In this document: one piece after another, positions 1 through 64,000 of the stretch
Numbering within the stretch: the first letter of the stretch is position 1
Layout: each line of letters opens with the position of its first letter
Source of the DNA: Pseudomonadales bacterium
GTDB lineage: Bacteria; Pseudomonadota; Gammaproteobacteria; Pseudomonadales; Azotimanducaceae
Assembly (NCBI GenBank): GCA_011525295.1
Contig: WTGV01000068.1
Span: 1 to 64,000 of the forward strand
Reading direction: 5' to 3'
Length of the DNA: 64,000 nt
The notes under the pieces: generated by a model
The model's database searches: none
What the model was told of the DNA's origin: nothing
Seen by the model: the letters and a program-made list of their open reading frames with translations, nothing else
Made by a program: the position numbers and the translations under genes

Positions 1-2
1 AA

Positions 3-1127
3 AAGAAGCACTTATCGTTCTTCGACATGTGTCGCGAACTAGTGGAACTGAAACGTAATGATGACTATTCTTGGTTGTACCTGACGTACGCGCAGTCCTT
101 GTACGAAGGACTCAAAAACTTAGACGCCGCCTATCAAAACTTCTTCCAAAAACGGGCCGGACATCCTCGGTTTAAGTCGCGGCGCAACGGACACCAGTCG
201 ATGGCGTACACGCAGGGTTCGTTCTTGGACGGAAGTCACATTCACATTCCGAAACTGGGTCGCGTCAAAATTCGACTCAGTCGATCGTTTCGCGGGAAGA
301 TCAAAACGGTTACGTTAAAGAAGACGCCAACCCACAAGTACTTCGTCTCGATTCTGGTCGATGATCGAAAGCCGTTACCCAAACCGATTCAAGAGCTTAC
401 CTGCGTCAGTGGCGTGGATCTGGGACTCAAGGATTTTGCGACGGTGGCAAGTGAGACGGAGACCACGAAACACGAGAATCTCCGGTTTTATACTCAGCAC
501 CTACCCAAGCTCCGACGCGAGCAACGATCGTTGTCGAGAAAGGTGAAGGGCTCCCATCGTTATCGTCAGCAACGCAAGAGAGTCGCACGACTGCACGAGA
601 AGGTCGCGCATGCGCGTCAGGATTACCTCCATAAGTTATCGACGAAACTCGTCCGCGAAAACCAAGCGGTGATCGTCGAGAACTTGAACGTGCGCGGCTT
701 ATTGAAGAACCGTCGATTGGCGAAGCACATCTTTGATGTCGCATGGGGTGAGTTTGTTCGACAGTTGGCATACAAGTGCCAGTGGACGGGCAAGCATTTA
801 GTGCAGGTGGATCGATTTTACCCTTCCTCGAAGACTTGTTCTGAGTGTAGTGTTAAGAACGAGGAATTGACCTTGAAAGACCGCGTCTGGAAGTGTGCAA
901 GTTGCGAGGTTGAACTGGACCGAGATCGGAACGCGGCACAGAACCTTCGTGCAGAGGGAATCTACCAACTTACGGAGATGAGGTACATCTTCGATAATCG
1001 TCGAGAGGACGTTAGACTGGGTGCTCGGAGCTTTCTTGCATTGCTCTGGAGTATGCAGCAGTCTTCGATGAAGCGAGAGGGCTCGGCGTTTATGCCTAGC
1101 TTCGAAATGGCTCAAATTTCAAACTGA
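3..1127 (+). CDS. tnpB: TnpB, IS200/IS605-family RNA-guided nuclease (5' end outside window)
   Basis: The reading frame is open from the first bases of the window and already encodes family sequence (KKHLSFFD) before the first internal ATG at 27, so the true start lies upstream. Counting from that ATG, the RuvC-like nuclease shows GVDLGLKDFA with Asp131, VIVENLNV with Glu218, and a zinc ribbon with Cys271, Cys274, Cys290 and Cys293 followed by the LDRDRNAAQN motif carrying the third acidic residue. All catalytic residues are present, so the enzyme looks intact. The last ~55 residues are poorly conserved, as is usual where the coding end overlaps the guide (omega) RNA. No tnpA is visible; it could lie upstream or be absent. 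The gene stops 12-15 bases before cyoE. Confidence 0.93.
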   Translation, partial: KKHLSFFDMCRELVELKRNDDYSWLYLTYAQSLYEGLKNLDAAYQNFFQKRAGHPRFKSRRNGHQSMAYTQGSFLDGSHIHIPKLGRVKIRLSRSFRGKIKTVTLKKTPTHKYFVSILVDDRKPLPKPIQELTCVSGVDLGLKDFATVASETETTKHENLRFYTQHLPKLRREQRSLSRKVKGSHRYRQQRKRVARLHEKVAHARQDYLHKLSTKLVRENQAVIVENLNVRGLLKNRRLAKHIFDVAWGEFVRQLAYKCQWTGKHLVQVDRFYPSSKTCSECSVKNEELTLKDRVWKCASCEVELDRDRNAAQNLRAEGIYQLTEMRYIFDNRREDVRLGARSFLALLWSMQQSSMKREGSAFMPSFEMAQISN

Positions 1128-1131
1128 GCCA
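1108..1131 (+). repeat. Hairpin at tnpB stop, probable right-end palindrome of the IS
   Basis: TGGCTCA (1108-1114) and TGAGCCA (1125-1131) form a perfect 7-bp stem around a 10-base loop, and the tnpB stop codon lies in the 3' arm. IS200/IS605 elements end in a subterminal palindrome close to the tnpB stop, so this is a good candidate for the right end. The omega RNA would then run through the last ~150 bases of tnpB to about here. The exact cleavage site cannot be fixed from one copy. Confidence 0.45.
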
Positions 1132-1142
1132 CTACCGATTTG

Positions 1143-2048
1143 GTGAATCGCACTCTAGACTTTTTTGATATGACGAAGCCGCGTGTCGTGCTTCTCATGT
1201 TGCTTTGTGCTCTTGTCGGCATGTTACTAGCATTGGACCCGCTATATCTGTCGGTTCCGAGTTTGTCGCTATTGTTGTCGGCCGTCTGTGGGTTGGTCGG
1301 CATTGCTCTAGTCGCAGCCAGTGCCGCGGTGGTAAATCACGTAGTGGACGCGCGGATCGACCGACAAATGGCTCGCACTCGCAATCGGCCGGTACCGACC
1401 GGTCGAGTGCGTTCTCGAGATGGCATCATCTTTGCGACGGTATTAGGTGTCACAGGACTTATCGTTCTTTTTGTGTTGGTAAACCCTCTGGCGGCTTGGC
1501 TAAATCTCGCGTCTTGGGCCGGTTACGGTCTCTTTTACACTTTCTTTCTGAAACATCGAACATCGCAGAACATTGTTATCGGCGGGCTTTTTGGTGCCGC
1601 ACCGCCACTCTTGGGGTGGGTATGCATTACCGACAGCATTGAACCTGAAGCACTCATACTCGTCGCGATAATCTTTTTGTGGACTCCTCCACACTTTTGG
1701 GCTCTTGCGATTGATCGCGCTAAAGACTATGAAAAAGTAGGTGTACCCATGTTGCCGCTTACCCATGGGGACCGATATACGCGGCTTTCGATTCTTGTCT
1801 ATACCGTATTATTGGTGGGTATCACTTTAGTCCCATTGCTTATTCGGATGAGTGGGTGGTTGTACTTGGTGGTGGCAGTTGTTCTGGGTCTCACCTATTT
1901 AGGTTTTTCTATCGTGATGCTCATCGACGACAATCCAAAGTTGCCCATTCGTTCGTTCAAATTCTCTATCGTATATTTGGCTGTTTTGTTCGTTGGTTTT
2001 GTCTTAGATCATTACATAGTTAGTACCGAGGTATTGAACTTTTCGTAA
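1143..2048 (+). CDS. cyoE: Protoheme IX farnesyltransferase (heme O synthase)
   Basis: This is a UbiA-family integral membrane prenyltransferase that adds a farnesyl group to heme B, giving heme O for terminal oxidases. The first Asp-rich motif, NHVVDARID followed by RTRNRP, carries Asn66, Asp70 and Asp74 (numbered from TTG 1140). The second motif is DRAKDYEKVGVPMLP. Many hydrophobic helices and a length near 300 residues fit CyoE/CtaB. Possible starts are TTG 1140, GTG 1143 or ATG 1170, and none has a clear ribosome binding site. The gene starts directly after the tnpB end hairpin, so the original leader may have been replaced by the insertion. Partner oxidase genes, if present, would lie off the left edge. 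Confidence 0.93.
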   Translation: MNRTLDFFDMTKPRVVLLMLLCALVGMLLALDPLYLSVPSLSLLLSAVCGLVGIALVAASAAVVNHVVDARIDRQMARTRNRPVPTGRVRSRDGIIFATVLGVTGLIVLFVLVNPLAAWLNLASWAGYGLFYTFFLKHRTSQNIVIGGLFGAAPPLLGWVCITDSIEPEALILVAIIFLWTPPHFWALAIDRAKDYEKVGVPMLPLTHGDRYTRLSILVYTVLLVGITLVPLLIRMSGWLYLVVAVVLGLTYLGFSIVMLIDDNPKLPIRSFKFSIVYLAVLFVGFVLDHYIVSTEVLNFS

Positions 2049-2498
2049 ATATCACTATCTAATGGGTTGTAATTCGATACTCGCTGTTGCTAAAATACCG
2101 AGCTCGAAGTACGTGGGACAATGAAGTCCTACTTACAAACAGGTATGAGAAACATCAAAAGTGAATCCGTACCGCCCAAGAATTTCGTTTCATGTGTAAC
2201 CAAAAGTCGCACATGAGTCAACTAAATCCTCACAAGGGAGTATAGAAATCATGAAAGTTAGAACCAAATCCATAGTCCATCAGGTCATTCGACCGGTGTG
2301 GAATGCTTGGATGCGATTCGGTAATCACCAGTTGTCCTTAACCACCTCACACGATGACGGGGTAAAAATTGGTTACGAAACTGAGTGTCCAAGCCTGCAA
2401 ACGATAGGACAAGGAAGTCAGGATTGCTCACCGACGCATGGCGAACAAGGGATATAAGACCAGACCGTTCTAAAAATTAAGGAATTCGCACACCTGAA
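2049..2498. other. Intergenic stretch, mostly empty
   Basis: This 450-base gap lies between the convergent cyoE and fbiC genes. It contains a 7-bp inverted repeat (TCATGTG at 2190, CACATGA at 2210) and one short possible ORF, listed separately. No tRNA, promoter or strong terminator was recognised. Confidence 0.5.
2251..2457 (+). CDS. Possible small hypothetical protein, 68 aa
   Basis: An ATG follows AAGGGAG with about 10 bases of spacing, which is an acceptable ribosome binding site. The product starts MKVRTKSIVHQV and has no signal peptide, membrane segment or motif that I recognise. It sits alone between two convergent genes. It could be spurious; the start context is the only support. 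Confidence 0.22.
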   Translation: MKVRTKSIVHQVIRPVWNAWMRFGNHQLSLTTSHDDGVKIGYETECPSLQTIGQGSQDCSPTHGEQGI

Positions 2499-4928
2499 TT
2501 AGGTTGTGTTGTTTCGAACCAATTCTGGTACTCGCAGTTGTGTCTGCCGTAGCGGTGTAGAGTTTTCTATCGCACGTAGCGGAGGTGCGGTTATTCCTTT
2601 CTGGTGTATCGTGGGACTCACGGAACCGTAGAGTGTTGTGCGTTGTACAGGAGTACGGTCTAGCGAATTGATCAAACTTTCCATGTCAGTAGGATGTAGT
2701 TCCTGACCGTGCAAAGTACCCGCCGCACGTGAAATACTCTCGTTCATAAGAGTACCACCAAGGTCATTACACCCTGCACTCAGAACTGCACGCACGCCTT
2801 CTCGCCCAAGCTTAACCCAACTAGCTTGGATGTTTTGGATGTGCCGATACAGAGCTATACGGGCAACTGCGTGCATGAGAATAGCTTCGCGAAACGTTGG
2901 ACCGCACCGAGATTTACCCTTGAGATACACTGGGGCTTCCATGTGGATAAACGGAAGTGGAACAAACTCGGTGAATCCTCCAGTCTCTTGTTGAAGTTGA
3001 CGAATCCGAACAAGATGCCGAGCCCAATGGATTGGTTGTTCAATGTGACCGTACATGATTGTCGCGGTACTTTTGATTCCACATTCGTGAGCCGTCCGCA
3101 TCACCGTGAGCCATTGTTGAGTGTTAATTTTGTCCGCGCAAATGATTGCACGAACTTCGTCGTCGAGAATTTCAGCTGCAGTACCTGGTAATGTACCTAG
3201 TCCCTCTTGTTTGAGTTCTAGTAGGAAGTCTTTAAGAGAACGATTTAAGGTTTTTGCTCCTTGCCAGATTTCTAACGGCGAAAAAGCATGTACGTGAATG
3301 TCTGGAACTGCCTCCTTTACAGTTCGCACAACATCTAGATATTTCTCGCCGGTGTATGCTGGGTGTATACCACCTTGGAGACACACCTCCGTACCACCAC
3401 GAATCCATGCTTCGACAACGCGGCGACTGAGTTCCTCATTTGATATATCGTACGGTCGACCGCGCAGATTCTCTGCTAATTTGCCCTTAGAGAAAGCGCA
3501 GAACTGACACTTGAAGTAGCAAATATTTGTGTAGTTAATGTTGCGGTTTACCACATAGGTTACAACGTCGCCGTTTACTCTTTTTCGAAGCTCGTCAGCG
3601 AATGCAACGACGGCGTCAAAGTCTCGATCACGAGCGGAAAACAACTTAGTGATTTCAGATTCATTCAGATCCCGATCAGTAGCATTTTGTAGCGTTTTGT
3701 AGATAGATGTGTCGGTGTTGGGATTTGGAACGTGAATACGCTGCAACACTTCTTGTGGTGGTTCCGTTACAGTTCCCGGAGCCCAGTCGTCTGTACGTGG
3801 AAAGCCCTCGGAATCAATCCGTTTTAAAACGTCAGACAACAGATTTTCGTCAAGCCATTGATCATTGATAAAACGAGGATAAACTGTCAATCGTTCATGC
3901 AAACTCTTACCTGCTTGCTCGGTTGCCCTAGCAAGTTTTTCTAAATGTGGCCACGGCGCTTCTGGATTTACGAAGTCTCGAGTGAGGGGCGACACACCAC
4001 CCCAATCATTGATCCCCGCATTAACAATAGGCTGCAGTGCGTTTGGGCTCAAATTTGGCGGAGCTTGAATCGACATAGTCGGACCAAAAATTAACCTTGC
4101 TACCGCAATCGTCCATCGTAGCTCCTCTGACGTCGGTTCCGCCGCATTAGCCATTAGAGTGTTAGGTTTTGCACGAAAGTTCTGAACAATCACTTCTTGT
4201 ATATGGCCAAATTCTTCGTGCAATTTTCTTATGTCTAGAAGCGATTTGACTCGTTCAGTACGCGTCTCTCCAATACCGATCAAGACGCCCGTCGTTGTTG
4301 GAACACGATGTTCTCCAAGACGCGTAAGTGTTGCTAACCGAACTTCTGGTATTTTGTCTGGTGATCCAAAATGCGGCATGCCTTTTTTCGTGAGACGTTC
4401 GGAAGAGGATTCCAGCATGATTCCCATCGACGGAGCTACTTGTCGTAATGACTGGATTTCTTCAGTGGTCAAATTTCCGGGGTTTACATGCGGTAAGAGG
4501 TTCGTATGTTCTAATACATGACCCGCGACATGTGTGAGATATTCGATGGTTGAATCAAAGCCTGCTTCACTCAACCACTCACGTGCAACTCGATAGCGCA
4601 ACTCAGGTTTTTCACCCAGTGTGAAAAGAGCTTCTTTGCAACCCAATGCCTCGCCTTGTCGTGCAATACTCAGCACTTCATCCACGGTAAGAAAGACAGA
4701 TTTCAACTTCCCCGGAGTCTTTGCGAATGTACAGTAATGACAAACGTCGCGACACAGTTGTGTCAATGGAATAAAGACTTTCTTCGAATAGGTTATGGTT
4801 GAACCAAAACCATCGTCTCTCAGTTGTTGCGCGGCCGAAGAGATGTCGTCTAAACAAGGAACGTCCACCAGATCGTACGCAGTTTGTGTTGTTAGGGGTG
4901 AATCGTATCTCACTTTCTTTTCGAGCAA
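2499..4928 (-). CDS. fbiC: Bifunctional FO synthase (CofG-CofH fusion), radical SAM
   Basis: This enzyme makes FO, the deazaflavin chromophore of coenzyme F420, from tyrosine and the flavin precursor 5-amino-6-ribitylamino-uracil. It carries two radical SAM domains in the order found in actinobacterial FbiC. The N-terminal CofG half has the CX3CX2C cluster motif at Cys59, Cys63 and Cys66. The C-terminal CofH half has a second at Cys470, Cys474 and Cys477 (CYFKCQFCAF). At 809 residues it has the expected length of the fused form. The longest frame starts at TTG 4928, and GTG 4913 is an alternative. It is the last gene of the F420 operon, 30 bases after cofC. Confidence 0.95.
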   Translation of the reverse strand: MLEKKVRYDSPLTTQTAYDLVDVPCLDDISSAAQQLRDDGFGSTITYSKKVFIPLTQLCRDVCHYCTFAKTPGKLKSVFLTVDEVLSIARQGEALGCKEALFTLGEKPELRYRVAREWLSEAGFDSTIEYLTHVAGHVLEHTNLLPHVNPGNLTTEEIQSLRQVAPSMGIMLESSSERLTKKGMPHFGSPDKIPEVRLATLTRLGEHRVPTTTGVLIGIGETRTERVKSLLDIRKLHEEFGHIQEVIVQNFRAKPNTLMANAAEPTSEELRWTIAVARLIFGPTMSIQAPPNLSPNALQPIVNAGINDWGGVSPLTRDFVNPEAPWPHLEKLARATEQAGKSLHERLTVYPRFINDQWLDENLLSDVLKRIDSEGFPRTDDWAPGTVTEPPQEVLQRIHVPNPNTDTSIYKTLQNATDRDLNESEITKLFSARDRDFDAVVAFADELRKRVNGDVVTYVVNRNINYTNICYFKCQFCAFSKGKLAENLRGRPYDISNEELSRRVVEAWIRGGTEVCLQGGIHPAYTGEKYLDVVRTVKEAVPDIHVHAFSPLEIWQGAKTLNRSLKDFLLELKQEGLGTLPGTAAEILDDEVRAIICADKINTQQWLTVMRTAHECGIKSTATIMYGHIEQPIHWARHLVRIRQLQQETGGFTEFVPLPFIHMEAPVYLKGKSRCGPTFREAILMHAVARIALYRHIQNIQASWVKLGREGVRAVLSAGCNDLGGTLMNESISRAAGTLHGQELHPTDMESLINSLDRTPVQRTTLYGSVSPTIHQKGITAPPLRAIENSTPLRQTQLRVPELVRNNTT

Positions 4929-4958
4929 GTTCTCAAAGCTATCCGTAAAGGATCAAAA

Positions 4959-5609
4959 TTAGTTACACGCGGGTAACGAAGAATCACTCGTCGTCAATCT
5001 CTGGTAGACTGCGGCCGTTTGGGATTTGGGCTGCAATTGGATAACCATCATGAGATCGTCAAACGTATCTACGTCGTAAGAAAACGACTCGATTTGGAGA
5101 GATTTAGGATTTAAACCCGCGAAGTGAGCATTTTGCTGGTGTTCGTGATAACTCCGACCATTGAAGACGTACTCAAACCCATTCGGTGGTGTGGCAATAA
5201 TGCCGTTTGTGCCTTTTAGACGCGCATCGGGAATGATGGTAACTTTCTCGTGTTGCGAAATGGCAAAATCAATGTCGTTGGGTGAAATTAGCGGTAAGTC
5301 TGCAGGCACAATAAAAGTTGTGGTACTCCTCAATTGCTTGGTCGCAAACCGTCCTGCTTGAGTGACAGCATCTTTCAAGCTAGTCGTCTGAGTTTCAAGG
5401 ATAATGACATTCTCTTTCAACGTAAATTCTGCTAAATTCGTCGATTCTGAGACTAGCAATATTCCTTGAACATTGTGTGATCGCAACAGTGCATCGACAA
5501 CATTCTCAAGCATCGTTGAAGCAAGCACGGTACGTTGTGCCGGGGTGAGTCTATTCGACAGACGACTCTTTCCGAAGGGTGGCTCTTTGTACGGCACTAT
5601 CGCCCACAT
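4959..5609 (-). CDS. cofC: CofC/FbiD-type guanylyltransferase of F420 synthesis
   Basis: This is a nucleotidyltransferase that activates a three-carbon acid phosphate (2-phospholactate, PEP or 3-phosphoglycerate, depending on lineage) with GTP for transfer to FO. The family start is clear: MWAIVPYKEPPFGKSRLS, with the GTP-binding basic residues. A PADLPLISPNDI segment gives the metal-binding Asp, followed by GTNGI and a later acidic YDVDTFDD segment. The ATG at 5609 fits the family best. A TTG at 5618 would overlap the cofD stop by four bases. Which acid it uses cannot be told from sequence alone. Confidence 0.9.
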   Translation of the reverse strand: MWAIVPYKEPPFGKSRLSNRLTPAQRTVLASTMLENVVDALLRSHNVQGILLVSESTNLAEFTLKENVIILETQTTSLKDAVTQAGRFATKQLRSTTTFIVPADLPLISPNDIDFAISQHEKVTIIPDARLKGTNGIIATPPNGFEYVFNGRSYHEHQQNAHFAGLNPKSLQIESFSYDVDTFDDLMMVIQLQPKSQTAAVYQRLTTSDSSLPACN

Positions 5610-5614
5610 CGTAC

Positions 5615-6547
5615 TCAATTCGCCAATGTGTTCCCAAATTCCAAGGTTTCTTGCGCCAGCCGAATGCGATCATCGAGCGTACGCATGACCGTATTCCGCG
5701 CGATACACTCAATTCCTAAGCTTCTGATGGTTACGCAATCCGCAGCGTCTCCTTCGTCAACGATCAATCCAGTCAGAAGCTCTTTATAGTGGCGCGCGAC
5801 GGTTTTGTTGTCCACGGTGTATCCAAGTTCGGTCATAATTTTTGTTGTGGGTCCCTTAAGAGCTCGACCTTGAACGATTGGTGATACGGCCAATACTGGG
5901 ACATTAGGACTCTGTAAGAACTTCCGAAATTCTGGGATTGCTAGGATGGGATCGACAGAAAGATAAGGATTTGAAGGACAAATAACAACCATTGAGATTG
6001 TAGCCAAATCTACGCTCAAATTTAGCCGCGCGTGCTCTGCGCCATCGTACTTTATCCCCCTGACCCGCGGGCGACATTGATGCTTCACAAAGTAATGTTG
6101 AAATGATAGTTCTCCAACTTCTGAATCGACGACTGTCGCTATCGGATCGTCACTGCAGGGTAGAACGGAGTGTTTAACGTCTAGAGCTTCTGCAATTTCT
6201 TTCGTCGCCTCGGTTAAGGAAGCACCACCATTCAGGAGTTGAGTCCGGTAGACGTGCAAGGCGAGATCTTTATCGCCGAGTTGAAACCATGCAGGACCAC
6301 CGAGATCGCTAAGAGTTTTAACGAATGACCAAGTCTCGTCTCGTCGTCCCCAACCGTTCTTAGGACAGGCAACTCCTGCTAACGAGTAAACTAGCGTGTC
6401 GAGATCGGGCGATATATGCAAACCTAGGTGACGAAAATCATCTCCTGTGTTAACTAAGAATACGAGCTGATTGGGCTTGAGTATATGTGCCAGCCCTACC
6501 GCTAACTTCGCTCCACCCACACCTCCTGTGACAGCAAGAACACTCAT
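5615..6547 (-). CDS. cofD: 2-phospho-L-lactate (or analogue) transferase CofD/FbiA
   Basis: CofD moves the phospho-acid moiety from the GDP-activated intermediate onto FO, giving F420-0 or dehydro-F420-0. The sequence opens with the family motif AVTGGVGGAKLAVGL and continues with NTGDDFRHLGLHISPDLD, the acidic metal site and substrate loop. The later CPSNPYLSVDPIL segment is also characteristic. The length of 310 residues is normal. Its ATG overlaps the cofE stop by four bases (ATGA), and its own stop abuts cofC, so translation is probably coupled. Confidence 0.94.
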   Translation of the reverse strand: MSVLAVTGGVGGAKLAVGLAHILKPNQLVFLVNTGDDFRHLGLHISPDLDTLVYSLAGVACPKNGWGRRDETWSFVKTLSDLGGPAWFQLGDKDLALHVYRTQLLNGGASLTEATKEIAEALDVKHSVLPCSDDPIATVVDSEVGELSFQHYFVKHQCRPRVRGIKYDGAEHARLNLSVDLATISMVVICPSNPYLSVDPILAIPEFRKFLQSPNVPVLAVSPIVQGRALKGPTTKIMTELGYTVDNKTVARHYKELLTGLIVDEGDAADCVTIRSLGIECIARNTVMRTLDDRIRLAQETLEFGNTLAN

Positions 6548-7302
6548 TGAAACAGATCTTCTTCTAGAGGTCTATTTCCTCGGTGAGCTCCGTCAAGGCC
6601 AACTGCAGGCGACAGCCCACGAACTACTGCCACAGGGATGCTTTCATCTGTCTCTCCCATGACTAACAAAGCTGCTGTTGCAATAGAATCCGCCCTGCTT
6701 GATACAGTTACTTTGAGTGTGCGCCCAAATAAGTCAGTATCTCCGCGGCGATCGTCGAGTACCGCGGTATTCGCTACTCCGATAGCGATACCTACGCTCC
6801 CCAATCTCCATGGGCGATTTACCGAGTCACTGATGATGACACCTATATTGGCATTCGTCCCATTGACAAGGGTCGCGCGGATTTCCTGAGCAGATTGATC
6901 GGGTGCTAACGGCAATAGTAGCGCTTGTTCTCCGTCGGCGTGGTCAACATTCGATTGGTCTATTCCAGAGTTTGCCGCAACGAAACCCAGTCGATGACGA
7001 GTGATAATAACCCCTTTTTTTTGGCGCACGATTCCGGTCGACTCTCTTAAGATCAATTCGACCAACCGCGGATCCTTATCTACTTCGATCGCTAGTTCTA
7101 GTGCTCGTGGAGACGGGGTCACTGAAGCCAGAGCAACCATGCGGTTTTCGGCTTTCGATACGATTTTCTGCGCGACCACGACGACATCGTGGTCTTCTAA
7201 AATCACGTTAGAGTGGTCCAGGACTTCGAGGAGCACCGAACCTAAATTCTCTCCGCCCTTGACTAAAGGAACCCCTCGGAGAGGCAAAATCTGCAAGTTC
7301 AC
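6544..7302 (-). CDS. cofE: Coenzyme F420-0:L-glutamate ligase
   Basis: CofE adds glutamate residues to F420-0 using GTP and metal. Family signatures visible here are LQILPLRGVPLVKGGENL at the N-terminus, the metal-binding NSGIDQSNVDHADGEQALLLP region, and SDSVNRPWRLGSVGIAIGVAN. The protein is 252 residues, the stand-alone CofE form. It lacks the C-terminal nitroreductase-like domain found in mycobacterial FbiB, so reduction of a PEP-derived dehydro-F420 would need another protein if that route is used. It starts with GTG, seven bases after the reductase gene. Confidence 0.93.
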   Translation of the reverse strand: MNLQILPLRGVPLVKGGENLGSVLLEVLDHSNVILEDHDVVVVAQKIVSKAENRMVALASVTPSPRALELAIEVDKDPRLVELILRESTGIVRQKKGVIITRHRLGFVAANSGIDQSNVDHADGEQALLLPLAPDQSAQEIRATLVNGTNANIGVIISDSVNRPWRLGSVGIAIGVANTAVLDDRRGDTDLFGRTLKVTVSSRADSIATAALLVMGETDESIPVAVVRGLSPAVGLDGAHRGNRPLEEDLFQ

Positions 7303-7308
7303 GTTCTA

Positions 7309-8004
7309 TTAGTCGTGCGAACCACCGACTATTTTGATTCCAGAGTGAGAAATCGGATACCTTTTGTTGATCTGGATCAGAATACTTGTTAGCGCTTCTG
7401 CAGCTGCTGCATTGTCAATCGGACCCGCGTGCCAGGCGTGCATACCTGCATCCTCGGCAAGTTGAATCACTCGTTCCCGAGCTACTTTCTTGTTGCCGCT
7501 CACCAACACGTCGCATTCTATATTGACATCTGTTTTCATTAAGTTTGCAGCAATATTTTGAAACGCACTCACTACCATGACATCGTCTCCCAATAATTCT
7601 TGTGCGCGCTTACCTGCGCTACCCTCAGTAGGGAGTTGGACCGTACCAACTTTAGGTGGCATCAACGGTACCGTCGCGTCAACAAGAATTTTCCCCTTCA
7701 GAACATCTTTCACGCTAGTTAATGTACTAATCTGATGCGCGGCGGGAACAGTAAGTACGACTATGTCTCCCGTCTCTGCGGCCGCGCGATTTTCCATTGC
7801 GACTACGGACAAGTTTGGAACCGACTTTAGAAGCTTCGCTACCGCGGTCTCTGCTTTTTCGCGGACTCGGGATCCGATTATGATCTTATGGCCAGATTTT
7901 CCCCATCGAAGAGCAAAACCGGTTCCTACGTCTCCAGTACCACCAAGAATCGCAATTGTTTCAGGATTATTGGTCGAAAAGAATTTTTTCATCAGTCTAC
8001 GCAC
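7309..8004 (-). CDS. npdG: NADPH-dependent F420 reductase-like oxidoreductase
   Basis: This is a Rossmann-fold protein with an N-terminal dinucleotide site IAILGGTGDVGTGFALRW and an NADP-type IGSRVREKAE segment. It matches the F420:NADP oxidoreductase (Fno/NpdG) family, which moves hydride between F420H2 and NADP. The VDATVPLMPP stretch and the ISHSGIKIVGG end are family-like. It is the first gene of the F420 operon, which fits a role in keeping the cofactor reduced. Its start is GTG 8004 with AGGA about eight bases upstream; ATG 7992 is an alternative. The name rests on family resemblance plus context. Confidence 0.85.
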   Translation of the reverse strand: MRRLMKKFFSTNNPETIAILGGTGDVGTGFALRWGKSGHKIIIGSRVREKAETAVAKLLKSVPNLSVVAMENRAAAETGDIVVLTVPAAHQISTLTSVKDVLKGKILVDATVPLMPPKVGTVQLPTEGSAGKRAQELLGDDVMVVSAFQNIAANLMKTDVNIECDVLVSGNKKVARERVIQLAEDAGMHAWHAGPIDNAAAAEALTSILIQINKRYPISHSGIKIVGGSHD

Positions 8005-8150
8005 TGGTTATTCCTGGTCATGCTGTCAAGCAGGTTGAGTTTAGTGTAGTCTTTTCGTTCACTAAGACTGTTCATGTCTAGCAACTAGATCTCCAGACAA
8101 AGCAAAGAAGATGTTAGGTGAAACATCTTTAGACAGTTGCAGGCACTTGG

Positions 8151-9044
8151 CTAACGGGGAGCAGGATGCTCACGTATGTGAGAGACTATTTCCTGGAGAA
8201 TCTTTGGAATCAGCGGTTCTGGTAAGTCGTGTCCCAATTTTTCGATGATTCGTAGACGAGAATTCGGAATAGTTTCAGCAAGATCGACAGAACCAAATTT
8301 ATCTACCAGCGGGTCTTGATCACCGTGGATCATTAATGCTGGGACTCTAACTGTAGCGAGCATGGAACGTCGATCACCGTCACTCAGAATAGCGGCAAGC
8401 TGCCGGCGAACCCCATCTGGACGACTGGCGCGGTCATAGGCAATTTCTACAAATCGACCAATCCCAACCTCACAAGAGTCGAAATACTGCCCGCCAAAGA
8501 TTCTGTTTGCAGCACGTGCTGCTTCAATACTCTCTTCCCGAGTCGGAGACACCACTGTTGTACCAAGTGCTCCCACGACTTCAGGTGCCGGAGTGGGAAT
8601 CTCTGGGTTTCCAGTCGAACTCATGAGTAATGACAGACTAAACACGCGCTTGGTATGATTCAGCGCGACGTATTGAGCTATCATTCCACCCATCGACACA
8701 CCAACCAAGTGTGCACCTGATTGCCCGAGGTGATCGAGCAAATGAACTACATCCTCAGCCATGTCGGCAAGACGATATGGTGGATCGACAGCAGCGGGAT
8801 CCTTCATGGCTTCAATGAGTTGCATGATTTCGGGAGGTGTCTGTTCGTTACCGAACGAAAGTCCTGCATCCCGATTGTCCATCATTACCACTCGAAAGCC
8901 TTCTGATCGCAAACCCTCGATAAACGTTTCGGGCCAATGCACTATCTGACAACCAAGACCATGAATCAGTACAATAGGGGGGTCAGCGCGCGAACCCCTT
9001 TGTTCAAAGTAAATTGAACCTTGGGGAGTTTGGAACACTGGCAT
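8151..9044 (-). CDS. Alpha/beta-hydrolase fold protein
   Basis: The fold is clear from the oxyanion-side VLIHGLGCQIVHWP, the nucleophile elbow GVSMGGM (Ser), the late acidic residue in IHGDQDPLVD and the C-terminal catalytic His in EKLGHDLPEPL. The length, 297 residues, is typical of epoxide hydrolase, haloperoxidase and carboxylesterase relatives. It has no signal peptide, so it is probably cytoplasmic. It lies about 150 bases upstream of the F420 operon on the same strand and could share regulation, but nothing in the sequence ties its substrate to F420. Confidence 0.88.
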   Translation of the reverse strand: MPVFQTPQGSIYFEQRGSRADPPIVLIHGLGCQIVHWPETFIEGLRSEGFRVVMMDNRDAGLSFGNEQTPPEIMQLIEAMKDPAAVDPPYRLADMAEDVVHLLDHLGQSGAHLVGVSMGGMIAQYVALNHTKRVFSLSLLMSSTGNPEIPTPAPEVVGALGTTVVSPTREESIEAARAANRIFGGQYFDSCEVGIGRFVEIAYDRASRPDGVRRQLAAILSDGDRRSMLATVRVPALMIHGDQDPLVDKFGSVDLAETIPNSRLRIIEKLGHDLPEPLIPKILQEIVSHIREHPAPR

Positions 9045-9166
9045 AAAACTGTATTACGGAAATATTTCAGACACGGTTTATACGAATTGCGTGTCCTAAA
9101 TCGCGTAGTGCATGAAAGTTTCCGTTGGGTTGGAAGAGTTGACCACGGATATTCAGGAACATTATT

Positions 9167-9784
9167 ATGAAGATTAAGAAATTATTATTCGTTGTGGCTA
9201 CACTGTTGTTAACCGGTGCTGTGTTGGGCGAAGAAAATCAAGAAACTTGGGGCCCCGACGTTGGTTCAGACCTACCGGACCTAGCTGTCAAAGATACAGA
9301 GGGTAATGATCGTACCGTCGATGATCTTCGTGGCGAGAGTAAAGGACTATTAATCTTTTTTATTAAATCGTCGGATTGGTGAGGGAGTTGCCAAGAGCTA
9401 CTAGTTGAGTTGCAGGATAGAATTACAGAATTTGAAGAAGCAGATGTCGCTGTTACAGCAAGTACCTATGACGCTGTAGAACAGAATGCATCGTTTAAGA
9501 GTAGTGAAAAACTAACTTACCCGCTGTTATCAGATCAAGATGCAAAAACCGTGAAGAGCTTAGGGATTCTCGATGAGAGCTACGAAGAGGGTTCTTTTCA
9601 GTACGGCGTTTCACATCCTGGGGTGATATTGGTCGATACCGACGACAAAGTGGTACTAACTCGGGCAGAGCATAAATTCAATGATAGCGAATCCATGGAC
9701 GATTTAATCGAAGAAGTGAAAGAGCTTATAGCAGTGGTAGCGTCGGAAGAAGAAGCCGATGCGGACGAAACCAACGAAGACTAG
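9167..9784 (+). CDS. Exported redoxin, selenoprotein candidate (copy 1), Sec at TGA 9380-9382
   Basis: Read through TGA 9380-9382, this frame encodes 205 residues: a signal peptide (MKIKKLLFVVATLLLTGAVLG), then an AhpC/TSA-type thioredoxin fold with GSDLPDLAVKDTEGNDRTV, LLIFFIKSSDW-U72-GSC75, TYPLLSDQDAKTVKSLGI, HPGVILVDTDDKVV, and an acidic tail. The in-frame TGA falls at the first cysteine of the WCxxC active site in this family, directly after TGG Trp, and the same frame stays open for 402 bases. The next gene repeats this exactly. Many neighbouring genes use TGA as stop, so global reassignment is unlikely. ATG has AGGA upstream. Selenocysteine is inferred; selABC genes are not in the window. 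Confidence 0.85.
9383..9413 (+). promoter_or_regulatory. Candidate bacterial SECIS of copy 1
   Basis: GCUACU (9397-9402) and AGUUGC (9408-9413) can pair around the loop AGUUG with one internal U-U mismatch. The hairpin starts 14 bases after the TGA, and the loop has G at its second position. The loop and 3' arm are identical in the second copy, but the 5' arm mismatch weakens the case for this copy. Confidence 0.45.
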
Positions 9785-9806
9785 TCTATTCAGAGCATAA
9801 GTTCCT

Positions 9807-10427
9807 ATGAAGATAAAAAAATTTATGTTCGTCGTGGCACTGCTGTTGTTTGCCGGTGCCGTCCTCGGCGAAGAGTATCAAGAAACATGGGGTCCCGACA
9901 TTGGCTCAGACCTGCCGGACCTATCTGTCAAAGACACAGAGGGCAATGATCGATCGATTGACGATCTGCGCGGAGAGAGTAAGGGGCTATTAATCTTCTT
10001 TGTGCGCACCTCAAATTGGTGACCGTATTGCAAAGCGCAACTAGTTGAGTTGCAAGAAAGAGTTTCAGAATTTAACGACGCTGGCGTTGCTGTATCAGCA
10101 AGTACGTACGATTCAGTCGAGCAGAATGCCGAATTCAAAACTAGCGAAGAATTAACGTATCCGCTATTATCCGATCAAGACGCGAAAACAGTTAAAGCTC
10201 TTGGAATCCTCAACGAACGCTACGAGGAGGGTTCACGGGCATATGGGGTGCCTCATCCTGGAGTTATATTGATCGATACAGACGGCAAAGTGGTGCTAAA
10301 ACGTGCGGAAGAGAAATATAGCGATCGTCCGTCCATGGACGACTTACTAGAAGACGTGAAAGAGTTTGTAGCAGGAGACGATTCAGAAGACGATGCCGAT
10401 ACGGAAGAGGAAAACTCCGAGGACTAG
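9807..10427 (+). CDS. Exported redoxin, selenoprotein candidate (copy 2), Sec at TGA 10020-10022
   Basis: This is a tandem paralogue of the preceding gene, 206 residues with the TGA read through. Signal peptide MKIKKFMFVVALLLFAGAVLG is followed by the redoxin fold: GSDLPDLSVKDTEGNDRSI, LLIFFVRTSNW-U72-PYC75-KAQLVELQ, TYPLLSDQDAKTVKALGI and HPGVILIDTDGKVVL. Many cysteine-containing relatives carry WCPYCK here, so TGA replaces the catalytic Cys codon and leaves the resolving Cys. A perfect 6-bp SECIS-like hairpin follows. The ribosome binding site is weak, and the start lies 22 bases after the first copy's stop, so translation may be coupled. An acidic tail (DDSEDDADTEEENSED) ends both copies. 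The gene converges on its neighbour with one base between stops. Confidence 0.87.
10023..10053 (+). promoter_or_regulatory. Candidate bacterial SECIS of copy 2
   Basis: GCAACU (10037-10042) pairs perfectly with AGUUGC (10048-10053) around the five-base loop AGUUG. The stem begins 14 bases after TGA 10020-10022, and a G occupies the second loop position, in line with the known bacterial SECIS model of a short stem with an early loop G about 16-37 bases past UGA. An overlapping TTGCAA pair (10028-10033 with 10050-10055) could form a competing outer pairing. Confidence 0.62.
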
Positions 10428-10428
10428 T

Positions 10429-11175
10429 CTAATCGGAGCTTAAGCTCCCAGTCGGTTGCGGGTTTCCCCTTGGGCTTCCCCAACCAAGTACTGAAAGTGC
10501 TGGTGCGAGTGAGATCAGGTAACTCGAACGCCAAGCGATTGAGTTTTCTAGCGCTCTCGTATTTTCAAACAGATTCGGGACGACTACGAATAGCACTACA
10601 TCAATAGACAGCAAAACACATAAGACGAGATAAAGAACTGAAACCCAGTTCCGCGCACTTTGCTTTCTGATTCTCATCCAAGCAAGCCACTGTGCGATGA
10701 ACGTCAGCAGGAAAAACGTCGTCGTGCTGAAAGATCTGATCGTTCGACAGGCACCACATTCGATCCCCAGAACAGATATTTGAAGCATTAACGCCGCAGC
10801 TCCAAGGCAGCCTAGGATCGTTGGTGCGAAGTTCAAAAAATGTCCATTGGGTGCACAAATTTTGTTCCAACGAGCCATGTCTAACCAATACACGAACGCA
10901 AGGATCGCGACCGGGATCACAGTAAATTTAACGATATAGAAACTTAACCCAAATCGACCAGTCCGACTAATACTAGTGCATCCTTCAATATGTGGAATAC
11001 ACCAAGGTACGAATTCTCCCAGATATGAGAATATATACCCTGACGCAGAACCGAGCCAGTAAAGTAACAGGATCAGGATTGGGCCGAACTTGAACCAAGG
11101 ACGGAACGATTCGTGCTTCACCGCGTCACGCGACAGACCACTATCCATACTTATAGTCTGCGTTGTATCTTCCAT
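10429..11175 (-). CDS. Multi-pass membrane protein with four conserved-looking cysteines, possibly Frag1/DRAM-like
   Basis: The 248-residue product has about six hydrophobic helices and a hydrophilic N-terminus. A loop near residues 55-75 reads FVPWCIPHIEGCTSISRTGR; the SIS segment after the first helix recalls the Frag1/DRAM/Sfk1 family, but that is only a resemblance. A second cysteine pair lies in IECGACRT. The paired cysteines would suit a disulfide-bonded exported loop. It converges with the second redoxin gene, so it is not co-transcribed with it. The function is unknown. Confidence 0.7.
   Translation of the reverse strand: MEDTTQTISMDSGLSRDAVKHESFRPWFKFGPILILLLYWLGSASGYIFSYLGEFVPWCIPHIEGCTSISRTGRFGLSFYIVKFTVIPVAILAFVYWLDMARWNKICAPNGHFLNFAPTILGCLGAAALMLQISVLGIECGACRTIRSFSTTTFFLLTFIAQWLAWMRIRKQSARNWVSVLYLVLCVLLSIDVVLFVVVPNLFENTRALENSIAWRSSYLISLAPALSVLGWGSPRGNPQPTGSLSSD
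10435..10448. repeat. Perfect 14-base palindrome at convergent gene ends
   Basis: GGAGCTTAAGCTCC lies eight bases after the second redoxin stop and inside the last codons of the opposing gene. It could form a short 5-bp stem. There is no U tract on either strand, so terminator function is doubtful. A related but imperfect version (GAGCATAAGTTCC) follows the first redoxin stop, so it belongs to the duplicated unit. Confidence 0.4.
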
Positions 11176-11276
11176 TCAACACACTTATCACTCAGATTTA
11201 GACATAGTACTATGCGAACAACTCCGTTAAGAGTGGATGTGATTTTACTTCATCTTTTAGCTCAAAATTTGCTACA

Positions 11277-12155
11277 ATGACGCAAATGAAAAGTCGATTC
11301 GCGAAGTTGGCAATTGGCACTTTAGTACTAGCTCTTTTCACGATTCAGTATGGGTGTCAAGTCGTGATATCGTCGGCAACAAACCGACTATTCAAAGATC
11401 TTGAAGCTTCGATATTGAATAACGACGATCCGGAACTTATTAAAGCCGGAATTCCCCCGTTTCTAATCCTTCTCGATGGGATGCTGCGCCAAAATCCTCG
11501 AGATGTTTCATTGCTCTTGGTAGCCGCCCAACTAAAAAGCTCCTTCGCAACTGCTTTTATTGAAGATGAGGACCGCCAACGTCGATATGCAACGAAAGCG
11601 CGGGAACATGCTTTAACGGCTGCTTGTTTGGACAACACCAAGTTGTGTGACTTGGATACCAAGCCATTTTCTGAAGTAGAGTCAGTGATCGCAACTTTAA
11701 GAGAATCTGACCTACCTCTTCTTTATGCCCTTACTGGTGCTTGGTCTAGTTGGATCCTCGTACATTCCGACGATCTTCGAGCAGTAGCTCAACTGTCAAG
11801 GGTGCAAACAATCGTCGAACGCATGCTAGAACTTGATGAGACTTATGAATTTGGGACGCCCCATATGTACATGGGTGTGTTCAAATCCTTAGTTCCACCC
11901 GCGCTCGGAGGGGACAGCGAGCAAGCGCGGTACCACTTTGAGCGAGCAATTTCCCTTAGTAAAGGCAAAAACTTATACGCCAAAGTGCTATTTGCGGAAC
12001 GTTTTGCACGCTCTACTCTTGATCGAGAGCTCCACGATCGACTGTTGGCCGAAGTCATTAGTGCTGATCCGACCGTAGAAGGGCTCACCTTACAGAATAG
12101 ATTAGCGCAACAACGCGCTCGAGAATTGAAAGATTCCGCAGATGACTTCTTCTAG
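11277..12155 (+). CDS. TRAP transporter-associated TatT-family lipoprotein
   Basis: The protein has a lipoprotein-like N-terminus ending at Cys27 (LFTIQYGC) and a helical, TPR-like body of about 260 residues. It matches the TatT (T-component) family of TPR-protein-associated TRAP transporters, seen in the SSATNRLFKDLEASIL start and the GTPHMYMGVFKSLVPPALGG segment. In this family TatT forms a trimeric periplasmic scaffold that binds the substrate-binding protein. The gene overlaps the next one (DctP-type) by 14 bases, and DctQ and DctM genes follow, so the whole TPAT operon is present. Confidence 0.88.
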   Translation: MTQMKSRFAKLAIGTLVLALFTIQYGCQVVISSATNRLFKDLEASILNNDDPELIKAGIPPFLILLDGMLRQNPRDVSLLLVAAQLKSSFATAFIEDEDRQRRYATKAREHALTAACLDNTKLCDLDTKPFSEVESVIATLRESDLPLLYALTGAWSSWILVHSDDLRAVAQLSRVQTIVERMLELDETYEFGTPHMYMGVFKSLVPPALGGDSEQARYHFERAISLSKGKNLYAKVLFAERFARSTLDRELHDRLLAEVISADPTVEGLTLQNRLAQQRARELKDSADDFF

Positions 12156-13158
12156 AGTAATGCGCGTCACTGTCTTATTGAGTGCGTTGGCGGTTGTCTT
12201 TGCAGTTCACGGTATTGCCTCAACATTTAAGATTGCGACCACCGCCCCAGATGGTACGGCGCTAATGGTCGAATTGCGCGAGGCGGCGAAAGTTGTTGAA
12301 GAACGAACTGAAGGTAACGTAAAGTTCAAGTTTTATACCGGCGGAGTTATGGGTGATGATTTCACCGTCAGGCGCAAAATTAAAGCTCGGCAACTACACG
12401 GTGGCATCGTACAGACTAGTGTATATGTCAACGACATTCCAAACTTGAACCTCTACAGCCTCCCTATGTTGTTTCGAAGCCATGAAGAAGTGGCAGAAGT
12501 TCGCAGTAAGATGGATTCTCTGCTGATGAACGAACTCGAAGAGTCTGGGGTGGTGCCGATTGGATTCTCTGCGGTCGGATTCGCCTATGCGATGGGAACT
12601 AAACCGTTGGGCACCATTCAAGAAGTTCGTCGATCAAAAGTATGGACTCCGAAAGACGATCCAATTGCTAAACAAAACTTGAAAGTGTTTGGTATTACAC
12701 CCATTCCACTCCCCGTGGGAGACGTACTCACAGGATTACAAACAGGTCTCATAGACACGATCGCGTCGCCACCTGTTGCCGCTATAGCTTTGCAATGGCA
12801 TACGCAGGTCAAGTACGTGTTGGACATTCCGTTGCAGTACGTATACACCATTTATTCAATAGACCAACGAATGTTCAACCGCCTAAGCGAATCACATCAA
12901 CAAGTGGTACTGAGCGAAATGAACAGCGCACTTACAAGGGCGGAAAAGCAACTGATCGAAGAACACGAAGAAGCATTGGAGGTCATGGTGGAGGAGGGTG
13001 TGGAACTAATCACACCCGACACAGACGCGCTAGCGGAGTGGCAGCAGCTATCCCAAGACGCCGTTAGCCAATGGTTAGAGGACGATGAGGTTGACCGGGA
13101 AAACTACGAATTATTAGAAGACGCTCTGGAGCAATTCCGTAACGAACATTCTCAATAG
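12142..13158 (+). CDS. dctP: TRAP transporter substrate-binding protein, DctP/TatP family
   Basis: This is a periplasmic solute receptor with an N-terminal signal (VTVLLSALAVVFAVHGIAS) and the DctP fold, seen in FKIATTAPDGTALMVELREAAKVVEERTEGNVKFKFY, the MLFRSHEEV segment, VWTPKDDPIAKQNLKVFGITP and LQTGLIDTIASPP. It delivers a small, probably carboxylated, solute to the DctQM permease using the sodium gradient. The substrate cannot be predicted from sequence. The start ATG 12142 overlaps tatT; ATG 12160 is an alternative that keeps the signal peptide. Confidence 0.92.
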   Translation: MTSSRVMRVTVLLSALAVVFAVHGIASTFKIATTAPDGTALMVELREAAKVVEERTEGNVKFKFYTGGVMGDDFTVRRKIKARQLHGGIVQTSVYVNDIPNLNLYSLPMLFRSHEEVAEVRSKMDSLLMNELEESGVVPIGFSAVGFAYAMGTKPLGTIQEVRRSKVWTPKDDPIAKQNLKVFGITPIPLPVGDVLTGLQTGLIDTIASPPVAAIALQWHTQVKYVLDIPLQYVYTIYSIDQRMFNRLSESHQQVVLSEMNSALTRAEKQLIEEHEEALEVMVEEGVELITPDTDALAEWQQLSQDAVSQWLEDDEVDRENYELLEDALEQFRNEHSQ

Positions 13159-13621
13159 GATCAATCGTTATCTACGATGGATTGAGTCAGCGATACTAGT
13201 CGCACTTTTCCTTGCGCTGCTACTCGTAGCAGTTGTCCAGATCGCTTTAAGAAATATTGGCGAACTCTCGTTCGGTCTTTCGTGGGCTGACGAATTCGTG
13301 AGCATGTCGGTTCTGTGGATCACATTCCTGGGTGCAATGATTGCTGTTCGTCAAAACGGGCACATTCGAGTGGACTTCATGGAAAAATTTCTTCCTGGGG
13401 GCTGGTCGCGACTCGCCACGATATTTGCTGATCTTTGTGCTTGCGCCGTTTGCTGGATAGTTTGTTATTTTTCCGTCGTCTCCGTGATTTTGGAATTTCA
13501 AATCGGAATTTCTGGAATTGGGAAAATCCCATCCTGGGTGCTGGTTTCCATCATTCCATTCGCTTGTTTTGTCATGGGACTTCGATTTCTCCTTAGCATC
13601 TTTTTCAAGCACGACGAATGA
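13148..13621 (+). CDS. dctQ: TRAP transporter small permease DctQ (apparent AUU start)
   Basis: The frame is open from 13118 and encodes a typical four-helix DctQ: LNRINRYLRWIESAIL, a first helix, VQIALRNI, then LSWADEFVSMSVLWITFLGA and IRVDFMEKFL. The family start would fall at ATT 13148 (reading MLNRINRYLRW), giving 157 residues and an 11-base overlap with dctP. There is no ATG, GTG or TTG between the upstream stop at 13115 and GTG 13298, and starting at that GTG would remove the first helix and the conserved region. I therefore place the start at the AUU, a rare start codon. A frameshift from dctP or a base error are alternatives. The function is secure; the start is not. Confidence 0.8.
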   Translation: MLNRINRYLRWIESAILVALFLALLLVAVVQIALRNIGELSFGLSWADEFVSMSVLWITFLGAMIAVRQNGHIRVDFMEKFLPGGWSRLATIFADLCACAVCWIVCYFSVVSVILEFQIGISGIGKIPSWVLVSIIPFACFVMGLRFLLSIFFKHDE

Positions 13622-14895
13622 CTATTCTTGCGGTCCTCGTATTGGTCCTCATGGTACTTTGTGGTGCCCCCTTGTTTACAGTTATCTTGGCAGGGGGAAT
13701 ATTTGGTTATTTAGCAACTGACATTCCACTCTCGGTGATCGCGACGGAAATACTCCGACTCACCAATACTCCCCTGTTAGTAGCACTCCCTCTTTTCACA
13801 TTTACAGGCTATCTACTTTCCGCATCGGAAACGACGCAAAGGCTGCTACAGCTGATTCGCGCACTCTTTGGTTGGATGCCCGGAGGGATGGCAATAGTCG
13901 GCTTTTTACTCTGTGCAGTTTTTACTGCACTGACTGGAGCATCGGGTGTAACGATCGTCGCGCTCGGTGCAATCTTGTTCCCGATCCTAGTGAAGGCAGG
14001 GTATTCGGAGAAATTCAGCTTGGGTCATATCACGACTTCAGGGAGCCTCGGTCTACTCCTTGTCCCCAGCATACCGCTGATCCTCTACGGTATTCTTGCA
14101 CAACAAATGGATGTCGGGGATGACTTTACGGTTAAAGAACTCTTTATTGCAGGTTTGATACCCTTTATGTTGATGGTATTGGCCCTTTCGTTATGGACAG
14201 TTTTTCGTCATCGAGAGGTACCCACCACCAGGTTTAATCTGAAAGACCTGTGGGAAGCAGTAAAGAAGTGTAGATGGGAGTTGCCTCTTCCTTTCTTTAT
14301 TTTTGGTGGCATTTTCGCCGGCTTTATCACGATATCTGAGATTGCAGCGATCACCGCGCTATATGTCTTGATCATCGAAGTGTTCGTGTATAAGGAAGTC
14401 AAATTTAAAGCGCTCCCAGGCATTGTTCAGGAGTCAATGGTTATGGTTGGTAGCATCATATTGATTCTTGGATGCGCGTTAGCACTAACGAACTTCTTCG
14501 TGGACATTGAAATCGCGCAGAAGTTGTTTTCGTATATCAACGACCAAGTTTCCAATCCTCTCGTGTTCTTGATGCTGCTCAACGTCTTTCTCTTACTCGT
14601 GGGAGCTTTGCTTGACATTTTCTCCGCGATAGTCATTTTGGTGCCGCTTCTACTGCCTGTGGCTGTTGGATACGGCATCCATCCTGTGCATCTTGGGATC
14701 ATTCTTATCGCGAACCTTCAGATTGGTTATTTCACTCCACCTGTTGGAATGAATTTGTTTATTGCAAGCTATCGATTCAATAGGTCGATATTTGACTTGT
14801 ATGTCGCCACGATACCGTTTATGTTGATATTGCTTGGTGTGTTAATGCTAATCACCTATCTGCCGTTTCTGTCGACGTGGTACCAGCACTTCTGA
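13618..14895 (+). CDS. dctM: TRAP transporter large permease DctM
   Basis: This is the channel-forming subunit, 425 residues with about 12 hydrophobic helices. Typical DctM features are the N-terminal VLVLMVLCGAPLFTVILAGG, ALTGASGVTIVALGAILFPIL, TTSGSLGLLLVPSIPLILYG, and the C-terminal half LQIGYFTPPVGMNLFIAS. Its ATG overlaps the dctQ stop (ATGA), which implies translational coupling. With DctQ it would form the sodium-driven importer served by the upstream DctP and TatT. Confidence 0.95.
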   Translation: MTILAVLVLVLMVLCGAPLFTVILAGGIFGYLATDIPLSVIATEILRLTNTPLLVALPLFTFTGYLLSASETTQRLLQLIRALFGWMPGGMAIVGFLLCAVFTALTGASGVTIVALGAILFPILVKAGYSEKFSLGHITTSGSLGLLLVPSIPLILYGILAQQMDVGDDFTVKELFIAGLIPFMLMVLALSLWTVFRHREVPTTRFNLKDLWEAVKKCRWELPLPFFIFGGIFAGFITISEIAAITALYVLIIEVFVYKEVKFKALPGIVQESMVMVGSIILILGCALALTNFFVDIEIAQKLFSYINDQVSNPLVFLMLLNVFLLLVGALLDIFSAIVILVPLLLPVAVGYGIHPVHLGIILIANLQIGYFTPPVGMNLFIASYRFNRSIFDLYVATIPFMLILLGVLMLITYLPFLSTWYQHF

Positions 14896-14926
14896 TGCCG
14901 GTTCGATCAAGACTATTAGGAGAGTA

Positions 14927-16315
14927 TTAGGTGCTTTGGTCGGTATCGTAACCGACGCTAAATACTTTGATCCGTAGCTTTTTAAGAGTGCTGACGATTT
15001 CGTGTTGGTAGGCAGGTGGAAATTCGATGTGGGTTGCGTCCGCATGAATTTGGTTCCAGGTTGGATCTACTTCACGAGTGGACCCATCCTCAAACAAGAC
15101 CTCGTTCCATGCGTGGATACCAAACGATTGAGAACTCTCGTGATATGCTAACCCAACGACGGTTCGAGCTGGTAATTCAGCTACTGTCGCCAGTGCGGTA
15201 AATAGTTGCGCGAACTCGGTACAGTCGCCAATTTTTTGAGCTATTGTCTCTTCAACTGATTGAAGAGTGTTCCAGTTAGTGTAAGTTATGGTTCGATTTA
15301 CATACGCGACAAGGGCGTTGACAATTAGATCTGATTCATCGATTCCTTCAATTACTTCAGCAACAATTGATCGCAACTTCTGAGAGGTTTGAGAATCTGA
15401 CACGTTTCCGCCCCACTCGAAAAGTGTATAGGACGAAACCTTAGGCTCGGCAGAACTCGTAAGCACGTTGTGTTCATCGAGCAAGGAAGACCATGGGCCG
15501 AGTTCATCATCGAGAAACTCGAACTGTACCGTCATGGTTGATAGCGATCTAGGACTCTCTATTGGTCGATCAATCGGAATTCTGATGTCCTCGACCACAT
15601 GTGGTGGTTGAAAATTTAAAGCAACAAAATCGTCTTCAGAAATCCACTTCATGCTCAACCCAGTGTCGTCGACTAATTCGTCTAGGCGTGGTAGTCCTTC
15701 CTCGAACGAGTAGGTTGCTAGGTCGCCGACTGAACTTGACACCTCTATGCTCTGGTCACTACGTTCTCTAATGGTCCATTGAATGGATTTGGCAGTCTCG
15801 TGAAATGGTGTTGGTATAGAAACCAGCTCATCTTCTTCAGATTCAAGACTTGCTATTAATGCTAGTTCCAACGCAAAGAATTCGTGCAATCCATATTCTT
15901 TATCCGATTCTTCGTTCGCTCGAATTTCCGCGTCGTTATTGTTAAACGGATAGATCTGTTCGACTAGGTATGGTTGATCGTTAGATACTGAATAGGTCGT
16001 CCGCGAAGCTACTGACAATTGGTAAGGTGAACGGGTTTGAAATTGATATACCGAGTCCGTAGCGAGGATGAGGCCGTTGGCACTTGGCATGCTCAAAGTC
16101 GTACGAAATTCGTACTCGTCGTCTTCGGTCTGACTAGCAGTACGAGAATAAGTGCCTATGGGAAGACCATTGTGCGCGACAACGTAATGCTGTGGGTCAA
16201 AAAAACTAGTCCTTATACGATCCAGCGGCTCACTCGATTGAGCATTTTCGCATCCTGTCAGGGTCCCCCACAACACTACGAGGAAGACCCACATAAAAAC
16301 GTTTGGAATTTTCAT
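14927..16315 (-). CDS. Transglutaminase-like domain lipoprotein
   Basis: The N-terminal signal ends in a lipobox, LTGC with Cys22, so the protein is probably membrane-anchored in the periplasm. Residues ~50-300 form an uncharacterised, beta-rich region. The C-terminal domain is transglutaminase/protease-like with the expected triad: Cys365 in KIGDCTEFAQLF, His401 in GIHAWNEV and Asp417 in EVDPTWNQ. This domain family includes proteases and amidases as well as cross-linking enzymes. The gene stands alone between dctM and glnS, convergent with dctM and divergent from glnS. The substrate is unknown. Confidence 0.85.
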   Translation of the reverse strand: MKIPNVFMWVFLVVLWGTLTGCENAQSSEPLDRIRTSFFDPQHYVVAHNGLPIGTYSRTASQTEDDEYEFRTTLSMPSANGLILATDSVYQFQTRSPYQLSVASRTTYSVSNDQPYLVEQIYPFNNNDAEIRANEESDKEYGLHEFFALELALIASLESEEDELVSIPTPFHETAKSIQWTIRERSDQSIEVSSSVGDLATYSFEEGLPRLDELVDDTGLSMKWISEDDFVALNFQPPHVVEDIRIPIDRPIESPRSLSTMTVQFEFLDDELGPWSSLLDEHNVLTSSAEPKVSSYTLFEWGGNVSDSQTSQKLRSIVAEVIEGIDESDLIVNALVAYVNRTITYTNWNTLQSVEETIAQKIGDCTEFAQLFTALATVAELPARTVVGLAYHESSQSFGIHAWNEVLFEDGSTREVDPTWNQIHADATHIEFPPAYQHEIVSTLKKLRIKVFSVGYDTDQST

Positions 16316-16393
16316 CTCAAGTCAATTGGCTCAGCATTGATTTGATGTGTCTTTGTCGTTCACAATAGCACAAAAAACTGCGAGTTTCCTACA

Positions 16394-18061
16394 ATGTCGC
16401 GCATGTGCAAGGACACCATAAAAGATTTCATACGCGAACGAGTCGCACGAGATATTCGAGAAGAACGAATCAGTGGCGGTGTTGTAACGAGATTCCCCCC
16501 GGAACCGAACGGATATCTGCATATTGGTCATGCTAAATCCATATGTCTAAATTTCGGCATTGCTGAAGAGTTCGGAGGAATTACCTACTTGCGGTTTGAC
16601 GACACGAACCCACTGAGTGAAAGTGAGTCCTATGTACTAGCTATTCAAAGAGACGTAAAGTGGCTGGGTTTCGATTGGGAGAGTCGTTTAACATTCGCAT
16701 CGGATTATTTTCCACAACTCTACGAGTTTGCGGAGGAATTGATCAAGCGCGATAAAGCCTTTGTTTGTGATCTGAGTTTTGAAGAGCTACAACAAAGTCG
16801 CGGTTCGTTAGTTGAACCAGGTACAGATAGCCCCTTTCGTAACAGAACTGTTGAAGAAAATCTCGAATTGTTCCGCCGCATGAGAGCTGGAGAATTTCCT
16901 ACAGGATCGAAGACACTCCGGGCAAAAATTGACATGCTCGCACCCAACATAAACATGCGGGATCCTGTGCTCTATCGAATCATACACGCGCCACACCATC
17001 GCACGGGCTCGAACTGGTGTATATACCCGATGTATGACTTTACGCACTGTATATGTGATGCCTTGGAAGGGGTCACGCACTCTTTGTGTACATTGGAATT
17101 TGCCGACCACCGTCCGTTGTATGACTGGGTACTCGAGAATATCAACATCAACTTTCACCCACCACAGATTGAGTTTTCACGCTTAGGCTTGGAATACAAC
17201 GTTATGTCCAAACGCATGTTAAACCAGCTAGTGGAAAACCGACACGTCTCGGGTTGGGACGATCCGAGAATGCCGACGCTCTCCGGGCTCCGAAAGCGAG
17301 GAGTTCCACCCGCGGCGATCCGTGATTTTTGTAACCGTGTTGGCGTTACGAAACAAAACAACAATATTGAAACTGAACTTCTCGACTTTTGTATTCGCAA
17401 TACTTTGGAGCACACGACAAGGCGTGCGATGGCCGTGAAGCAGCCCTTAGCAATAGAAATCACTAACTTCGAAGGTGATGACTTGGTATTGGAAGCTCCT
17501 TGGCATCCAAAAAATGAAGAGTTAGGAGTTCGAACATTCACATTCGGCAGCTTGATTTATATCGATCGCGACGACTTTGCGATGAGCCCACCACCGAAGT
17601 TCAAGCGACTCGTACTTGGGGGTCTTGTCCGACTACGATACGCGTTCATCATTGAGTGTTTGGATGTGGAACGCGACGAGCATGGTACTATAACCAAAGT
17701 CTTCGCCAAGTACTTCCCTAGTTCCAAGAGTGGGTCGGACGCTAGCGGTCTCAAACCCAAAGGTGTGATTCAATTCGTTGCTGCAAACAATGCGCTCAGT
17801 GTACAGATGCATGATTACGATCGACTGTTTACTGTACCAACCCCGCTTAAGGAACAATTTGAACAAGAGATCAATCCGGATTCACATGTAGTACATAATG
17901 GATTTGTCGAAAAAGCAGTTAGTTCAGTTTCACATAGCTCCAGTTTTCAATTCGAGCGATTAGGTTTTTATTTCAGCAGTCCCGACGAGAGTCTTGAACA
18001 AGAACATCTAGTGTTTCATCGCACGGTAGCACTCAATCAAGGTTGGAAGCCCAAAGTTTGA
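16394..18061 (+). CDS. glnS: Glutaminyl-tRNA synthetase
   Basis: This is a class I aminoacyl-tRNA synthetase that charges tRNA-Gln. The HIGH signature is at residues 43-46 within PEPNGYLHIGHAK, and the second signature VMSKR is at 270-274. The LRFDDTNP segment and the two C-terminal beta-barrel anticodon-binding domains complete the normal length of 555 residues. The first ATG is at 16394; ATG 16403 is a possible shorter start. It ends in TGA, one of several genes showing that TGA is a normal stop in this genome. The following dehydratase gene overlaps its end. Confidence 0.96.
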   Translation: MSRMCKDTIKDFIRERVARDIREERISGGVVTRFPPEPNGYLHIGHAKSICLNFGIAEEFGGITYLRFDDTNPLSESESYVLAIQRDVKWLGFDWESRLTFASDYFPQLYEFAEELIKRDKAFVCDLSFEELQQSRGSLVEPGTDSPFRNRTVEENLELFRRMRAGEFPTGSKTLRAKIDMLAPNINMRDPVLYRIIHAPHHRTGSNWCIYPMYDFTHCICDALEGVTHSLCTLEFADHRPLYDWVLENININFHPPQIEFSRLGLEYNVMSKRMLNQLVENRHVSGWDDPRMPTLSGLRKRGVPPAAIRDFCNRVGVTKQNNNIETELLDFCIRNTLEHTTRRAMAVKQPLAIEITNFEGDDLVLEAPWHPKNEELGVRTFTFGSLIYIDRDDFAMSPPPKFKRLVLGGLVRLRYAFIIECLDVERDEHGTITKVFAKYFPSSKSGSDASGLKPKGVIQFVAANNALSVQMHDYDRLFTVPTPLKEQFEQEINPDSHVVHNGFVEKAVSSVSHSSSFQFERLGFYFSSPDESLEQEHLVFHRTVALNQGWKPKV

Positions 18062-18984
18062 AAGCTCCCTCTAGGGACTGTGTACTGGCCGCTGTAGCTC
18101 GAATAGCTCCGTATATCCACCACACACCCGTGCTTCAATCGAGAAGCATGAACAAACTTGTCGGTGCAAACCTATTTTTTAAATGTGAAAACTTTCAAAA
18201 GACGGGAGCGTTTAAAGCGCGCGGCGCGGTCAACACGGTTTTGCAGTTATCTTCTGATATTGAGTCAGTTGTGACCCATTCTTCGGGCAACCACGGAGCA
18301 GCTCTAGCATGGTCTACCAGTTTGCATGAAATAAACAGTTTTGTCGTGGTACCGACAGATGCTTCGCCTTTTAAACGTCGGAACATGGAGAGATACGGCG
18401 CTACGCTGATCGATTGTGGTCAGGAACTCGAAAGTCGCGAGAGTGTATTACAAGAGTTTCTGAAACAACACGATGCAACTTTCATTCATCCCTATGACGA
18501 TGCCCGAATTATTACAGGTCAAGGAACTGCCACAATGGAACTACTCGAGAGTGAGCACAATCTAGATCAAATTTGGGTTCCAGTCGGTGGTGGAGGGCTA
18601 GCGAGTGGTGCTATACTTGCAGCGAACGGAAATGTTGAGATTGTGTGTGCCGAACCTGAGTTAGCGAAAGACGCATATTTGTCAATGCAGACTGGTGATC
18701 GACAGCCACCTCTACCACCAGTTACTGTTGCCGACGGGTTGCGATCCTCGTTAGGAGAACTGAATTTTGATATTCTCAAAGCCGCTAAGACACGAGTAGC
18801 CTTAGCGACCGAAGACTCAATCAACAGCGCTGTGCGTCTCGTGTTTGAGATGATGAAAATAGTAATCGAACCTTCGGCGGCCGTCGTTGTCGGAGCGATG
18901 TTGGATAACCCATCTTTCGTCGCGAAGAGAGTCGGTGCGATTTTGAGCGGAGGGAACGTTCCCTGTCCGCGCCAATTCAACTAA
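18058..18984 (+). CDS. PLP-dependent serine/threonine dehydratase (or racemase)
   Basis: This is a fold-type II PLP enzyme. The Schiff-base Lys lies in KTGAFKARGAVN, the SSGNHGAALAW loop binds the substrate carboxylate, and VPVGGGGLASGAIL is the glycine-rich phosphate loop. With about 308 residues and no ACT domain, it resembles catabolic threonine dehydratase, serine racemase and 3-hydroxyaspartate dehydratase, which cannot be separated safely by eye. The likely start is TTG 18058, overlapping the glnS stop by four bases (TTGA); an in-frame TTG at 18043 is an alternative. Confidence 0.88.
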   Translation: MKAPSRDCVLAAVARIAPYIHHTPVLQSRSMNKLVGANLFFKCENFQKTGAFKARGAVNTVLQLSSDIESVVTHSSGNHGAALAWSTSLHEINSFVVVPTDASPFKRRNMERYGATLIDCGQELESRESVLQEFLKQHDATFIHPYDDARIITGQGTATMELLESEHNLDQIWVPVGGGGLASGAILAANGNVEIVCAEPELAKDAYLSMQTGDRQPPLPPVTVADGLRSSLGELNFDILKAAKTRVALATEDSINSAVRLVFEMMKIVIEPSAAVVVGAMLDNPSFVAKRVGAILSGGNVPCPRQFN

Positions 18985-19280
18985 GCTCGGGTACCTTTTA
19001 CTGCAGAGCTTCCAAACATTCCTAATTTGACAAAACCGGTCATGTCGTTGCCGTTTATTTCGACCGCAAACTCCAAGGTCATCGGCATCGGCTGAGTGAT
19101 TTTCACTGACCAATTTAACTTGTTCCCGTCGACTTGTCCGTCCGTGATGGGAGAGGACCCCTGAGTGATCGCGATGGATCCGTTAAAGGTGTCACCATCG
19201 GCTTCAACGTTTACTTCAGCATTCTGCTTACCCATAGGAGTGTTTACTTCGATTTTCCAAGTTCCGTTGACTTCACTCAT
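18981..19280 (-). CDS. Small beta-rich hypothetical protein, 99 aa
   Basis: The product begins MSEVNGTWKIEVNTPMGKQ and continues with alternating hydrophobic residues and glycines (TFNGSIAITQ, NKLNWSVKITQP), suggesting a small beta barrel. The NGTWKIEVNTPMGKQ opening recurs in small uncharacterised bacterial proteins I have seen, but no function is known to me. There is no signal peptide. It overlaps the convergent dehydratase gene by four bases at their 3' ends. Confidence 0.7.
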   Translation of the reverse strand: MSEVNGTWKIEVNTPMGKQNAEVNVEADGDTFNGSIAITQGSSPITDGQVDGNKLNWSVKITQPMPMTLEFAVEINGNDMTGFVKLGMFGSSAVKGTRA

Positions 19281-19608
19281 TCTGTTTGACTCTTCCTATT
19301 TTTGAATTCGCAGGTGGGAGATTGGGATTGTAGTAAGTTGCGTACGCAAGAGCTAAGGTAGTTTCAACCTTGGCGAATTCCAAAATTATACGAAGCACTC
19401 AATCTGTGAAACTACAAGGAAATTTCTAGCTGTAGCCAGGTCTTCAGACACTTGCAACTCGTACGATAGATCAATTTGTCCGGTCCGATATTTCTCTTCG
19501 CAAGGTTGCGTTAACAGTTTGAAACACTGTTCACGAATAGGCTACCTGGCTTGAGCGGAGTATGCAGTCGATAATAGGAGCTGAAGTTCGACCCCACTGA
19601 ACTACAGG
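19281..19608. other. Intergenic stretch with inverted repeats, no gene
   Basis: This 328-base gap lies downstream of lon and upstream of the small beta-rich gene. It holds a 9-base inverted pair (GTAGTTTCA near 19357 and TGAAACTAC near 19410) and AACAGT/ACTGTT around 19515. No terminator with a U tract or RNA gene was recognised. Confidence 0.4.
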
Positions 19609-21927
19609 TCAAAGATTCGGGATCGCTATTCTTACGACATCAGAGAGCGTCTCGACCAAGCTAATCTCCATGTCGTCGCGTACTGAAGAGGGGAGTTTTT
19701 CTAACTCTGACGCATTGTCTTTTGGAAGAATTACGTGTCTAATTCCCGATCGATGCGCGGCAAGAATCTTTTCGCGGACACCACCAACCGGTAATACCAA
19801 ACCGGATAACGTCAACTCTCCAGTCATGGCGATGTCATCTCTGACGATCTTGGAGCTATAAGCACTAGCAAGTGCTGTAGCCATAGTAATTCCTGCCGAT
19901 GGCCCGTCTTTCGGTACCGCGCCGGCTGGAATGTGGATATGTACTCCCGATTGTTCTATTGCCTCTCGGTCAATGTGTAATTCATCGGCTACAGACCATA
20001 TATAACTCCGCGCAGCTTTCGCAGACTCTTGCATAACTTGACCGACATGACCGGTGATGGTAACTTTGTCATCCTTTGAGGTCAAGGAAGCCTCAACATA
20101 GAGTACGTCACCTCCAGCTTCAGTCCACGCTAAGCCGGTCGCGACACCATTCGTGAGAGTTCGTCGGTTGCGGTCTTCGCGAAACTTTTCCGGTCCTAAT
20201 AACTCGACAATCTTTTCGACGTTAAGCTTGCCTCTCGATGTGTCTTCAAGGAGACTATTCTTCGCTCGTTTTCGAGCAATACTCTCGATTGTTCTTTCTA
20301 AGTTTCGAACGCCTGCCTCGCGTGTATAACGTCGCACGACATGTTTTAGGCCTCCGTCCGTGAACTGCATTTGAGGTTCTTGCAACCCAGCATTCAATGT
20401 TTGTCGAGGAATCAAGAATCGACGAGCGATTTCCAATTTTTCTAACTCACTGTAACCGGTCAACTCAATGACCTCTAATCGATCAAGCAATGGGCGCAGT
20501 ATTCCTTCGAGCGTATTCGCAGTAGTTATAAAAAATACCTTTGAAAGATCGAAAGGCAGATTGAGATAGTTATCTCGGAATTCGATGTTTTGAGCAGGGT
20601 CTAGAATTTCCATCAACGCGGCTGAGGGATCTCCTCGAAAGTCTCTTCCCAATTTGTCGAGTTCATCCAGCATTAAAACGGGATTGCGAACGCCACATCT
20701 CCGAATTGCTTGGAGAATTCGACCAGGCATTGATCCGATGTAGGTCCGACGATGTCCGCGTAATTCAGCTTCATCGTGCAAACCTCCGAGGCTCATGCGT
20801 TCAAATTTACGGCCCATCGCGCGTGCGATTGATTGTCCAAGTGAGGTCTTTCCAACACCAGGTGGTCCAACGAAACAGAGAATCGAAGCTTTTGCTTCAG
20901 GGTTAAGTTTTAGAACAGCGAGAGATTCGAGTATACGGTCCTTAACGTCCTCTAAACCAAAGTGATCCTCTTCTAAAATTTCTTTTGCATGCCCTAGTTC
21001 AAGATTGTCTTCGGTAACGACATTCCATGGTAGTTCGGCTACTAGTTCTAGATAGCTTCGTGCAACTTGAAAGTCGGATGCATGAGGAGACATCCTAGCA
21101 AGTCGACGGAGCTCGCGGTCAACTTCTTTTCTAGCGTTTTCAGGAATATTTGCTTGTCGCAGTTGTTCCTTTAATTCTGCAATCTCGTCATCGTTTTCGC
21201 CTTCACCCAACGCTTGTTCGATCGCGCGTTTTTGCTGACGAAGTAAATGCTCCCGTTGTTGTTGCTCCATGCCTTCGTGAGCAGAACTTTGAATTTCAAG
21301 CTGAATTTCTGCGATTGACAATTCGTTCTTGAGAACTTCGAGAACATATTCCATGAGCTTATCTACGTCATCTATTTCAAGAATCTCTTGGGCTTGTTCT
21401 TCGTGGAGATGTTTTGAATAGGACGCGATTCGATACATTTGCGTAACGGGGTTCTTGTATTGCCCGACAAATTGTTGATAGACTTGTTCACTCTTATCGG
21501 GATTCAGTACGCTCGCGATCTTCTGAGCGTACTCCAAAGCGGTGGCGTGGGTAGCGAGGGCACTCGCACTGATTTTTGGAAAAACGTCTGCTAGATTTGT
21601 GAGTTCAGCATACTGTGCTGACATGTACTCTTTGTTGTTGTATACCCGATGTAATTGCACTCGTTGTTGTGCTTCTGCAATGACCTGCGCACCGGAATTA
21701 CGTTTGTCGACTCGCTTAATGGTGCAAAGTGAGCCGATGGTGTACAAGTCCTGTTTAACGGGATCTTCCATTTCCGCGTCGCGTTGTAGTACAGTCAGAA
21801 TCAAGCTATTAGATTCCATAGCCTTCGTTACTGCACGCAGTGATTTTTCTCGACCCACGGCGATCGGAGCTATCTGCCCGGGATAAATTACAAGATTTTT
21901 TAGTGGTAATACAGGTGCGACTGCCAT
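19609..21927 (-). CDS. lon: ATP-dependent protease Lon
   Basis: Lon is a cytoplasmic AAA+ serine protease that degrades misfolded and regulatory proteins. The N-terminal substrate domain (PVLPLKNLVIYPGQIAPIAVGR) is followed by a coiled segment and the AAA+ module, with Walker A GPPGVGKT at 354-361 and Walker B PVLMLDELDKLG. The C-terminal protease has catalytic Ser in PKDGPSAGITMATAL (about residue 665) and Lys in VREKILAAHRSG (about 708). The length of 772 residues is normal. A heat-shock-like promoter lies just upstream. Confidence 0.97.
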   Translation of the reverse strand: MAVAPVLPLKNLVIYPGQIAPIAVGREKSLRAVTKAMESNSLILTVLQRDAEMEDPVKQDLYTIGSLCTIKRVDKRNSGAQVIAEAQQRVQLHRVYNNKEYMSAQYAELTNLADVFPKISASALATHATALEYAQKIASVLNPDKSEQVYQQFVGQYKNPVTQMYRIASYSKHLHEEQAQEILEIDDVDKLMEYVLEVLKNELSIAEIQLEIQSSAHEGMEQQQREHLLRQQKRAIEQALGEGENDDEIAELKEQLRQANIPENARKEVDRELRRLARMSPHASDFQVARSYLELVAELPWNVVTEDNLELGHAKEILEEDHFGLEDVKDRILESLAVLKLNPEAKASILCFVGPPGVGKTSLGQSIARAMGRKFERMSLGGLHDEAELRGHRRTYIGSMPGRILQAIRRCGVRNPVLMLDELDKLGRDFRGDPSAALMEILDPAQNIEFRDNYLNLPFDLSKVFFITTANTLEGILRPLLDRLEVIELTGYSELEKLEIARRFLIPRQTLNAGLQEPQMQFTDGGLKHVVRRYTREAGVRNLERTIESIARKRAKNSLLEDTSRGKLNVEKIVELLGPEKFREDRNRRTLTNGVATGLAWTEAGGDVLYVEASLTSKDDKVTITGHVGQVMQESAKAARSYIWSVADELHIDREAIEQSGVHIHIPAGAVPKDGPSAGITMATALASAYSSKIVRDDIAMTGELTLSGLVLPVGGVREKILAAHRSGIRHVILPKDNASELEKLPSSVRDDMEISLVETLSDVVRIAIPNL

Positions 21928-21965
21928 CTATCGCCTGCTTTCTTCGTGTCTATACATAGCTTAGT

Positions 21966-21994
21966 AAATATGGTCAAACAAAGTGAATTCAACC
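21966..21994 (-). promoter_or_regulatory. Possible sigma-32 (heat-shock) promoter of lon
   Basis: On the minus strand, GGTTGAA (complement of 21988-21994) is followed after 14 bases by CCATATTT (complement of 21966-21973). This resembles the sigma-32 consensus CTTGAA, 13-15 bases, CCCCATNT. The -10 lies about 40 bases before the lon ATG. Heat-shock control of lon is known in Proteobacteria; here it is inferred from one imperfect match. Confidence 0.4.
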
Positions 21995-22676
21995 GTTGGT
22001 TGACTGACTCTTCTTCGACGCAGAGCTCAATAATCTAGCGATTCAAATCCATCTTAGCTTACATAGATGATTTTAAGCGAGTTTTTGGAAAAATTCTTTG
22101 GAAATTTCCTAGCTCGACTAGTAGGGAAGTTCGAAAATCGTGTAAAGAAGTCGACTCGCATTGGGCCGATGTAGCGGAGCGCTCAAAGAGTCAACTATTG
22201 CGATAGACTTTGGCATACCGAAGCATAACATATCGTTTAATTCTTTGCACAAGAGCCAGTGTTCGACTGTTCTCAAGTCAAGGTGGTGAGTGTAAGTGGA
22301 TGTGGCTCCTTAGCGTTTAGTGAGAACTCATGGAAGTCGGTCGCTCACAAGTAAAACACCCAAATTCATACGAAACATTACAAGTCATCTTTCAGTTTGG
22401 AAAAGGACTGTACGAGCCACGGTCGAGTATCTCGTTGTTGAAAGATTTGTCGTTTCGAGTAGTGTGATACACGCTGAAGCATCGAGTTTACTTATGAAAT
22501 TACAAGTTCAAGTGCATTTCTATTCAATGTAGATTAAACACTAAGGGATTGTAGAACGCTATTAGGTCATCACAGGAGGATGAAGTGCTATCAAAAACAT
22601 CGCCTTCCTAAATTCGACTGGCTCGTGTGCCGGGTAGCACCCTAGGTTCCTTCAGTAAACCGGCTTTCAAGATCAC

Positions 22677-22717
22677 AGAGCAGTGAACTCATTAGTTCTT
22701 CACTGTTCTTTCTATTT
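22677..22717 (+). terminator. Rho-independent terminator without an obvious gene
   Basis: AGAGCAGTGAA (22677-22687) pairs with TTCACTGTTCT (22699-22709) over 11 base pairs with one G-U, and a T-rich run (TTCTATTTTT) follows. The orientation is rightward, but no recognisable plus-strand gene lies upstream. Confidence 0.5.
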
Positions 22718-22841
22718 TTAAGAGTTTGAAGCTACTGAATGCAAGTTGATGGAAGATCGATGTTTGAATAACCAAATTCCGCGAATTTTGCGGGTTCAAA
22801 GATCTGTAGAACTTGTGCTCCTACACGAACATGGTTGATCG

Positions 22842-23705
22842 CTACTGCACGAATCGAAATTGTTTTTCCGGAGTCGTTCTACTTTCACTTCCAAAATCGG
22901 TTGCTAGATTCAAGCCGATTGAATCTGAACTTCTTTCACTAAGTCGATGGACCGCAACCCGTGTGTGGGAATTCAGGACTCGAACGAAATTTACAAGAGA
23001 ATTCTTTGGATTCACAATCCCTTGGTAAGTTGAACTAGTCTTAGCCTCAAATTGAGCTCCCGGCTTGGCATGAGTTGTTGCATTAAGGTCAAACAATCCG
23101 AATGATAGCAAGTCTCCGGTCATCCAACCTGACGCGTTTACACTCGGTAATTTCGCTACTAGAAGCTGATTGAAACGGTCAAAATTTAACGAACTAGTAT
23201 CATTTTCCTCTTTTATGGGAGGGCAGTTGGAACATCCGTGTCTGTACCAAACAGTTGCTGTTAGAGATTGGGAGTCGTCTTCATCGACTTCGTAGGATAC
23301 ACACACTTTTTGATATGATTTCGTAGCCCCTCCATCGCAATTCTGTAAACAAATCAAATCGCTCGTTGCGCTTCCGTCGTTATAAGGTTCAGAAGTAGCA
23401 CAGTCAGGGTTGGCATACATCCACCACTCCCAATTGCAGGGAAGTGTCGATTCCGATTCCGATTCTGGTTCTGATTCTGAATCCGACTCCGAATCAGATT
23501 CCGACAAGAGAATGTCCAAAGTGGCTTCCTCGTCGTCTAGACGAAATTCAAGACGACTATCGTGACTCGGAGACACTGGTGAGAATTGCATGGATAGCTT
23601 TGCCTCGTTCCCACCGGTCTCTGTGAGAGCGGTAGAAAACGGTACGAAAAATATCACTAATAAGCAACTAGTAGCCCAGATTCTCGACTGTAGTTTTTTA
23701 AACAT
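22842..23705 (-). CDS. Exported Cys-rich protein with Ser-Asp/Ser-Glu repeat
   Basis: The ATG at 23705 has an excellent GGGAGG site six bases upstream; a longer reading to 23753 lacks one. The 287-residue product has a signal peptide (MFKKLQSRIWATSCLLVIFF), then a run of Ser-Asp and Ser-Glu dipeptides near residues 67-85. A compact Cys-rich segment follows (LPCNWEWWMYANPDCATSEP, LICLQNCDGG, VWYRHGCSNCPP). An acidic low-complexity linker before a disulfide-rich module suggests a secreted or surface protein, perhaps calcium-binding. I do not recognise the family, and the gene stands alone. Confidence 0.75.
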   Translation of the reverse strand: MFKKLQSRIWATSCLLVIFFVPFSTALTETGGNEAKLSMQFSPVSPSHDSRLEFRLDDEEATLDILLSESDSESDSESEPESESESTLPCNWEWWMYANPDCATSEPYNDGSATSDLICLQNCDGGATKSYQKVCVSYEVDEDDSQSLTATVWYRHGCSNCPPIKEENDTSSLNFDRFNQLLVAKLPSVNASGWMTGDLLSFGLFDLNATTHAKPGAQFEAKTSSTYQGIVNPKNSLVNFVRVLNSHTRVAVHRLSERSSDSIGLNLATDFGSESRTTPEKQFRFVQ

Positions 23706-24177
23706 TGTTAACCTCCCACGTTGAATTCTTTTGAATGCGCTTCTTATGAGCAACTAGCATTCTCAACGATTATAAATGATTTCTCAATATTCCTGCTCAT
23801 GTCGAAGGACTCTACATTTATAAACAGGACTTGCTTATTAGAAGAAATGTTCATCACGAAAAAGTTACATTTTGCTAGTACCACAGTTTGACATCTGAAC
23901 CTTACGGGACAAGAGACCGCAATCGGTTCGAGTCTGAGCCGCTTCCAGATATTCAACGTAATTCTGTAGCGATAGATGTTTGGAACAATGTTGGATTTGC
24001 CGTAAATTTCGTTGATTTCTATACTAACATATTATTAAGTGCGCACGGCACTACTTAAAATTGACGCTCTAAACTCGTTCATAGGAGTTACTTTCAAAGT
24101 TTAGCTTACGTCGATAGATAACACAACGTCGTGGTATTAGGGGCTCTAGTAAATCGTGAATAGGACAGAATAAACAA
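23706..24177. other. Intergenic region between divergent genes, no RNA gene seen
   Basis: This 470-base gap separates the leftward Cys-rich protein gene from the rightward dUTPase gene and presumably holds both promoters. A short ORF (23744-23956, minus) has no recognisable content. No promoter was strong enough to call. Confidence 0.4.
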
Positions 24178-24828
24178 GTGAAGACAACATCTTTTGTAAC
24201 CTGCCTGCGCGAAATGATGGATTTACAGCACACGCACAATCAACAAGTACATCCCCATTGGCATAAACAGAACTATCCATTCCACCGAGCAATTTGGACA
24301 GAGTGCGCGGAACTTCTCGATCATTACGGTTGGAAGTGGTGGAAACTTCAAGAACCAGACTTGGTTCAGGTCAAACTCGAAATCGTCGATATTTGGCATT
24401 TTGGTCTGTCGATGCTGATCGTAGCGGAACAAAATATTGAAGAACTCGCGCGCGAGATGCTCGAGTGTGAGCAGGATTGTAGCGTGGTTGGTCCCAGCTT
24501 TGTTCCTTCCGTGGAAGCACTAGCCCAACAGGCTTTAGACCGACGATTCGACACGATAGCTTTCATGGACATGATGAACGCGCTGCCGTTTCCATTGCAA
24601 GATCTTTATGGCATTTATAAAGGGAAGAACGTACTAAATCGATTCCGACAATCAAACGGCTACAAGGATGGTAGCTATCAGAAATTTTGGAATGGAAAAG
24701 AAGACAACGTACATCTTGCGGAACTCGTCCTTGAACTTGATCCATACGACGCAGAGTTCCTCTCCAAGTTGTATAGCCAACTAGACAATAGGTATCGTGA
24801 ATTAACGGTAGAGGGACCACGTTCCTAA
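24178..24828 (+). CDS. All-alpha dUTP diphosphatase
   Basis: The protein belongs to the dimeric, all-alpha dUTPase/NTP pyrophosphatase family, which hydrolyses dUTP (and dUDP) to dUMP and keeps uracil out of DNA. The metal-binding motifs are AIWTECAELLDHYGWKWWK and VQVKLEIVDIWHFGLS, with the paired acidic residues that hold magnesium. The length of 216 residues fits. It starts at GTG 24178; a later ATG is possible. The Nudix gene follows after two bases, so the two form a nucleotide-pool sanitation pair. Confidence 0.85.
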   Translation: MKTTSFVTCLREMMDLQHTHNQQVHPHWHKQNYPFHRAIWTECAELLDHYGWKWWKLQEPDLVQVKLEIVDIWHFGLSMLIVAEQNIEELAREMLECEQDCSVVGPSFVPSVEALAQQALDRRFDTIAFMDMMNALPFPLQDLYGIYKGKNVLNRFRQSNGYKDGSYQKFWNGKEDNVHLAELVLELDPYDAEFLSKLYSQLDNRYRELTVEGPRS

Positions 24829-24830
24829 GC

Positions 24831-25322
24831 ATGACGAACAGTGGTCGCTTGTTTCCGGAGGATTGGAAACCTCCCGTAATTGCAACACTTATTTATGTTA
24901 TGCGTGATGAAGAAGTTCTTCTAATCGAAAAGAAGCGCGGGCATGGAGCTGGAAAAGTGAACGCACCGGGTGGAAAAGTCACATCATCGGAATCGTTGCC
25001 AGCTTGTGCGGTTCGTGAGTGTGAAGAAGAAGTCGGAATCATTGCGCACAATCCTCAACAACGTGGATTACTGCGCTTTCAGGACTTGGTGAACGGGTTC
25101 GCGTTGCAAGGTGCAGTTTTCGTGGCAACGGAGTTCTCAGGAACTCTGAAGGAAACTATCGAGGCGACACCTTTTTGGTGTTTGAAGAGTGCCGTCCCTT
25201 ATGAATTAATGTGGGAAGACGATCAGTATTGGTTACCCCATATATTAGGAGGAAAGCAAATAGCAGGTGACTTCTACTTCCGAGACGATCAATTAGTGTC
25301 TTGGGGTCTTGAGATTACTTAG
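24831..25322 (+). CDS. Nudix hydrolase, MutT/MTH1-like
   Basis: A complete Nudix box (Gx5Ex7REUxEExGU) is present in GGKVTSSESLPACAVRE followed by CEEEVGI. The preceding GKVNAPGGKV is like the MTH1-type 8-oxo-purine nucleotide hydrolases. The length of 163 residues is typical. It lies two bases after the dUTPase, so the two are probably co-transcribed, which supports a role in cleaning the nucleotide pool. The exact substrate is not predictable from the sequence. Confidence 0.88.
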   Translation: MTNSGRLFPEDWKPPVIATLIYVMRDEEVLLIEKKRGHGAGKVNAPGGKVTSSESLPACAVRECEEEVGIIAHNPQQRGLLRFQDLVNGFALQGAVFVATEFSGTLKETIEATPFWCLKSAVPYELMWEDDQYWLPHILGGKQIAGDFYFRDDQLVSWGLEIT

Positions 25323-25356
25323 GAGTAAATCTCAGGGATGGGAGAGCACTCTCTTT

Positions 25357-26661
25357 TTAGTTGATTTCCTGCATGACATCATCGACCGCGTCAGACAACA
25401 CATTCACGATCTGATCTACATGTGATTCGTTAATAGTCAGGGGTGGCCCAATCAGCACCACGTCGCGCACAATACCGGTGCCCGCACCGTAGAAGTGCAC
25501 GCCTTTTTCAAAACACTTGCTGATCAGTCTACCAGTAACATTGTCTGAGATTTCAAAACGTTCCAAGGTACTTCGATTCTTTACAACTTCAATCGCTTGA
25601 AGTAGCCCTTTCCCGCGAGATTCAGCCACGTGAGGGTGGTTTGAAAATGCAGACTGCAGTTTTTGTTCTAAGACGCATCCCAAGCTATCAGCCTTCGACA
25701 CTAAATCTTCGCGTTCCATGATCTCCAGCACTTTGTCTGCGATCGCGCAACCAGAGGGATGAGAACCGTAGGTATGAAACATTACTGCTAAGCCGGGTAC
25801 TTGTTCTATCGTCTCGGCGATTGTATTTTTAGAAAAGACAGCGTTAATAGGCGCATAACCGGCCGCCAGCCCTTTGCCACTGATGATGAAGTCGGGGAGT
25901 ACCGGCCAATGTTCGTATCCCCATTTAGTTCCGGTCCGACCGAACCCAGTCATAATTTCATCGCAAATCCATAGCACGTCGTAGCGATCACACAGTTCTC
26001 GAATACCCTCCCAATAGCCGTCGGGCGGTACCATCGCACCACCACTAGCCCCAATTATTGGCTCACCGAGAATAGCTGCGACGGTTTCCGGACCCTCTAG
26101 TTCAAGAATCCGCTGAAACGCTTCAACATAGAATTCGGCTGGTTTATCACTGTCACATCTAAGCGTGTAAGGTGTTGGGATAATTGGATATGTGGGGAGA
26201 GTGTGTTCAATTCCTTGTTTACGTGCCTGATGTCCTCCTATCGCCATAGTAGTATGCGTGGTTCCATGGTAGGAGATGTCGCGCCCGATGATCTTGTACT
26301 TTTCGGGTTGGTTTTTTGCCGCGAAATACATCTGCGCAATGCGCATAGCTGATTCGATCGCTTCTGAACCGCCACTAGTGAAATGAAATCGATTGAATTC
26401 GGGGGGCAACCAAGATTTCTGTAAACGTTCAACCAATGCTTCTCGCTCATCGCAATTCCAGGGAGGAATGATGTAATCTAGTTTGAGCACCGATTCCCGT
26501 GCGACGTCGGCAACTTCGGTGCGTCCATGGCCAATGTTGGACACAATAGCTCCACCTGCCCCATCCAGTATTTCTCGACCATCGTCGGTGTATAAGAAAA
26601 CTCCGTCAGCACTGGTGATATGGATCGGTTTTCCGTTTTGCAAGAAAGGCCAATTAGCCAT
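25357..26661 (-). CDS. Class III (omega-type) aminotransferase
   Basis: This is a fold-type I PLP enzyme. The segments FTSGGSEAIESAMRIAQ, YHGTTHTTMAIGG, ICDEIMTGFGRTG (Asp binding the PLP ring nitrogen) and IISGKGLAAGYAP (Schiff-base Lys) are in the expected order. The length of 434 residues fits class III enzymes acting on beta-alanine, putrescine, taurine-like or other omega-amino donors; the donor cannot be named. I use ATG 26661 (MANWPFLQNGKP), which has GAGG about 10 bases upstream, rather than the longer TTG at 26670. Confidence 0.9.
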   Translation of the reverse strand: MANWPFLQNGKPIHITSADGVFLYTDDGREILDGAGGAIVSNIGHGRTEVADVARESVLKLDYIIPPWNCDEREALVERLQKSWLPPEFNRFHFTSGGSEAIESAMRIAQMYFAAKNQPEKYKIIGRDISYHGTTHTTMAIGGHQARKQGIEHTLPTYPIIPTPYTLRCDSDKPAEFYVEAFQRILELEGPETVAAILGEPIIGASGGAMVPPDGYWEGIRELCDRYDVLWICDEIMTGFGRTGTKWGYEHWPVLPDFIISGKGLAAGYAPINAVFSKNTIAETIEQVPGLAVMFHTYGSHPSGCAIADKVLEIMEREDLVSKADSLGCVLEQKLQSAFSNHPHVAESRGKGLLQAIEVVKNRSTLERFEISDNVTGRLISKCFEKGVHFYGAGTGIVRDVVLIGPPLTINESHVDQIVNVLSDAVDDVMQEIN

Positions 26662-26719
26662 TACTTTCAATCCTCGGTAATTTACAGATCAAACAAAAAA
26701 TTATGCATGTTGAGGCTCA

Positions 26720-28255
26720 CTACATCCCTGTCTCTGAGTCAACATCAATTAAATCCGTCTCCTGAATAACTTCATCGAGAATCAGGCGTGTGGAGTTTCC
26801 AACTTGAACTTGCGCGCGATTACTTTCCACGTCGTCGTCGGCGCGTGTGGTATTCCCTGTTCTCGAGAGACGGGCGTACACCTCGAGACCTTCTTCAGGC
26901 AACTCTTCGAGAGGTAGCATGGCGTCTTCGACCGTTAGTACAACGTCTAAAGGTAAATCGCGTTTCATTACGCGTTTTACGATAAGTGGTGGCTCTCCAT
27001 CTTGACTTGCTACCGCGCGTCCGATAATAAAGACCGTCGCATCGTCATCTGCTATGATTCCGTTACCCAGGCTCACCGATACGGAGATGCCGTCCTCAGT
27101 TGCTGTGTTCGCAAGGCTTAAAGATACTTTTGGTAACGTCGATGGATCAAGCCAACCACTCGAAACTTCCTGAATTGCATTAGTACTCAAGATAGAAGGC
27201 GACGAGGTCAATCTAGCAACCACCTTTACCCGATTTGCGTCGGATAACGTTGCATGGGGGACCATAGCTACAGCATCGTCTAAGACAATGTTGTAGTTTG
27301 TCTTGCGAACAAATGGTCGTTGCACTACAGCTAGAGGTGGTTCAGTTTCATCAGTTTGTGCGAAAACGGTCAACCACAAATTTGGGGCATTCACTGTTTG
27401 AACATCGACATTTAAACGTATTCCAATATGGTCTTCGTTCAGTTGTTCGTTGGTCACATCTATAAAGATCTCAAATTGTCGAGCATCATCCGGATCTTGC
27501 GTGTTACGAATTCCGCGTTCAAATAAATTGCGAGCTTTTACGTACTCTTGTTCGCGATAAGCAGTTATTCCATAGAGTAGCATGATGTAAGGTTGATCAG
27601 GCACTTGAGTGAGTACTCGATTCGCTACTCGCCGCGCATCTTCATTGATTTCGCCGTTGATTGTGACTTCCGCTTCAATGCGTTCTAAATCGGCTCTAAC
27701 GGACGTAATGTTGTTCACTTCTGCCAACTTGTGCGTACGAATCACACCTTCCAAGTCTTTGTTGAGAGAGTAGGCTGAGATAAGATAGTCTGATGAACCC
27801 ACACTTCGGTGTCGAGAATTGTTTCGCTGTTCTAATTTAGCTATTAGTTGCTCAAGTCTCTTTTTTTGTTGATCGGGTTCTAGGTACGGTAGTTCCTCAA
27901 GTTGTTGAACCATGCGCTCAAGCGTCGACGCTTGAAGATCACCCCATAACAGATACCCGAAAAAGCCCAATATACAAACCAATAAACACCCTGTGAGTTG
28001 CAATGCCAAAAAACGGGGTTCAGTCGCTGATTCAGGTTCTTCATCGGCTACATCATTCAACAAAAGATGATCAGCCTCTACCTTATCTTGTTCGTCGTCA
28101 TCTTTTTTAGCCTCAGCAACACGTTCCTCATGGATTGCGAGATTTGCGTCTCGGCGAGACCAGCGTCGCGTACGGTACTGATAGCGAGTGTCGAGATATA
28201 TCCACCCTCCGACGGCAATGCCAAGCAGAATAATCGCGGCTAAAGTCAGAATCAC
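26720..28255 (-). CDS. ccmI: Cytochrome c maturation protein CcmI (apocytochrome chaperone)
   Basis: CcmI holds apocytochrome c for heme attachment. It has an N-terminal membrane helix, a charged cytoplasmic loop with a typical RTRRWSRRDANLAIHEERV segment, and a second helix near residues 85-105. A periplasmic TPR region follows (LLYGITAYREQEYVKARNLFERGI), then a C-terminal beta-rich domain. It is the last gene of the ccm operon and overlaps the ccmH stop by one base. The length of 511 residues is that of the long two-domain form. Confidence 0.9.
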   Translation of the reverse strand: MILTLAAIILLGIAVGGWIYLDTRYQYRTRRWSRRDANLAIHEERVAEAKKDDDEQDKVEADHLLLNDVADEEPESATEPRFLALQLTGCLLVCILGFFGYLLWGDLQASTLERMVQQLEELPYLEPDQQKKRLEQLIAKLEQRNNSRHRSVGSSDYLISAYSLNKDLEGVIRTHKLAEVNNITSVRADLERIEAEVTINGEINEDARRVANRVLTQVPDQPYIMLLYGITAYREQEYVKARNLFERGIRNTQDPDDARQFEIFIDVTNEQLNEDHIGIRLNVDVQTVNAPNLWLTVFAQTDETEPPLAVVQRPFVRKTNYNIVLDDAVAMVPHATLSDANRVKVVARLTSSPSILSTNAIQEVSSGWLDPSTLPKVSLSLANTATEDGISVSVSLGNGIIADDDATVFIIGRAVASQDGEPPLIVKRVMKRDLPLDVVLTVEDAMLPLEELPEEGLEVYARLSRTGNTTRADDDVESNRAQVQVGNSTRLILDEVIQETDLIDVDSETGM

Positions 28256-28686
28256 TAATGTATCCCTGAAATCTCTTTAACACGCTGCATGTCGCTCAAG
28301 TTAAGAGTGATCGCGTTGCGTTTTTCTCGAATGCCCAACAAGAACCATGTTGCTAGCAGTAATAGGACAATGGGGGAACCCCACAAAGCCCAGGTGCCCG
28401 GGGTAAACCGGGGTTTAAACAGAATGAAGTCTCCGTATCGTTCTCGTAAATAATCTCGAATTTCTGGATCAGATTTGCCGTCGCGCATAAGTGAAAATAT
28501 GGTCCGTCGCAAGTCCTGAGCTATGGGCGCGTCTGAGCCCGCCAAGTTCGTGTTAACGCATTGGGGACACCGAAACTCTTCGATCAATCGCCCGAATCGC
28601 TTTTGCTCGGATTCATGCTCAAATTCAAAACCATCGATTGATTGTGTCATGGAGAAAGTAAAGCTTACTACGAAAATTAGTAGCAT
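28255..28686 (-). CDS. ccmH: Cytochrome c maturation protein CcmH
   Basis: CcmH is a membrane-anchored thiol oxidoreductase that keeps apocytochrome heme-binding cysteines reduced. The family motif is here as FRCPQC (Cys40, Cys43), followed by IAQDLRRTIFSLMRDGKSD, and YGDFILFKPRF before a C-terminal membrane helix. The 143-residue length is normal. The gene abuts ccmG and overlaps ccmI. Confidence 0.94.
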   Translation of the reverse strand: MLLIFVVSFTFSMTQSIDGFEFEHESEQKRFGRLIEEFRCPQCVNTNLAGSDAPIAQDLRRTIFSLMRDGKSDPEIRDYLRERYGDFILFKPRFTPGTWALWGSPIVLLLLATWFLLGIREKRNAITLNLSDMQRVKEISGIH

Positions 28687-29238
28687 TCAGTTCTGCGCTC
28701 CTTTTGTCTCTAGCCATGGTTGAAATTCTTCCATCCAAACTGTACGTGTCAATACACCCACTTGTTTGGCGCGAATAATTCCCTTTGGGTCGACTAAGAA
28801 GGTCTCAGGTGCGCCGTAAACTCCTAGGTCGATGCAGACATCCCCTTGTTCATCGACAACGACTTTCTCATACGGATTACCTCGTTCGTATAGCCATGTT
28901 TTCGCGTCTTCGGCGTTGTCGCGGTAATTGATTCCGATGATCGAAATTGTTTCTGATCTAGCCAAATCCAAGAGTAAATCGTGTTCCTCAATGCAAGCGG
29001 TACACCACGACGCCCAAACGTTAACTAAACGAAAGGTTCCGATGAGATCATCTCGTGTAATCCTTTTTTCATCTAGAAGCGTCATACTTGAAAACTCCGG
29101 AAACGGGTCGTTTAGTAGCGCCGAGGGATGCACGGTATGTTTCCCGATTCTAAAACCAATCCCAAGGAAAAAAACCAGAATTCCAAAGCCAATTAATGGC
29201 GTAAGAAGTAACAATCGCGTCTTTAAGCGTCGCTCCAT
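28687..29238 (-). CDS. ccmG: Thioredoxin-like CcmG/DsbE
   Basis: This is a periplasmic thiol-disulfide oxidoreductase tethered by one N-terminal helix. Its thioredoxin fold has active site WASWCTAC (Cys79, Cys82), and the cis-Pro region reads YGAPETFLVD. It reduces CcmH or apocytochrome during heme ligation. The ATG overlaps the ccmF stop by one base. The length of 183 residues is typical. Confidence 0.94.
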   Translation of the reverse strand: MERRLKTRLLLLTPLIGFGILVFFLGIGFRIGKHTVHPSALLNDPFPEFSSMTLLDEKRITRDDLIGTFRLVNVWASWCTACIEEHDLLLDLARSETISIIGINYRDNAEDAKTWLYERGNPYEKVVVDEQGDVCIDLGVYGAPETFLVDPKGIIRAKQVGVLTRTVWMEEFQPWLETKGAQN

Positions 29239-31163
29239 TACTCTGGGTACTTGGTCTCTAAATCTCTGTGCGACAACCTACGGTATCGTTTGTCGAGCAT
29301 CGCGATAAGAGCCGCTAAACCTGCGACCACCGCTCCAAACCATATCCATCGTTGAAATGGTTTGTCTTGAATTTCTACCCCCCAAGTGTCGTTTTCCATG
29401 GGGCCCGCGAAAGTTATGTATCGATCTTTGAAGATACCGGGTGCGATAGCTGCTTCGTAGGTGATGTGATCTCGAATTGGATATAACCGTCGTTCGGGGA
29501 ACAAGGACCGCTGATCACCAAAGTCAAATTGGGCTCGTTCACCGATGAAGTTTTGTGATTCAGTCATCTGGACGTTTACTAGTTCATACTGGGTTCCGCT
29601 CACTTCGATGGACTGACCGATTTTCAGCCGTGCGTCCTTAGACTCGGTATAGACACTCGTCACCGCTACTCCGATTACTGCGATTGCAAACCCAACATGT
29701 GCCACGGACATTCCAATAAATCCCAAGGTGAGTGCGTTTCGTTGTCGATAACAAGCGATTGCATGGGTGATTATGATCCAGATTGCTAGTGCTACCGCGC
29801 AAGATGCTCCAAGATGTACACCGTCTGCCAATATCCATGGTAGGAGCAGCGCAACCACTGCTGATCCACCCAAGAATATGAGCGCATTTACAACCAATTT
29901 CATTGGAGTATGTTTCCAACGCGAGATTGGAGCAATAGCTAGGGCGAATGAGAGCAACAACATGATTGGTACGAACATGGCATTGAAGTATGGCTCACCA
30001 ACGGACAGTCTATCATCTCCGCCAACGAACCATTCGTGTCCGAGGGGATACAACGTCCCTAACAGAATCGTGAAGAGGGCTACAACCAGTAACGCATTAT
30101 TGATCAATAACAAGAGCTCGCGGGACACGCCCCAATACTGAACTTGGGTGTTGAGTGTGTGCGCGCGAAATGCATAGAGCACAAGGGAACTGCCTGCAAC
30201 TAGAACGAAAATTGTCAGCAAAATCAGCCCCCGTTGGGGATCTACCGCAAACGCATGGACGCTGGACAACACGCCGCTACGGACAAGAAATGCCCCCATC
30301 AGTACCAAAGTGAACGTTAAGAGCGTGAGCAGAATGGTCCAGTTCTTAAATGCACCACGTTTCTCGGTAGCCGACAACGAATGAATGAGTGCAGTTCCAG
30401 CCAGCCAAGGCATAAACGATGCGTTTTCAACAGGATCCCAAAACCACCATCCCCCCCAACCAAGTTCGTAATAAGCCCACCAGCTACCTAGAACGATACC
30501 AATGGTCAGGAATAACCAGGCTACATTGACCCAAGGTCGCACCCAACGTGCCCAAGCAGAATCGATCTTTCCTGTAGCTAGTGCTGCGATTCCAAAAGCG
30601 AACGTTACGCCAAACCCAACGTAACCGATGTATAGCATCGGTGGATGAATGATTTGTCCAATGTCCTGAAGGACGGGATTTAAGTCCGCACCCTGTATTG
30701 GCACATTCGGCACCAAGCGCTCAAATGGATTACTCGAAAAGAGTAGGAACGCAAGGAACATAACGCTGAGAACTCCCAACGTCCCCAGTACGTACCCGTG
30801 TAATTTCAGCGGAATGTGCCGCGCGCGAGTTGCAACAAGCACGGTCCACACCGCTGTTACGAGAGTCCATAGTAAAAAAGAACCCTCGTGTGCGCCCCAG
30901 ACCCCTGCCACTTTGTAGTACCACGGCAGCGCTGTGTTGGAGTTGTTCGCGACGTAGAGTACCGAAAAGTCATCATCGAGAAACGCGAGAATTAGAAGTA
31001 AAAACGACAAGCCTAGTACTGCCACTTGTACTTTTGTGAGGCGGATGGACATATCCACCCATGAAGCTCGGTTCTGGGCCGCTCCAAAGAACCCAAAAAG
31101 CGCGATCCCGATCGCGCTCATCAATCCTAAAAATGCACTAAAGTGACCTAGTTCAGGGATCAA
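29238..31163 (-). CDS. ccmF: Heme lyase subunit CcmF
   Basis: CcmF is a large polytopic membrane protein, the core of the heme ligation complex. The tryptophan-rich heme-handling motif is clear: [20 protein letters not shown]. Conserved His residues flank it, with about 13-15 hydrophobic helices and a C-terminal periplasmic domain. The 641-residue length is normal. It overlaps the ccmE end by 11 bases. Confidence 0.96.
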
Positions 31164-31584
31164 CTTGCTCGACCATCCCTTTCAATTCTGGCGGTTCGTA
31201 ATTTTCGTCGTGTTTTGCAAGTACTCGAGTTGCGTCGAACACGCCATCAGCATTTAACCTACCGACCACAACTGTACCTTTATCTTCACGAAACAATGAA
31301 GGTAGGATACCCTCAAATCGAACACTAAAGGTTGAACTGACACGGTCGGTGATATCGAAAGTAACACCTAGTCCCGTGGAATCGCGTACGACACTCCCTG
31401 TTTTGACAAATCCGCCTGCTCGGATAGTGCGTTCAATAGGTACATCACCACTTACGACTTGGTCGGGCAAATAGAAATGATTGATGTAGTTCGCTAATGC
31501 AAAGATAGTTATCAGTACTGTGGTCAGACCACCGATAAATAAGAACAGAACGATTGATAGACGGCGACGTCGGTGAGGTTTCAC
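31153..31584 (-). CDS. ccmE: Heme chaperone CcmE
   Basis: CcmE carries heme covalently from CcmABCD to CcmF. It has an N-terminal membrane anchor and an OB-fold domain ending in the heme-binding motif [12 protein letters not shown], with His125 and Tyr129. It starts with GTG, which overlaps the ccmD stop by one base (TAGTG). The length is 143 residues, as expected. Confidence 0.95.
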
Positions 31585-31733
31585 TACAACTCTATGTCTT
31601 CTTGATTCCTTTGTTTAAACCGCCTTAGTTGGATGAATGGGAAAGTGCCCAATCCTATCAATACGATGGCTGTGAGGATATACGTGCTCCACACATAGAT
31701 GCCATGTCCATCCATTGTAAGTAGTTCCATCAT
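31584..31733 (-). CDS. ccmD: Small membrane protein CcmD
   Basis: This 49-residue ORF sits between ccmC and ccmE, exactly where ccmD is expected. It contains the family signature [20 protein letters not shown], a single membrane helix, and a basic tail ([15 protein letters not shown]). The ATG at 31733 overlaps the ccmC stop as ATGA; internal ATGs at 31730 and 31715 are alternatives. CcmD helps release holo-CcmE from CcmABC. Confidence 0.88.
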
Positions 31734-32482
31734 CGATTTCTTCCTTGGATCCAGGGTTGAACCCAGTTCTTCGAAGCGTTCCGTAGGATTGTTACGTATC
31801 TCATGTTTGCGAGAATAATACCTGCAGTCAGAATAAAGACACTCGCAATGTTCGTGAACAGGGGAATTCGATAAATCTTATCGATGCTGATATCGCCAAA
31901 CAATTCAATGCTTGCTGGTTGGTGCAATGTTTCAAACCAAACAACAGAATATTTAATAATTGGAATATTTATTGCACCCACTATTGCAAGAATACTTAGT
32001 GCCGTCGTTGCACGAGCAGGATTTGGGATCACCTGTCTTAACACGATGAGCCCAAGGTACAAGATCAACAGGATAAAAGTTGTTACTATTCTAGCGTCCC
32101 ATTCCCAGGGGGTACCCCAAGTAGGCATACCCCAAATCATACCGGATCCGAGTGCTAGCGCAGTCAACCAAAATCCAACTGGCGCGGCTGCAGCCATGTA
32201 TACATCCGCCATTTTGAGTTTCCACACCAGATGGACGACCCCAGCGACTGCTATCGAAATGTAAACGATCTGAGCAAAGATAGCAACGGGTACATGCACG
32301 AACATAATGCGAAAACTGTTTCCTTGAAGACGTTCTGGTGGAACGAACGCTAACCCCCAAATCGAGCCTACGAGGAGCCCAACGACACCCAACACGTACA
32401 ACCAAACGATCCAAACTTTGATATCCAGAAAAAAGTATTGAGGTGAAGCTAGACGTTGCATCCACAACGGTAAGAATTTCAT
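31730..32482 (-). CDS. ccmC: Heme exporter/ligase subunit CcmC
   Basis: CcmC is a six-helix membrane protein that loads heme onto CcmE. It contains the tryptophan-rich motif WGMPTWGTPWEWDAR and conserved periplasmic His residues (FVHVPVA, FETLHQPAS). The length of 250 residues is normal, and the gene lies between ccmB and ccmD. Confidence 0.95.
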   Translation of the reverse strand: MKFLPLWMQRLASPQYFFLDIKVWIVWLYVLGVVGLLVGSIWGLAFVPPERLQGNSFRIMFVHVPVAIFAQIVYISIAVAGVVHLVWKLKMADVYMAAAAPVGFWLTALALGSGMIWGMPTWGTPWEWDARIVTTFILLILYLGLIVLRQVIPNPARATTALSILAIVGAINIPIIKYSVVWFETLHQPASIELFGDISIDKIYRIPLFTNIASVFILTAGIILANMRYVTILRNASKNWVQPWIQGRNR

Positions 32483-32483
32483 T

Positions 32484-33149
32484 TCAAGAATCTTGGCTCA
32501 GTTTAATTACAGGTCCTAATGCCAGTGGAATCACGGTGATTGAGCCGCTGAGCAAAGCAAGGCACCAAAGTAATTCTGAAGTATAGGGAGCACTGTCAAT
32601 GTTCAAGTGACACACTCCCATACCAAACAGCAATATGGGTATATACATCGGTAGGATCAATACCGTGAGAAGTTCACCGCCGCGTCCAAGGCCTACAAGT
32701 AGAGCTGTGACGAGTGCCCCAAGCATAGTAATAGTCGGCGTACCTATAAGAAGAGTTAGACCGAGCATCGTTGCATTTTCGAGTTGCATTCCACTCATCA
32801 ATCCGATGAGAGGTCCGAGTATCGTTATAGGAATCCCCGTTAATGTCCAGTGCGCGAGTAACTTCGCTACTACTAGTGAGAGCACTGCATCAGAGTGAAG
32901 AACTGCTACCGCAAGGGTTCCGTCTGCATGATCTCGCTTAAATAGATTATCCAACGACACAATGCTGGTGAAGAGTGTGGTAATCCATATCACTGAAACA
33001 AGGACTTTACTGTCACCTGAAATCAGGTCGTTCAACGCGAACGTGAATATTCCAACAACAACAATGAAGAAGACTATTGGGATAATCGATTCCACACCCG
33101 ATCGAACTTCGATCAGCAGCTCCCGCCGGTACAGTGCCCAGAACCGCAC
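32484..33149 (-). CDS. ccmB: ABC transporter permease CcmB
   Basis: CcmB is the membrane subunit of the CcmABC complex, with about six hydrophobic helices. It has family-typical segments such as RRELLIEVRSGVESIIPIVFF and the HADGTLAVAV loop. It overlaps ccmA by one base. With CcmA it drives release of holo-CcmE. Confidence 0.93.
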   Translation of the reverse strand: MRFWALYRRELLIEVRSGVESIIPIVFFIVVVGIFTFALNDLISGDSKVLVSVIWITTLFTSIVSLDNLFKRDHADGTLAVAVLHSDAVLSLVVAKLLAHWTLTGIPITILGPLIGLMSGMQLENATMLGLTLLIGTPTITMLGALVTALLVGLGRGGELLTVLILPMYIPILLFGMGVCHLNIDSAPYTSELLWCLALLSGSITVIPLALGPVIKLSQDS

Positions 33150-33742
33150 TAACTGATACCGAGCTCGACTTGGATTGCTTGAGCTAGCGGTGAAGCTGCG
33201 TGAGAAGCGATTACAGCACTTCCACCCGTTCTGCTGTGTTCTTGAATCAATTTTCGAACGAGCTCTTCGCCTTGACTATCTAAGGATGAGAATGGCTCAT
33301 CCATCAACCACAATTTGTACTCACCAATTAACAAACATACAAAGCTGCATCGTCTCTTTTGTCCTGCAGAGAGTTCTTGAATCAACTTGTTCGTAGCGGT
33401 ACGAAGTTCAAATACTTCTAGCAATTCTTGCGCTCGGGCAGTGTCAAATTTCGCCCCGTTCAGCGTACTTGTCCACCTAAGGTTTTCCTGTACCGTAAGA
33501 ATACTTGCGAGACCGAATTTGTGCCCTAGATACCCTATTGGTTCGACATAACGAATAACGTCACCGGAATCTGGTTGTTGTAAGCCTGCCATGATTCGGA
33601 GGAGAGTGGACTTACCGCAACCGTTAGGTCCACGCAATTCAATTGTTTCTCCTGCAGCGACAGATATGCTCAGACCATCGAAGAGTTCTTGAGATCCCGG
33701 CTGGCAATGAAGATTATTAACGGTCAAATGCGTACTAGACAC
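33149..33742 (-). CDS. ccmA: ABC transporter ATP-binding protein CcmA
   Basis: This is an ABC ATPase with Walker A GPNGCGKSTLL, signature LSAGQKRRCSF and Walker B LWLMDEPFSSLD. The short 197-residue length is typical of CcmA. It is the first gene of the ccmABCDEFGHI operon, so the promoter should lie just right of 33742, where only 18 bases separate it from the yheU-like gene. The ccm genes may therefore be transcribed together with the upstream genes. Confidence 0.95.
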   Translation of the reverse strand: MSSTHLTVNNLHCQPGSQELFDGLSISVAAGETIELRGPNGCGKSTLLRIMAGLQQPDSGDVIRYVEPIGYLGHKFGLASILTVQENLRWTSTLNGAKFDTARAQELLEVFELRTATNKLIQELSAGQKRRCSFVCLLIGEYKLWLMDEPFSSLDSQGEELVRKLIQEHSRTGGSAVIASHAASPLAQAIQVELGIS

Positions 33743-33760
33743 GATCTTTTATGATTAAGT

Positions 33761-34000
33761 TCAATCGTGGCTGAATTTAGATTTTCGAATTTGTTCAGCG
33801 GGCCGAATGTCGGCCGTATTACTCTTAGTATCAAACGTAATAACCGCTCGTTCAGTGCGTAGAGCCTGCAGGATTTGCTCTCGTTTTTCATCTAGGGTGC
33901 CATCCCAAACACAACCGTCGCGAGTGATAAACTCTTCAATCAATTCATTACGAGCGGAAAGCGATAGTTGAGAGAAAGGAACGATTACAAAATCAGCCAT
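33761..34000 (-). CDS. YheU-like (UPF0270) small protein
   Basis: The 79-residue product resembles YheU: FVIVPFSQLSLSARNELIEEFITRDG, then a TLDEKREQILQALRTERAVITFD segment like the family's EQKVADVKRQL-GEAVLVW pattern. The biochemical role of the family is unknown. The gene overlaps the end of ttcA by eight bases, so the two are probably co-transcribed. Confidence 0.75.
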   Translation of the reverse strand: MADFVIVPFSQLSLSARNELIEEFITRDGCVWDGTLDEKREQILQALRTERAVITFDTKSNTADIRPAEQIRKSKFSHD

Positions 34001-34889
34001 GCTGAGCTAGTACTTCCTGTACAACATCGAGAAGTCTCCCCTCTGGATTCGTGGAGTCTTGACCGAACGTGAATAGTTGCCGATCCCCAAGATGAGAGAG
34101 CTTTATGTTTCGGATTGCGCGGGCAATGTTTTCCACCCGACCCGGATGAGTCTGATCCCATTCTTTGAGCAGCGACTTAATCTGTTGGCGCTGGAGTTGC
34201 TCCTGCGAACCGCAAAGATCACAAGGAATTATTGGGTGATTCAGCATCTTCGAATAGCGCGCGATCAGTTTTTCACGTACATAGTACAGCGGGCGAATGA
34301 CGTGGTGAACTCCGTCGTCTGATACTAGATAGGGCGGCATGGACTTCATTGTGCCACCAAAAAACAAGTTCAAAAAGAGAGTTTCAACAACATCGTCAAG
34401 ATGGTGCCCAAGTGCAATCTTTGTCGCTTTGATCTTCTTGGCTGTTGAATAAAGGATTCCACGACGTAGTCGCGAACAGATAGGGCAATATATCTTGCCT
34501 TCTGGTGTTACTTTTGTGACTACCGAGTACGTGTCTTCTTGAACGACAAAGTATTCGATGTCGCGAGTGTTGCAATAATCGGGGATGACTTTCTCGGGAA
34601 AATTTGGTTGCATTTGGTCGACATTGACTACGACTAAACTGAAATCCACGGGTGCGTTGTGTTGCAAAGATGTCAGTGTTTCAAGTAATGTATACGAGTC
34701 TTTGCCTCCCGAAAGGCAGACCATGACACGGTCGCCGGCTTCAATCATGTCATAATCAGCAATAGCTTGTCCGACGAGACGACGAAGCTTTTTCTTTGTC
34801 TTGTTCAGCTCGTACCTAGAGTGCTCAGCGTCGTTCGGTAAAGACGTTCCAACTTTGGTCACAGTGTTTTGCGTTCCTGTTGCTTTCAC
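33993..34889 (-). CDS. ttcA: tRNA 2-thiocytidine(32) synthetase TtcA
   Basis: TtcA is a PP-loop ATPase that thiolates C32 of some tRNAs, using an iron-sulfur cluster. The PP-loop SGGKDS is at residues 60-65. The two cysteine pairs, CPIC and CDLC, are in their usual places, and the LGHHLDDVVETLFLNLFFGG motif is diagnostic. The length of 298 residues is normal. It lies between trhO and the yheU-like gene, making a small tRNA-modification cluster. Confidence 0.95.
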   Translation of the reverse strand: MKATGTQNTVTKVGTSLPNDAEHSRYELNKTKKKLRRLVGQAIADYDMIEAGDRVMVCLSGGKDSYTLLETLTSLQHNAPVDFSLVVVNVDQMQPNFPEKVIPDYCNTRDIEYFVVQEDTYSVVTKVTPEGKIYCPICSRLRRGILYSTAKKIKATKIALGHHLDDVVETLFLNLFFGGTMKSMPPYLVSDDGVHHVIRPLYYVREKLIARYSKMLNHPIIPCDLCGSQEQLQRQQIKSLLKEWDQTHPGRVENIARAIRNIKLSHLGDRQLFTFGQDSTNPEGRLLDVVQEVLAQHG

Positions 34890-34898
34890 AATATGTGC

Positions 34899-35831
34899 TT
34901 AAACAGGCAAGCCTTCAGATGAAGCGTTGCATTCCGCTGTACTCTTACGTTCGCGTGTGCGAGCGAGATGCAGTTGTCGCAAGCGTTCGGACCGGCGCGC
35001 ACGCGTCGCGGGTGTAAGTTCATGGTGGCAGGCCGAACAACTGAGACCGTACTCATAGAGAGGATGGACCTTGTCGTTTGGACTAAGCGGCCCACCACAA
35101 GCTAAACAGAGTTCCGCAGAGCCTTCCAGCAGAGTTTCGTTCAGAGCAACGCGCTGGTCAAAAACAAAACACTCACCCTCCCAGAATGAGTCATCTGTTG
35201 TTTCCTCAAGGTACCCTAGGATTCCACGGTCAAGTTGGACAACGGATTTAAAACCTAGCTTGAACATAGATTGCGCGGCTTTCTCACAACGTATACCACC
35301 AGTGCAGTAAAGAGCTACTGACTGATCATAGTCTATCTCAGTTTGTTGTTGAAGAAAGTTGTTGAATTCTCGAAAGTTTTCGGTTTCTGGTTGAATAGAA
35401 GCTCGAAATCGACCAAGATCATGTTCGTATTGATTGCGTACGTCGAGCACTACCGCCTCGTTCGCCCGCAGCAAATTGTTCCATTGGTTTGAGTTAACTT
35501 TTGGAAGAGCAGGTAGCGTAAAGTCAAAGGGTGTACCGCAGGACACAATTTCAGGACGAATTTGGACTAATAGTTTGTCAAAGGGGAGAGTGTCGGGATG
35601 TGCGCGTGAAAGTGTAGGTCGTAGCTCTTGTAACGCGAGACAAGTTTTGATCCGTTCAGCGATCGTTTCCAATACTCCTGCGTTAGCATGCGCAAGTGCA
35701 GCATTGATCCCTTCGTTCGCGAGAATACAGGTACCGAGAACATCAGACTGGGCACACAGATCTTCAACAAAGTCCCGCGCACTAACGAGTTCCTCGATTT
35801 TCGCGAAGCGATAGAACGATGCAACGTACAT
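34899..35831 (-). CDS. trhO: tRNA uridine(34) hydroxylase TrhO (rhodanese domain)
   Basis: TrhO (formerly YceA) makes 5-hydroxyuridine at tRNA position 34. The N-terminal acylphosphatase-like region contains GTCILANEGINAALA. The central rhodanese domain has the active-site loop YCTGGIRCEKA with the catalytic Cys, and a C-terminal Cys-rich tail reads LCLACGGPLSPNDK and GLSCSACHHELT. The length of 310 residues fits the family. It precedes ttcA by nine bases. Confidence 0.93.
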   Translation of the reverse strand: MYVASFYRFAKIEELVSARDFVEDLCAQSDVLGTCILANEGINAALAHANAGVLETIAERIKTCLALQELRPTLSRAHPDTLPFDKLLVQIRPEIVSCGTPFDFTLPALPKVNSNQWNNLLRANEAVVLDVRNQYEHDLGRFRASIQPETENFREFNNFLQQQTEIDYDQSVALYCTGGIRCEKAAQSMFKLGFKSVVQLDRGILGYLEETTDDSFWEGECFVFDQRVALNETLLEGSAELCLACGGPLSPNDKVHPLYEYGLSCSACHHELTPATRARRSERLRQLHLARTRERKSTAECNASSEGLPV

Positions 35832-35854
35832 GGGATATTGATGAGGAATTCGCG

Positions 35855-36175
35855 CTAGGTGTTTTTTTCGCCACCGCGACAGGGTGGAGACTCTGGAACG
35901 GATCCGAACCTTTTCTCCCAGTCTTGACTGGTGTAGAGGTGGAGCGAAAGCGCATGTATCGGTCCCGCGAGCTCTTCCTGCAAGATCTCGTTAATCATAC
36001 GATGTCGTTGAATCAATCGAAGCCCTTCAAACTTGTCACTGATCATGACAACTTTAAAGTGAGTTTCGGAACCCGTTGGTACATTGTGTTTCCCACTTTC
36101 ATTAACGACTTCTAAGTGTGTGGGATCACAAACTGCTAACTTCGCTTCCAAAACTTCTTGGACGGAGATGGTCAT
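35855..36175 (-). CDS. BolA-family protein
   Basis: The product shows the BolA fold pattern: VQEVLEAKLAVCDPTHLEVVNES, THFKVVMISDKFEGLRLIQRHRMI and LAGPIHALSLHLYT, with the helix-turn-helix-like centre and a conserved His in QRHR. BolA proteins work with monothiol glutaredoxins in iron-sulfur trafficking and also affect cell morphology. It has 106 residues and overlaps the PP2C gene by four bases. Whether it is BolA or an IbaG-like relative is not certain. Confidence 0.87.
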   Translation of the reverse strand: MTISVQEVLEAKLAVCDPTHLEVVNESGKHNVPTGSETHFKVVMISDKFEGLRLIQRHRMINEILQEELAGPIHALSLHLYTSQDWEKRFGSVPESPPCRGGEKNT

Positions 36176-36888
36176 ATTTTTGCTACCACTGTCGTTATGT
36201 TGTCAGTGCTGCCGTGTTTATCAGCGGTTTCCACGAGCATGGATGCAAGGAACCGGAGGTTGTGAGAATGCGCGTCCATGACTTCTTGAATTTCGGGGTG
36301 AGGGACGAAATCTGAGATGCCATCACTACAGAGCATCAAACAGTCTCCTGGTTGAAGTTCTGCATTTGTGATCTCGGGTTCTACGGTTTGTTGTGGACCA
36401 ACGGAACGAGTAACCAGATTGCGCATAGGAGCTACTCGGGCTTCTTCTGCCGTCATCTCCCCACGATCAACTTTTTGCTGTACTAACGAATGATCTTTTG
36501 TTACTTGTCTGAGTTCTTTTTTACGAAATAGGTAACCTCGAGAATCGCCAACATGGCAAAACGTCGCAAGCAATTCGTCTACGATACAGTATACAATCGT
36601 GGTACCCATACCCGCAAAATCGGAATAGGTCTGCCCACGATCGAAGACCATAGAGTTGGCATGAATTACAGCTTCAATCAAGTCTTCGGGTTGTAAACTC
36701 CGGCTGTCGTTGATGTTGGCTAGTGTGCTGGAGACTTCGTCAATTGCGATACGCGCGGCGACATGGCCAGCACTAGTTCCGCCCATTCCGTCGGCAACCG
36801 CGAGAAATCCAAATTCTGGTCGGATGCTAAACACATCCTCATTTCGACTTCGGACTCGTCCTACCCATGTCTTACCTCTAGATTCCAC
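36172..36888 (-). CDS. PP2C-family serine/threonine phosphatase
   Basis: This is a metal-dependent protein phosphatase of the Stp/PrpC type. Visible motifs are GRVRSRNEDVF, LAVADGMGGTSAG, FCHVGDSRGYLFR, TKDHSLVQQ and LMLCSDGISDFV, which together supply the Asp residues of the binuclear metal site. The 238 residues form a lone catalytic domain. No partner kinase gene is adjacent. It precedes and overlaps bolA. Confidence 0.92.
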   Translation of the reverse strand: MESRGKTWVGRVRSRNEDVFSIRPEFGFLAVADGMGGTSAGHVAARIAIDEVSSTLANINDSRSLQPEDLIEAVIHANSMVFDRGQTYSDFAGMGTTIVYCIVDELLATFCHVGDSRGYLFRKKELRQVTKDHSLVQQKVDRGEMTAEEARVAPMRNLVTRSVGPQQTVEPEITNAELQPGDCLMLCSDGISDFVPHPEIQEVMDAHSHNLRFLASMLVETADKHGSTDNITTVVAKI

Positions 36889-37074
36889 GAATTTCCATAT
36901 CCATGTACATTGCTAGTGTTTAATGATGTCGTGCGAAAAATTCGTGCTATTGACTGAGAAATTGTCCTTGATACTACTCGGTTGAGGTCGGTACATAAAG
37001 GTTGTGGAAACCGCGATTTCTGGGTCCGATGTGTACACTGTATGGTAGTAAGCCAAATTTATGGGTGCAATTTT

Positions 37075-37860
37075 ATGTTGACGGTGTTATCACCTTCCAA
37101 AAATCTAGATTTCAAGACAAAACTAACGACGCGCAAACGCTCCGAACCAACATTTAACGATCGAACTACGGAGCTTATTTCTCAATTACAACAATTGAGT
37201 GCTGGCAATATAGCAAAGTTGATGAATATCAGCGACGATTTAGCAGATTTGAACTATGAACGCTATCAGAATTGGACTGTACCCAACGGAAAACGCCGAC
37301 CTGCGATTCTGTCCTTTCGGGGGGATGTATATTTGGGACTGGGTGCCGAGACCTTCGGAGAACGAGATCTCACCGCCGCGCAACGACGGCTCAGAATTCT
37401 CTCTGGTCTATATGGAGTATTGCGACCGCTAGACGCCATTCAACCGTATCGACTGGAAATGGGAACCGATCTAACAAATAGCCATGGAACTGACTTGTAT
37501 GCGTATTGGAACGACGAAATCGCTGATTCGTTGAACTCGGAATTAGCAAACCATCGATCACCAGTACTTGTAAACGCAGCTTCCAATGAATATTTAAGCG
37601 ATGACCTAGTTCGCAAAATCAATTATCGAGTCGTGCACTGTAAATTCCTTGAACGACATCGCGAAGACTATCGATTTATGAGTTATTTTGGGAAACGCGC
37701 TCGAGGTCTGTTAGCTCGATTTGTTGTGCTAAATCGAGTGGATAATCCAAATCGCTTGCGTGAGTTTAAAGCCGAGGGTTACTACTATTCACGCGAGCGT
37801 TCGACGCGGGATAGCTTTGTCTTCCTGCGCGACCAACGACCTGAACCAAACACCGGATAA
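37075..37860 (+). CDS. yaaA: YaaA-family peroxide stress protein
   Basis: The family start is MLTVLSPSKNLDF, so I place the start at ATG 37075 rather than the upstream in-frame codon at 36982. Further signatures are LMNISDDLADLNYERYQNW, RPAILSFRGDVYLGL, LRILSGLYGVLRPLD and MGTDL. YaaA limits iron-driven DNA damage under hydrogen peroxide stress in Escherichia coli and binds DNA. The 261-residue length is normal. The DUF1244 gene follows after six bases. Confidence 0.93.
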   Translation: MLTVLSPSKNLDFKTKLTTRKRSEPTFNDRTTELISQLQQLSAGNIAKLMNISDDLADLNYERYQNWTVPNGKRRPAILSFRGDVYLGLGAETFGERDLTAAQRRLRILSGLYGVLRPLDAIQPYRLEMGTDLTNSHGTDLYAYWNDEIADSLNSELANHRSPVLVNAASNEYLSDDLVRKINYRVVHCKFLERHREDYRFMSYFGKRARGLLARFVVLNRVDNPNRLREFKAEGYYYSRERSTRDSFVFLRDQRPEPNTG

Positions 37861-37866
37861 CAACTG

Positions 37867-38169
37867 ATGGAACAAAGAAGTACTTCTCGTGATCACATCG
37901 AAGCTGCAGTTTTTCGCAGGCTGGTCTCACACTTACGCGCACGGTCCGATGTGCAGAACATCGACTTAATGAATCTCGCAGGGTTTTGCCGCAATTGTCT
38001 GTCCAAGTGGTACGTTTCCGCAAGTGCCGACGCAGGTGAAGCGGTCCAATACGAGGAAGCCCGCGAACTGATATATGGGATGGGGTACGACGAATGGAAA
38101 GAACTGTATCAGACTGAGCCAACTGCCGAACAACTCGAAAAGTTTCGAGCGCAGGATTCATCGAACTAA
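37867..38169 (+). CDS. DUF1244-family protein
   Basis: The 100-residue product matches this family closely: IEAAVFRRLVSHLRARSDVQN, then DLMNLAGFCRNCLSKWY, and LIYGMGYDEWKELYQ. The CRNC pair suggests metal or redox chemistry, but no function is established. It is probably co-transcribed with yaaA. Confidence 0.88.
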   Translation: MEQRSTSRDHIEAAVFRRLVSHLRARSDVQNIDLMNLAGFCRNCLSKWYVSASADAGEAVQYEEARELIYGMGYDEWKELYQTEPTAEQLEKFRAQDSSN

Positions 38170-38252
38170 GTTTGCTTCTCGCGTCTCTAAAAGGTGAGCT
38201 TTAAAATTCACTCCTTGCCATATTTCTAGGTGACTTAACCCGAAACTGGACT

Positions 38253-39020
38253 ATGCCCGATCCTCAAATAGAACAAAACAACGTCCCCGAACAAAAGTCT
38301 AATCTCGCAACTCGAGTTCAGAGCATTAAGTGGGGGAGAGCACTGCTTAACTTTTGGCGAGAGTGGCGTGGCTTCTTTGTATTTATCGTGCTCATGTTGC
38401 TATTTCGTTCGGCCATTGCAGATTGGAACCATGTACCGTCAGGGAGCATGAACCCTGGGATTATTGCTGGGGATCGAGTTGTTGTCGACAAGATCGCGTA
38501 CGACATCCGCTGGCCCTTCACACTGAATCGCATCAGCCGATGGTCGCATCCCCAACGAGGAGACATCGTAACCTTCCCAAGTCCGGAGGACAACAAGACA
38601 CTTCTCATAAAACGAGTCATTGGAGTTGGGGGAGATAAGATCGAACTACACGATAATCGTCTCTTCATAAACAACGTACCGGCCGTCTACACCGTATTAG
38701 GCGATGAAGAAATTAAGAGATTGCACTTGATCCCAGACGATCGAGTAGTGTTCGCGCGGGAAGAAATATTGGGTCACAGTCGAGTTATTCAATGGCGTCG
38801 CAATCAGCGATCTCGAATCGCTGATTTTGGTCCTTTTACACTCGCGGAAGACGAATATTTTATGATGGGCGACAACCGTGATGACAGCAAAGATTCACGA
38901 GCTATCGGCGCTATCGAGAGAGACCGAGTCATTGGTCGCGCGCATACAATATCCTTTTCGTTCAACTTAGAGCGCTATTGGTTACCACGCTTACGACGAT
39001 TTTTCATATATCTTGAGTAA
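38253..39020 (+). CDS. lepB: Signal peptidase I
   Basis: LepB is a membrane-bound serine protease that removes signal peptides from secreted proteins. One N-terminal helix (FFVFIVLMLLFRSAIADW) is followed by the catalytic Ser in VPSGSMNPG (about residue 65), the Lys in LIKRVIGVGGD (about 119), and the C-terminal MMGDNRDDSKDSR box. It is 255 residues long. It stands alone here, not beside lepA or rnc. Confidence 0.94.
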   Translation: MPDPQIEQNNVPEQKSNLATRVQSIKWGRALLNFWREWRGFFVFIVLMLLFRSAIADWNHVPSGSMNPGIIAGDRVVVDKIAYDIRWPFTLNRISRWSHPQRGDIVTFPSPEDNKTLLIKRVIGVGGDKIELHDNRLFINNVPAVYTVLGDEEIKRLHLIPDDRVVFAREEILGHSRVIQWRRNQRSRIADFGPFTLAEDEYFMMGDNRDDSKDSRAIGAIERDRVIGRAHTISFSFNLERYWLPRLRRFFIYLE

Positions 39021-39141
39021 CGAATGTGTAACTTGATTCATCTTGGTAACTGTGTGCTTGAATACGTTCAAGCATCAAAACCAGTGGATGAAATCGCGTA
39101 AAATCAAACTGTACCTGTCCGCAATTATTTAAGGAATCGAT

Positions 39142-41298
39142 ATGAATAAAAAATTTCTCGCATCTTTGAGTTTGGTTCCGTTGATCTTCTTCGGAGTGTT
39201 TGGAACTCTCAGTTCATCTTCAGCGGACGAGTCAACCATCGGGACCATTGACATTGAAACCCGACCTGCACCATTAGAACCTGATAGACCTCATGAAAGG
39301 GTTACTAAACAGATAGTAGATCACGTAAAACTCAATCACTTTTCTCGGCAGAAACCACTCAATGATGAGGTGTCTGAAATCTTATTCGAACGATTCTTGG
39401 AGCGACTTGATCCAGACAAGAAATATTTTCTGAAGTCTGATATCAGAGAATTCGAACCTCATAAAACCCGGTTTGATGATTATTTGAAGAGCGGAAAACT
39501 AGATGCTGCATTTGAGATTTTTAACCGAATTCAGACGCGTCAATTCGATCGGTTCACTTGGGTTCTGAAGCGGTTAAAAAGAGGTATTGACTCCTTCGAC
39601 CTAGAGACGGATGATGTCCTGCGTCTAGATAGAGATGAAGAAGGGACGTGGTTGGCGAACAAGTCAGAAGCGAACAAGCTGTGGGAAAAGTACTTAGTCG
39701 ACGACATTATTAGATCGACATTGCGCGATCCTGAGGAAGACCCAATCGAATTCTTGACTAAAACTTACACACAAGCGCTCAGTAGAGAAGTACAGACCGT
39801 ATCCGAAGACGCCTACTCAGCATACATGAATTCTTTTTCGACATATTACGATCCTCACACTGAATACTTAAATCCGAGAGCGTCGGATAATTTCGATATT
39901 TCAATGTCTTTGTCTCTGTTCGGGATCGGAGCGATATTGGAGCAGGGACAACGTGACGGATACATCGTAATTAGTGAATTGATCAAAGGATGTCCAGCTG
40001 AGAAGACCGAGAATGTAGAAGAAGGTGATCGCATCGTAGGCGTTGGACAACGCAAAGATGCTCCGATAATCGATATCGTAGGAAAACGCCTCGATCAAGT
40101 TGTTACATTGATTAGAGGTCCGAAGGATTCTACTGTATATTTAGAACTACTGAGTTCTGAAGACACCGGAAGCGAACAAAAATTTGTATCTATCGTACGG
40201 GATGAGTGTAAGATAGAGTCGAGTGCCGCCACAAAGAAAATCGTCGAGCTCGGTCCTGATCCAATCACTGGTGAGATGCGAAAGGTCGGAGTCATCGACT
40301 TGCCGTCAATGTACGTCGACTTTGATGCAAAGAACCGGAATGAGCCAAATTATAAAAGCGCGACCAGAGATGTTGAGCGGTTAATCAGAGAATTGAAAAG
40401 AGAAGGTATCGTTGGGTTGATCATTGATCTACGCCAAAACGGTGGCGGTTCGCTGGAAGAAGCTAACACGTTAACAGGCTTGTTTATCAAGTTTGGTCCA
40501 ACGGTGCAAGTTAAAAATGCCCGCGGTCAAGTGGGCAGATTACGGGATGACGATACTAAAGTCGCTTGGAGTGGGCCATTGGCAGTTCTTGTCGATAGGA
40601 GATCAGCATCGGCGTCAGAGATATTCGCCGGGGCTATTCAAGACTATGGTCGCGGGATTATTTTGGGAAATCGTACTTTTGGTAAAGGTACTGTACAAAC
40701 TTTGCAAGACCTTTCTCACGGGAAGTTGAAGATCACGCAGTCCAAGTTCTATCGAGTGTCGGGCCATAGTACTCAAAACAAGGGCGTAGTCCCAGACATA
40801 GAGTATCCAGAGCTTATCGATCCAACAAACATTGGCGAGAGTAATTACGAAGAAGCATTGAAGTACGACATTATTGACCCAATCAGCAAAACGCACGATC
40901 CTTTAATTGGGACGTTATTACCCAGACTAACTGAATTACATCGGGAACGAATCGCCGATAATCTGGAATTTCTTTTCTACGACGCTTTGGAAGAACGTAT
41001 CAAGCAGGATCGGAACCGAGACACGCGATCACTCAATTTTGAAAATCGAGAAAAGGAACGCGAACAATACGAAGATTGGCGATTGAGTATGGAAAACGAA
41101 CTTCTAATTGCAGATGGATATGAACCGGTTGAAACAATGCGCGAATTACGAAAAAAGCGTGAGTCAATCATCAAGGAAGAAGAAGAGAATAACGTGCCTG
41201 ATGCCTTGCTGGTCGAGTCGGCGAAGATTATCATGGACCTTCTCGAATTAAAAGAAGAAGTTGCCGCTTCCAACGAAACGGAAACCACCGGCATCTAA
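39142..41298 (+). CDS. prc: Tail-specific (C-terminal processing) protease Prc
   Basis: Prc is a periplasmic S41 protease. It has a signal peptide ([21 protein letters not shown]), an N-terminal helical region ([19 protein letters not shown]), a PDZ domain ([18 protein letters not shown]), and the catalytic core with Ser near residue 490 in [12 protein letters not shown] and Lys near 515 in [11 protein letters not shown]-terminal helical extension is rich in charged residues. AAGGA precedes the ATG. It cleaves non-polar C-termini, for example during processing of penicillin-binding protein 3 and turnover of cell-wall hydrolases in E. coli. Confidence 0.95.
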
Positions 41299-41981
41299 TT
41301 TCTCTGCATCCAGTTGATAACCGTGGTTGTGATTGGCAACCGCGAGATGTCGGGAACACGCGCATTTGGTTTAGGATAACCTACAACTAGAAGGAGGAAA
41401 GGCTTTTCTCGTGCAGGTCGGTCCAAAATCTCATTGAGAAAGCCCATGGGACTCGGAGTATGCGTCAACGTTGCGAGTCCGGCATGATGCAAAGCTGCGA
41501 TTAGGAAACCACATGCAAGTCCCACTGACTCTGGCATATAGTAGTTTTTGACTTTGTTACCTTGGTCATCCATTCCAAATCGTTCCAAAAACACAACAAT
41601 TAACACGGGTGCTTCAGTCAGAAATGGTTTGTTCTCGTCAGTTCCCAATGGAGCAAGAGCTGCCAGCCATTCCGCGGTTGCTCGGTGCTCATAAAACTCA
41701 CGTTCCTCGGCTTCCGCACCTTCACGAATTTCTTGTTTGGTTTCCGGGTCGCGGACCACTACGAACCTCCATGGTTGGCGATTCGCCCCACTTGGCGCGC
41801 TAACGGCTGTTTTCAGTGCGTTTTCGATGACCTCATCTGGTACGTGGCGACGTTCAAAGTCTCGGACTGTGCGACGATTCGATAGCTCATGCAATAACTC
41901 GCGTGAGCGTTGGATCATCTCATGCTCTTCATACTCTTGGAAGATTAACTTCTTAGTTTTGAATATGCCGTAGTCCCGCAT
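41295..41981 (-). CDS. Nitroreductase-family flavoprotein, iodotyrosine deiodinase-like
   Basis: This 228-residue protein matches the iodotyrosine deiodinase branch of the nitroreductase superfamily. [21 protein letters not shown] binds FMN phosphate, [16 protein letters not shown] follows, then a lid with EEREFYEH and NKPFL like the substrate-clamping Glu, Tyr and Lys. It continues with [19 protein letters not shown] and [11 protein letters not shown], and LLLVVGYP. It may dehalogenate halophenols or act on another aromatic. It converges with prc, overlapping by four bases. Confidence 0.85.
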
Positions 41982-42014
41982 ACACCCGAGTCATTGAATT
42001 TCGCGTGGTCGAGG

Positions 42015-45000
42015 CTATCGAAGCCGATAGTTTAGCGACAGTTTGATACGTCGCCCCTTCGGATTATGAGTCATCCCGTCATATGCGAACTCGACATTCG
42101 CGAAGGGTGGTGGCTCATCAGTCAAATTCAAAATCGAAAACGCGACATTTAACCCAAAACGTTCAAGATACCATTGGGCGGTTAAATCTAGGGTAGTAAA
42201 TCCGCCGACTTCGAAATCACCTACGGGTACCCCACCATAGCCATCGTGAGACGCATCGTCCGAGTAAGATGAAATGTGGTTGAGGTAGGTAGTTATGCTC
42301 TTTGTGTTCCACGAGTAAGTAAGGAACATTTGTGTTTTCCATTGAGGTATTGGCACAAGCAATGGGTTACCAAAGTTCAATTTCCCAGCCGCATCAACAC
42401 TAGGACGAATGATTTGTTCGGCGAACTGAAGCGGTTTCAGGTCGTAGCTTAACGTGTATGTTCCACTGAAGCCTGCTCTAAGTTGTCCGTCGTGAAATGG
42501 TCCCGCCGCAGTGACGTACCAATCAAAACCGGAAGTTTCGACACCAGGCCAATTCACAAGTGGAACCTCAACTCTAGTAATGGATCTAGCATCACATGGG
42601 TTGCTAAGCGTGTCGGATCGACCACTAGCGCAATAGATAAACTCCTGGACGAAGCTTCTAGTACTTGGATCTGCATAGAGTTCATCCACATCGTCATGGG
42701 GGATGCTACCGATGACATCTTTAAAGTCATACGACCAGTAGTCGAGGGTAACCTGGATTCCATTTGCTAGCGACGCGATCAAGCCGACGTTAAATGTGTT
42801 CGCGCGTTCCGGATCTAGTGATTCATCTCCGTAGAGATCCACGGGGATCCAAGCCCCGACTTGGCTAACGTAATTGGTAACGGTCAACGGAACACCTTCA
42901 AGCAAGTCGTCAACGGATGGAGTCCTAAACGTTGTTTGTAGCGTCGTGCGAAGTGTCAACGTGTCGCTTACTTCCCAGCGAACCGCAATCTTAGGGTCAA
43001 GGCTACTCGCTTCCTCGTACTGTTCGAAGTTTAAAGCAAACTGTGCATTGATCTGTTCGCTGACTAGGTATGCAAATTCCCCAAATATACGATGAACCTG
43101 CTGCTCACTGTCGTATGGGTTGTAGGCGTTAATAAAAGTGAAAGCTCCAAAATTCCCGGTTAGGCATGATTGGTCGCCCAATACGGGACAAGGATTTAAA
43201 TCCAAGTTTCCATGTTCATTCGGTTCGCCTTCCGCCGTGAAAGATCTGAATTGATATCCTGCGGCGTAACTGAGCTTATCGGAAATTAAGTCTCCGCTGA
43301 TAGTAGCATCTAGAACCAGAAGTGAGGTGCTATTATCGATGTCTGAGACACTATTCATCCAATTGATCAGTTCCGGTGCATTAGCTTGCGACGGGTCATA
43401 TGCGGGATTCTGTCGATCAAAGAAATCTGCACCTGGTAACGCAGAGTGCGACATTGCACTACTAAACGGATTCAAATATAGACACCCGTCGGTACCTGGC
43501 GCTTTATCGGTGTTGGCTATCCGCATACCAGGACCTAAGGATGGGTCCGCTACAACACCGACACCGCAGTTTGGTCCGCCGTACCCACGAAAAGCCAAGA
43601 ACAAACGTTCTGTCAGGATAGCTGGGATCGGTACGTTGCCTTGAGCGCCGGAGAGCGCAAATGCCAATTCGTAAAACGTGGTTTTACCCTCTGGGATGTC
43701 AAGACTGCCTTCGAGGGCACCCGCGAATCGCCAAGTTGTTGCCACTCGTTCTGCTGTACGCTCCGTGTATCCATTCCCAAAAGGTCGTCCCCGAAAATAC
43801 CAATTCTCGCCGCTTTGGCACTCTTGACGAAAGTTTGCGCTGTAATCTTCGTCAGCACAGAATGCTAATCTGTTGGGGTGGTTGGGACCGATCTCCAACA
43901 CTCCTCGATGTAGCAATGGAAATGGTGGGTGCGACGGCTGAGTTTGCCATTGAGGCATGACGGAGTGCGACCAGAGTGCTTCCAAATGATAACTGGAAGT
44001 GTCTCCAAAATCGCCGTTCAACTCCGCAAATACTTTTGTGAATTGAAGTTCTTCGATAATGTTGTCGAATGGTTGGTAATTGAAAATACAGTAGTAAGGA
44101 TCGACCGCAGGGTGTTCTGGGTACCCATTGAGTTGATTACAGTAGGGATCCACTTTGCCGCTCCATTGAACCGCTCGCAATGCGTCTATCACCTCGGCGC
44201 GAGGTGTTGTAGCAGTATCTATACCTGTCGGAAACCAGAAGTATCCTGGACTACCGACACTGGACCAGGCTGCGCGCCAGGGATCAACCAACGGACGCAA
44301 CGCCCAATCTCGATCCTCGGCTTCTAATTCACCCCGTCGTTCATGCTCGAACGAAATCGCGAAGTCTCCCATATCACCGAGAGATCCGCCGTAAATCGCG
44401 TTAACGATCATGTCGCTTGCGCTATCGAAACTGTCGATCGAGACTGATGTCTCAAATCCAGTGAAAGATCGACGAGTAACGAAGTTTGCAATACCGCCAA
44501 TTGCGTCCGAACCGTATATCGCGCTGGCACCTTCTTTGAGAATTTCAACACGTCCAATTGCAACACTAGGAAGTACGCTTAGGTCTACAAACCGTCCCCC
44601 AACTAACCTTGCAGGTAAATAAGTTTGACGTTTACCGTTGAACAGAACCAACGTCCGAGAAGCGCCTAAGCCGCGCAGGTTTACATTAGAGACTGATTCC
44701 GGTACTGCTGCCGGCAAGCTGGAGTTATACCAGCCGGATCGCTCCCCAGCGACGCCGTTACTTCCACCGAGGTTTTTTATGAGGTCTACGACAAGTGGAG
44801 CTCCCTGACTTTCGTACGTGGTGCGGTCGACAATGGTGACTGCGTGAGAAGCATCAATTGGTGTCCCTCGTATCACAGAGCCTACTACCAACACTTCTTC
44901 CAAATCGTCATCTTCTGTAGCTTGGTCTTCGGTTTGTGCTCCAAGAGTAAGGCAACCGATGATAACTGTTACAAAGACCGAGTACTTAATACTTCGACCC

Positions 45001-45023
45001 ATGTCAAAGATACAGTTCAACAT
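42015..45023 (-). CDS. TonB-dependent outer-membrane receptor
   Basis: The product has a signal peptide and then a region with EEVLVVGSVIRGTPIDAS, the usual start of marine TonB receptors. The plug domain (LVVDLIKNLGG, VNLRGLGASRTLVLFNGKR, EILKEGASAIYGSDAIGG) covers about residues 50-180. A large beta barrel follows, ending in NPKGRRIKLSLNYRL. The 1002-residue length suits receptors for complex ligands; the ligand cannot be named, and no degradative enzymes lie next to it. GAGG lies eight bases before ATG 45023. The barrel holds Cys pairs (PYCNQLNG, YYCIFN). Confidence 0.93.
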   Translation of the reverse strand: MLNCIFDMGRSIKYSVFVTVIIGCLTLGAQTEDQATEDDDLEEVLVVGSVIRGTPIDASHAVTIVDRTTYESQGAPLVVDLIKNLGGSNGVAGERSGWYNSSLPAAVPESVSNVNLRGLGASRTLVLFNGKRQTYLPARLVGGRFVDLSVLPSVAIGRVEILKEGASAIYGSDAIGGIANFVTRRSFTGFETSVSIDSFDSASDMIVNAIYGGSLGDMGDFAISFEHERRGELEAEDRDWALRPLVDPWRAAWSSVGSPGYFWFPTGIDTATTPRAEVIDALRAVQWSGKVDPYCNQLNGYPEHPAVDPYYCIFNYQPFDNIIEELQFTKVFAELNGDFGDTSSYHLEALWSHSVMPQWQTQPSHPPFPLLHRGVLEIGPNHPNRLAFCADEDYSANFRQECQSGENWYFRGRPFGNGYTERTAERVATTWRFAGALEGSLDIPEGKTTFYELAFALSGAQGNVPIPAILTERLFLAFRGYGGPNCGVGVVADPSLGPGMRIANTDKAPGTDGCLYLNPFSSAMSHSALPGADFFDRQNPAYDPSQANAPELINWMNSVSDIDNSTSLLVLDATISGDLISDKLSYAAGYQFRSFTAEGEPNEHGNLDLNPCPVLGDQSCLTGNFGAFTFINAYNPYDSEQQVHRIFGEFAYLVSEQINAQFALNFEQYEEASSLDPKIAVRWEVSDTLTLRTTLQTTFRTPSVDDLLEGVPLTVTNYVSQVGAWIPVDLYGDESLDPERANTFNVGLIASLANGIQVTLDYWSYDFKDVIGSIPHDDVDELYADPSTRSFVQEFIYCASGRSDTLSNPCDARSITRVEVPLVNWPGVETSGFDWYVTAAGPFHDGQLRAGFSGTYTLSYDLKPLQFAEQIIRPSVDAAGKLNFGNPLLVPIPQWKTQMFLTYSWNTKSITTYLNHISSYSDDASHDGYGGVPVGDFEVGGFTTLDLTAQWYLERFGLNVAFSILNLTDEPPPFANVEFAYDGMTHNPKGRRIKLSLNYRLR

Positions 45024-45418
45024 ACTTTAAACCTCAATTGCGGTGAAACCTCTATTTTAGCAAAAGACTTGGAAGCCATTTGCGTGGACCAGAAGGCAGT
45101 CACGGGTCCATTACAGTACAAAGACTAGACTGTTCCGAAAGCAGTTATCTCGTAGACGCGACGAGCTTTAGATATAGATACTGACCATCACGTCAATTCT
45201 CGACCACTTGATACTCGTGAGCGCTTTGGTCAATCTTTTGTGAAATGCGTCTTGGAACTGCTGGAACTTTAATCTCAGTTGCTCTCGCATTACGTATGGT
45301 CGAAGTGCTACTGTCTGATCTTGCTCTCCTTGATGTCCGATTAGGAGATGATTGACTGGAGCGATCGCCGGATTGTCCTACTTAAAATCGAATCCACGAA
45401 ATTCAGTAGGAACGATCA
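45024..45418. other. Intergenic region holding a thrS remnant
   Basis: This region of about 395 bases lies upstream of the TonB receptor gene and of the small rightward membrane-protein gene. Its middle part is a degenerate copy of the thrS 3' end, described separately. The rest holds no gene I can support. No riboswitch was recognised upstream of the receptor. Confidence 0.5.
45193..45353 (-). pseudogene. thrS: Decayed duplicate of the thrS 3' end
   Basis: Translated on the minus strand this reads LLIGHQGEQDQTVALRPY, then MREQLRLKFQQFQDAFHK, matching LLIVGNQEEQDQTVTLRRY and REQMTLPFQHFQDSI of the intact ThrRS. A one-base deletion then shifts the frame, and the other frame continues KIDQSAHEYQVVEN and stop, matching TIDQRAPEFRVVES and stop. 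The nucleotide alignment also shows long shared runs. About 50 C-terminal codons are preserved without the rest of the gene. It lies 557 bases beyond the thrS stop, on the same strand, past one small opposing ORF. It is a fragment from partial duplication, gene replacement or element insertion. Confidence 0.85.
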
Positions 45419-45796
45419 GTGAAAAAAGTAGGTCGGCAAACGGCTCGCCTTGCAGGTATGCTCGCCATAGTTCATGCGGTCATTACACTGATTTTGAATT
45501 TCAGTGACCTTTCAGATTGGATGACAATCTATAAATTCTTAGGAGTCGCTACAGCGTCCACGGCTATCATTTTGCTCGCTTCGATTGCCGCAAAATCAGA
45601 AAGCTGGGTTTACCCCATTCTCATTATCGTATGCTCCATCATAGGAATGCAGTTAGGAGATTTGCCTACTCGTTGGTTTCTATTCGTAAGTCTAGTAGGT
45701 GGGATTTTGTTGACACCCGACCGATCCGGGCAAACGTCAGATGAAGCGAAAAAAATACCGACCGGTAAGCACAAAGTCCAAGCGAGGTTTTGGTAG
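45419..45796 (+). CDS. Small hypothetical membrane protein, 125 aa
   Basis: GTG 45419 has TAGGA about eight bases upstream. The product has a basic N-terminus and three or four hydrophobic helices (LAGMLAIVHAVITLIL, FLGVATASTAIILLASIAA, YPILIIVCSIIGMQLG, WFLFVSLVGGILL), then a basic tail. I do not recognise a family. It lies between the thrS remnant and intact thrS, on the opposite strand, so it may belong to whatever event separated them. Confidence 0.55.
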   Translation: MKKVGRQTARLAGMLAIVHAVITLILNFSDLSDWMTIYKFLGVATASTAIILLASIAAKSESWVYPILIIVCSIIGMQLGDLPTRWFLFVSLVGGILLTPDRSGQTSDEAKKIPTGKHKVQARFW

Positions 45797-45909
45797 GTTG
45801 TGCGGAGCTAATTGTGCGTACCTGCCTGAGCAACCAAAACCTTAAACTTGGCCTCGATATTACTCACCCTATCTGTGCTGGTGGCAGATTTGAGCTAGCG
45901 AACCCTGCG

Positions 45910-47754
45910 TTAACTCTCTACTACGCGAAATTCTGGAGCACGCTGGTCTATCGTTTGTTGAATTGAATCTTGGAAGTGTTGGAACGGTAACGTCATTTGC
46001 TCTCGAATTCCGTATCGTCGAAGCGTTACAGTTTGGTCTTGCTCTTCTTGATTTCCGACGATGAGAAGGTTTGGTATCTTATTTACGGTCGCTGCTCTGA
46101 TCTTCTTCGATACCGTGTCGGACTCCTCTGCAAGTTCGGCTCGAATGAACCTAGCACGTAAAGCTGATACGATTTTTCGACCGTAGTCGTGAAATTGATC
46201 GGACACGGTGATTACTTTCACCTGAACTGGCGCTAGCCAAGTCGGGAAAGCACCACCGTAGTGCTCAATGAGATAGGCAACGATCCGCTCATGCGTGGAT
46301 AGAGGTGCTCGATGTATGCAATAAGGAACGTGGTCGAGCCCGTCGCTACCAACGTAAGACAAACCCAAACGAGCCGGAACCGCGAAATCTAGTTGAACGG
46401 TGCTAACAGACTCCTCTCGCCCAGTAACAGTTGGAAATTGAACGTCAATTTTTGGACCATAGAAAGCGGCTTCGCCGACACCGATAACAAAATCCACTTC
46501 CATTTCGTTCAATAGTTCTTCGATGATCGCTTCAGATTTGGTCCAAGCGCTCGGATTGTCGACATACTTCTGTTTTCGTTTGGGGTCCTCTGGATCTGAC
46601 TTAGACAACCGTAGGTAGTAGGACTCTAACCCAAGAATCCGATATGCTTCGGCGTAGAGTTCCATGACGTTTCGAAACTCGCTCTTGATTTGTTCTTCGG
46701 TGCAATAAATGTGGGCGTCATTCATGCACATGCCGCGCACTCGGACTAGTCCTCCGACTGCTCCAGATTCTTCAAATCGATACACGTGGCTGTACTCAGC
46801 TAAGCGTAGTGGTAGATCTCGGTAACTTCGAGGTTCGGCATCAAAAATTTTGTGATGATGGGGACAGTTCATCGGTTTGAGCACATAGGCTTCCTTAACT
46901 CTCTCCCCAGATTCGGTCTGTTCAACAAGCTCCATCGGGGGATACATATCCTCGGCATAGTGAGATAGGTGTCCAGTTTGGGAGAATAGTTCTTGTTTTG
47001 CGATGTGTGGGGTCGAAACCCGTTTGTACCCAGCTTGAAATTCGAGTTCGAAAGCTAGCTTTTCTAATTCGTCGCGAATGATCGTCCCATTAGGCAGCCA
47101 CAGGGGTAATCCACGTCCAATGTCGTTATCGATGGTGTATATGCCAAGTTGTTTACCGAGTTTCTTGTGATCTCGTTCTTGGGCTAGTTCATATGCTTGA
47201 ACATGGCTATCTAGCTCTTCTTTACTCAGAAACGCCCATGCGTAAATTCGAGTGAGCATTTGGTTGTCTGAATCCCCACGCCAATAGGCACCAGCGACAC
47301 TTCTCAATTTAAACGAATCTCGAGGGATTTCTTTAGTAGTGTCGACATGAGGACCTTCACACATGTCTACAAATGAACCATTACGATAAAACGAAAGCGA
47401 ATCTAAGTCGTACTTGTCACATAGTTCTTCGGCATATTCCTGTTTATAGGGTTCACCCATCTCCGTCAATCGTGCAAATGCGTCGTTCTTGGGAAGGCTT
47501 TCTTGATAAAAGCGTTGCCCACTCTTGAGAATTTTTTTCATGAGCCGTTCGATTTCTGGAAAATCTCCATCGGTAATCGGCTCACTTAGTGCGAAGTCGT
47601 AGTAGAAACCATCTTTGATGGGCGGTCCAAATCCAAGCGTAGAGCCCGGTCGTAGCTGAAGCACAGCTTGCGCGAGCACGTGTGCTAAGCTATGACGAAC
47701 TCGATAGAGTTGTTCGTCGTCGGATTGAAATTCACCTTGATGTTCGAAAGACAT
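45910..47754 (-). CDS. thrS: Threonyl-tRNA synthetase lacking the N-terminal TGS domain
   Basis: This is a class II synthetase that charges tRNA-Thr. The editing domain has RHSLAHVLAQAV (HxxxH) and DMCEGPHVD (CxxxH). The catalytic core has MNCPHHHKIFD with the zinc Cys, and RVRGMCMNDAHIYC. The anticodon-binding domain starts near PTWLAPVQVKVI. At 614 residues it lacks the ~60-residue TGS domain that opens most ThrRS, and the 30 bases to acnA leave no room for it. It is not followed by infC, as it is in E. coli. The C-terminus (TVTLRRYGIREQ) differs from the enterobacterial form. Confidence 0.94.
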   Translation of the reverse strand: MSFEHQGEFQSDDEQLYRVRHSLAHVLAQAVLQLRPGSTLGFGPPIKDGFYYDFALSEPITDGDFPEIERLMKKILKSGQRFYQESLPKNDAFARLTEMGEPYKQEYAEELCDKYDLDSLSFYRNGSFVDMCEGPHVDTTKEIPRDSFKLRSVAGAYWRGDSDNQMLTRIYAWAFLSKEELDSHVQAYELAQERDHKKLGKQLGIYTIDNDIGRGLPLWLPNGTIIRDELEKLAFELEFQAGYKRVSTPHIAKQELFSQTGHLSHYAEDMYPPMELVEQTESGERVKEAYVLKPMNCPHHHKIFDAEPRSYRDLPLRLAEYSHVYRFEESGAVGGLVRVRGMCMNDAHIYCTEEQIKSEFRNVMELYAEAYRILGLESYYLRLSKSDPEDPKRKQKYVDNPSAWTKSEAIIEELLNEMEVDFVIGVGEAAFYGPKIDVQFPTVTGREESVSTVQLDFAVPARLGLSYVGSDGLDHVPYCIHRAPLSTHERIVAYLIEHYGGAFPTWLAPVQVKVITVSDQFHDYGRKIVSALRARFIRAELAEESDTVSKKIRAATVNKIPNLLIVGNQEEQDQTVTLRRYGIREQMTLPFQHFQDSIQQTIDQRAPEFRVVES

Positions 47755-47784
47755 GCTAAGAAACTCTAGTGTTTACGGACCCGC

Positions 47785-50463
47785 TTAACTGTCGTCGAGC
47801 AGATTTTCTAGTACGTATTGCAGAATGCCACCGGCTCGGAAGTACTCGATTTCATTCGGAGTGTCAATGCGAGCACGAACTTCAACAGTTTGACTACTGC
47901 CATCTGCGTATGCGATGGTCAAACAAAAATCTTGCTTAGGCTTCAGAGAGTCCTTGCCATCCGGGAAACTCAGACTCAACTGCTCTCTGCCAGTGAGATG
48001 TAAAGTTTTTCTAGAAACTTGGGCCGGGAATTCTAGTGGAAGGACACCCATGCCAACCAGATTGGAGCGATGGATGCGCTCGAACGACTCTGCTATGACA
48101 GCGACAATGCCGATTAGTTTCGTGCCTTTTGCAGCCCAGTCTCGGCTCGACCCAGTGCCGTACTCCTTTCCCGCGACCACTACAAGCGGCGTGTTAGTCT
48201 TCGCGTATCTTTGAGACGCTTCATATATTGAGACTTGCTCTGCGGAAGGGACATGGAGGGTATACCCACCTTCAGTACCGGGAACCATTTCATTGCGGAT
48301 ACGTATGTTTGCAAACGTTCCACGCATCATGACTTCGTGGTTTCCTCTTCGCGAACCATAAGAATTGAAGTCCTTTACCGCAACGTCACGATGTTGCAAA
48401 TATTCTCCAGCAGGACTTGCGGCTTGGATCGCGCCCGCCGGTGAGATGTGATCGGTGGTCACCGAATCACCTAGCAATGCCAGAATGTTTGCGTTGTTGA
48501 ATTCGATCGCGCCCCGTATATGCTGATTTGTTGAAAAGAACGGTGGTTGTTTAACGTATGTCGAATCATCCCAATCGTAGGTTGCCGAGTGGGCAGCATC
48601 CATGGATCGCCACTCGGGCGGACCGGTGAATACGTCAGCATACTGCCTCGCGAACATCTCAGCAGACACTTTCTGCAGCTGACTCTGCAACTCTGCATTC
48701 GTTGGCCATAAATCTCTTAGATAGACATCGCTACCACTACTGTCCTGCGCGATTGGCATCGTACTGAAGTTGATTTTTGTAGTTCCAGCAAGAGCAAACG
48801 CGACTACTAACGGTGGCGACGCAAGCCAGTTTGTCTTGACTTCTTGATGAATTCGTCCCTCAAAGTTTCGGTTACCTGAGAGGACAGCGGCAACTACAAG
48901 ATTTCCGCTAGAAATCGCGGTGGAGATCGGTTCGGGAAGAGGGCCGGAATTCCCGATACATGTAGTGCAACCATAACCTACTAAGTTAAAGCCGATCTGA
49001 TCGAGGGCATCTTGTAGGTTGGTGTGTTCTAAATATTCAGAAACAACTTTGGATCCAGGCGCAAGCGATGTTTTCACCCAGGGTTTCACTGAAAGTCCGA
49101 ATTCGAGGGCTTTCTTAGCAATCAATCCTGCCGCTAACATGACCGCAGGATTAGAGGTGTTCGTGCACGATGTAATTGCTGCTATAACGACATCGCCGTG
49201 GGTGAGTGAGTAGTCTTCACCTGTAATCGCTGTACTTTGTGAAATATTTTGTTCGCCCACGCCGTACTGAGATGCGGCAAGTTCAAATGCAGGCTGGATT
49301 CGATCGAGTGGGACGCGATCTTGTGGTCGTTTCGGTCCTGCGACGGATGGCTCAATCGTAGAAATGTCTAATTCAATCACTTCTGAGTAGTGAGGTGGTG
49401 CCTCGTCGTCGCGCCACATTCCTTGTTGTTTCGCGTACGCTTCCACGAGTGCAACGACACTTTCTGGTCGAGAGCTTAAACGTAAGTAAGTCAGTGTCTC
49501 CGCGTCGATCGGAAAGAACCCACATGTCGCACCATACTCGGGTGCCATATTCGCGATGGTCGCGCGGTCGGCTAGAGACAAAGTGTCTAAAGCCGCACCG
49601 TAAAACTCGACAAAGCAACCGACCACGCCATGTTGCCTTAGTCGTTCTACAATTACGAGCACGAGGTCGGTCGCGGTGACTCCATCGCGTAAAGTACCGG
49701 TAAGGTGTACTCCAACAACCTTTGGAATCAACATGGATATAGGCTGACCTAACATCGCGGCTTCAGCTTCGATGCCGCCCACTCCCCAACCTAGAACGCC
49801 AAGAGCATTGATCATTGTGGTATGGCTGTCCGTGCCTACAAGAGTATCGGGATAAGCGGCCGTCCCATTCGAAGAAGCATTGGTCCAAACGACGCGAGCT
49901 AGGTACTCAAGATTTACTTGATGACAAATTCCGGTTCCAGGAGGAACCACGCTAAAGTTGGAAAATGCATTTTGTCCCCACTTCAAGAATCGATATCGTT
50001 CCAAGTTCCTTGTGATCTCGAGTGCAACATTTGCTTCAAACGCATCATCAGATCCAAAGTGGTCTACCATCACAGAGTGATCGATAACAAGGTCGACTGG
50101 TGTGAGTGGATTGATAATTTGCGGGTCTCTACCGGCTCGAACCACAGCATCGCGCATTGCGGCCAAGTCTGCTACTGCCGGTACTCCGGTGAAATCTTGC
50201 ATGAGAACACGAGCAGGTCGGTACGCGATGTCTCGATCTTTGGGATGTTCTTGATTCCAATTCGCTAGGTGCTGGATGTCTTCAGCGGTTACGGTCGTAC
50301 TATCCTCATGGCGAAGAAGATTTTCTAACAGCACCTTCAGTGATACTGGAAGGTATGAAATATCACCAGCGCCATGCTCGCTAGCGCGATTAAGGTCGTG
50401 GTAAATGTATTCTTCGTCTTGGACTCGAAGAATATGTTGGCTATTGAAACTGTTTATGGACAC
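47785..50463 (-). CDS. acnA: Aconitate hydratase A
   Basis: This TCA-cycle enzyme interconverts citrate and isocitrate using a 4Fe-4S cluster. The cluster Cys residues lie in AITSCTNTSNPAV and GYGCTTCIGNSGP. Other signatures are RPARVLMQDFTGVPAVADLAAMRDA, LVGTDSHTTMINALGVLGWGVGGIEAEA and KEYGTGSSRDWAAKGT. I use GTG 50463, which has GAAGG just upstream and gives 892 residues as in AcnA; the longer frame to 50523 adds an unlikely N-terminus. It is probably co-transcribed with thrS. Confidence 0.95.
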   Translation of the reverse strand: MSINSFNSQHILRVQDEEYIYHDLNRASEHGAGDISYLPVSLKVLLENLLRHEDSTTVTAEDIQHLANWNQEHPKDRDIAYRPARVLMQDFTGVPAVADLAAMRDAVVRAGRDPQIINPLTPVDLVIDHSVMVDHFGSDDAFEANVALEITRNLERYRFLKWGQNAFSNFSVVPPGTGICHQVNLEYLARVVWTNASSNGTAAYPDTLVGTDSHTTMINALGVLGWGVGGIEAEAAMLGQPISMLIPKVVGVHLTGTLRDGVTATDLVLVIVERLRQHGVVGCFVEFYGAALDTLSLADRATIANMAPEYGATCGFFPIDAETLTYLRLSSRPESVVALVEAYAKQQGMWRDDEAPPHYSEVIELDISTIEPSVAGPKRPQDRVPLDRIQPAFELAASQYGVGEQNISQSTAITGEDYSLTHGDVVIAAITSCTNTSNPAVMLAAGLIAKKALEFGLSVKPWVKTSLAPGSKVVSEYLEHTNLQDALDQIGFNLVGYGCTTCIGNSGPLPEPISTAISSGNLVVAAVLSGNRNFEGRIHQEVKTNWLASPPLVVAFALAGTTKINFSTMPIAQDSSGSDVYLRDLWPTNAELQSQLQKVSAEMFARQYADVFTGPPEWRSMDAAHSATYDWDDSTYVKQPPFFSTNQHIRGAIEFNNANILALLGDSVTTDHISPAGAIQAASPAGEYLQHRDVAVKDFNSYGSRRGNHEVMMRGTFANIRIRNEMVPGTEGGYTLHVPSAEQVSIYEASQRYAKTNTPLVVVAGKEYGTGSSRDWAAKGTKLIGIVAVIAESFERIHRSNLVGMGVLPLEFPAQVSRKTLHLTGREQLSLSFPDGKDSLKPKQDFCLTIAYADGSSQTVEVRARIDTPNEIEYFRAGGILQYVLENLLDDS

Positions 50464-50614
50464 AGCACCTTCAATCCAAAGAAGTAGGAGGTGAGAGCGA
50501 TAAGTGGCACGAAGTGCGGACACTCATTTTAAGAATGGGTTGCAACCGCGTACTACTAGCCACCTTATTTGCGACTGCGTTTGCCGGTCTAGCGACCAAG
50601 AGGTACGGAGTGGC

Positions 50615-52333
50615 TTAGTCTAAGCCAACAGCTGCTCCCTTGTTTCTCGGATCGGACACACCGATCACATTTGATTCTGTTGCTAACGCAGAATTTGCAT
50701 CACCGATTGCTGCGCGAGTTGCAATTTTGTGTCCCAGTTCGGTGAGTTCGTCCAGAGTCTCCTGTTCGAATTTGTCTCGTTCGACGGTAATTTGGTCTGG
50801 TAACCATTGGTGGTGGAATCTTGGACTACCGACTGCATCGTGGAGAGACATTTCGTGGTCGACTAGATTCACGATAATTTGAAGAACCGTTGTGATAATG
50901 GTAGAACCACCAGGGGATCCTGTTACTAGGACACGACCATCGGTGTGCACGAGGATCGTTGGCGTCATGGAACTCAGCATTCGTTTTTTAGGTTCTATCG
51001 CATTGGCTTCACCACCCACTAAGCCAAATTGATTCGGAACACCCGGTTTTGCTGAAAAATCATCCATCTCGTTATTCAACAAGAACCCTGCCCCTTGTAC
51101 AACGTATCCGTTACCATAACCTGAGTTGAGTGTTGTCGTCAGGGCTACGGCGTTACCCTCGCTATCGATCGCGGACAGATGCGTTGTTTCCTCACTTTCT
51201 AAAGGAATCTGACCAGCCGTGATGTTCTTGGAAGATGTTGCACTGTCTTCGTCGAAGTCTTCAAATCTAGACAAAGAATATTTCTTGCTAGTCAGAGTCT
51301 CAATAGGAACTGGGAAAAAGTCCGTGTCGCCGAGATACTCTGCTCGATCTGAGTACGCTCGGCGTTCCACTTCAGCCATGAGATGCAGCGTTGACGCGGT
51401 ACCGAATCCACTTGCTGTCAAATCGTGTGGTTCCAGCATGTTGAGCATTTGAATGAGGATTATCCCACCCGAGGAGGGTGGCGGCATTGAGACTACCTCA
51501 TGCTCGCGGTATGTTCCAACTATTGGGTCCCGCCACTTGGGTGTATAGTCTTTGAGATCTTCTAACGAAATTAAACCATTACCGCGCGCCATTTCCGCGA
51601 CGATGAGTTCAGCCGTTTTGCCTTGGTAAAACCCATCACGACCTTCTTCAGAAATACGCTGCAACGTCGCAGCTAGATCTTTTTGGACAAAGAGTGAACC
51701 AGCCTCTAGTACCTCACCATCTTCATCCAAAAACTTATTTCGAGATCCATCAGAACGTAGCCAAACATCCTTGCGTCCCGCAATCTGTCGCGCAATGTCT
51801 TTTGGGAGTTCGAACCCTTCTTCTGCTAATCGAATAGCTTCGGCAAGAACTTCTTGCCGCGAGAGCTTTCCGAATCGCTCGTGTGCTAGTAATAGACCAG
51901 CGACTGAACCGGGTACTCCACTCGCCATGCGACTTCGAAGAGCGACATTGGGATCGTAGTTTCCATCCTCATCCAAGAACATATCTCGGGTTGATGCGGC
52001 AGGTGCGATTTCTCGGAAGTCTAACGCCCAAGTAGAACCATCATGCTGTCGGAACACTATGAAACCACCACCACCTAAATTTCCAGCCGATGGATAGGTA
52101 ACCGCTAGTGCAAAGGCTGAAGCAACGATCGCGTCGATTGCATTACCACCTTGTTGCATGGCATCGACTCCAGCTTGAGATGCTAATTCGGAGCGGGTTG
52201 ATACCACACCCTTCTTGGCATGGACTTCATTTGCGCAAACACAACACACCTGGAAGAACAGCAACAGCAAGATCGAGCCGATTCCAAAAATCCTCCTACA
52301 GGAAAAACGGCTAATGGTGATAGAAAGAGTCAT
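50615..52333 (-). CDS. ggt: Gamma-glutamyltransferase
   Basis: Ggt is a periplasmic Ntn-hydrolase that cleaves and transfers gamma-glutamyl groups from glutathione. ATG 52333 has GAGGA about 10 bases upstream and opens a signal peptide (RIFGIGSILLLLFFQVCCVC). Signatures are QQGGNAIDAIVASAFALAV, GNLGGGGFIV, and the autocleavage site ETTHLSAIDSEGNAVALTTT, where the Thr becomes the nucleophile. The length of 572 residues is normal. An extended frame to 52417 would overlap the next gene and is not needed. Confidence 0.94.
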   Translation of the reverse strand: MTLSITISRFSCRRIFGIGSILLLLFFQVCCVCANEVHAKKGVVSTRSELASQAGVDAMQQGGNAIDAIVASAFALAVTYPSAGNLGGGGFIVFRQHDGSTWALDFREIAPAASTRDMFLDEDGNYDPNVALRSRMASGVPGSVAGLLLAHERFGKLSRQEVLAEAIRLAEEGFELPKDIARQIAGRKDVWLRSDGSRNKFLDEDGEVLEAGSLFVQKDLAATLQRISEEGRDGFYQGKTAELIVAEMARGNGLISLEDLKDYTPKWRDPIVGTYREHEVVSMPPPSSGGIILIQMLNMLEPHDLTASGFGTASTLHLMAEVERRAYSDRAEYLGDTDFFPVPIETLTSKKYSLSRFEDFDEDSATSSKNITAGQIPLESEETTHLSAIDSEGNAVALTTTLNSGYGNGYVVQGAGFLLNNEMDDFSAKPGVPNQFGLVGGEANAIEPKKRMLSSMTPTILVHTDGRVLVTGSPGGSTIITTVLQIIVNLVDHEMSLHDAVGSPRFHHQWLPDQITVERDKFEQETLDELTELGHKIATRAAIGDANSALATESNVIGVSDPRNKGAAVGLD

Positions 52334-52385
52334 GAAGTAATGTTCCTCGTTGATTTGAACATGTGGGAGTTTTGTACCAATGTAC

Positions 52386-53591
52386 TCACCGGTGATAGAT
52401 GAATTCTGCAAAAACACCTGCTATACCGCCGACCGTCAATTCATCGTCTACGATAAGAGCACCAAACTCTTCATTAGTATCCGCGAATGGTAAGCGGACA
52501 CCAAAGTTCACGTTCGCATGGTCGGTTGGCGCAAATGTAAGGTAAGTCTGCAACAAAGCACTCTTGTCGTTCGTGTTAGTAAGAACTGTTATCGTTTGAT
52601 TCCAAAGCGGGTGCCAGGAGACATGCGCTCCGACGGCAAAGAGATTTTTACCCAATGAGAAAAGATCGCCGCGACCAAGTCTTCGAGTATGTGCTTTGGA
52701 TAAGGCACTGTAGCCAGGACTTAAGTCCTTAACTCCGATACCGTTGTAAAAGTACTCTCCGAAGATGTAAATTGGGCTACCAAGAAGACTAAAGGTGTAG
52801 TCGATGTTCAGGACGCCCGAAATATGGCAATTAGCTTGATCGAGGCAGGTACGGACCAAGTCGGAGCGCAAAACTATATCGGCGACGGGTAGTGCGGTTG
52901 AAACGCCAAAAATTTCATCACCGTAGTGAATAGCTCCGACAGTCTCAAATTCTGCCAAGCCTATTGGTATGGAGTACTTTATCGCAAAAGTATTACTGGG
53001 TCGGCGGATCTCGACGAGACGTTTTCGAACTGTAGTAAGTACTTGAAACTCCGAACCCCCTTTGAATGCGTACTCGATTAACAGAGAATCGTTTCCTCGT
53101 TTGAATTCTCTATCAACCAGTGTGGGTGCAAAAGCATTAAAGACATCGAGAGGGTGGAACACAAGACCGCGTCCCCACGAATTGGGAAATCTCCCCAAGG
53201 ATGCACGGAACGAGTCTCTTTTGTACGTCAATTGTGCCCGATCGATTAACGCGATTAGAGAGTGGTTTGCACCTTCAATGAGATTCCAATATGCTCGATC
53301 TTGACGATCAAAATGTGACACGGAATGCAACCAGGGGTTTCGTTCTTGATCTGGTGTGTAGTTGAGCTCAGAAACGAGTTGCAAGTCGAACGCCCAAGTA
53401 TCGCTTGAAGAAGACCACAGATAGCGAAGGTTCAGCAAGCTGTGCGTGCTGAGGTCCAAGTCGTCGTTCGAAGTTTGTGCCGAAACTTCCGATAACTCGG
53501 TACTCATTTTCACACGAAAGTTACTATCGGCTGCGACGCTTAGCGGGCAGATCGCTAGAATCGTCAGCAACCACGTCAATGGCTTTTTCAT
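52386..53591 (-). CDS. Probable outer-membrane beta-barrel protein of the ABC operon
   Basis: There is a signal peptide (MKKPLTWLLTILAICPLSVA), then about 380 residues of alternating polar and hydrophobic strands with many aromatic residues, as in outer-membrane barrels. A conserved-looking region reads LGRFPNSWGRGLVFHPLDVFNAF. It ends VFAEFIYHR. I do not recognise a named family. It overlaps the end of the ATPase gene by four bases, so it belongs to the LolA-like/FtsX operon and may be its outer-membrane component. Confidence 0.72.
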   Translation of the reverse strand: MKKPLTWLLTILAICPLSVAADSNFRVKMSTELSEVSAQTSNDDLDLSTHSLLNLRYLWSSSSDTWAFDLQLVSELNYTPDQERNPWLHSVSHFDRQDRAYWNLIEGANHSLIALIDRAQLTYKRDSFRASLGRFPNSWGRGLVFHPLDVFNAFAPTLVDREFKRGNDSLLIEYAFKGGSEFQVLTTVRKRLVEIRRPSNTFAIKYSIPIGLAEFETVGAIHYGDEIFGVSTALPVADIVLRSDLVRTCLDQANCHISGVLNIDYTFSLLGSPIYIFGEYFYNGIGVKDLSPGYSALSKAHTRRLGRGDLFSLGKNLFAVGAHVSWHPLWNQTITVLTNTNDKSALLQTYLTFAPTDHANVNFGVRLPFADTNEEFGALIVDDELTVGGIAGVFAEFIYHR

Positions 53592-54280
53592 GGAATTGAC
53601 TTGTCCTCTACGACCCGTCCATCTTCTAAATGGATACTGCGGTTCGTGTAACCCTTAACCAAGGGATCATGTGTCGCCGTTACGATGGTTATGCCTCGTT
53701 CAGTATTTATTTGGCGAATTAACTCACACAGTTCTCGCGTGGAAGTTGAATCAAGATTTGCACTGGGTTCGTCTGCAAACAATAGAGCCGGTTCACCAAC
53801 CAAAGCTCGAGCGATTGCGACACGCTGTTGTTGCCCACCTGATAGTTCCGTAGCCGGACGGTCTGCGACATCGGCTAATCCTAGTGCGTCAAGTACTTCC
53901 TTGGTTTCGGTCTGTCGTTCGGGGCGTGAGAAACCGAGCAATTGAAGAACGAATTGAACATTTTCTGCGGCAGTAAGAACTGGTAGGAGATTGAAAGCTT
54001 GAAATACAAACCCAAATTTTTGTAATCGTAAGTCTGTGAGTTCGCCGCGACTCATTTCACCCAAACTGTTGCCGTCAAAACGAACCTCGCCACGGGTTGG
54101 TTGATCTAAAGCTCCCATGATGTTGAGTAGAGTTGACTTTCCGCACCCTGAGGGTCCGACGATGCTGACAAACTCTCCTTTGTTTATGCTGAGTGAAACA
54201 TCGGTGAGAGCGTGAACTTGCGTAGCCTCTTTCCCATAAGTACGAGACACGTTGTTCAGTGTGAGGATTTCGGTTGCCAT
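53588..54280 (-). CDS. ABC transporter ATP-binding protein, LolD/MacB type
   Basis: This is an ABC ATPase with Walker A GPSGCGKSTLL, signature LSGGQQQRVAIARAL, Walker B LLFADEPSANLDS and the switch His in VTATHD. Its 230 residues and the FQAFNLLPVLTAAENV loop place it with LolD, MacB and FtsE-like ATPases that work with FtsX-type permeases. It lies between the permease genes and the outer-membrane protein gene and probably powers the two permeases in the same operon by mechanotransmission. Confidence 0.92.
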   Translation of the reverse strand: MATEILTLNNVSRTYGKEATQVHALTDVSLSINKGEFVSIVGPSGCGKSTLLNIMGALDQPTRGEVRFDGNSLGEMSRGELTDLRLQKFGFVFQAFNLLPVLTAAENVQFVLQLLGFSRPERQTETKEVLDALGLADVADRPATELSGGQQQRVAIARALVGEPALLFADEPSANLDSTSTRELCELIRQINTERGITIVTATHDPLVKGYTNRSIHLEDGRVVEDKSIP

Positions 54281-54285
54281 TTAGC

Positions 54286-55518
54286 CTAGTCTCTCAAGGC
54301 AACCAAGGGATCCAAGCGCACGGCGCGTATTGCCGGATACAAGCTAGCAGTAAGTGCCAAGAAAATTGTCGCGATTACCACGATGCTAACATCTTGCCAC
54401 ACTACTGCAGGTCTGATTTTTGGTGCTAAATTGAGCATCTCAACTCCAGCTGCGAACGCGCTGAGATCGATCCCATCACCTATGAGTTGCAGAACACCCC
54501 AACTCAAGAGTAAGCCACCGATGAGTCCTAGGAACATGATGATGAGAGATTCTGTTGTAACCTGGTATAAAACAAGACTGGACTTCATACCCATAGACTT
54601 GCACAGCCCGATTTCGTGAGTCCGTTCCAGTACTGCCGTTATAAACGTATTCATTAATCCGAACACTAGAGCTGTAAACACAATTGCAAGCCAGACGTAG
54701 ACCATTGCATTCACGGATTCGTACATAAAAGCGAGAATAGGGTCAATGTTTTTCCAATCGACAGCCTCAAGATTTGGAAAGGACTGAGAAATTGACTCAA
54801 GGATACCGGGAGGAATCAAACGGGTGTTGAAGCGCAGAGATAGTTCTGTAATAGATTCCGATTTGAGAAACTGTTGTAATGCGTGTTTGCCGGCGAAAAT
54901 GACATGTTTTTCCATTCCTTCGGAATTACTGTCATACACGCCTGCAATTTGAAACCCAACTTCTATAGATTTGTTATTAGAGTCTTGCATTACTACCACG
55001 ATGCGGTGCCCAATTTTGGTTCGTAGTTGCGTCAGCAGAGCGCGGCCGAGCACAATGCGATTGTCCGTTGAATCTGTAAGGAAAGAGCCCTCTATGCGCA
55101 AGTCAGAGACAATTGAAATGTGTTCCTGCGACGGATCTATTCCAATAATTTGAACACCTCGGGTTTCGCGCTCACTCATCACGACGGCGGGAACCTTGAT
55201 ACGTGTAGCCCAACCTGCTAGATTCACCGACTCGAGCTTGTGGGCAAATTCGTCAGAATCTTCGAGGAACCCTCTCGTAATAGCGGGGTCCGATCTATAG
55301 TCGGGTGCATGCAAAGTGATATGACCATTGAGGTTGTATACAACTTGGTCGACCATCTGTAGTTGCATCCCGCGGACCAAGCTATTAAGCACAACCACGC
55401 CCGTGATGGCGCTGATGACCGACACGAGCAAGATCGTATTCCGACGGCGTTGTCGCCACAAGTTGCGCACACTGAGTGTGTAAATCAACGAAACTCGAGA
55501 CGTCACAGTTTGCTTCAT
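54286..55518 (-). CDS. FtsX/LolE-type ABC permease (second)
   Basis: The protein has an N-terminal helix (RNTILLVSVISAITGVVVLN), a large periplasmic MacB-like domain of about 200 residues and three C-terminal helices. The FtsX signature appears in MNTFITAVLERTHEIGLCKSMGMK and SLYPAIRAVRLDPLVALRD. I use ATG 55518, which overlaps the upstream permease stop as ATGA; the longer frame to 55590 runs into that gene. The paired permease and ATPase suggest lipoprotein or lipid handling. Confidence 0.9.
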   Translation of the reverse strand: MKQTVTSRVSLIYTLSVRNLWRQRRRNTILLVSVISAITGVVVLNSLVRGMQLQMVDQVVYNLNGHITLHAPDYRSDPAITRGFLEDSDEFAHKLESVNLAGWATRIKVPAVVMSERETRGVQIIGIDPSQEHISIVSDLRIEGSFLTDSTDNRIVLGRALLTQLRTKIGHRIVVVMQDSNNKSIEVGFQIAGVYDSNSEGMEKHVIFAGKHALQQFLKSESITELSLRFNTRLIPPGILESISQSFPNLEAVDWKNIDPILAFMYESVNAMVYVWLAIVFTALVFGLMNTFITAVLERTHEIGLCKSMGMKSSLVLYQVTTESLIIMFLGLIGGLLLSWGVLQLIGDGIDLSAFAAGVEMLNLAPKIRPAVVWQDVSIVVIATIFLALTASLYPAIRAVRLDPLVALRD

Positions 55519-56738
55519 TCTTTGAATCGCAACGCGTGTATGAGAGAGACTCGGTACATTCGCGCGGCAGCGAAGATCGAGGTGATACAAATCCCCACTC
55601 CGAGCGCGAGTGGAGCAACCAGTATCACGTTAACGTCTATATGCGGGTACAAGCGATCCGGTAAATAGAACTGACCAGCGAATTGGTCCACACCCAGTGA
55701 GCTGAGTGCTATGCCGTAATGCGCTAATGGTAAATTACCCAAGACAGTCACCGTTATTCCTATAAACACTCCCAGCAACCAGAGAATAATCGATTCGGTC
55801 AAAAACATTCGAAACAGGGCAAAGTTCTTCATTCCCAACGCACGCAGTGTGCCAAATTCTCTTGTCCGTTCGAAAATTGACATCACGAAGGTATTAGCAA
55901 TGGACAACACTACGATGATCGTGAGCGTCCCGTAAATAATGCCATTGCTAATCTTGTCCAGTCTAATGTTTTGACTAATTTCAGGCATAAGTTCACGCCA
56001 GTCGTACAACCGCGTTTTTGGCGGTAGAATTTGCTCGATTGCCTTCTTGGTAGTCTCAAGCTCCAATGGATTTTCGACCATGATCACGATCCGGTGAACG
56101 TCATTTTCTAGTTGAAATACTTCGTTGAATGTCTCTAGCGGAATCTGAATGAAAGAGCGGTCTAGTTGATCATTACCACTAGCGAAGATACCCGTGAGAA
56201 TCGGTACCGAAGCAGCAATACCACCTAGGTTGTCATGACTCAGCAACACAATCTCATCTCCCAGTTCTAAACCGAGATTCTTAGCGAGGATCGTGCCGGT
56301 GTAGGCTGAATCGGATGTTGGTAAGTACTCCCCTTCGGAAATATTTCTTGGCAGGTACGAGACTTCAGATTCCGCAGGTGCATCGACGCCGATGATCATC
56401 GCGCCATAACTCTTTTCTTCATTGTTTAACAATGCAAAGCTCTCAGATCTTGGAGCAACAGCAGATATATCTGAAACACTGGCTAACTTCGTAATAATGT
56501 CTTTTGAGTTCGGAATCGTACGCTCTAACTTAGGGTCGTCCTTGTAGTCTTGGTGTTGAATCTGTAGATGTCCGCTCCCTAACCGAGTCGCTCCCTCAAT
56601 CATGGGACCATAGCTACCAACTTGGAACGACATTCCCAGTTGAATTAGCACTGTCGCAAAAGCAATCGCGCTACAAGTCAAGATCGTCCGTCGCTTGTTA
56701 CGCCACAAGTTTCTCCAAGCGATCGTTACTGTAAACAA
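55515..56738 (-). CDS. FtsX/LolE-type ABC permease (first)
   Basis: It has the same layout as its downstream partner: an N-terminal helix after WRNLWRNKRRTILTCSAIAFA, a periplasmic MacB-like domain (residues ~45-260) and three C-terminal helices. The coupling motif is NTFVMSIFERTREFGTLRALGMK. The two permeases are clearly paralogous but diverged and probably form a heterodimer. It lies 40 bases downstream of the LolA-like gene. Confidence 0.9.
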   Translation of the reverse strand: MFTVTIAWRNLWRNKRRTILTCSAIAFATVLIQLGMSFQVGSYGPMIEGATRLGSGHLQIQHQDYKDDPKLERTIPNSKDIITKLASVSDISAVAPRSESFALLNNEEKSYGAMIIGVDAPAESEVSYLPRNISEGEYLPTSDSAYTGTILAKNLGLELGDEIVLLSHDNLGGIAASVPILTGIFASGNDQLDRSFIQIPLETFNEVFQLENDVHRIVIMVENPLELETTKKAIEQILPPKTRLYDWRELMPEISQNIRLDKISNGIIYGTLTIIVVLSIANTFVMSIFERTREFGTLRALGMKNFALFRMFLTESIILWLLGVFIGITVTVLGNLPLAHYGIALSSLGVDQFAGQFYLPDRLYPHIDVNVILVAPLALGVGICITSIFAAARMYRVSLIHALRFKE

Positions 56739-56778
56739 GGAACTTTAACCGGTTGCACCAAAAAATTAGATGATTGAG

Positions 56779-57543
56779 TCAGTCGGAGCCTCGTAGTGAA
56801 AACAATGTGAATTTGTTGTCGTCAAGTTCCACATCGAATTCAACGTGTGTATGTTCAATCTCCGTCCACTTCTCTTCATCGTCTGTGTTCTTCATTCGAA
56901 GAGTCTTTGGGATTGGTCGTCCGTCGAACGTGGCAATATCCTGTGTTTCAATCCATTTGACTAATTCCAAGTCCTGGTCGTAGAAAGCGTGTTCTAACAG
57001 CACATAGTCATCCCTGACCTTGAGTACCTCTTTTCCCCAAACCACGGGTGCGTTTTCCTTAGGAATAGCTTCAATGGTATAGACAGTGTGGTTGTCCTCG
57101 TTCTGTTCGAGAACGATTGCTAGTTCATAGTGTTGGAGCAGGGAATCCGAACGCGCGAGATCGTTATAAGAGAAGTCTGAACCTGCCCAGCCTTGCGACA
57201 TCATAGACTTTGGTAGGCGGACAGTACGTTTGATCTTGGGTGAAAACGTCCACATTTGATCACCTTTCTTCAGTGTTGCATTGCCAACATCTCTGGGTGG
57301 GGCCGTAAACCGGATAAGGGCATCTTCCCGACCACGCGTCCAAACAGTAAATGAGGACTTACGAGTCCATTCCGGTCGCTTCACCGTCATAGTGAGCTCC
57401 GAGTAGGATGTCAATCCTCTAGTTTGATCAAGAACTTTACCGACCAGTTCTTCTGCAGTCAGTGTTGCTTCATCTGCTTGCGCGATGTCAATGATCATGA
57501 GTAACAGGCCGAACGCAAACAAAGTCGAAACGCGGGAAATCAT
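56779..57543 (-). CDS. LolA-like outer-membrane lipoprotein-sorting protein
   Basis: The exported protein (signal VSTLFAFGLLLMIIDIAQA) has the LolA/LppX-type half-barrel pattern: MTVKRPEWTRKSSFTVWTRG, ALIRFTAPPRDVGNATLKKGDQMW, and TFSPKIKRTVRLPKSMMSQ. This COG2834 type is common next to FtsX-type ABC systems and differs from canonical LolA. It is the first gene of the five-gene operon and may carry a lipid or lipoprotein from the permeases. ATG 57543 is preferred; 57555 is also in frame. Confidence 0.85.
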   Translation of the reverse strand: MISRVSTLFAFGLLLMIIDIAQADEATLTAEELVGKVLDQTRGLTSYSELTMTVKRPEWTRKSSFTVWTRGREDALIRFTAPPRDVGNATLKKGDQMWTFSPKIKRTVRLPKSMMSQGWAGSDFSYNDLARSDSLLQHYELAIVLEQNEDNHTVYTIEAIPKENAPVVWGKEVLKVRDDYVLLEHAFYDQDLELVKWIETQDIATFDGRPIPKTLRMKNTDDEEKWTEIEHTHVEFDVELDDNKFTLFSLRGSD

Positions 57544-57790
57544 GTACTCAATCAAACAATTCCATGTACTAACAAAATTTTAAGAGTACGAGTCTAAGAG
57601 ATTGTTCTGAGTTCGATCGAGAAAACTATTGTGTACTGATTGAGGATTCGCTGCAAGAGAATACTTCAAACAGGAGATCGGTTGGATTCCGATTTGTGAA
57701 TTCGTTGATTTTGTGTGGTTACCACAAAATACTCGGTTTCGGGAAATCGAACTAGCGATAATTGATGGACTGGGAGGAAGTTAACAGAAC

Positions 57791-58606
57791 ATGACCGTTT
57801 CTATTGATAAGTTTGCTGAAGTGAGTCCAGACGCAGAATTGGGAGATGGTTGCGTCATTGGTCCTTATTGTGTCGTCGGTGGGAACGTCACAATTGGTCC
57901 AGGCACGCACTTACATTCACATGTAGTCATTGGAGCGCACACATCGATCGGTGGAGACTGTGAAATATTTCCTTTTGTCACACTTGGAGTTCAATCGCAG
58001 GATCAAAAGTATGTACCTGGCACGGTTTCATACACTAAGATCGGAGACCGGAACAATATCCGAGAATTCGTAAGCATCCATAGTGGCACCGAAGCGGGAT
58101 CATCTACAGAAATAGGGGACGACTGTGCACTTCTCGCACATGCGCATGTCGCTCATAATTGCAAAGTAGGAAACAAAGTGATTATGTCCCACGGTGCAAC
58201 CTTAGGCGGTCATGTCGTGATTGGCGATCGCGCGAATCTCGGTGGTTTGTGTGGCATTCACCAGTTTTGTCATGTCGGAACCACTGCTCTCGTTGCTGGT
58301 CTTGCACGCGTCGTCCAAGACGTACTGCCATTTGTCATTGCGGAAGGAGTACCGGCGACGATGCGAATCGTAAACAAGGTTGGCATGGAGCGGGCTGGCT
58401 ACACAGCTGATGAAATTCGCGACGTTCGAAAAGCCTTTCGAACACTGTTCTTACGCGAACTTCGGCTTGAAGAAGCAGTTCAACGTGTGAAGGATGAACT
58501 GGGGGACAAACCTTACATTCAACTCATGATCGAAGCAATTGAATCTTCACAACGCGGCCTCGCGCGTCCAGACACTGCGACTTTGGAGTTCAATACAAGC
58601 CAATAA
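57791..58606 (+). CDS. lpxA: LpxA-like acyl-ACP:UDP-GlcNAc O-acyltransferase
   Basis: This is a left-handed beta-helix protein made of hexapeptide repeats (IGPYCVVGGNVTIGPGTHL and so on) with a C-terminal helical tail. The catalytic His122 lies in AHVAHNCKVG; IHQFCHVG and the GDRNNIREFVSIHSGT region also match LpxA, which starts lipid A synthesis. It is not in the usual lpxD-fabZ-lpxA-lpxB cluster, so it may be a stand-alone or second copy. The length of 271 residues is normal. A related acyltransferase acting on another nucleotide sugar is the main alternative. Confidence 0.85.
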   Translation: MTVSIDKFAEVSPDAELGDGCVIGPYCVVGGNVTIGPGTHLHSHVVIGAHTSIGGDCEIFPFVTLGVQSQDQKYVPGTVSYTKIGDRNNIREFVSIHSGTEAGSSTEIGDDCALLAHAHVAHNCKVGNKVIMSHGATLGGHVVIGDRANLGGLCGIHQFCHVGTTALVAGLARVVQDVLPFVIAEGVPATMRIVNKVGMERAGYTADEIRDVRKAFRTLFLRELRLEEAVQRVKDELGDKPYIQLMIEAIESSQRGLARPDTATLEFNTSQ

Positions 58607-58612
58607 GCTGGC

Positions 58613-59314
58613 TTAGGATAGTGGTGGAATCTGGTGGCTACTACCAACAGGTTCGATACATTTCGCGCCATTGTTCTTCGAGTTGCCCACGTAGTTGGAC
58701 ACAGGAACGATTTCGAGAGAATGTGGTAATCTTGGTCGAACTAGCGAATGAAGTAAATCAACATCTGTGTCTTGATTCAGCCAAGTGGCAACTTCATTCG
58801 TACCGAGCATAACGGGTTGTCGGTGGTGAAGAAATCTAATAGGGTCCGCGGCTTCGCACGTAACGATCGTGAAGCTTGTAAGAATCTGATCGTCTTCCGG
58901 GTTGTGCCATTCGTCCCATAAACCGGCAAGCATTAATGCGATACTCCCTCCTGGTTTGACGTAATGTGGTTGTTTCCGGTCTTCAACACGTTGCCACTCG
59001 TAGAACCCAGAAACTGGTACCACACAACGTTTTCGTCGAAACGGCGTTCTAAACGCCGGAGACTTTTCCAGACTTTCAGCACGAGCATTGAACATCGAGT
59101 ATTTGGTTGATATCTCCTTAGCCCGATTCGGCGTTAACCACCACCGAGCTTCAACAGCCGTATACGACTCGTTTGCGTCCAGTTTACCGCGAATTACCCA
59201 AACATTTGAGGTCGGTGCGACGTTGAAGTTTTCTGGGCCGGGGTAGTTCTGGTCTAGAAGATCCATGAACACCGCTTGGAGCGGATCAGAAGTAACGTTA
59301 AACCTACCGCACAT
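58613..59314 (-). CDS. SRAP-domain protein (YedK/HMCES family)
   Basis: SRAP proteins form a covalent thiazolidine link to abasic sites in single-stranded DNA through their second residue. Here MCGRFNVTSDP gives Cys2. The active-site pieces follow: NVAPTSNVWVIR, ARAESLEKSPAFR, RCVVPVSGFYEW (Glu) and the late RQPVML near the catalytic His. The length of 233 residues is normal. It converges with lpxA, six bases from its stop. Confidence 0.92.
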   Translation of the reverse strand: MCGRFNVTSDPLQAVFMDLLDQNYPGPENFNVAPTSNVWVIRGKLDANESYTAVEARWWLTPNRAKEISTKYSMFNARAESLEKSPAFRTPFRRKRCVVPVSGFYEWQRVEDRKQPHYVKPGGSIALMLAGLWDEWHNPEDDQILTSFTIVTCEAADPIRFLHHRQPVMLGTNEVATWLNQDTDVDLLHSLVRPRLPHSLEIVPVSNYVGNSKNNGAKCIEPVGSSHQIPPLS

Positions 59315-59378
59315 TGGATCTGTTCATGAAATATTCGACATCAATAGATTGATCAGGAAGGTTTTGTAGTCCCTTTAA

Positions 59379-60167
59379 TTAGTACCAGTCATTATCGACT
59401 GTACCACCCCCGTCGTATGCGAGTCTCTCACCCGTCATGTAGGTGTTCTGCGGGGACAATAGAAACATTACCAAGTTGGCAACTTCTTCTGGTTGACAAA
59501 CATGTCCGTAAGGTGACACGTCGTCAAGTTCTCGAATGTTGATCACACCGGCACGAGCTCGCATGAGGCGACGCCCCATTTCAGTGTCGACTAGTCCTGG
59601 AGCGACTACGTTGACCTTAATTCCGTGCTCGCGCTCTTCTTTAGCAAGCGAGTAGGCCAAATTTTCCAATGCCACTTTCGCCATCGTATAGGGTGCTCCG
59701 TTGGCTAAGGGATTTAACGCTGTTGCGCATGACATCATGATGATGTCGCCACTCGCTATCTTTCTCATCTCTGGCACTACGAGACGACAGAGTGTGTGTG
59801 CAGAAATCACATGCGTACCCATTAATTGAAAGACTTCTCGAGAAGGAGTTTCTGCGACCGATAAACCACGACTCGCAATTCCTGCATTGTTCACCAAAAT
59901 GGTGATAGCACCAAAATCAGTCGATATACGGTGAACTAACTCCTCACATTCTTCGACTCGATCGACGCTAGCGTGAAAAATCTCTGCGGTACCTCCATCC
60001 GCTTGTATCTCATCCTTCGTCGTTCGCGCTGCACTTTCGTCGCGGCGATAATTGATGGCTACCGTAGCACCCGCTGCTGCGATTGCTTTAGAGACTGCGC
60101 GACCGATGCCACGGCCCCCACCTGTTACCAAGGCAACCCGTTTGGATAAGAATTTATTGTCAGACAT
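59379..60167 (-). CDS. SDR-family oxidoreductase, FabG-like
   Basis: This is a classical short-chain dehydrogenase. TGGGRGIG (15-22) binds the cofactor, NYRRDES at the end of strand 2 suggests NADP, NNAG is present, and the catalytic Ser146, Tyr160 and Lys164 (YTMAK) are in place. The length of 262 residues fits ketoacyl reductases and many alcohol dehydrogenases. It stands alone, so its substrate cannot be inferred. Confidence 0.9.
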   Translation of the reverse strand: MSDNKFLSKRVALVTGGGRGIGRAVSKAIAAAGATVAINYRRDESAARTTKDEIQADGGTAEIFHASVDRVEECEELVHRISTDFGAITILVNNAGIASRGLSVAETPSREVFQLMGTHVISAHTLCRLVVPEMRKIASGDIIMMSCATALNPLANGAPYTMAKVALENLAYSLAKEEREHGIKVNVVAPGLVDTEMGRRLMRARAGVINIRELDDVSPYGHVCQPEEVANLVMFLLSPQNTYMTGERLAYDGGGTVDNDWY

Positions 60168-60480
60168 TAGTACGCTATAACAAGATTGGGAGCACTCGGT
60201 TTATAAGTCGTTGCTTTCTCACATCGCCTCTAACAGATTGTAGACCGATCAGAAAACGGTCATTTAGTCTTGAGAGTTATTCTGCATGAAAAGACTGATC
60301 AACGGTTACACTAGTGTAAGTGCACAAATCAGGTAAGTACAAACGGCAGCGGTTTTCCTGACAATAGAATTTGGATGAACAATTACGATTCACTATAACG
60401 GTGTGACCAAATTAGCAGCGTAGGACATACTTACTGTTTTGAATTGATGGTCACCCCGTTGAAAAAGGGGTGTACTGCTT
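60168..60480. other. Divergent intergenic region with two hairpins
   Basis: This 313-base gap lies between the divergent SDR and APH-family genes. It contains a GACCG/CGGTC hairpin (60243-60261) and a CACCCC/GGGGTG hairpin directly before the APH gene start. No RNA gene or firm promoter was recognised. Confidence 0.4.
60452..60472 (+). promoter_or_regulatory. Hairpin covering the ribosome binding site of the APH-family gene
   Basis: CACCCC (60452-60457) pairs with GGGGTG (60467-60472) around a nine-base loop. The 3' arm contains AAGGGG, the only plausible ribosome binding site for GTG 60481, so folding would hide it. Translation control by structure is an inference. Confidence 0.35.
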
Positions 60481-61419
60481 GTGAACAGTGAATTCGAGAG
60501 TGAAATAGACATACCATTGTCCGCGACAAAAGTTGCTCGAATCATCGAAGAAAACTCGGAACTTCGATTAAGTTCGGTCAAGAAATTAGGTGAAGGTCTT
60601 GAATTTCTGTCCTTCTTGATCAACGAGACTTGGGTAATTCGGTTTCCTAAACATGTGTCGGAAGAACTGAATCCAGTTGCCGAGAAAGAGTTTTCACAAA
60701 AGCTCAAGTTATCAACTACCATTCCAGGAATCAAGTTTATTTGGAACCATCCCTGGGGGTATCCAGAAACAATTTCTGGGTACGAATATCTTCCGGGAAT
60801 TTCCCTCGAACACTTTCGCGCGGCCGAAGTTGATCAAGACTGTTTAGGAAGACAGCTTGGTACCGTATTGAAAGAACTGCATACGATGAGTGGAGTGGTT
60901 GTGACCAAGGATAGCGATCCGCTCGCATCCTTGCGTACTTGGGTTGAGGACTTAGACAAACATCTTAGTCGTACTTCACACAACCCACTGTCCCCGTCCC
61001 AAAGGACGACCATTCGGTCATACTTTGATCATTACAAGTTCGATCTACCAAGCTCTGAGAGTGTTTTAATTCATGGAGACTTGGGTGCGGACCACATACT
61101 CCTCAATGAACAAAAGCGATTGTCGGGAATTCTCGATTGGTCGAATCATACCAGGGGAAACAGGTATCGAGATTTTGTAGGAATTTGGCGATGGGGAGGA
61201 GACGCGTTTTGTGAACGAGTGTTATTCCACTATCCCATTCAACCGAGTTTAACTGAGATGGCTTTCGTACGCGTCATGGGCTTAGTCAACTGTGTTTCGA
61301 GGGTTATCCTCGTATTTGAACAACAAAGCGACACGTTACGGAAACCCGCACATACGTTATTGGCGGAGCGACTATCTGAAGTCACGAAGACGAGCCCATA
61401 TAAGCCACTTAGAGGCTGA
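60481..61419 (+). CDS. APH-family (aminoglycoside phosphotransferase-like) kinase
   Basis: The fold is shown by the catalytic loop LIHGDLGADHILLNE (Asp base) and the metal-binding GILDWSN, preceded by an N-lobe with WVIRFPKHV (Lys) and the hinge GYEYLPGISL. This superfamily phosphorylates small molecules such as aminoglycosides, choline, homoserine and sugars, and resistance should not be assumed. The 312-residue protein starts at GTG 60481. The gene has no obvious operon partner. Confidence 0.86.
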   Translation: MNSEFESEIDIPLSATKVARIIEENSELRLSSVKKLGEGLEFLSFLINETWVIRFPKHVSEELNPVAEKEFSQKLKLSTTIPGIKFIWNHPWGYPETISGYEYLPGISLEHFRAAEVDQDCLGRQLGTVLKELHTMSGVVVTKDSDPLASLRTWVEDLDKHLSRTSHNPLSPSQRTTIRSYFDHYKFDLPSSESVLIHGDLGADHILLNEQKRLSGILDWSNHTRGNRYRDFVGIWRWGGDAFCERVLFHYPIQPSLTEMAFVRVMGLVNCVSRVILVFEQQSDTLRKPAHTLLAERLSEVTKTSPYKPLRG

Positions 61420-61533
61420 GAAGTTCAGCTAATCTAGTACGACAACGCGCTTTCATCGTTGGAGGCGTCCTTATCCATCTTCTTAAAATGACTCGCGACC
61501 GAGATTAATCGGTTTCCCCAGTTCGCCTTTGTC

Positions 61534-61565
61534 ATCGCTTGCAGAATTCGTCTGCAAGCGATTTT
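61534..61565 (+). terminator. Strong hairpin between the APH-family gene and fhs
   Basis: ATCGCTTGCAGA (61534-61545) and TCTGCAAGCGAT (61551-61562) form a perfect 12-bp stem with a five-base loop, followed by TTT. It lies 115 bases after the upstream stop and ends 38 bases before the fhs ATG. It could terminate the upstream transcript or form part of the fhs leader. Confidence 0.5.
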
Positions 61566-61600
61566 CGTAAGCGGCCAGACTACACGAGTAATAAATTCAC

Positions 61601-63268
61601 ATGCAGACTATCGATCAAACTATCGCACAAAGCGTTGAGCTTCGTCCATTAGCCGAGATATTAAAGGATAAGTTGCACTTATCCGAGGAAGAGTTTACAA
61701 CTTTTGGGAAGTACAAGGCCAAGATTCATTCGAGCAGTTTGAGCGAGAAGCAGTCCGACGAACCATCTAAATTGGTTTTGGTAACCGGGGTGTCCCCAAC
61801 GGCGGCAGGTGAAGGAAAAACAACTACATCGGTTGGATTAACCGATGCCTTAAATTTATTGGGTGTAAGCTCAGTGGCTTGTCTCCGCGAACCGTCTTTG
61901 GGACCATGTTTTGGAATGAAAGGGGGCGCACACGGTGGTGGTCGCGCTCAAGTAGCTCCTGCAACCGAAATAAATTTGCACTTCAACGGTGATTTACATG
62001 CAATTACCTCGGCAAACAATCTGCTGTCCGCGATTCTTGAGAACCACATCTATTGGGGCAATGCCCTTGAGATTGATCCTACAAGGTTAATGTTCTTGCG
62101 TGCAATGGACATGAATGATCGATCTCTACGCAAGTTTAAGGTACCGTCTCGACGAGATTTGGCCATAGATGCAGGATTCAACATTACTGCAGCATCGGAA
62201 GTGATGGCTGTATTTTCTTTAGCAGAAGATTTAGCAGACTTGCAACGGCGCTTAGGCAACATTGTTGTAGCCCGATCCAGATCCGGTGAGTTCATAACAG
62301 CTCGAGATTTGAACGTCGACGGCGCGATGACCGTACTACTGCGCGAAGCTCTTGATCCGAACGTTGTTCAAACTTTGGAACACAATCCCGTCATCGTTCA
62401 TGGTGGACCATTTGCCAATATCGCGCACGGCTGCAACTCGGTGATCGCAACTAGAACAGGGCTAGCGCTAGCAGATGTTGTTATAACAGAAGCAGGTTTC
62501 GGTGCAGACTTAGGCGCAGAAAAGTTCCTGAATATCAAGTGTCGTCAAACCGGTCTAAAGCCTCATGCAGTCGTGGTCGTCGCTACTATTCGCTCAATCA
62601 AGATGCACGCTAACATTCCGTTGGACGAGCTCACCAAACCCGATGTAGACGCATTGAAGGCTGGGATAGTTAATTTAGAAGCGCATGTGCAAAACTTACT
62701 CAAGATGGGAATCGTCCCTATTGTTGCAATCAATCGTTTTGAGTCGGATCGTGATGATGAGCTACTTTTTGTGACTAAAAGGATGCGAGAATTAGGCGTG
62801 GAGTGCAACGAGTGCACTCATTGGGCAGATGGAGGCCGTGGAGCTTTAGATCTTGCCGAAAGCGTGATGGCGTGTATTACGCGAGAAGACTGCAAAGATT
62901 TTGCCCCCCTCTATCCTAAGGACACCCCGCTGAAAGAAAAAATCGCCGCGGTCGCGAAGAACATCTATCGTGCTAGTGGCATCGAATTTAGCAAGTCTGC
63001 GGAGACAGAGTTGAACGACTTGCAACAAAGAGGCTTTGGCGAATTGCCTGTGTGTATCGCGAAGACTCAATACAGTTTTACCGCCGACCCTAAAAGACTA
63101 GGTGCTCCGAACGATCACATTCTTCCAATACGAGAAGTGAGACTCAGTGCGGGAGCGGAGTTCGTCGTCGTCGTTTGTGGCAACATGATGACGATGCCAG
63201 GTCTACCTCGCGTCCCGGCAGCTAATCAAATAGGTCTCGACGAGAACGATCAAATCTTTGGAATTTGA
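61601..63268 (+). CDS. fhs: Formate-tetrahydrofolate ligase
   Basis: Fhs makes 10-formyl-tetrahydrofolate from formate, THF and ATP. The P-loop-like nucleotide motif is SPTAAGEGKTTTSVGLTDAL (about residues 66-85). Further signatures are LREPSLGPCFGMKGGAHGGG, INLHFNGDLHAI, HGGPFANIAHGCNS and EAGFGADLGAEKF. The 555-residue length is normal. It stands alone, without adjacent folD, so it probably supplies one-carbon units generally. Confidence 0.96.
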   Translation: MQTIDQTIAQSVELRPLAEILKDKLHLSEEEFTTFGKYKAKIHSSSLSEKQSDEPSKLVLVTGVSPTAAGEGKTTTSVGLTDALNLLGVSSVACLREPSLGPCFGMKGGAHGGGRAQVAPATEINLHFNGDLHAITSANNLLSAILENHIYWGNALEIDPTRLMFLRAMDMNDRSLRKFKVPSRRDLAIDAGFNITAASEVMAVFSLAEDLADLQRRLGNIVVARSRSGEFITARDLNVDGAMTVLLREALDPNVVQTLEHNPVIVHGGPFANIAHGCNSVIATRTGLALADVVITEAGFGADLGAEKFLNIKCRQTGLKPHAVVVVATIRSIKMHANIPLDELTKPDVDALKAGIVNLEAHVQNLLKMGIVPIVAINRFESDRDDELLFVTKRMRELGVECNECTHWADGGRGALDLAESVMACITREDCKDFAPLYPKDTPLKEKIAAVAKNIYRASGIEFSKSAETELNDLQQRGFGELPVCIAKTQYSFTADPKRLGAPNDHILPIREVRLSAGAEFVVVVCGNMMTMPGLPRVPAANQIGLDENDQIFGI

Positions 63269-63311
63269 CTGAGCTCAAGTTAAGTTTAACTGTTTGCCTG
63301 TAATCTCTAAT

Positions 63312-63335
63312 TTAGTCTGGCATCTACTAGACTAA
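63312..63335 (+). terminator. Weak hairpin downstream of fhs
   Basis: TTAGTCT (63312-63318) and AGACTAA (63329-63335) form a 7-bp stem with a 10-base loop, 44 bases after the fhs stop. There is no U tract, so termination is uncertain. Confidence 0.25.
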
Positions 63336-63870
63336 GTTCAACCTCCCATGGTATCTCTGGTTCGACGCTGAAGCGAAGACCGTGCTGTATAGGTTCTTTA
63401 AAGAGTGGAGGTCGCTCCTGTCGACGCTCACAGTCCAAACCTTCACGATACAGTTTTGGTCAATGCAAAACCGTCAAGCAAGACAGAAAGGTGACACCGA
63501 GTATGTGCACATACCACTCGCCTCGTATTGTTCAAAACGTGTTTTTACAGTGTCAGAAGTAAGCGAAAGCACACAAAACAAACCATTTTCCACACTGTTA
63601 AATTCCGATAACGTAAGGGTTACTCTTAGTCTTCGAGGATGCTGCAAGGACCCCGAAAACTTTTTCTACAAGAGTAAAAACGAAATCAAGGGGGAAAAGA
63701 GGTCTGGCGTTCCGAAGGGTGAAAGATCGCTCGCCAGTCTTAGTGTTTTCTACACTTTCTTCTAAAGGATCCCCGACACGTTTCCAGTTCCCTATTTAAG
63801 GTGAGATTGAGGAGCAAGATCCAGTAGCGTCGACCGGGCCGAAAATAATTTTTTTTGTGAGGAACGAAAA

Positions 63871-63933
63871 ATGTTTGTAAAATGCTTTTTGTCAAATATT
63901 TATTCAACGCGCCCGAAGTCGGGTTGCCTGTGA
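63871..63933 (+). CDS. Possible 20-aa leader-like peptide
   Basis: ATG 63871 follows GAGGAAC at good spacing and an AT-rich run that could be a promoter. The frame encodes MFVKCFLSNIYSTRPKSGCL and stops at TGA. Such a well-initiated tiny ORF near a region edge could be a leader peptide of a gene past the window, or chance. Confidence 0.2.
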   Translation: MFVKCFLSNIYSTRPKSGCL

Positions 63934-64000
63934 ATACAACAGCCTGAATAAAGGACAGGACTAGCTATCTTGTCTGGGTGAATAAGCAGGGTTCTAAATC

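Follow-up and report, generated by a model that had tools for sequence, protein, structure and literature searches.

The window analysed here (64,000 nucleotides from contig WTGV01000068.1 of a Pseudomonadales bacterium) carries two neighbouring redoxin genes, each interrupted by an in-frame TGA (Table 1). In both frames the TGA is codon 72, directly after Trp71 and three residues ahead of Cys75, and the terminal stop is TAG. If TGA is read as selenocysteine (Sec, U), copy 1 has S-D-W-U-G-S-C around this codon and copy 2 has S-N-W-U-P-Y-C. Besides U72 each protein holds one Cys, C75, and the two proteins are 72% identical. The preliminary description of this DNA had placed the TGA at residue 72 after Trp within a U-x-x-C motif of AhpC/TSA-type proteins, which the coordinates and the Pfam match bear out. 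Past the TGA the frames stay open for 133 codons (copy 1) and 134 codons (copy 2), with the AhpC-TSA domain matched, as had likewise been proposed. The in-frame TGA pair is confirmed as a real feature of this sequence, at which plain ORF calling on the window truncates both genes.

Table 1. Positions of the redoxin genes and associated features in the window.
Feature	Positions	Strand	Remarks
5' flank of copy 1	8986-9166	+	includes start of divergent hydrolase gene; putative promoter region; counterpart duplicated in L073
Copy 1 redoxin	9167-9784	+	205 aa with U72; W-U-G-S-C; AhpC/TSA fold; signal-peptide-like N-terminus (by eye)
Copy 1 TGA	9380-9382	+	read as Sec72
Copy 1 SECIS-like hairpin	9397-9413	+	loop AGUUG at 9403-9407; 20 nt past TGA; U-U mismatch
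Intergenic gap	9785-9806	+	22 nt; operon-like spacing
Copy 2 redoxin	9807-10427	+	206 aa with U72; W-U-P-Y-C; AhpC/TSA fold; signal-peptide-like N-terminus (by eye)
Copy 2 TGA	10020-10022	+	read as Sec72
Copy 2 SECIS-like hairpin	10037-10053	+	loop AGUUG at 10043-10047; 20 nt past TGA; six Watson-Crick pairs

Elsewhere in the window TGA is a regular stop, in agreement with the earlier claim: of the 43 largest non-overlapping ORFs (at least 200 aa), 15 terminate with it, and 13 of these 15 have a further in-frame stop within 26 codons. A genome-wide reassignment of TGA was rejected on account of these terminations. When at least 50 open codons are required ahead of an in-frame TGA and at least 60 behind it, 19 sites are listed in the window, including 9380 and 10020, and by eye these two are the only ones of the 19 that seem to interrupt a gene at a redox motif.

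The neighbouring genes include no clear partner of the pair at the window locus. On one side lie F420 biosynthesis genes and an alpha/beta hydrolase, and on the other TRAP transporter genes and a 248-aa protein (10429-11175, reverse strand), which is membrane-like by eye and has no Pfam match at E 0.01. A likely cluster for F420 biosynthesis and use, with CofC, CofD, F420 ligase and an F420-dependent NADP oxidoreductase domain, occupies 4959-8004 of the reverse strand. At about 28260-29280, also in reverse, a CcmG/DsbE-like thioredoxin is followed by a CcmH-like frame, both recognised by eye. ARAGORN found no tRNA in the window, and promoter-like sites such as the one at 9139-9168 are about as frequent in shuffled sequence.

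Codon 72 among relatives and the selenocysteine machinery

Homologues at E 1e-15 were found in 33 of the 293 genomes of the order (own genome included). A further contig search yielded 12 loci, of which six (L069-L074) are close relatives from MAGs designated Gammaproteobacteria or OMG group, the latter placed within Gammaproteobacteria; the weak matches L075-L080 were excluded from all counts. Column 72 was read in 43 homologous genes (the window and loci L040-L074), 30 of which have TGA ("Sec genes") and 13 TGC or TGT ("Cys genes"). L040 and L074, on contigs of equal length, are identical where compared and seem to be one gene, which reduces the 30 Sec genes to 29 distinct ones. Among the 36 matches listed for the order, the column was left unread in the second copies of G039 and G179 and in G077, G207 and G087. 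TGA thus aligns with the Cys of homologues (30 and 13 genes, respectively), as expected of a bacterial selenoprotein, and Cys, the residue predicted for this position in the preliminary description, is indeed the alternative. A 49-row tree, built from 29 Sec rows and 20 Cys rows (seven of these Cys rows from outside the order), requires five changes between Sec and Cys, at least four of them forced by starred branches. Beyond the order, 398 genomes of the phylum were searched at E 1e-20, and none of the seven that matched besides the own genome has an internal stop.

The tandem pair occurs in six genomes (the window and L069-L073), and TGA is kept in both copies in all six. Other arrangements were observed as well. 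At locus L067 (G280) two homologues lie close together in opposite orientation, with selA a few kb away on their contig; both have TGA at column 72 and both form long branches. Second homologues in G039 (C48) and G179 (C144) lie on contigs separate from the first and have one internal TGA each. A peroxiredoxin-like match from Terriglobia (L075:2797-3165) contains an in-frame stop in TSG*TT and is perhaps a Sec peroxiredoxin of the TxxU type.

This recurrence bears on the objection that a premature stop has made pseudogenes of both genes or was introduced into them by sequencing error. Apart from the in-frame TGA nothing speaks for it, while other genomes carry the same TGA in another 28 homologous genes (L040 and L074 seemingly being one) and the codons downstream of it are under purifying selection (see below). 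Sequencing error, which had been named as a possible refutation, is excluded by the recurrence of TGA in other genomes; chance nonsense mutation had been considered unlikely and is excluded by a column that is TGA in 30 of 43 genes and Cys in the other 13. Local pseudogenes or errors were rejected on this ground, and we assign them a negligible probability.

The own genome (2.53 Mb in 68 contigs, 94% complete) possesses the full set of genes for selenocysteine insertion, for which the preliminary description had recommended a search. A selA match (525.4 bits) adjoins the selB match (401.5 bits) on the same contig, tRNA-Sec (selC) scores 67.4 bits, above the Rfam cut-off, with anticodon tca, and selD (255 bits) matches the C-terminal part of a 757-aa ORF. 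By eye, the N-terminal part of this ORF is pyridine-nucleotide oxidoreductase-like, in which it is similar to the Ndh-SelD fusion that the available text of PMC2398784 records from many marine sequences (GOS); this fusion produces selenophosphate and does not belong to the redoxin pair.

Presence of selA follows the TGA form: the gene was found in all 17 genomes with the TGA form (own genome included) and in five of the 15 without stop (Fisher P 4.7e-5, in a test that treats the genomes as independent though they are related). The 15 include G077 and G087 on their open frame alone, with the codon unread, and leave out G207 (internal TAA, without selA), with which the fraction is 5/16; the genomes of L069-L074 are outside the comparison. 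Both results weigh against a translation of UGA as another amino acid, whether Trp through near-cognate read-through or Cys from a tRNA with UCA anticodon. The Cys of the homologues would agree with such a reading; the complete machinery, its association with the TGA form, a covarying hairpin that is found in TGA forms and absent from Cys forms, and the fact that the preceding residue already is Trp make it very improbable.

A SECIS-like hairpin and selection on the two copies

No Rfam match above the gathering scores was found in the window, and the hairpin downstream of the TGA was therefore tested on alignments. In the Sec genes it consists of a 6-bp stem and a 5-nt loop, 20 nt past the TGA. 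Across 26 distinct Sec rows 96.2% of the stem cells are paired (79.3% in shuffles) and 31 cells are changed on both sides (9.3 in shuffles); such two-sided changes affect four of the six pairs, against 2.6 in shuffles, where four were reached in 11 of 500 cases. Covariation is 0.541, compared with at most 0.159 when the partners are slid. The number of further pair types shows no excess (8 versus 8.0 in shuffles). In the same columns the 13 Cys rows are 73.1% paired, no better than their shuffles.

Since the motif QLVEL encoded here promotes pairing on its own, synonymous codons were redrawn with the protein held fixed. Under this procedure the Sec genes (n=30) have a mean of 5.70 Watson-Crick pairs of six where 3.43 are expected, and the Cys genes (n=13) 4.15 where 3.93 are expected. 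All six pairs are Watson-Crick in 21/30 Sec genes and 1/13 Cys genes, and loop positions 2-3 are G followed by G or U in 29/30 and 1/13, respectively. Folding energy does not separate the groups, since constrained energies of -7.5 kcal/mol or below are reached by 21 of the 30 Sec genes and also by 8 of the 13 Cys genes.

The bacterial SECIS (bSECIS) model, as outlined in the available text of PMC13188914, has an apical loop of 3-9 nt, an upper stem of 4-16 bp, a distance of 16-37 nt from the UGA, a G at loop position 1 or 2 that usually has G or U after it, and a minimum free energy of at most -7.5 kcal/mol. Judged from the alignments, the hairpin of the Sec genes is the bacterial SECIS pattern of that outline. 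Copy 2 has its shape (5-nt loop, 6-bp stem, 20 nt), and copy 1 has the same loop length (5 nt) and spacing (20 nt), with a stem that the U-U mismatch splits into 3+2 pairs; the loop-G rule holds for both. The energy limit of the same outline is missed clearly by window copy 1 and narrowly by window copy 2. The constrained fold of window copy 2 has -7.2 kcal/mol and those of its five orthologues -8.5 to -8.8, and the best unconstrained fold in window copy 2, likewise in L070, is a different hairpin. In copy 1 the hairpin has -1.3 kcal/mol as a 17-mer and -4.6 as best constrained fold, with -3.1 and -2.8 for the latter in the orthologues of L072 and L073.

Purifying selection acts on both sides of the TGA. 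Between copy 1 and copy 2, a comparison that the preliminary description had suggested, dN/dS is 0.113 over the 71 codons before the TGA and 0.127 over the 133 codons after it, with dS of 1.1 and 1.7, respectively. For the codons after the TGA, window copy 2 gives dN/dS of 0.06-0.10 against its five orthologues and window copy 1 0.26-0.53 against its own, at low dS (0.06-0.56). The higher values in copy 1 are partly due to its oddly low downstream dS, of which recombination is a possible source. Against L069-L071, dS past the TGA is 0.06-0.19 in copy 1 (9383-9784) and 0.53-0.68 in copy 2.

These differences between the copies raise the alternative that copy 2 is a working selenoprotein, while copy 1 is recoded inefficiently or is being lost: the weak hairpin of copy 1 would let most ribosomes stop at the UGA, leaving it mainly as a leader of copy 2 or as a decaying duplicate. 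The U-U mismatch (between three pairs and two, in 6/6 genomes) and the weak stem fit this alternative, and so do the higher downstream dN/dS among copy 1 orthologues and the synonymous codon identity of the hairpin region, which relative to the rest of the gene is raised in copy 2 (P 0.024), without a significant rise in copy 1 (P 0.16). However, the open frame, Cys75 and the TGA of copy 1 are kept in all six genomes, downstream dN/dS is below 1 throughout, the other five pairs are Watson-Crick and the loop begins with AGUU in 6/6, and each copy 1 gene is better paired than redrawn synonymous codons would lead one to expect (P 0.020-0.043). We consider a failing copy 1 improbable.

Local recoding into probable selenoproteins, as first suggested from the window alone, is supported by the Sec machinery, the Cys column, dN/dS and the covarying SECIS-like hairpin. 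The last of these adds to what had been claimed and is weak in copy 1.

Protein family and probable activity

With C read at codon 72, both copies match Pfam AhpC-TSA well above the cut-off of 26 bits (copy 1: 79.6 bits, E 2.4e-22; copy 2: 97.7 bits, E 6.1e-28). An AlphaFold2 model of copy 2 (m3adae6d3254e) has a mean pLDDT of 76.7 and a pTM of 0.73, with low confidence at residues 1-24 and 194-206, and places U72-C75 where a long helix (73-91) begins. The nearest solved folds are the peroxiredoxins Bcp, PrxQ and AhpE, and ResA-type oxidoreductases are among the first ten. When the sequence is aligned with 5enu, U72 lies opposite the Thr of TPGC and C75 opposite its Cys, which, together with the fold, indicates a thioredoxin-like UxxC active site in a peroxiredoxin fold; the motifs UGSC and UPYC are those of a UxxC Prx-like oxidoreductase.

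Two other assignments were considered. Sec peroxiredoxins of the TxxU type belong to the same Pfam family (PF00578) and fold, but the Sec of the window proteins is at the Thr position and not at that of the peroxidatic Cys; Sec at the peroxidatic site was rejected, the motif being UxxC and U72 aligning with the Thr of 5enu. The profile of the SelL-related redox protein NF040769 matches weakly, and membership was rejected at 31.9 and 49.9 bits, under the curated cut-off of 120.

The locus almost certainly encodes two exported selenoproteins in tandem, both Prx-like oxidoreductases of the thiol:disulfide type with AhpC/TSA fold and UxxC motif, and selenium is very probably present at the active site of both proteins. 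SelA, SelD and tRNA-Sec, whose genes are present in the genome, would make Sec-tRNA, and SelB would deliver it to the UGA because of the proposed hairpin 20 nt downstream. The signal peptide, recognised by eye, would export the chain. Motif and fold suggest that Sec72 would attack a disulfide, a peroxide or another oxidised substrate, that Cys75, the only other redox residue, would resolve the intermediate as a selenenylsulfide, and that an extracytoplasmic thiol donor would re-reduce it.

The most likely role is extracytoplasmic thiol/disulfide or peroxide redox catalysis by way of a Sec72-Cys75 selenenylsulfide. Within it we favour thiol:disulfide exchange or reduction of a small oxidised substrate, and the main rival is a true peroxidase, i.e., an atypical peroxiredoxin in which Cys75 would be peroxidatic and Sec72 resolving, or the reverse. 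Such a selenoprotein would suit the Bcp, PrxQ and AhpE folds and the position of C75 on the Cys, and of U72 on the Thr, of TPGC in 5enu. The replacement of the Thr in the peroxiredoxin TxxC by Sec, which results in a thioredoxin-like W-U-x-x-C, and the ResA-type oxidoreductases among the fold matches point away from it, and we regard the peroxidase as possible, though rather unlikely.

Origin of the pair and relation to known selenoproteins

Loci L069-L073 have the same pair with both TGAs, and a single copy is present in the compared stretch of L074 and of the other loci from the genus, L040-L042. The copies are 321 bp apart in L073 and 22 bp in the window and L069-L072. In L073 the 181 bp ahead of each copy are 82% identical, which places the upstream region within the duplicated unit. 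The spacing suggests duplication with subsequent loss of DNA: the pair would have formed when the gene was copied locally together with about 180 bp ahead of it, and a later deletion would have left the 22-bp gap and a two-gene operon. Just past copy 2 of the window (10435-10448) lies an inverted repeat, GGAGC-TTAA-GCTCC. A similar inverted-repeat stretch follows copy 1 in L073, ahead of the second copy, and the duplicated unit may therefore include the repeat.

Prx-like UxxC selenoproteins were published by 2005 and again in 2008, according to the available text of PMC1088965 and PMC2398784, with the Sargasso Sea Prx-like protein and GOS Prx-like 1 as members, so that the kind is already known. 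As far as the accessible parts of PMC1088965, PMC2398784, PMC9312934 and PMC13188914 describe them, these Prx-like oxidoreductases (PF00578, UxxC/UxxU) share with the window pair the AhpC-TSA family, UxxC in place of TxxU, the alternation of Sec and Cys and a SECIS-like hairpin. The window pair differs from them, WP_010940744.1 and the GOS set being compared by description only, in that it is exported (by eye), in tandem and with Sec in both copies. UxxC redoxins in tandem with Sec in both members were not described in the literature searched, mostly non-subscription and in part available as extracts. The preliminary description had called the arrangement unusual, and for the tandem with two Sec codons this agrees with the searched literature; the proteins themselves are less new, given the UxxC forms in the available text of PMC1088965 and PMC2398784. 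What is new is a small twist, a conserved tandem of exported Sec members in which both copies keep the Sec codon, and the pair adds no new principle.

A plain ORF caller cuts the genes at the TGA and thereby misses two full-length exported redox enzymes. It is also conceivable, although doubtful, that the pair is a specialised extracytoplasmic selenoredox system, in which the copies would have split their roles after duplication (WUGSC versus WUPYC) and acquired differently tuned SECIS elements; the fixed U-U mismatch of copy 1, three pairs below the loop, would then match the position of the bulged U17 in E. coli fdhF. In that case the two genes would amount to a natural experiment on how a SECIS hairpin controls the amounts of two selenoproteins made from one transcript. 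A family that alternates between Sec and Cys and contains a duplicated Sec copy allows one to test the benefit of Sec outside the cytoplasm and the effect of small changes in a SECIS hairpin on its use.
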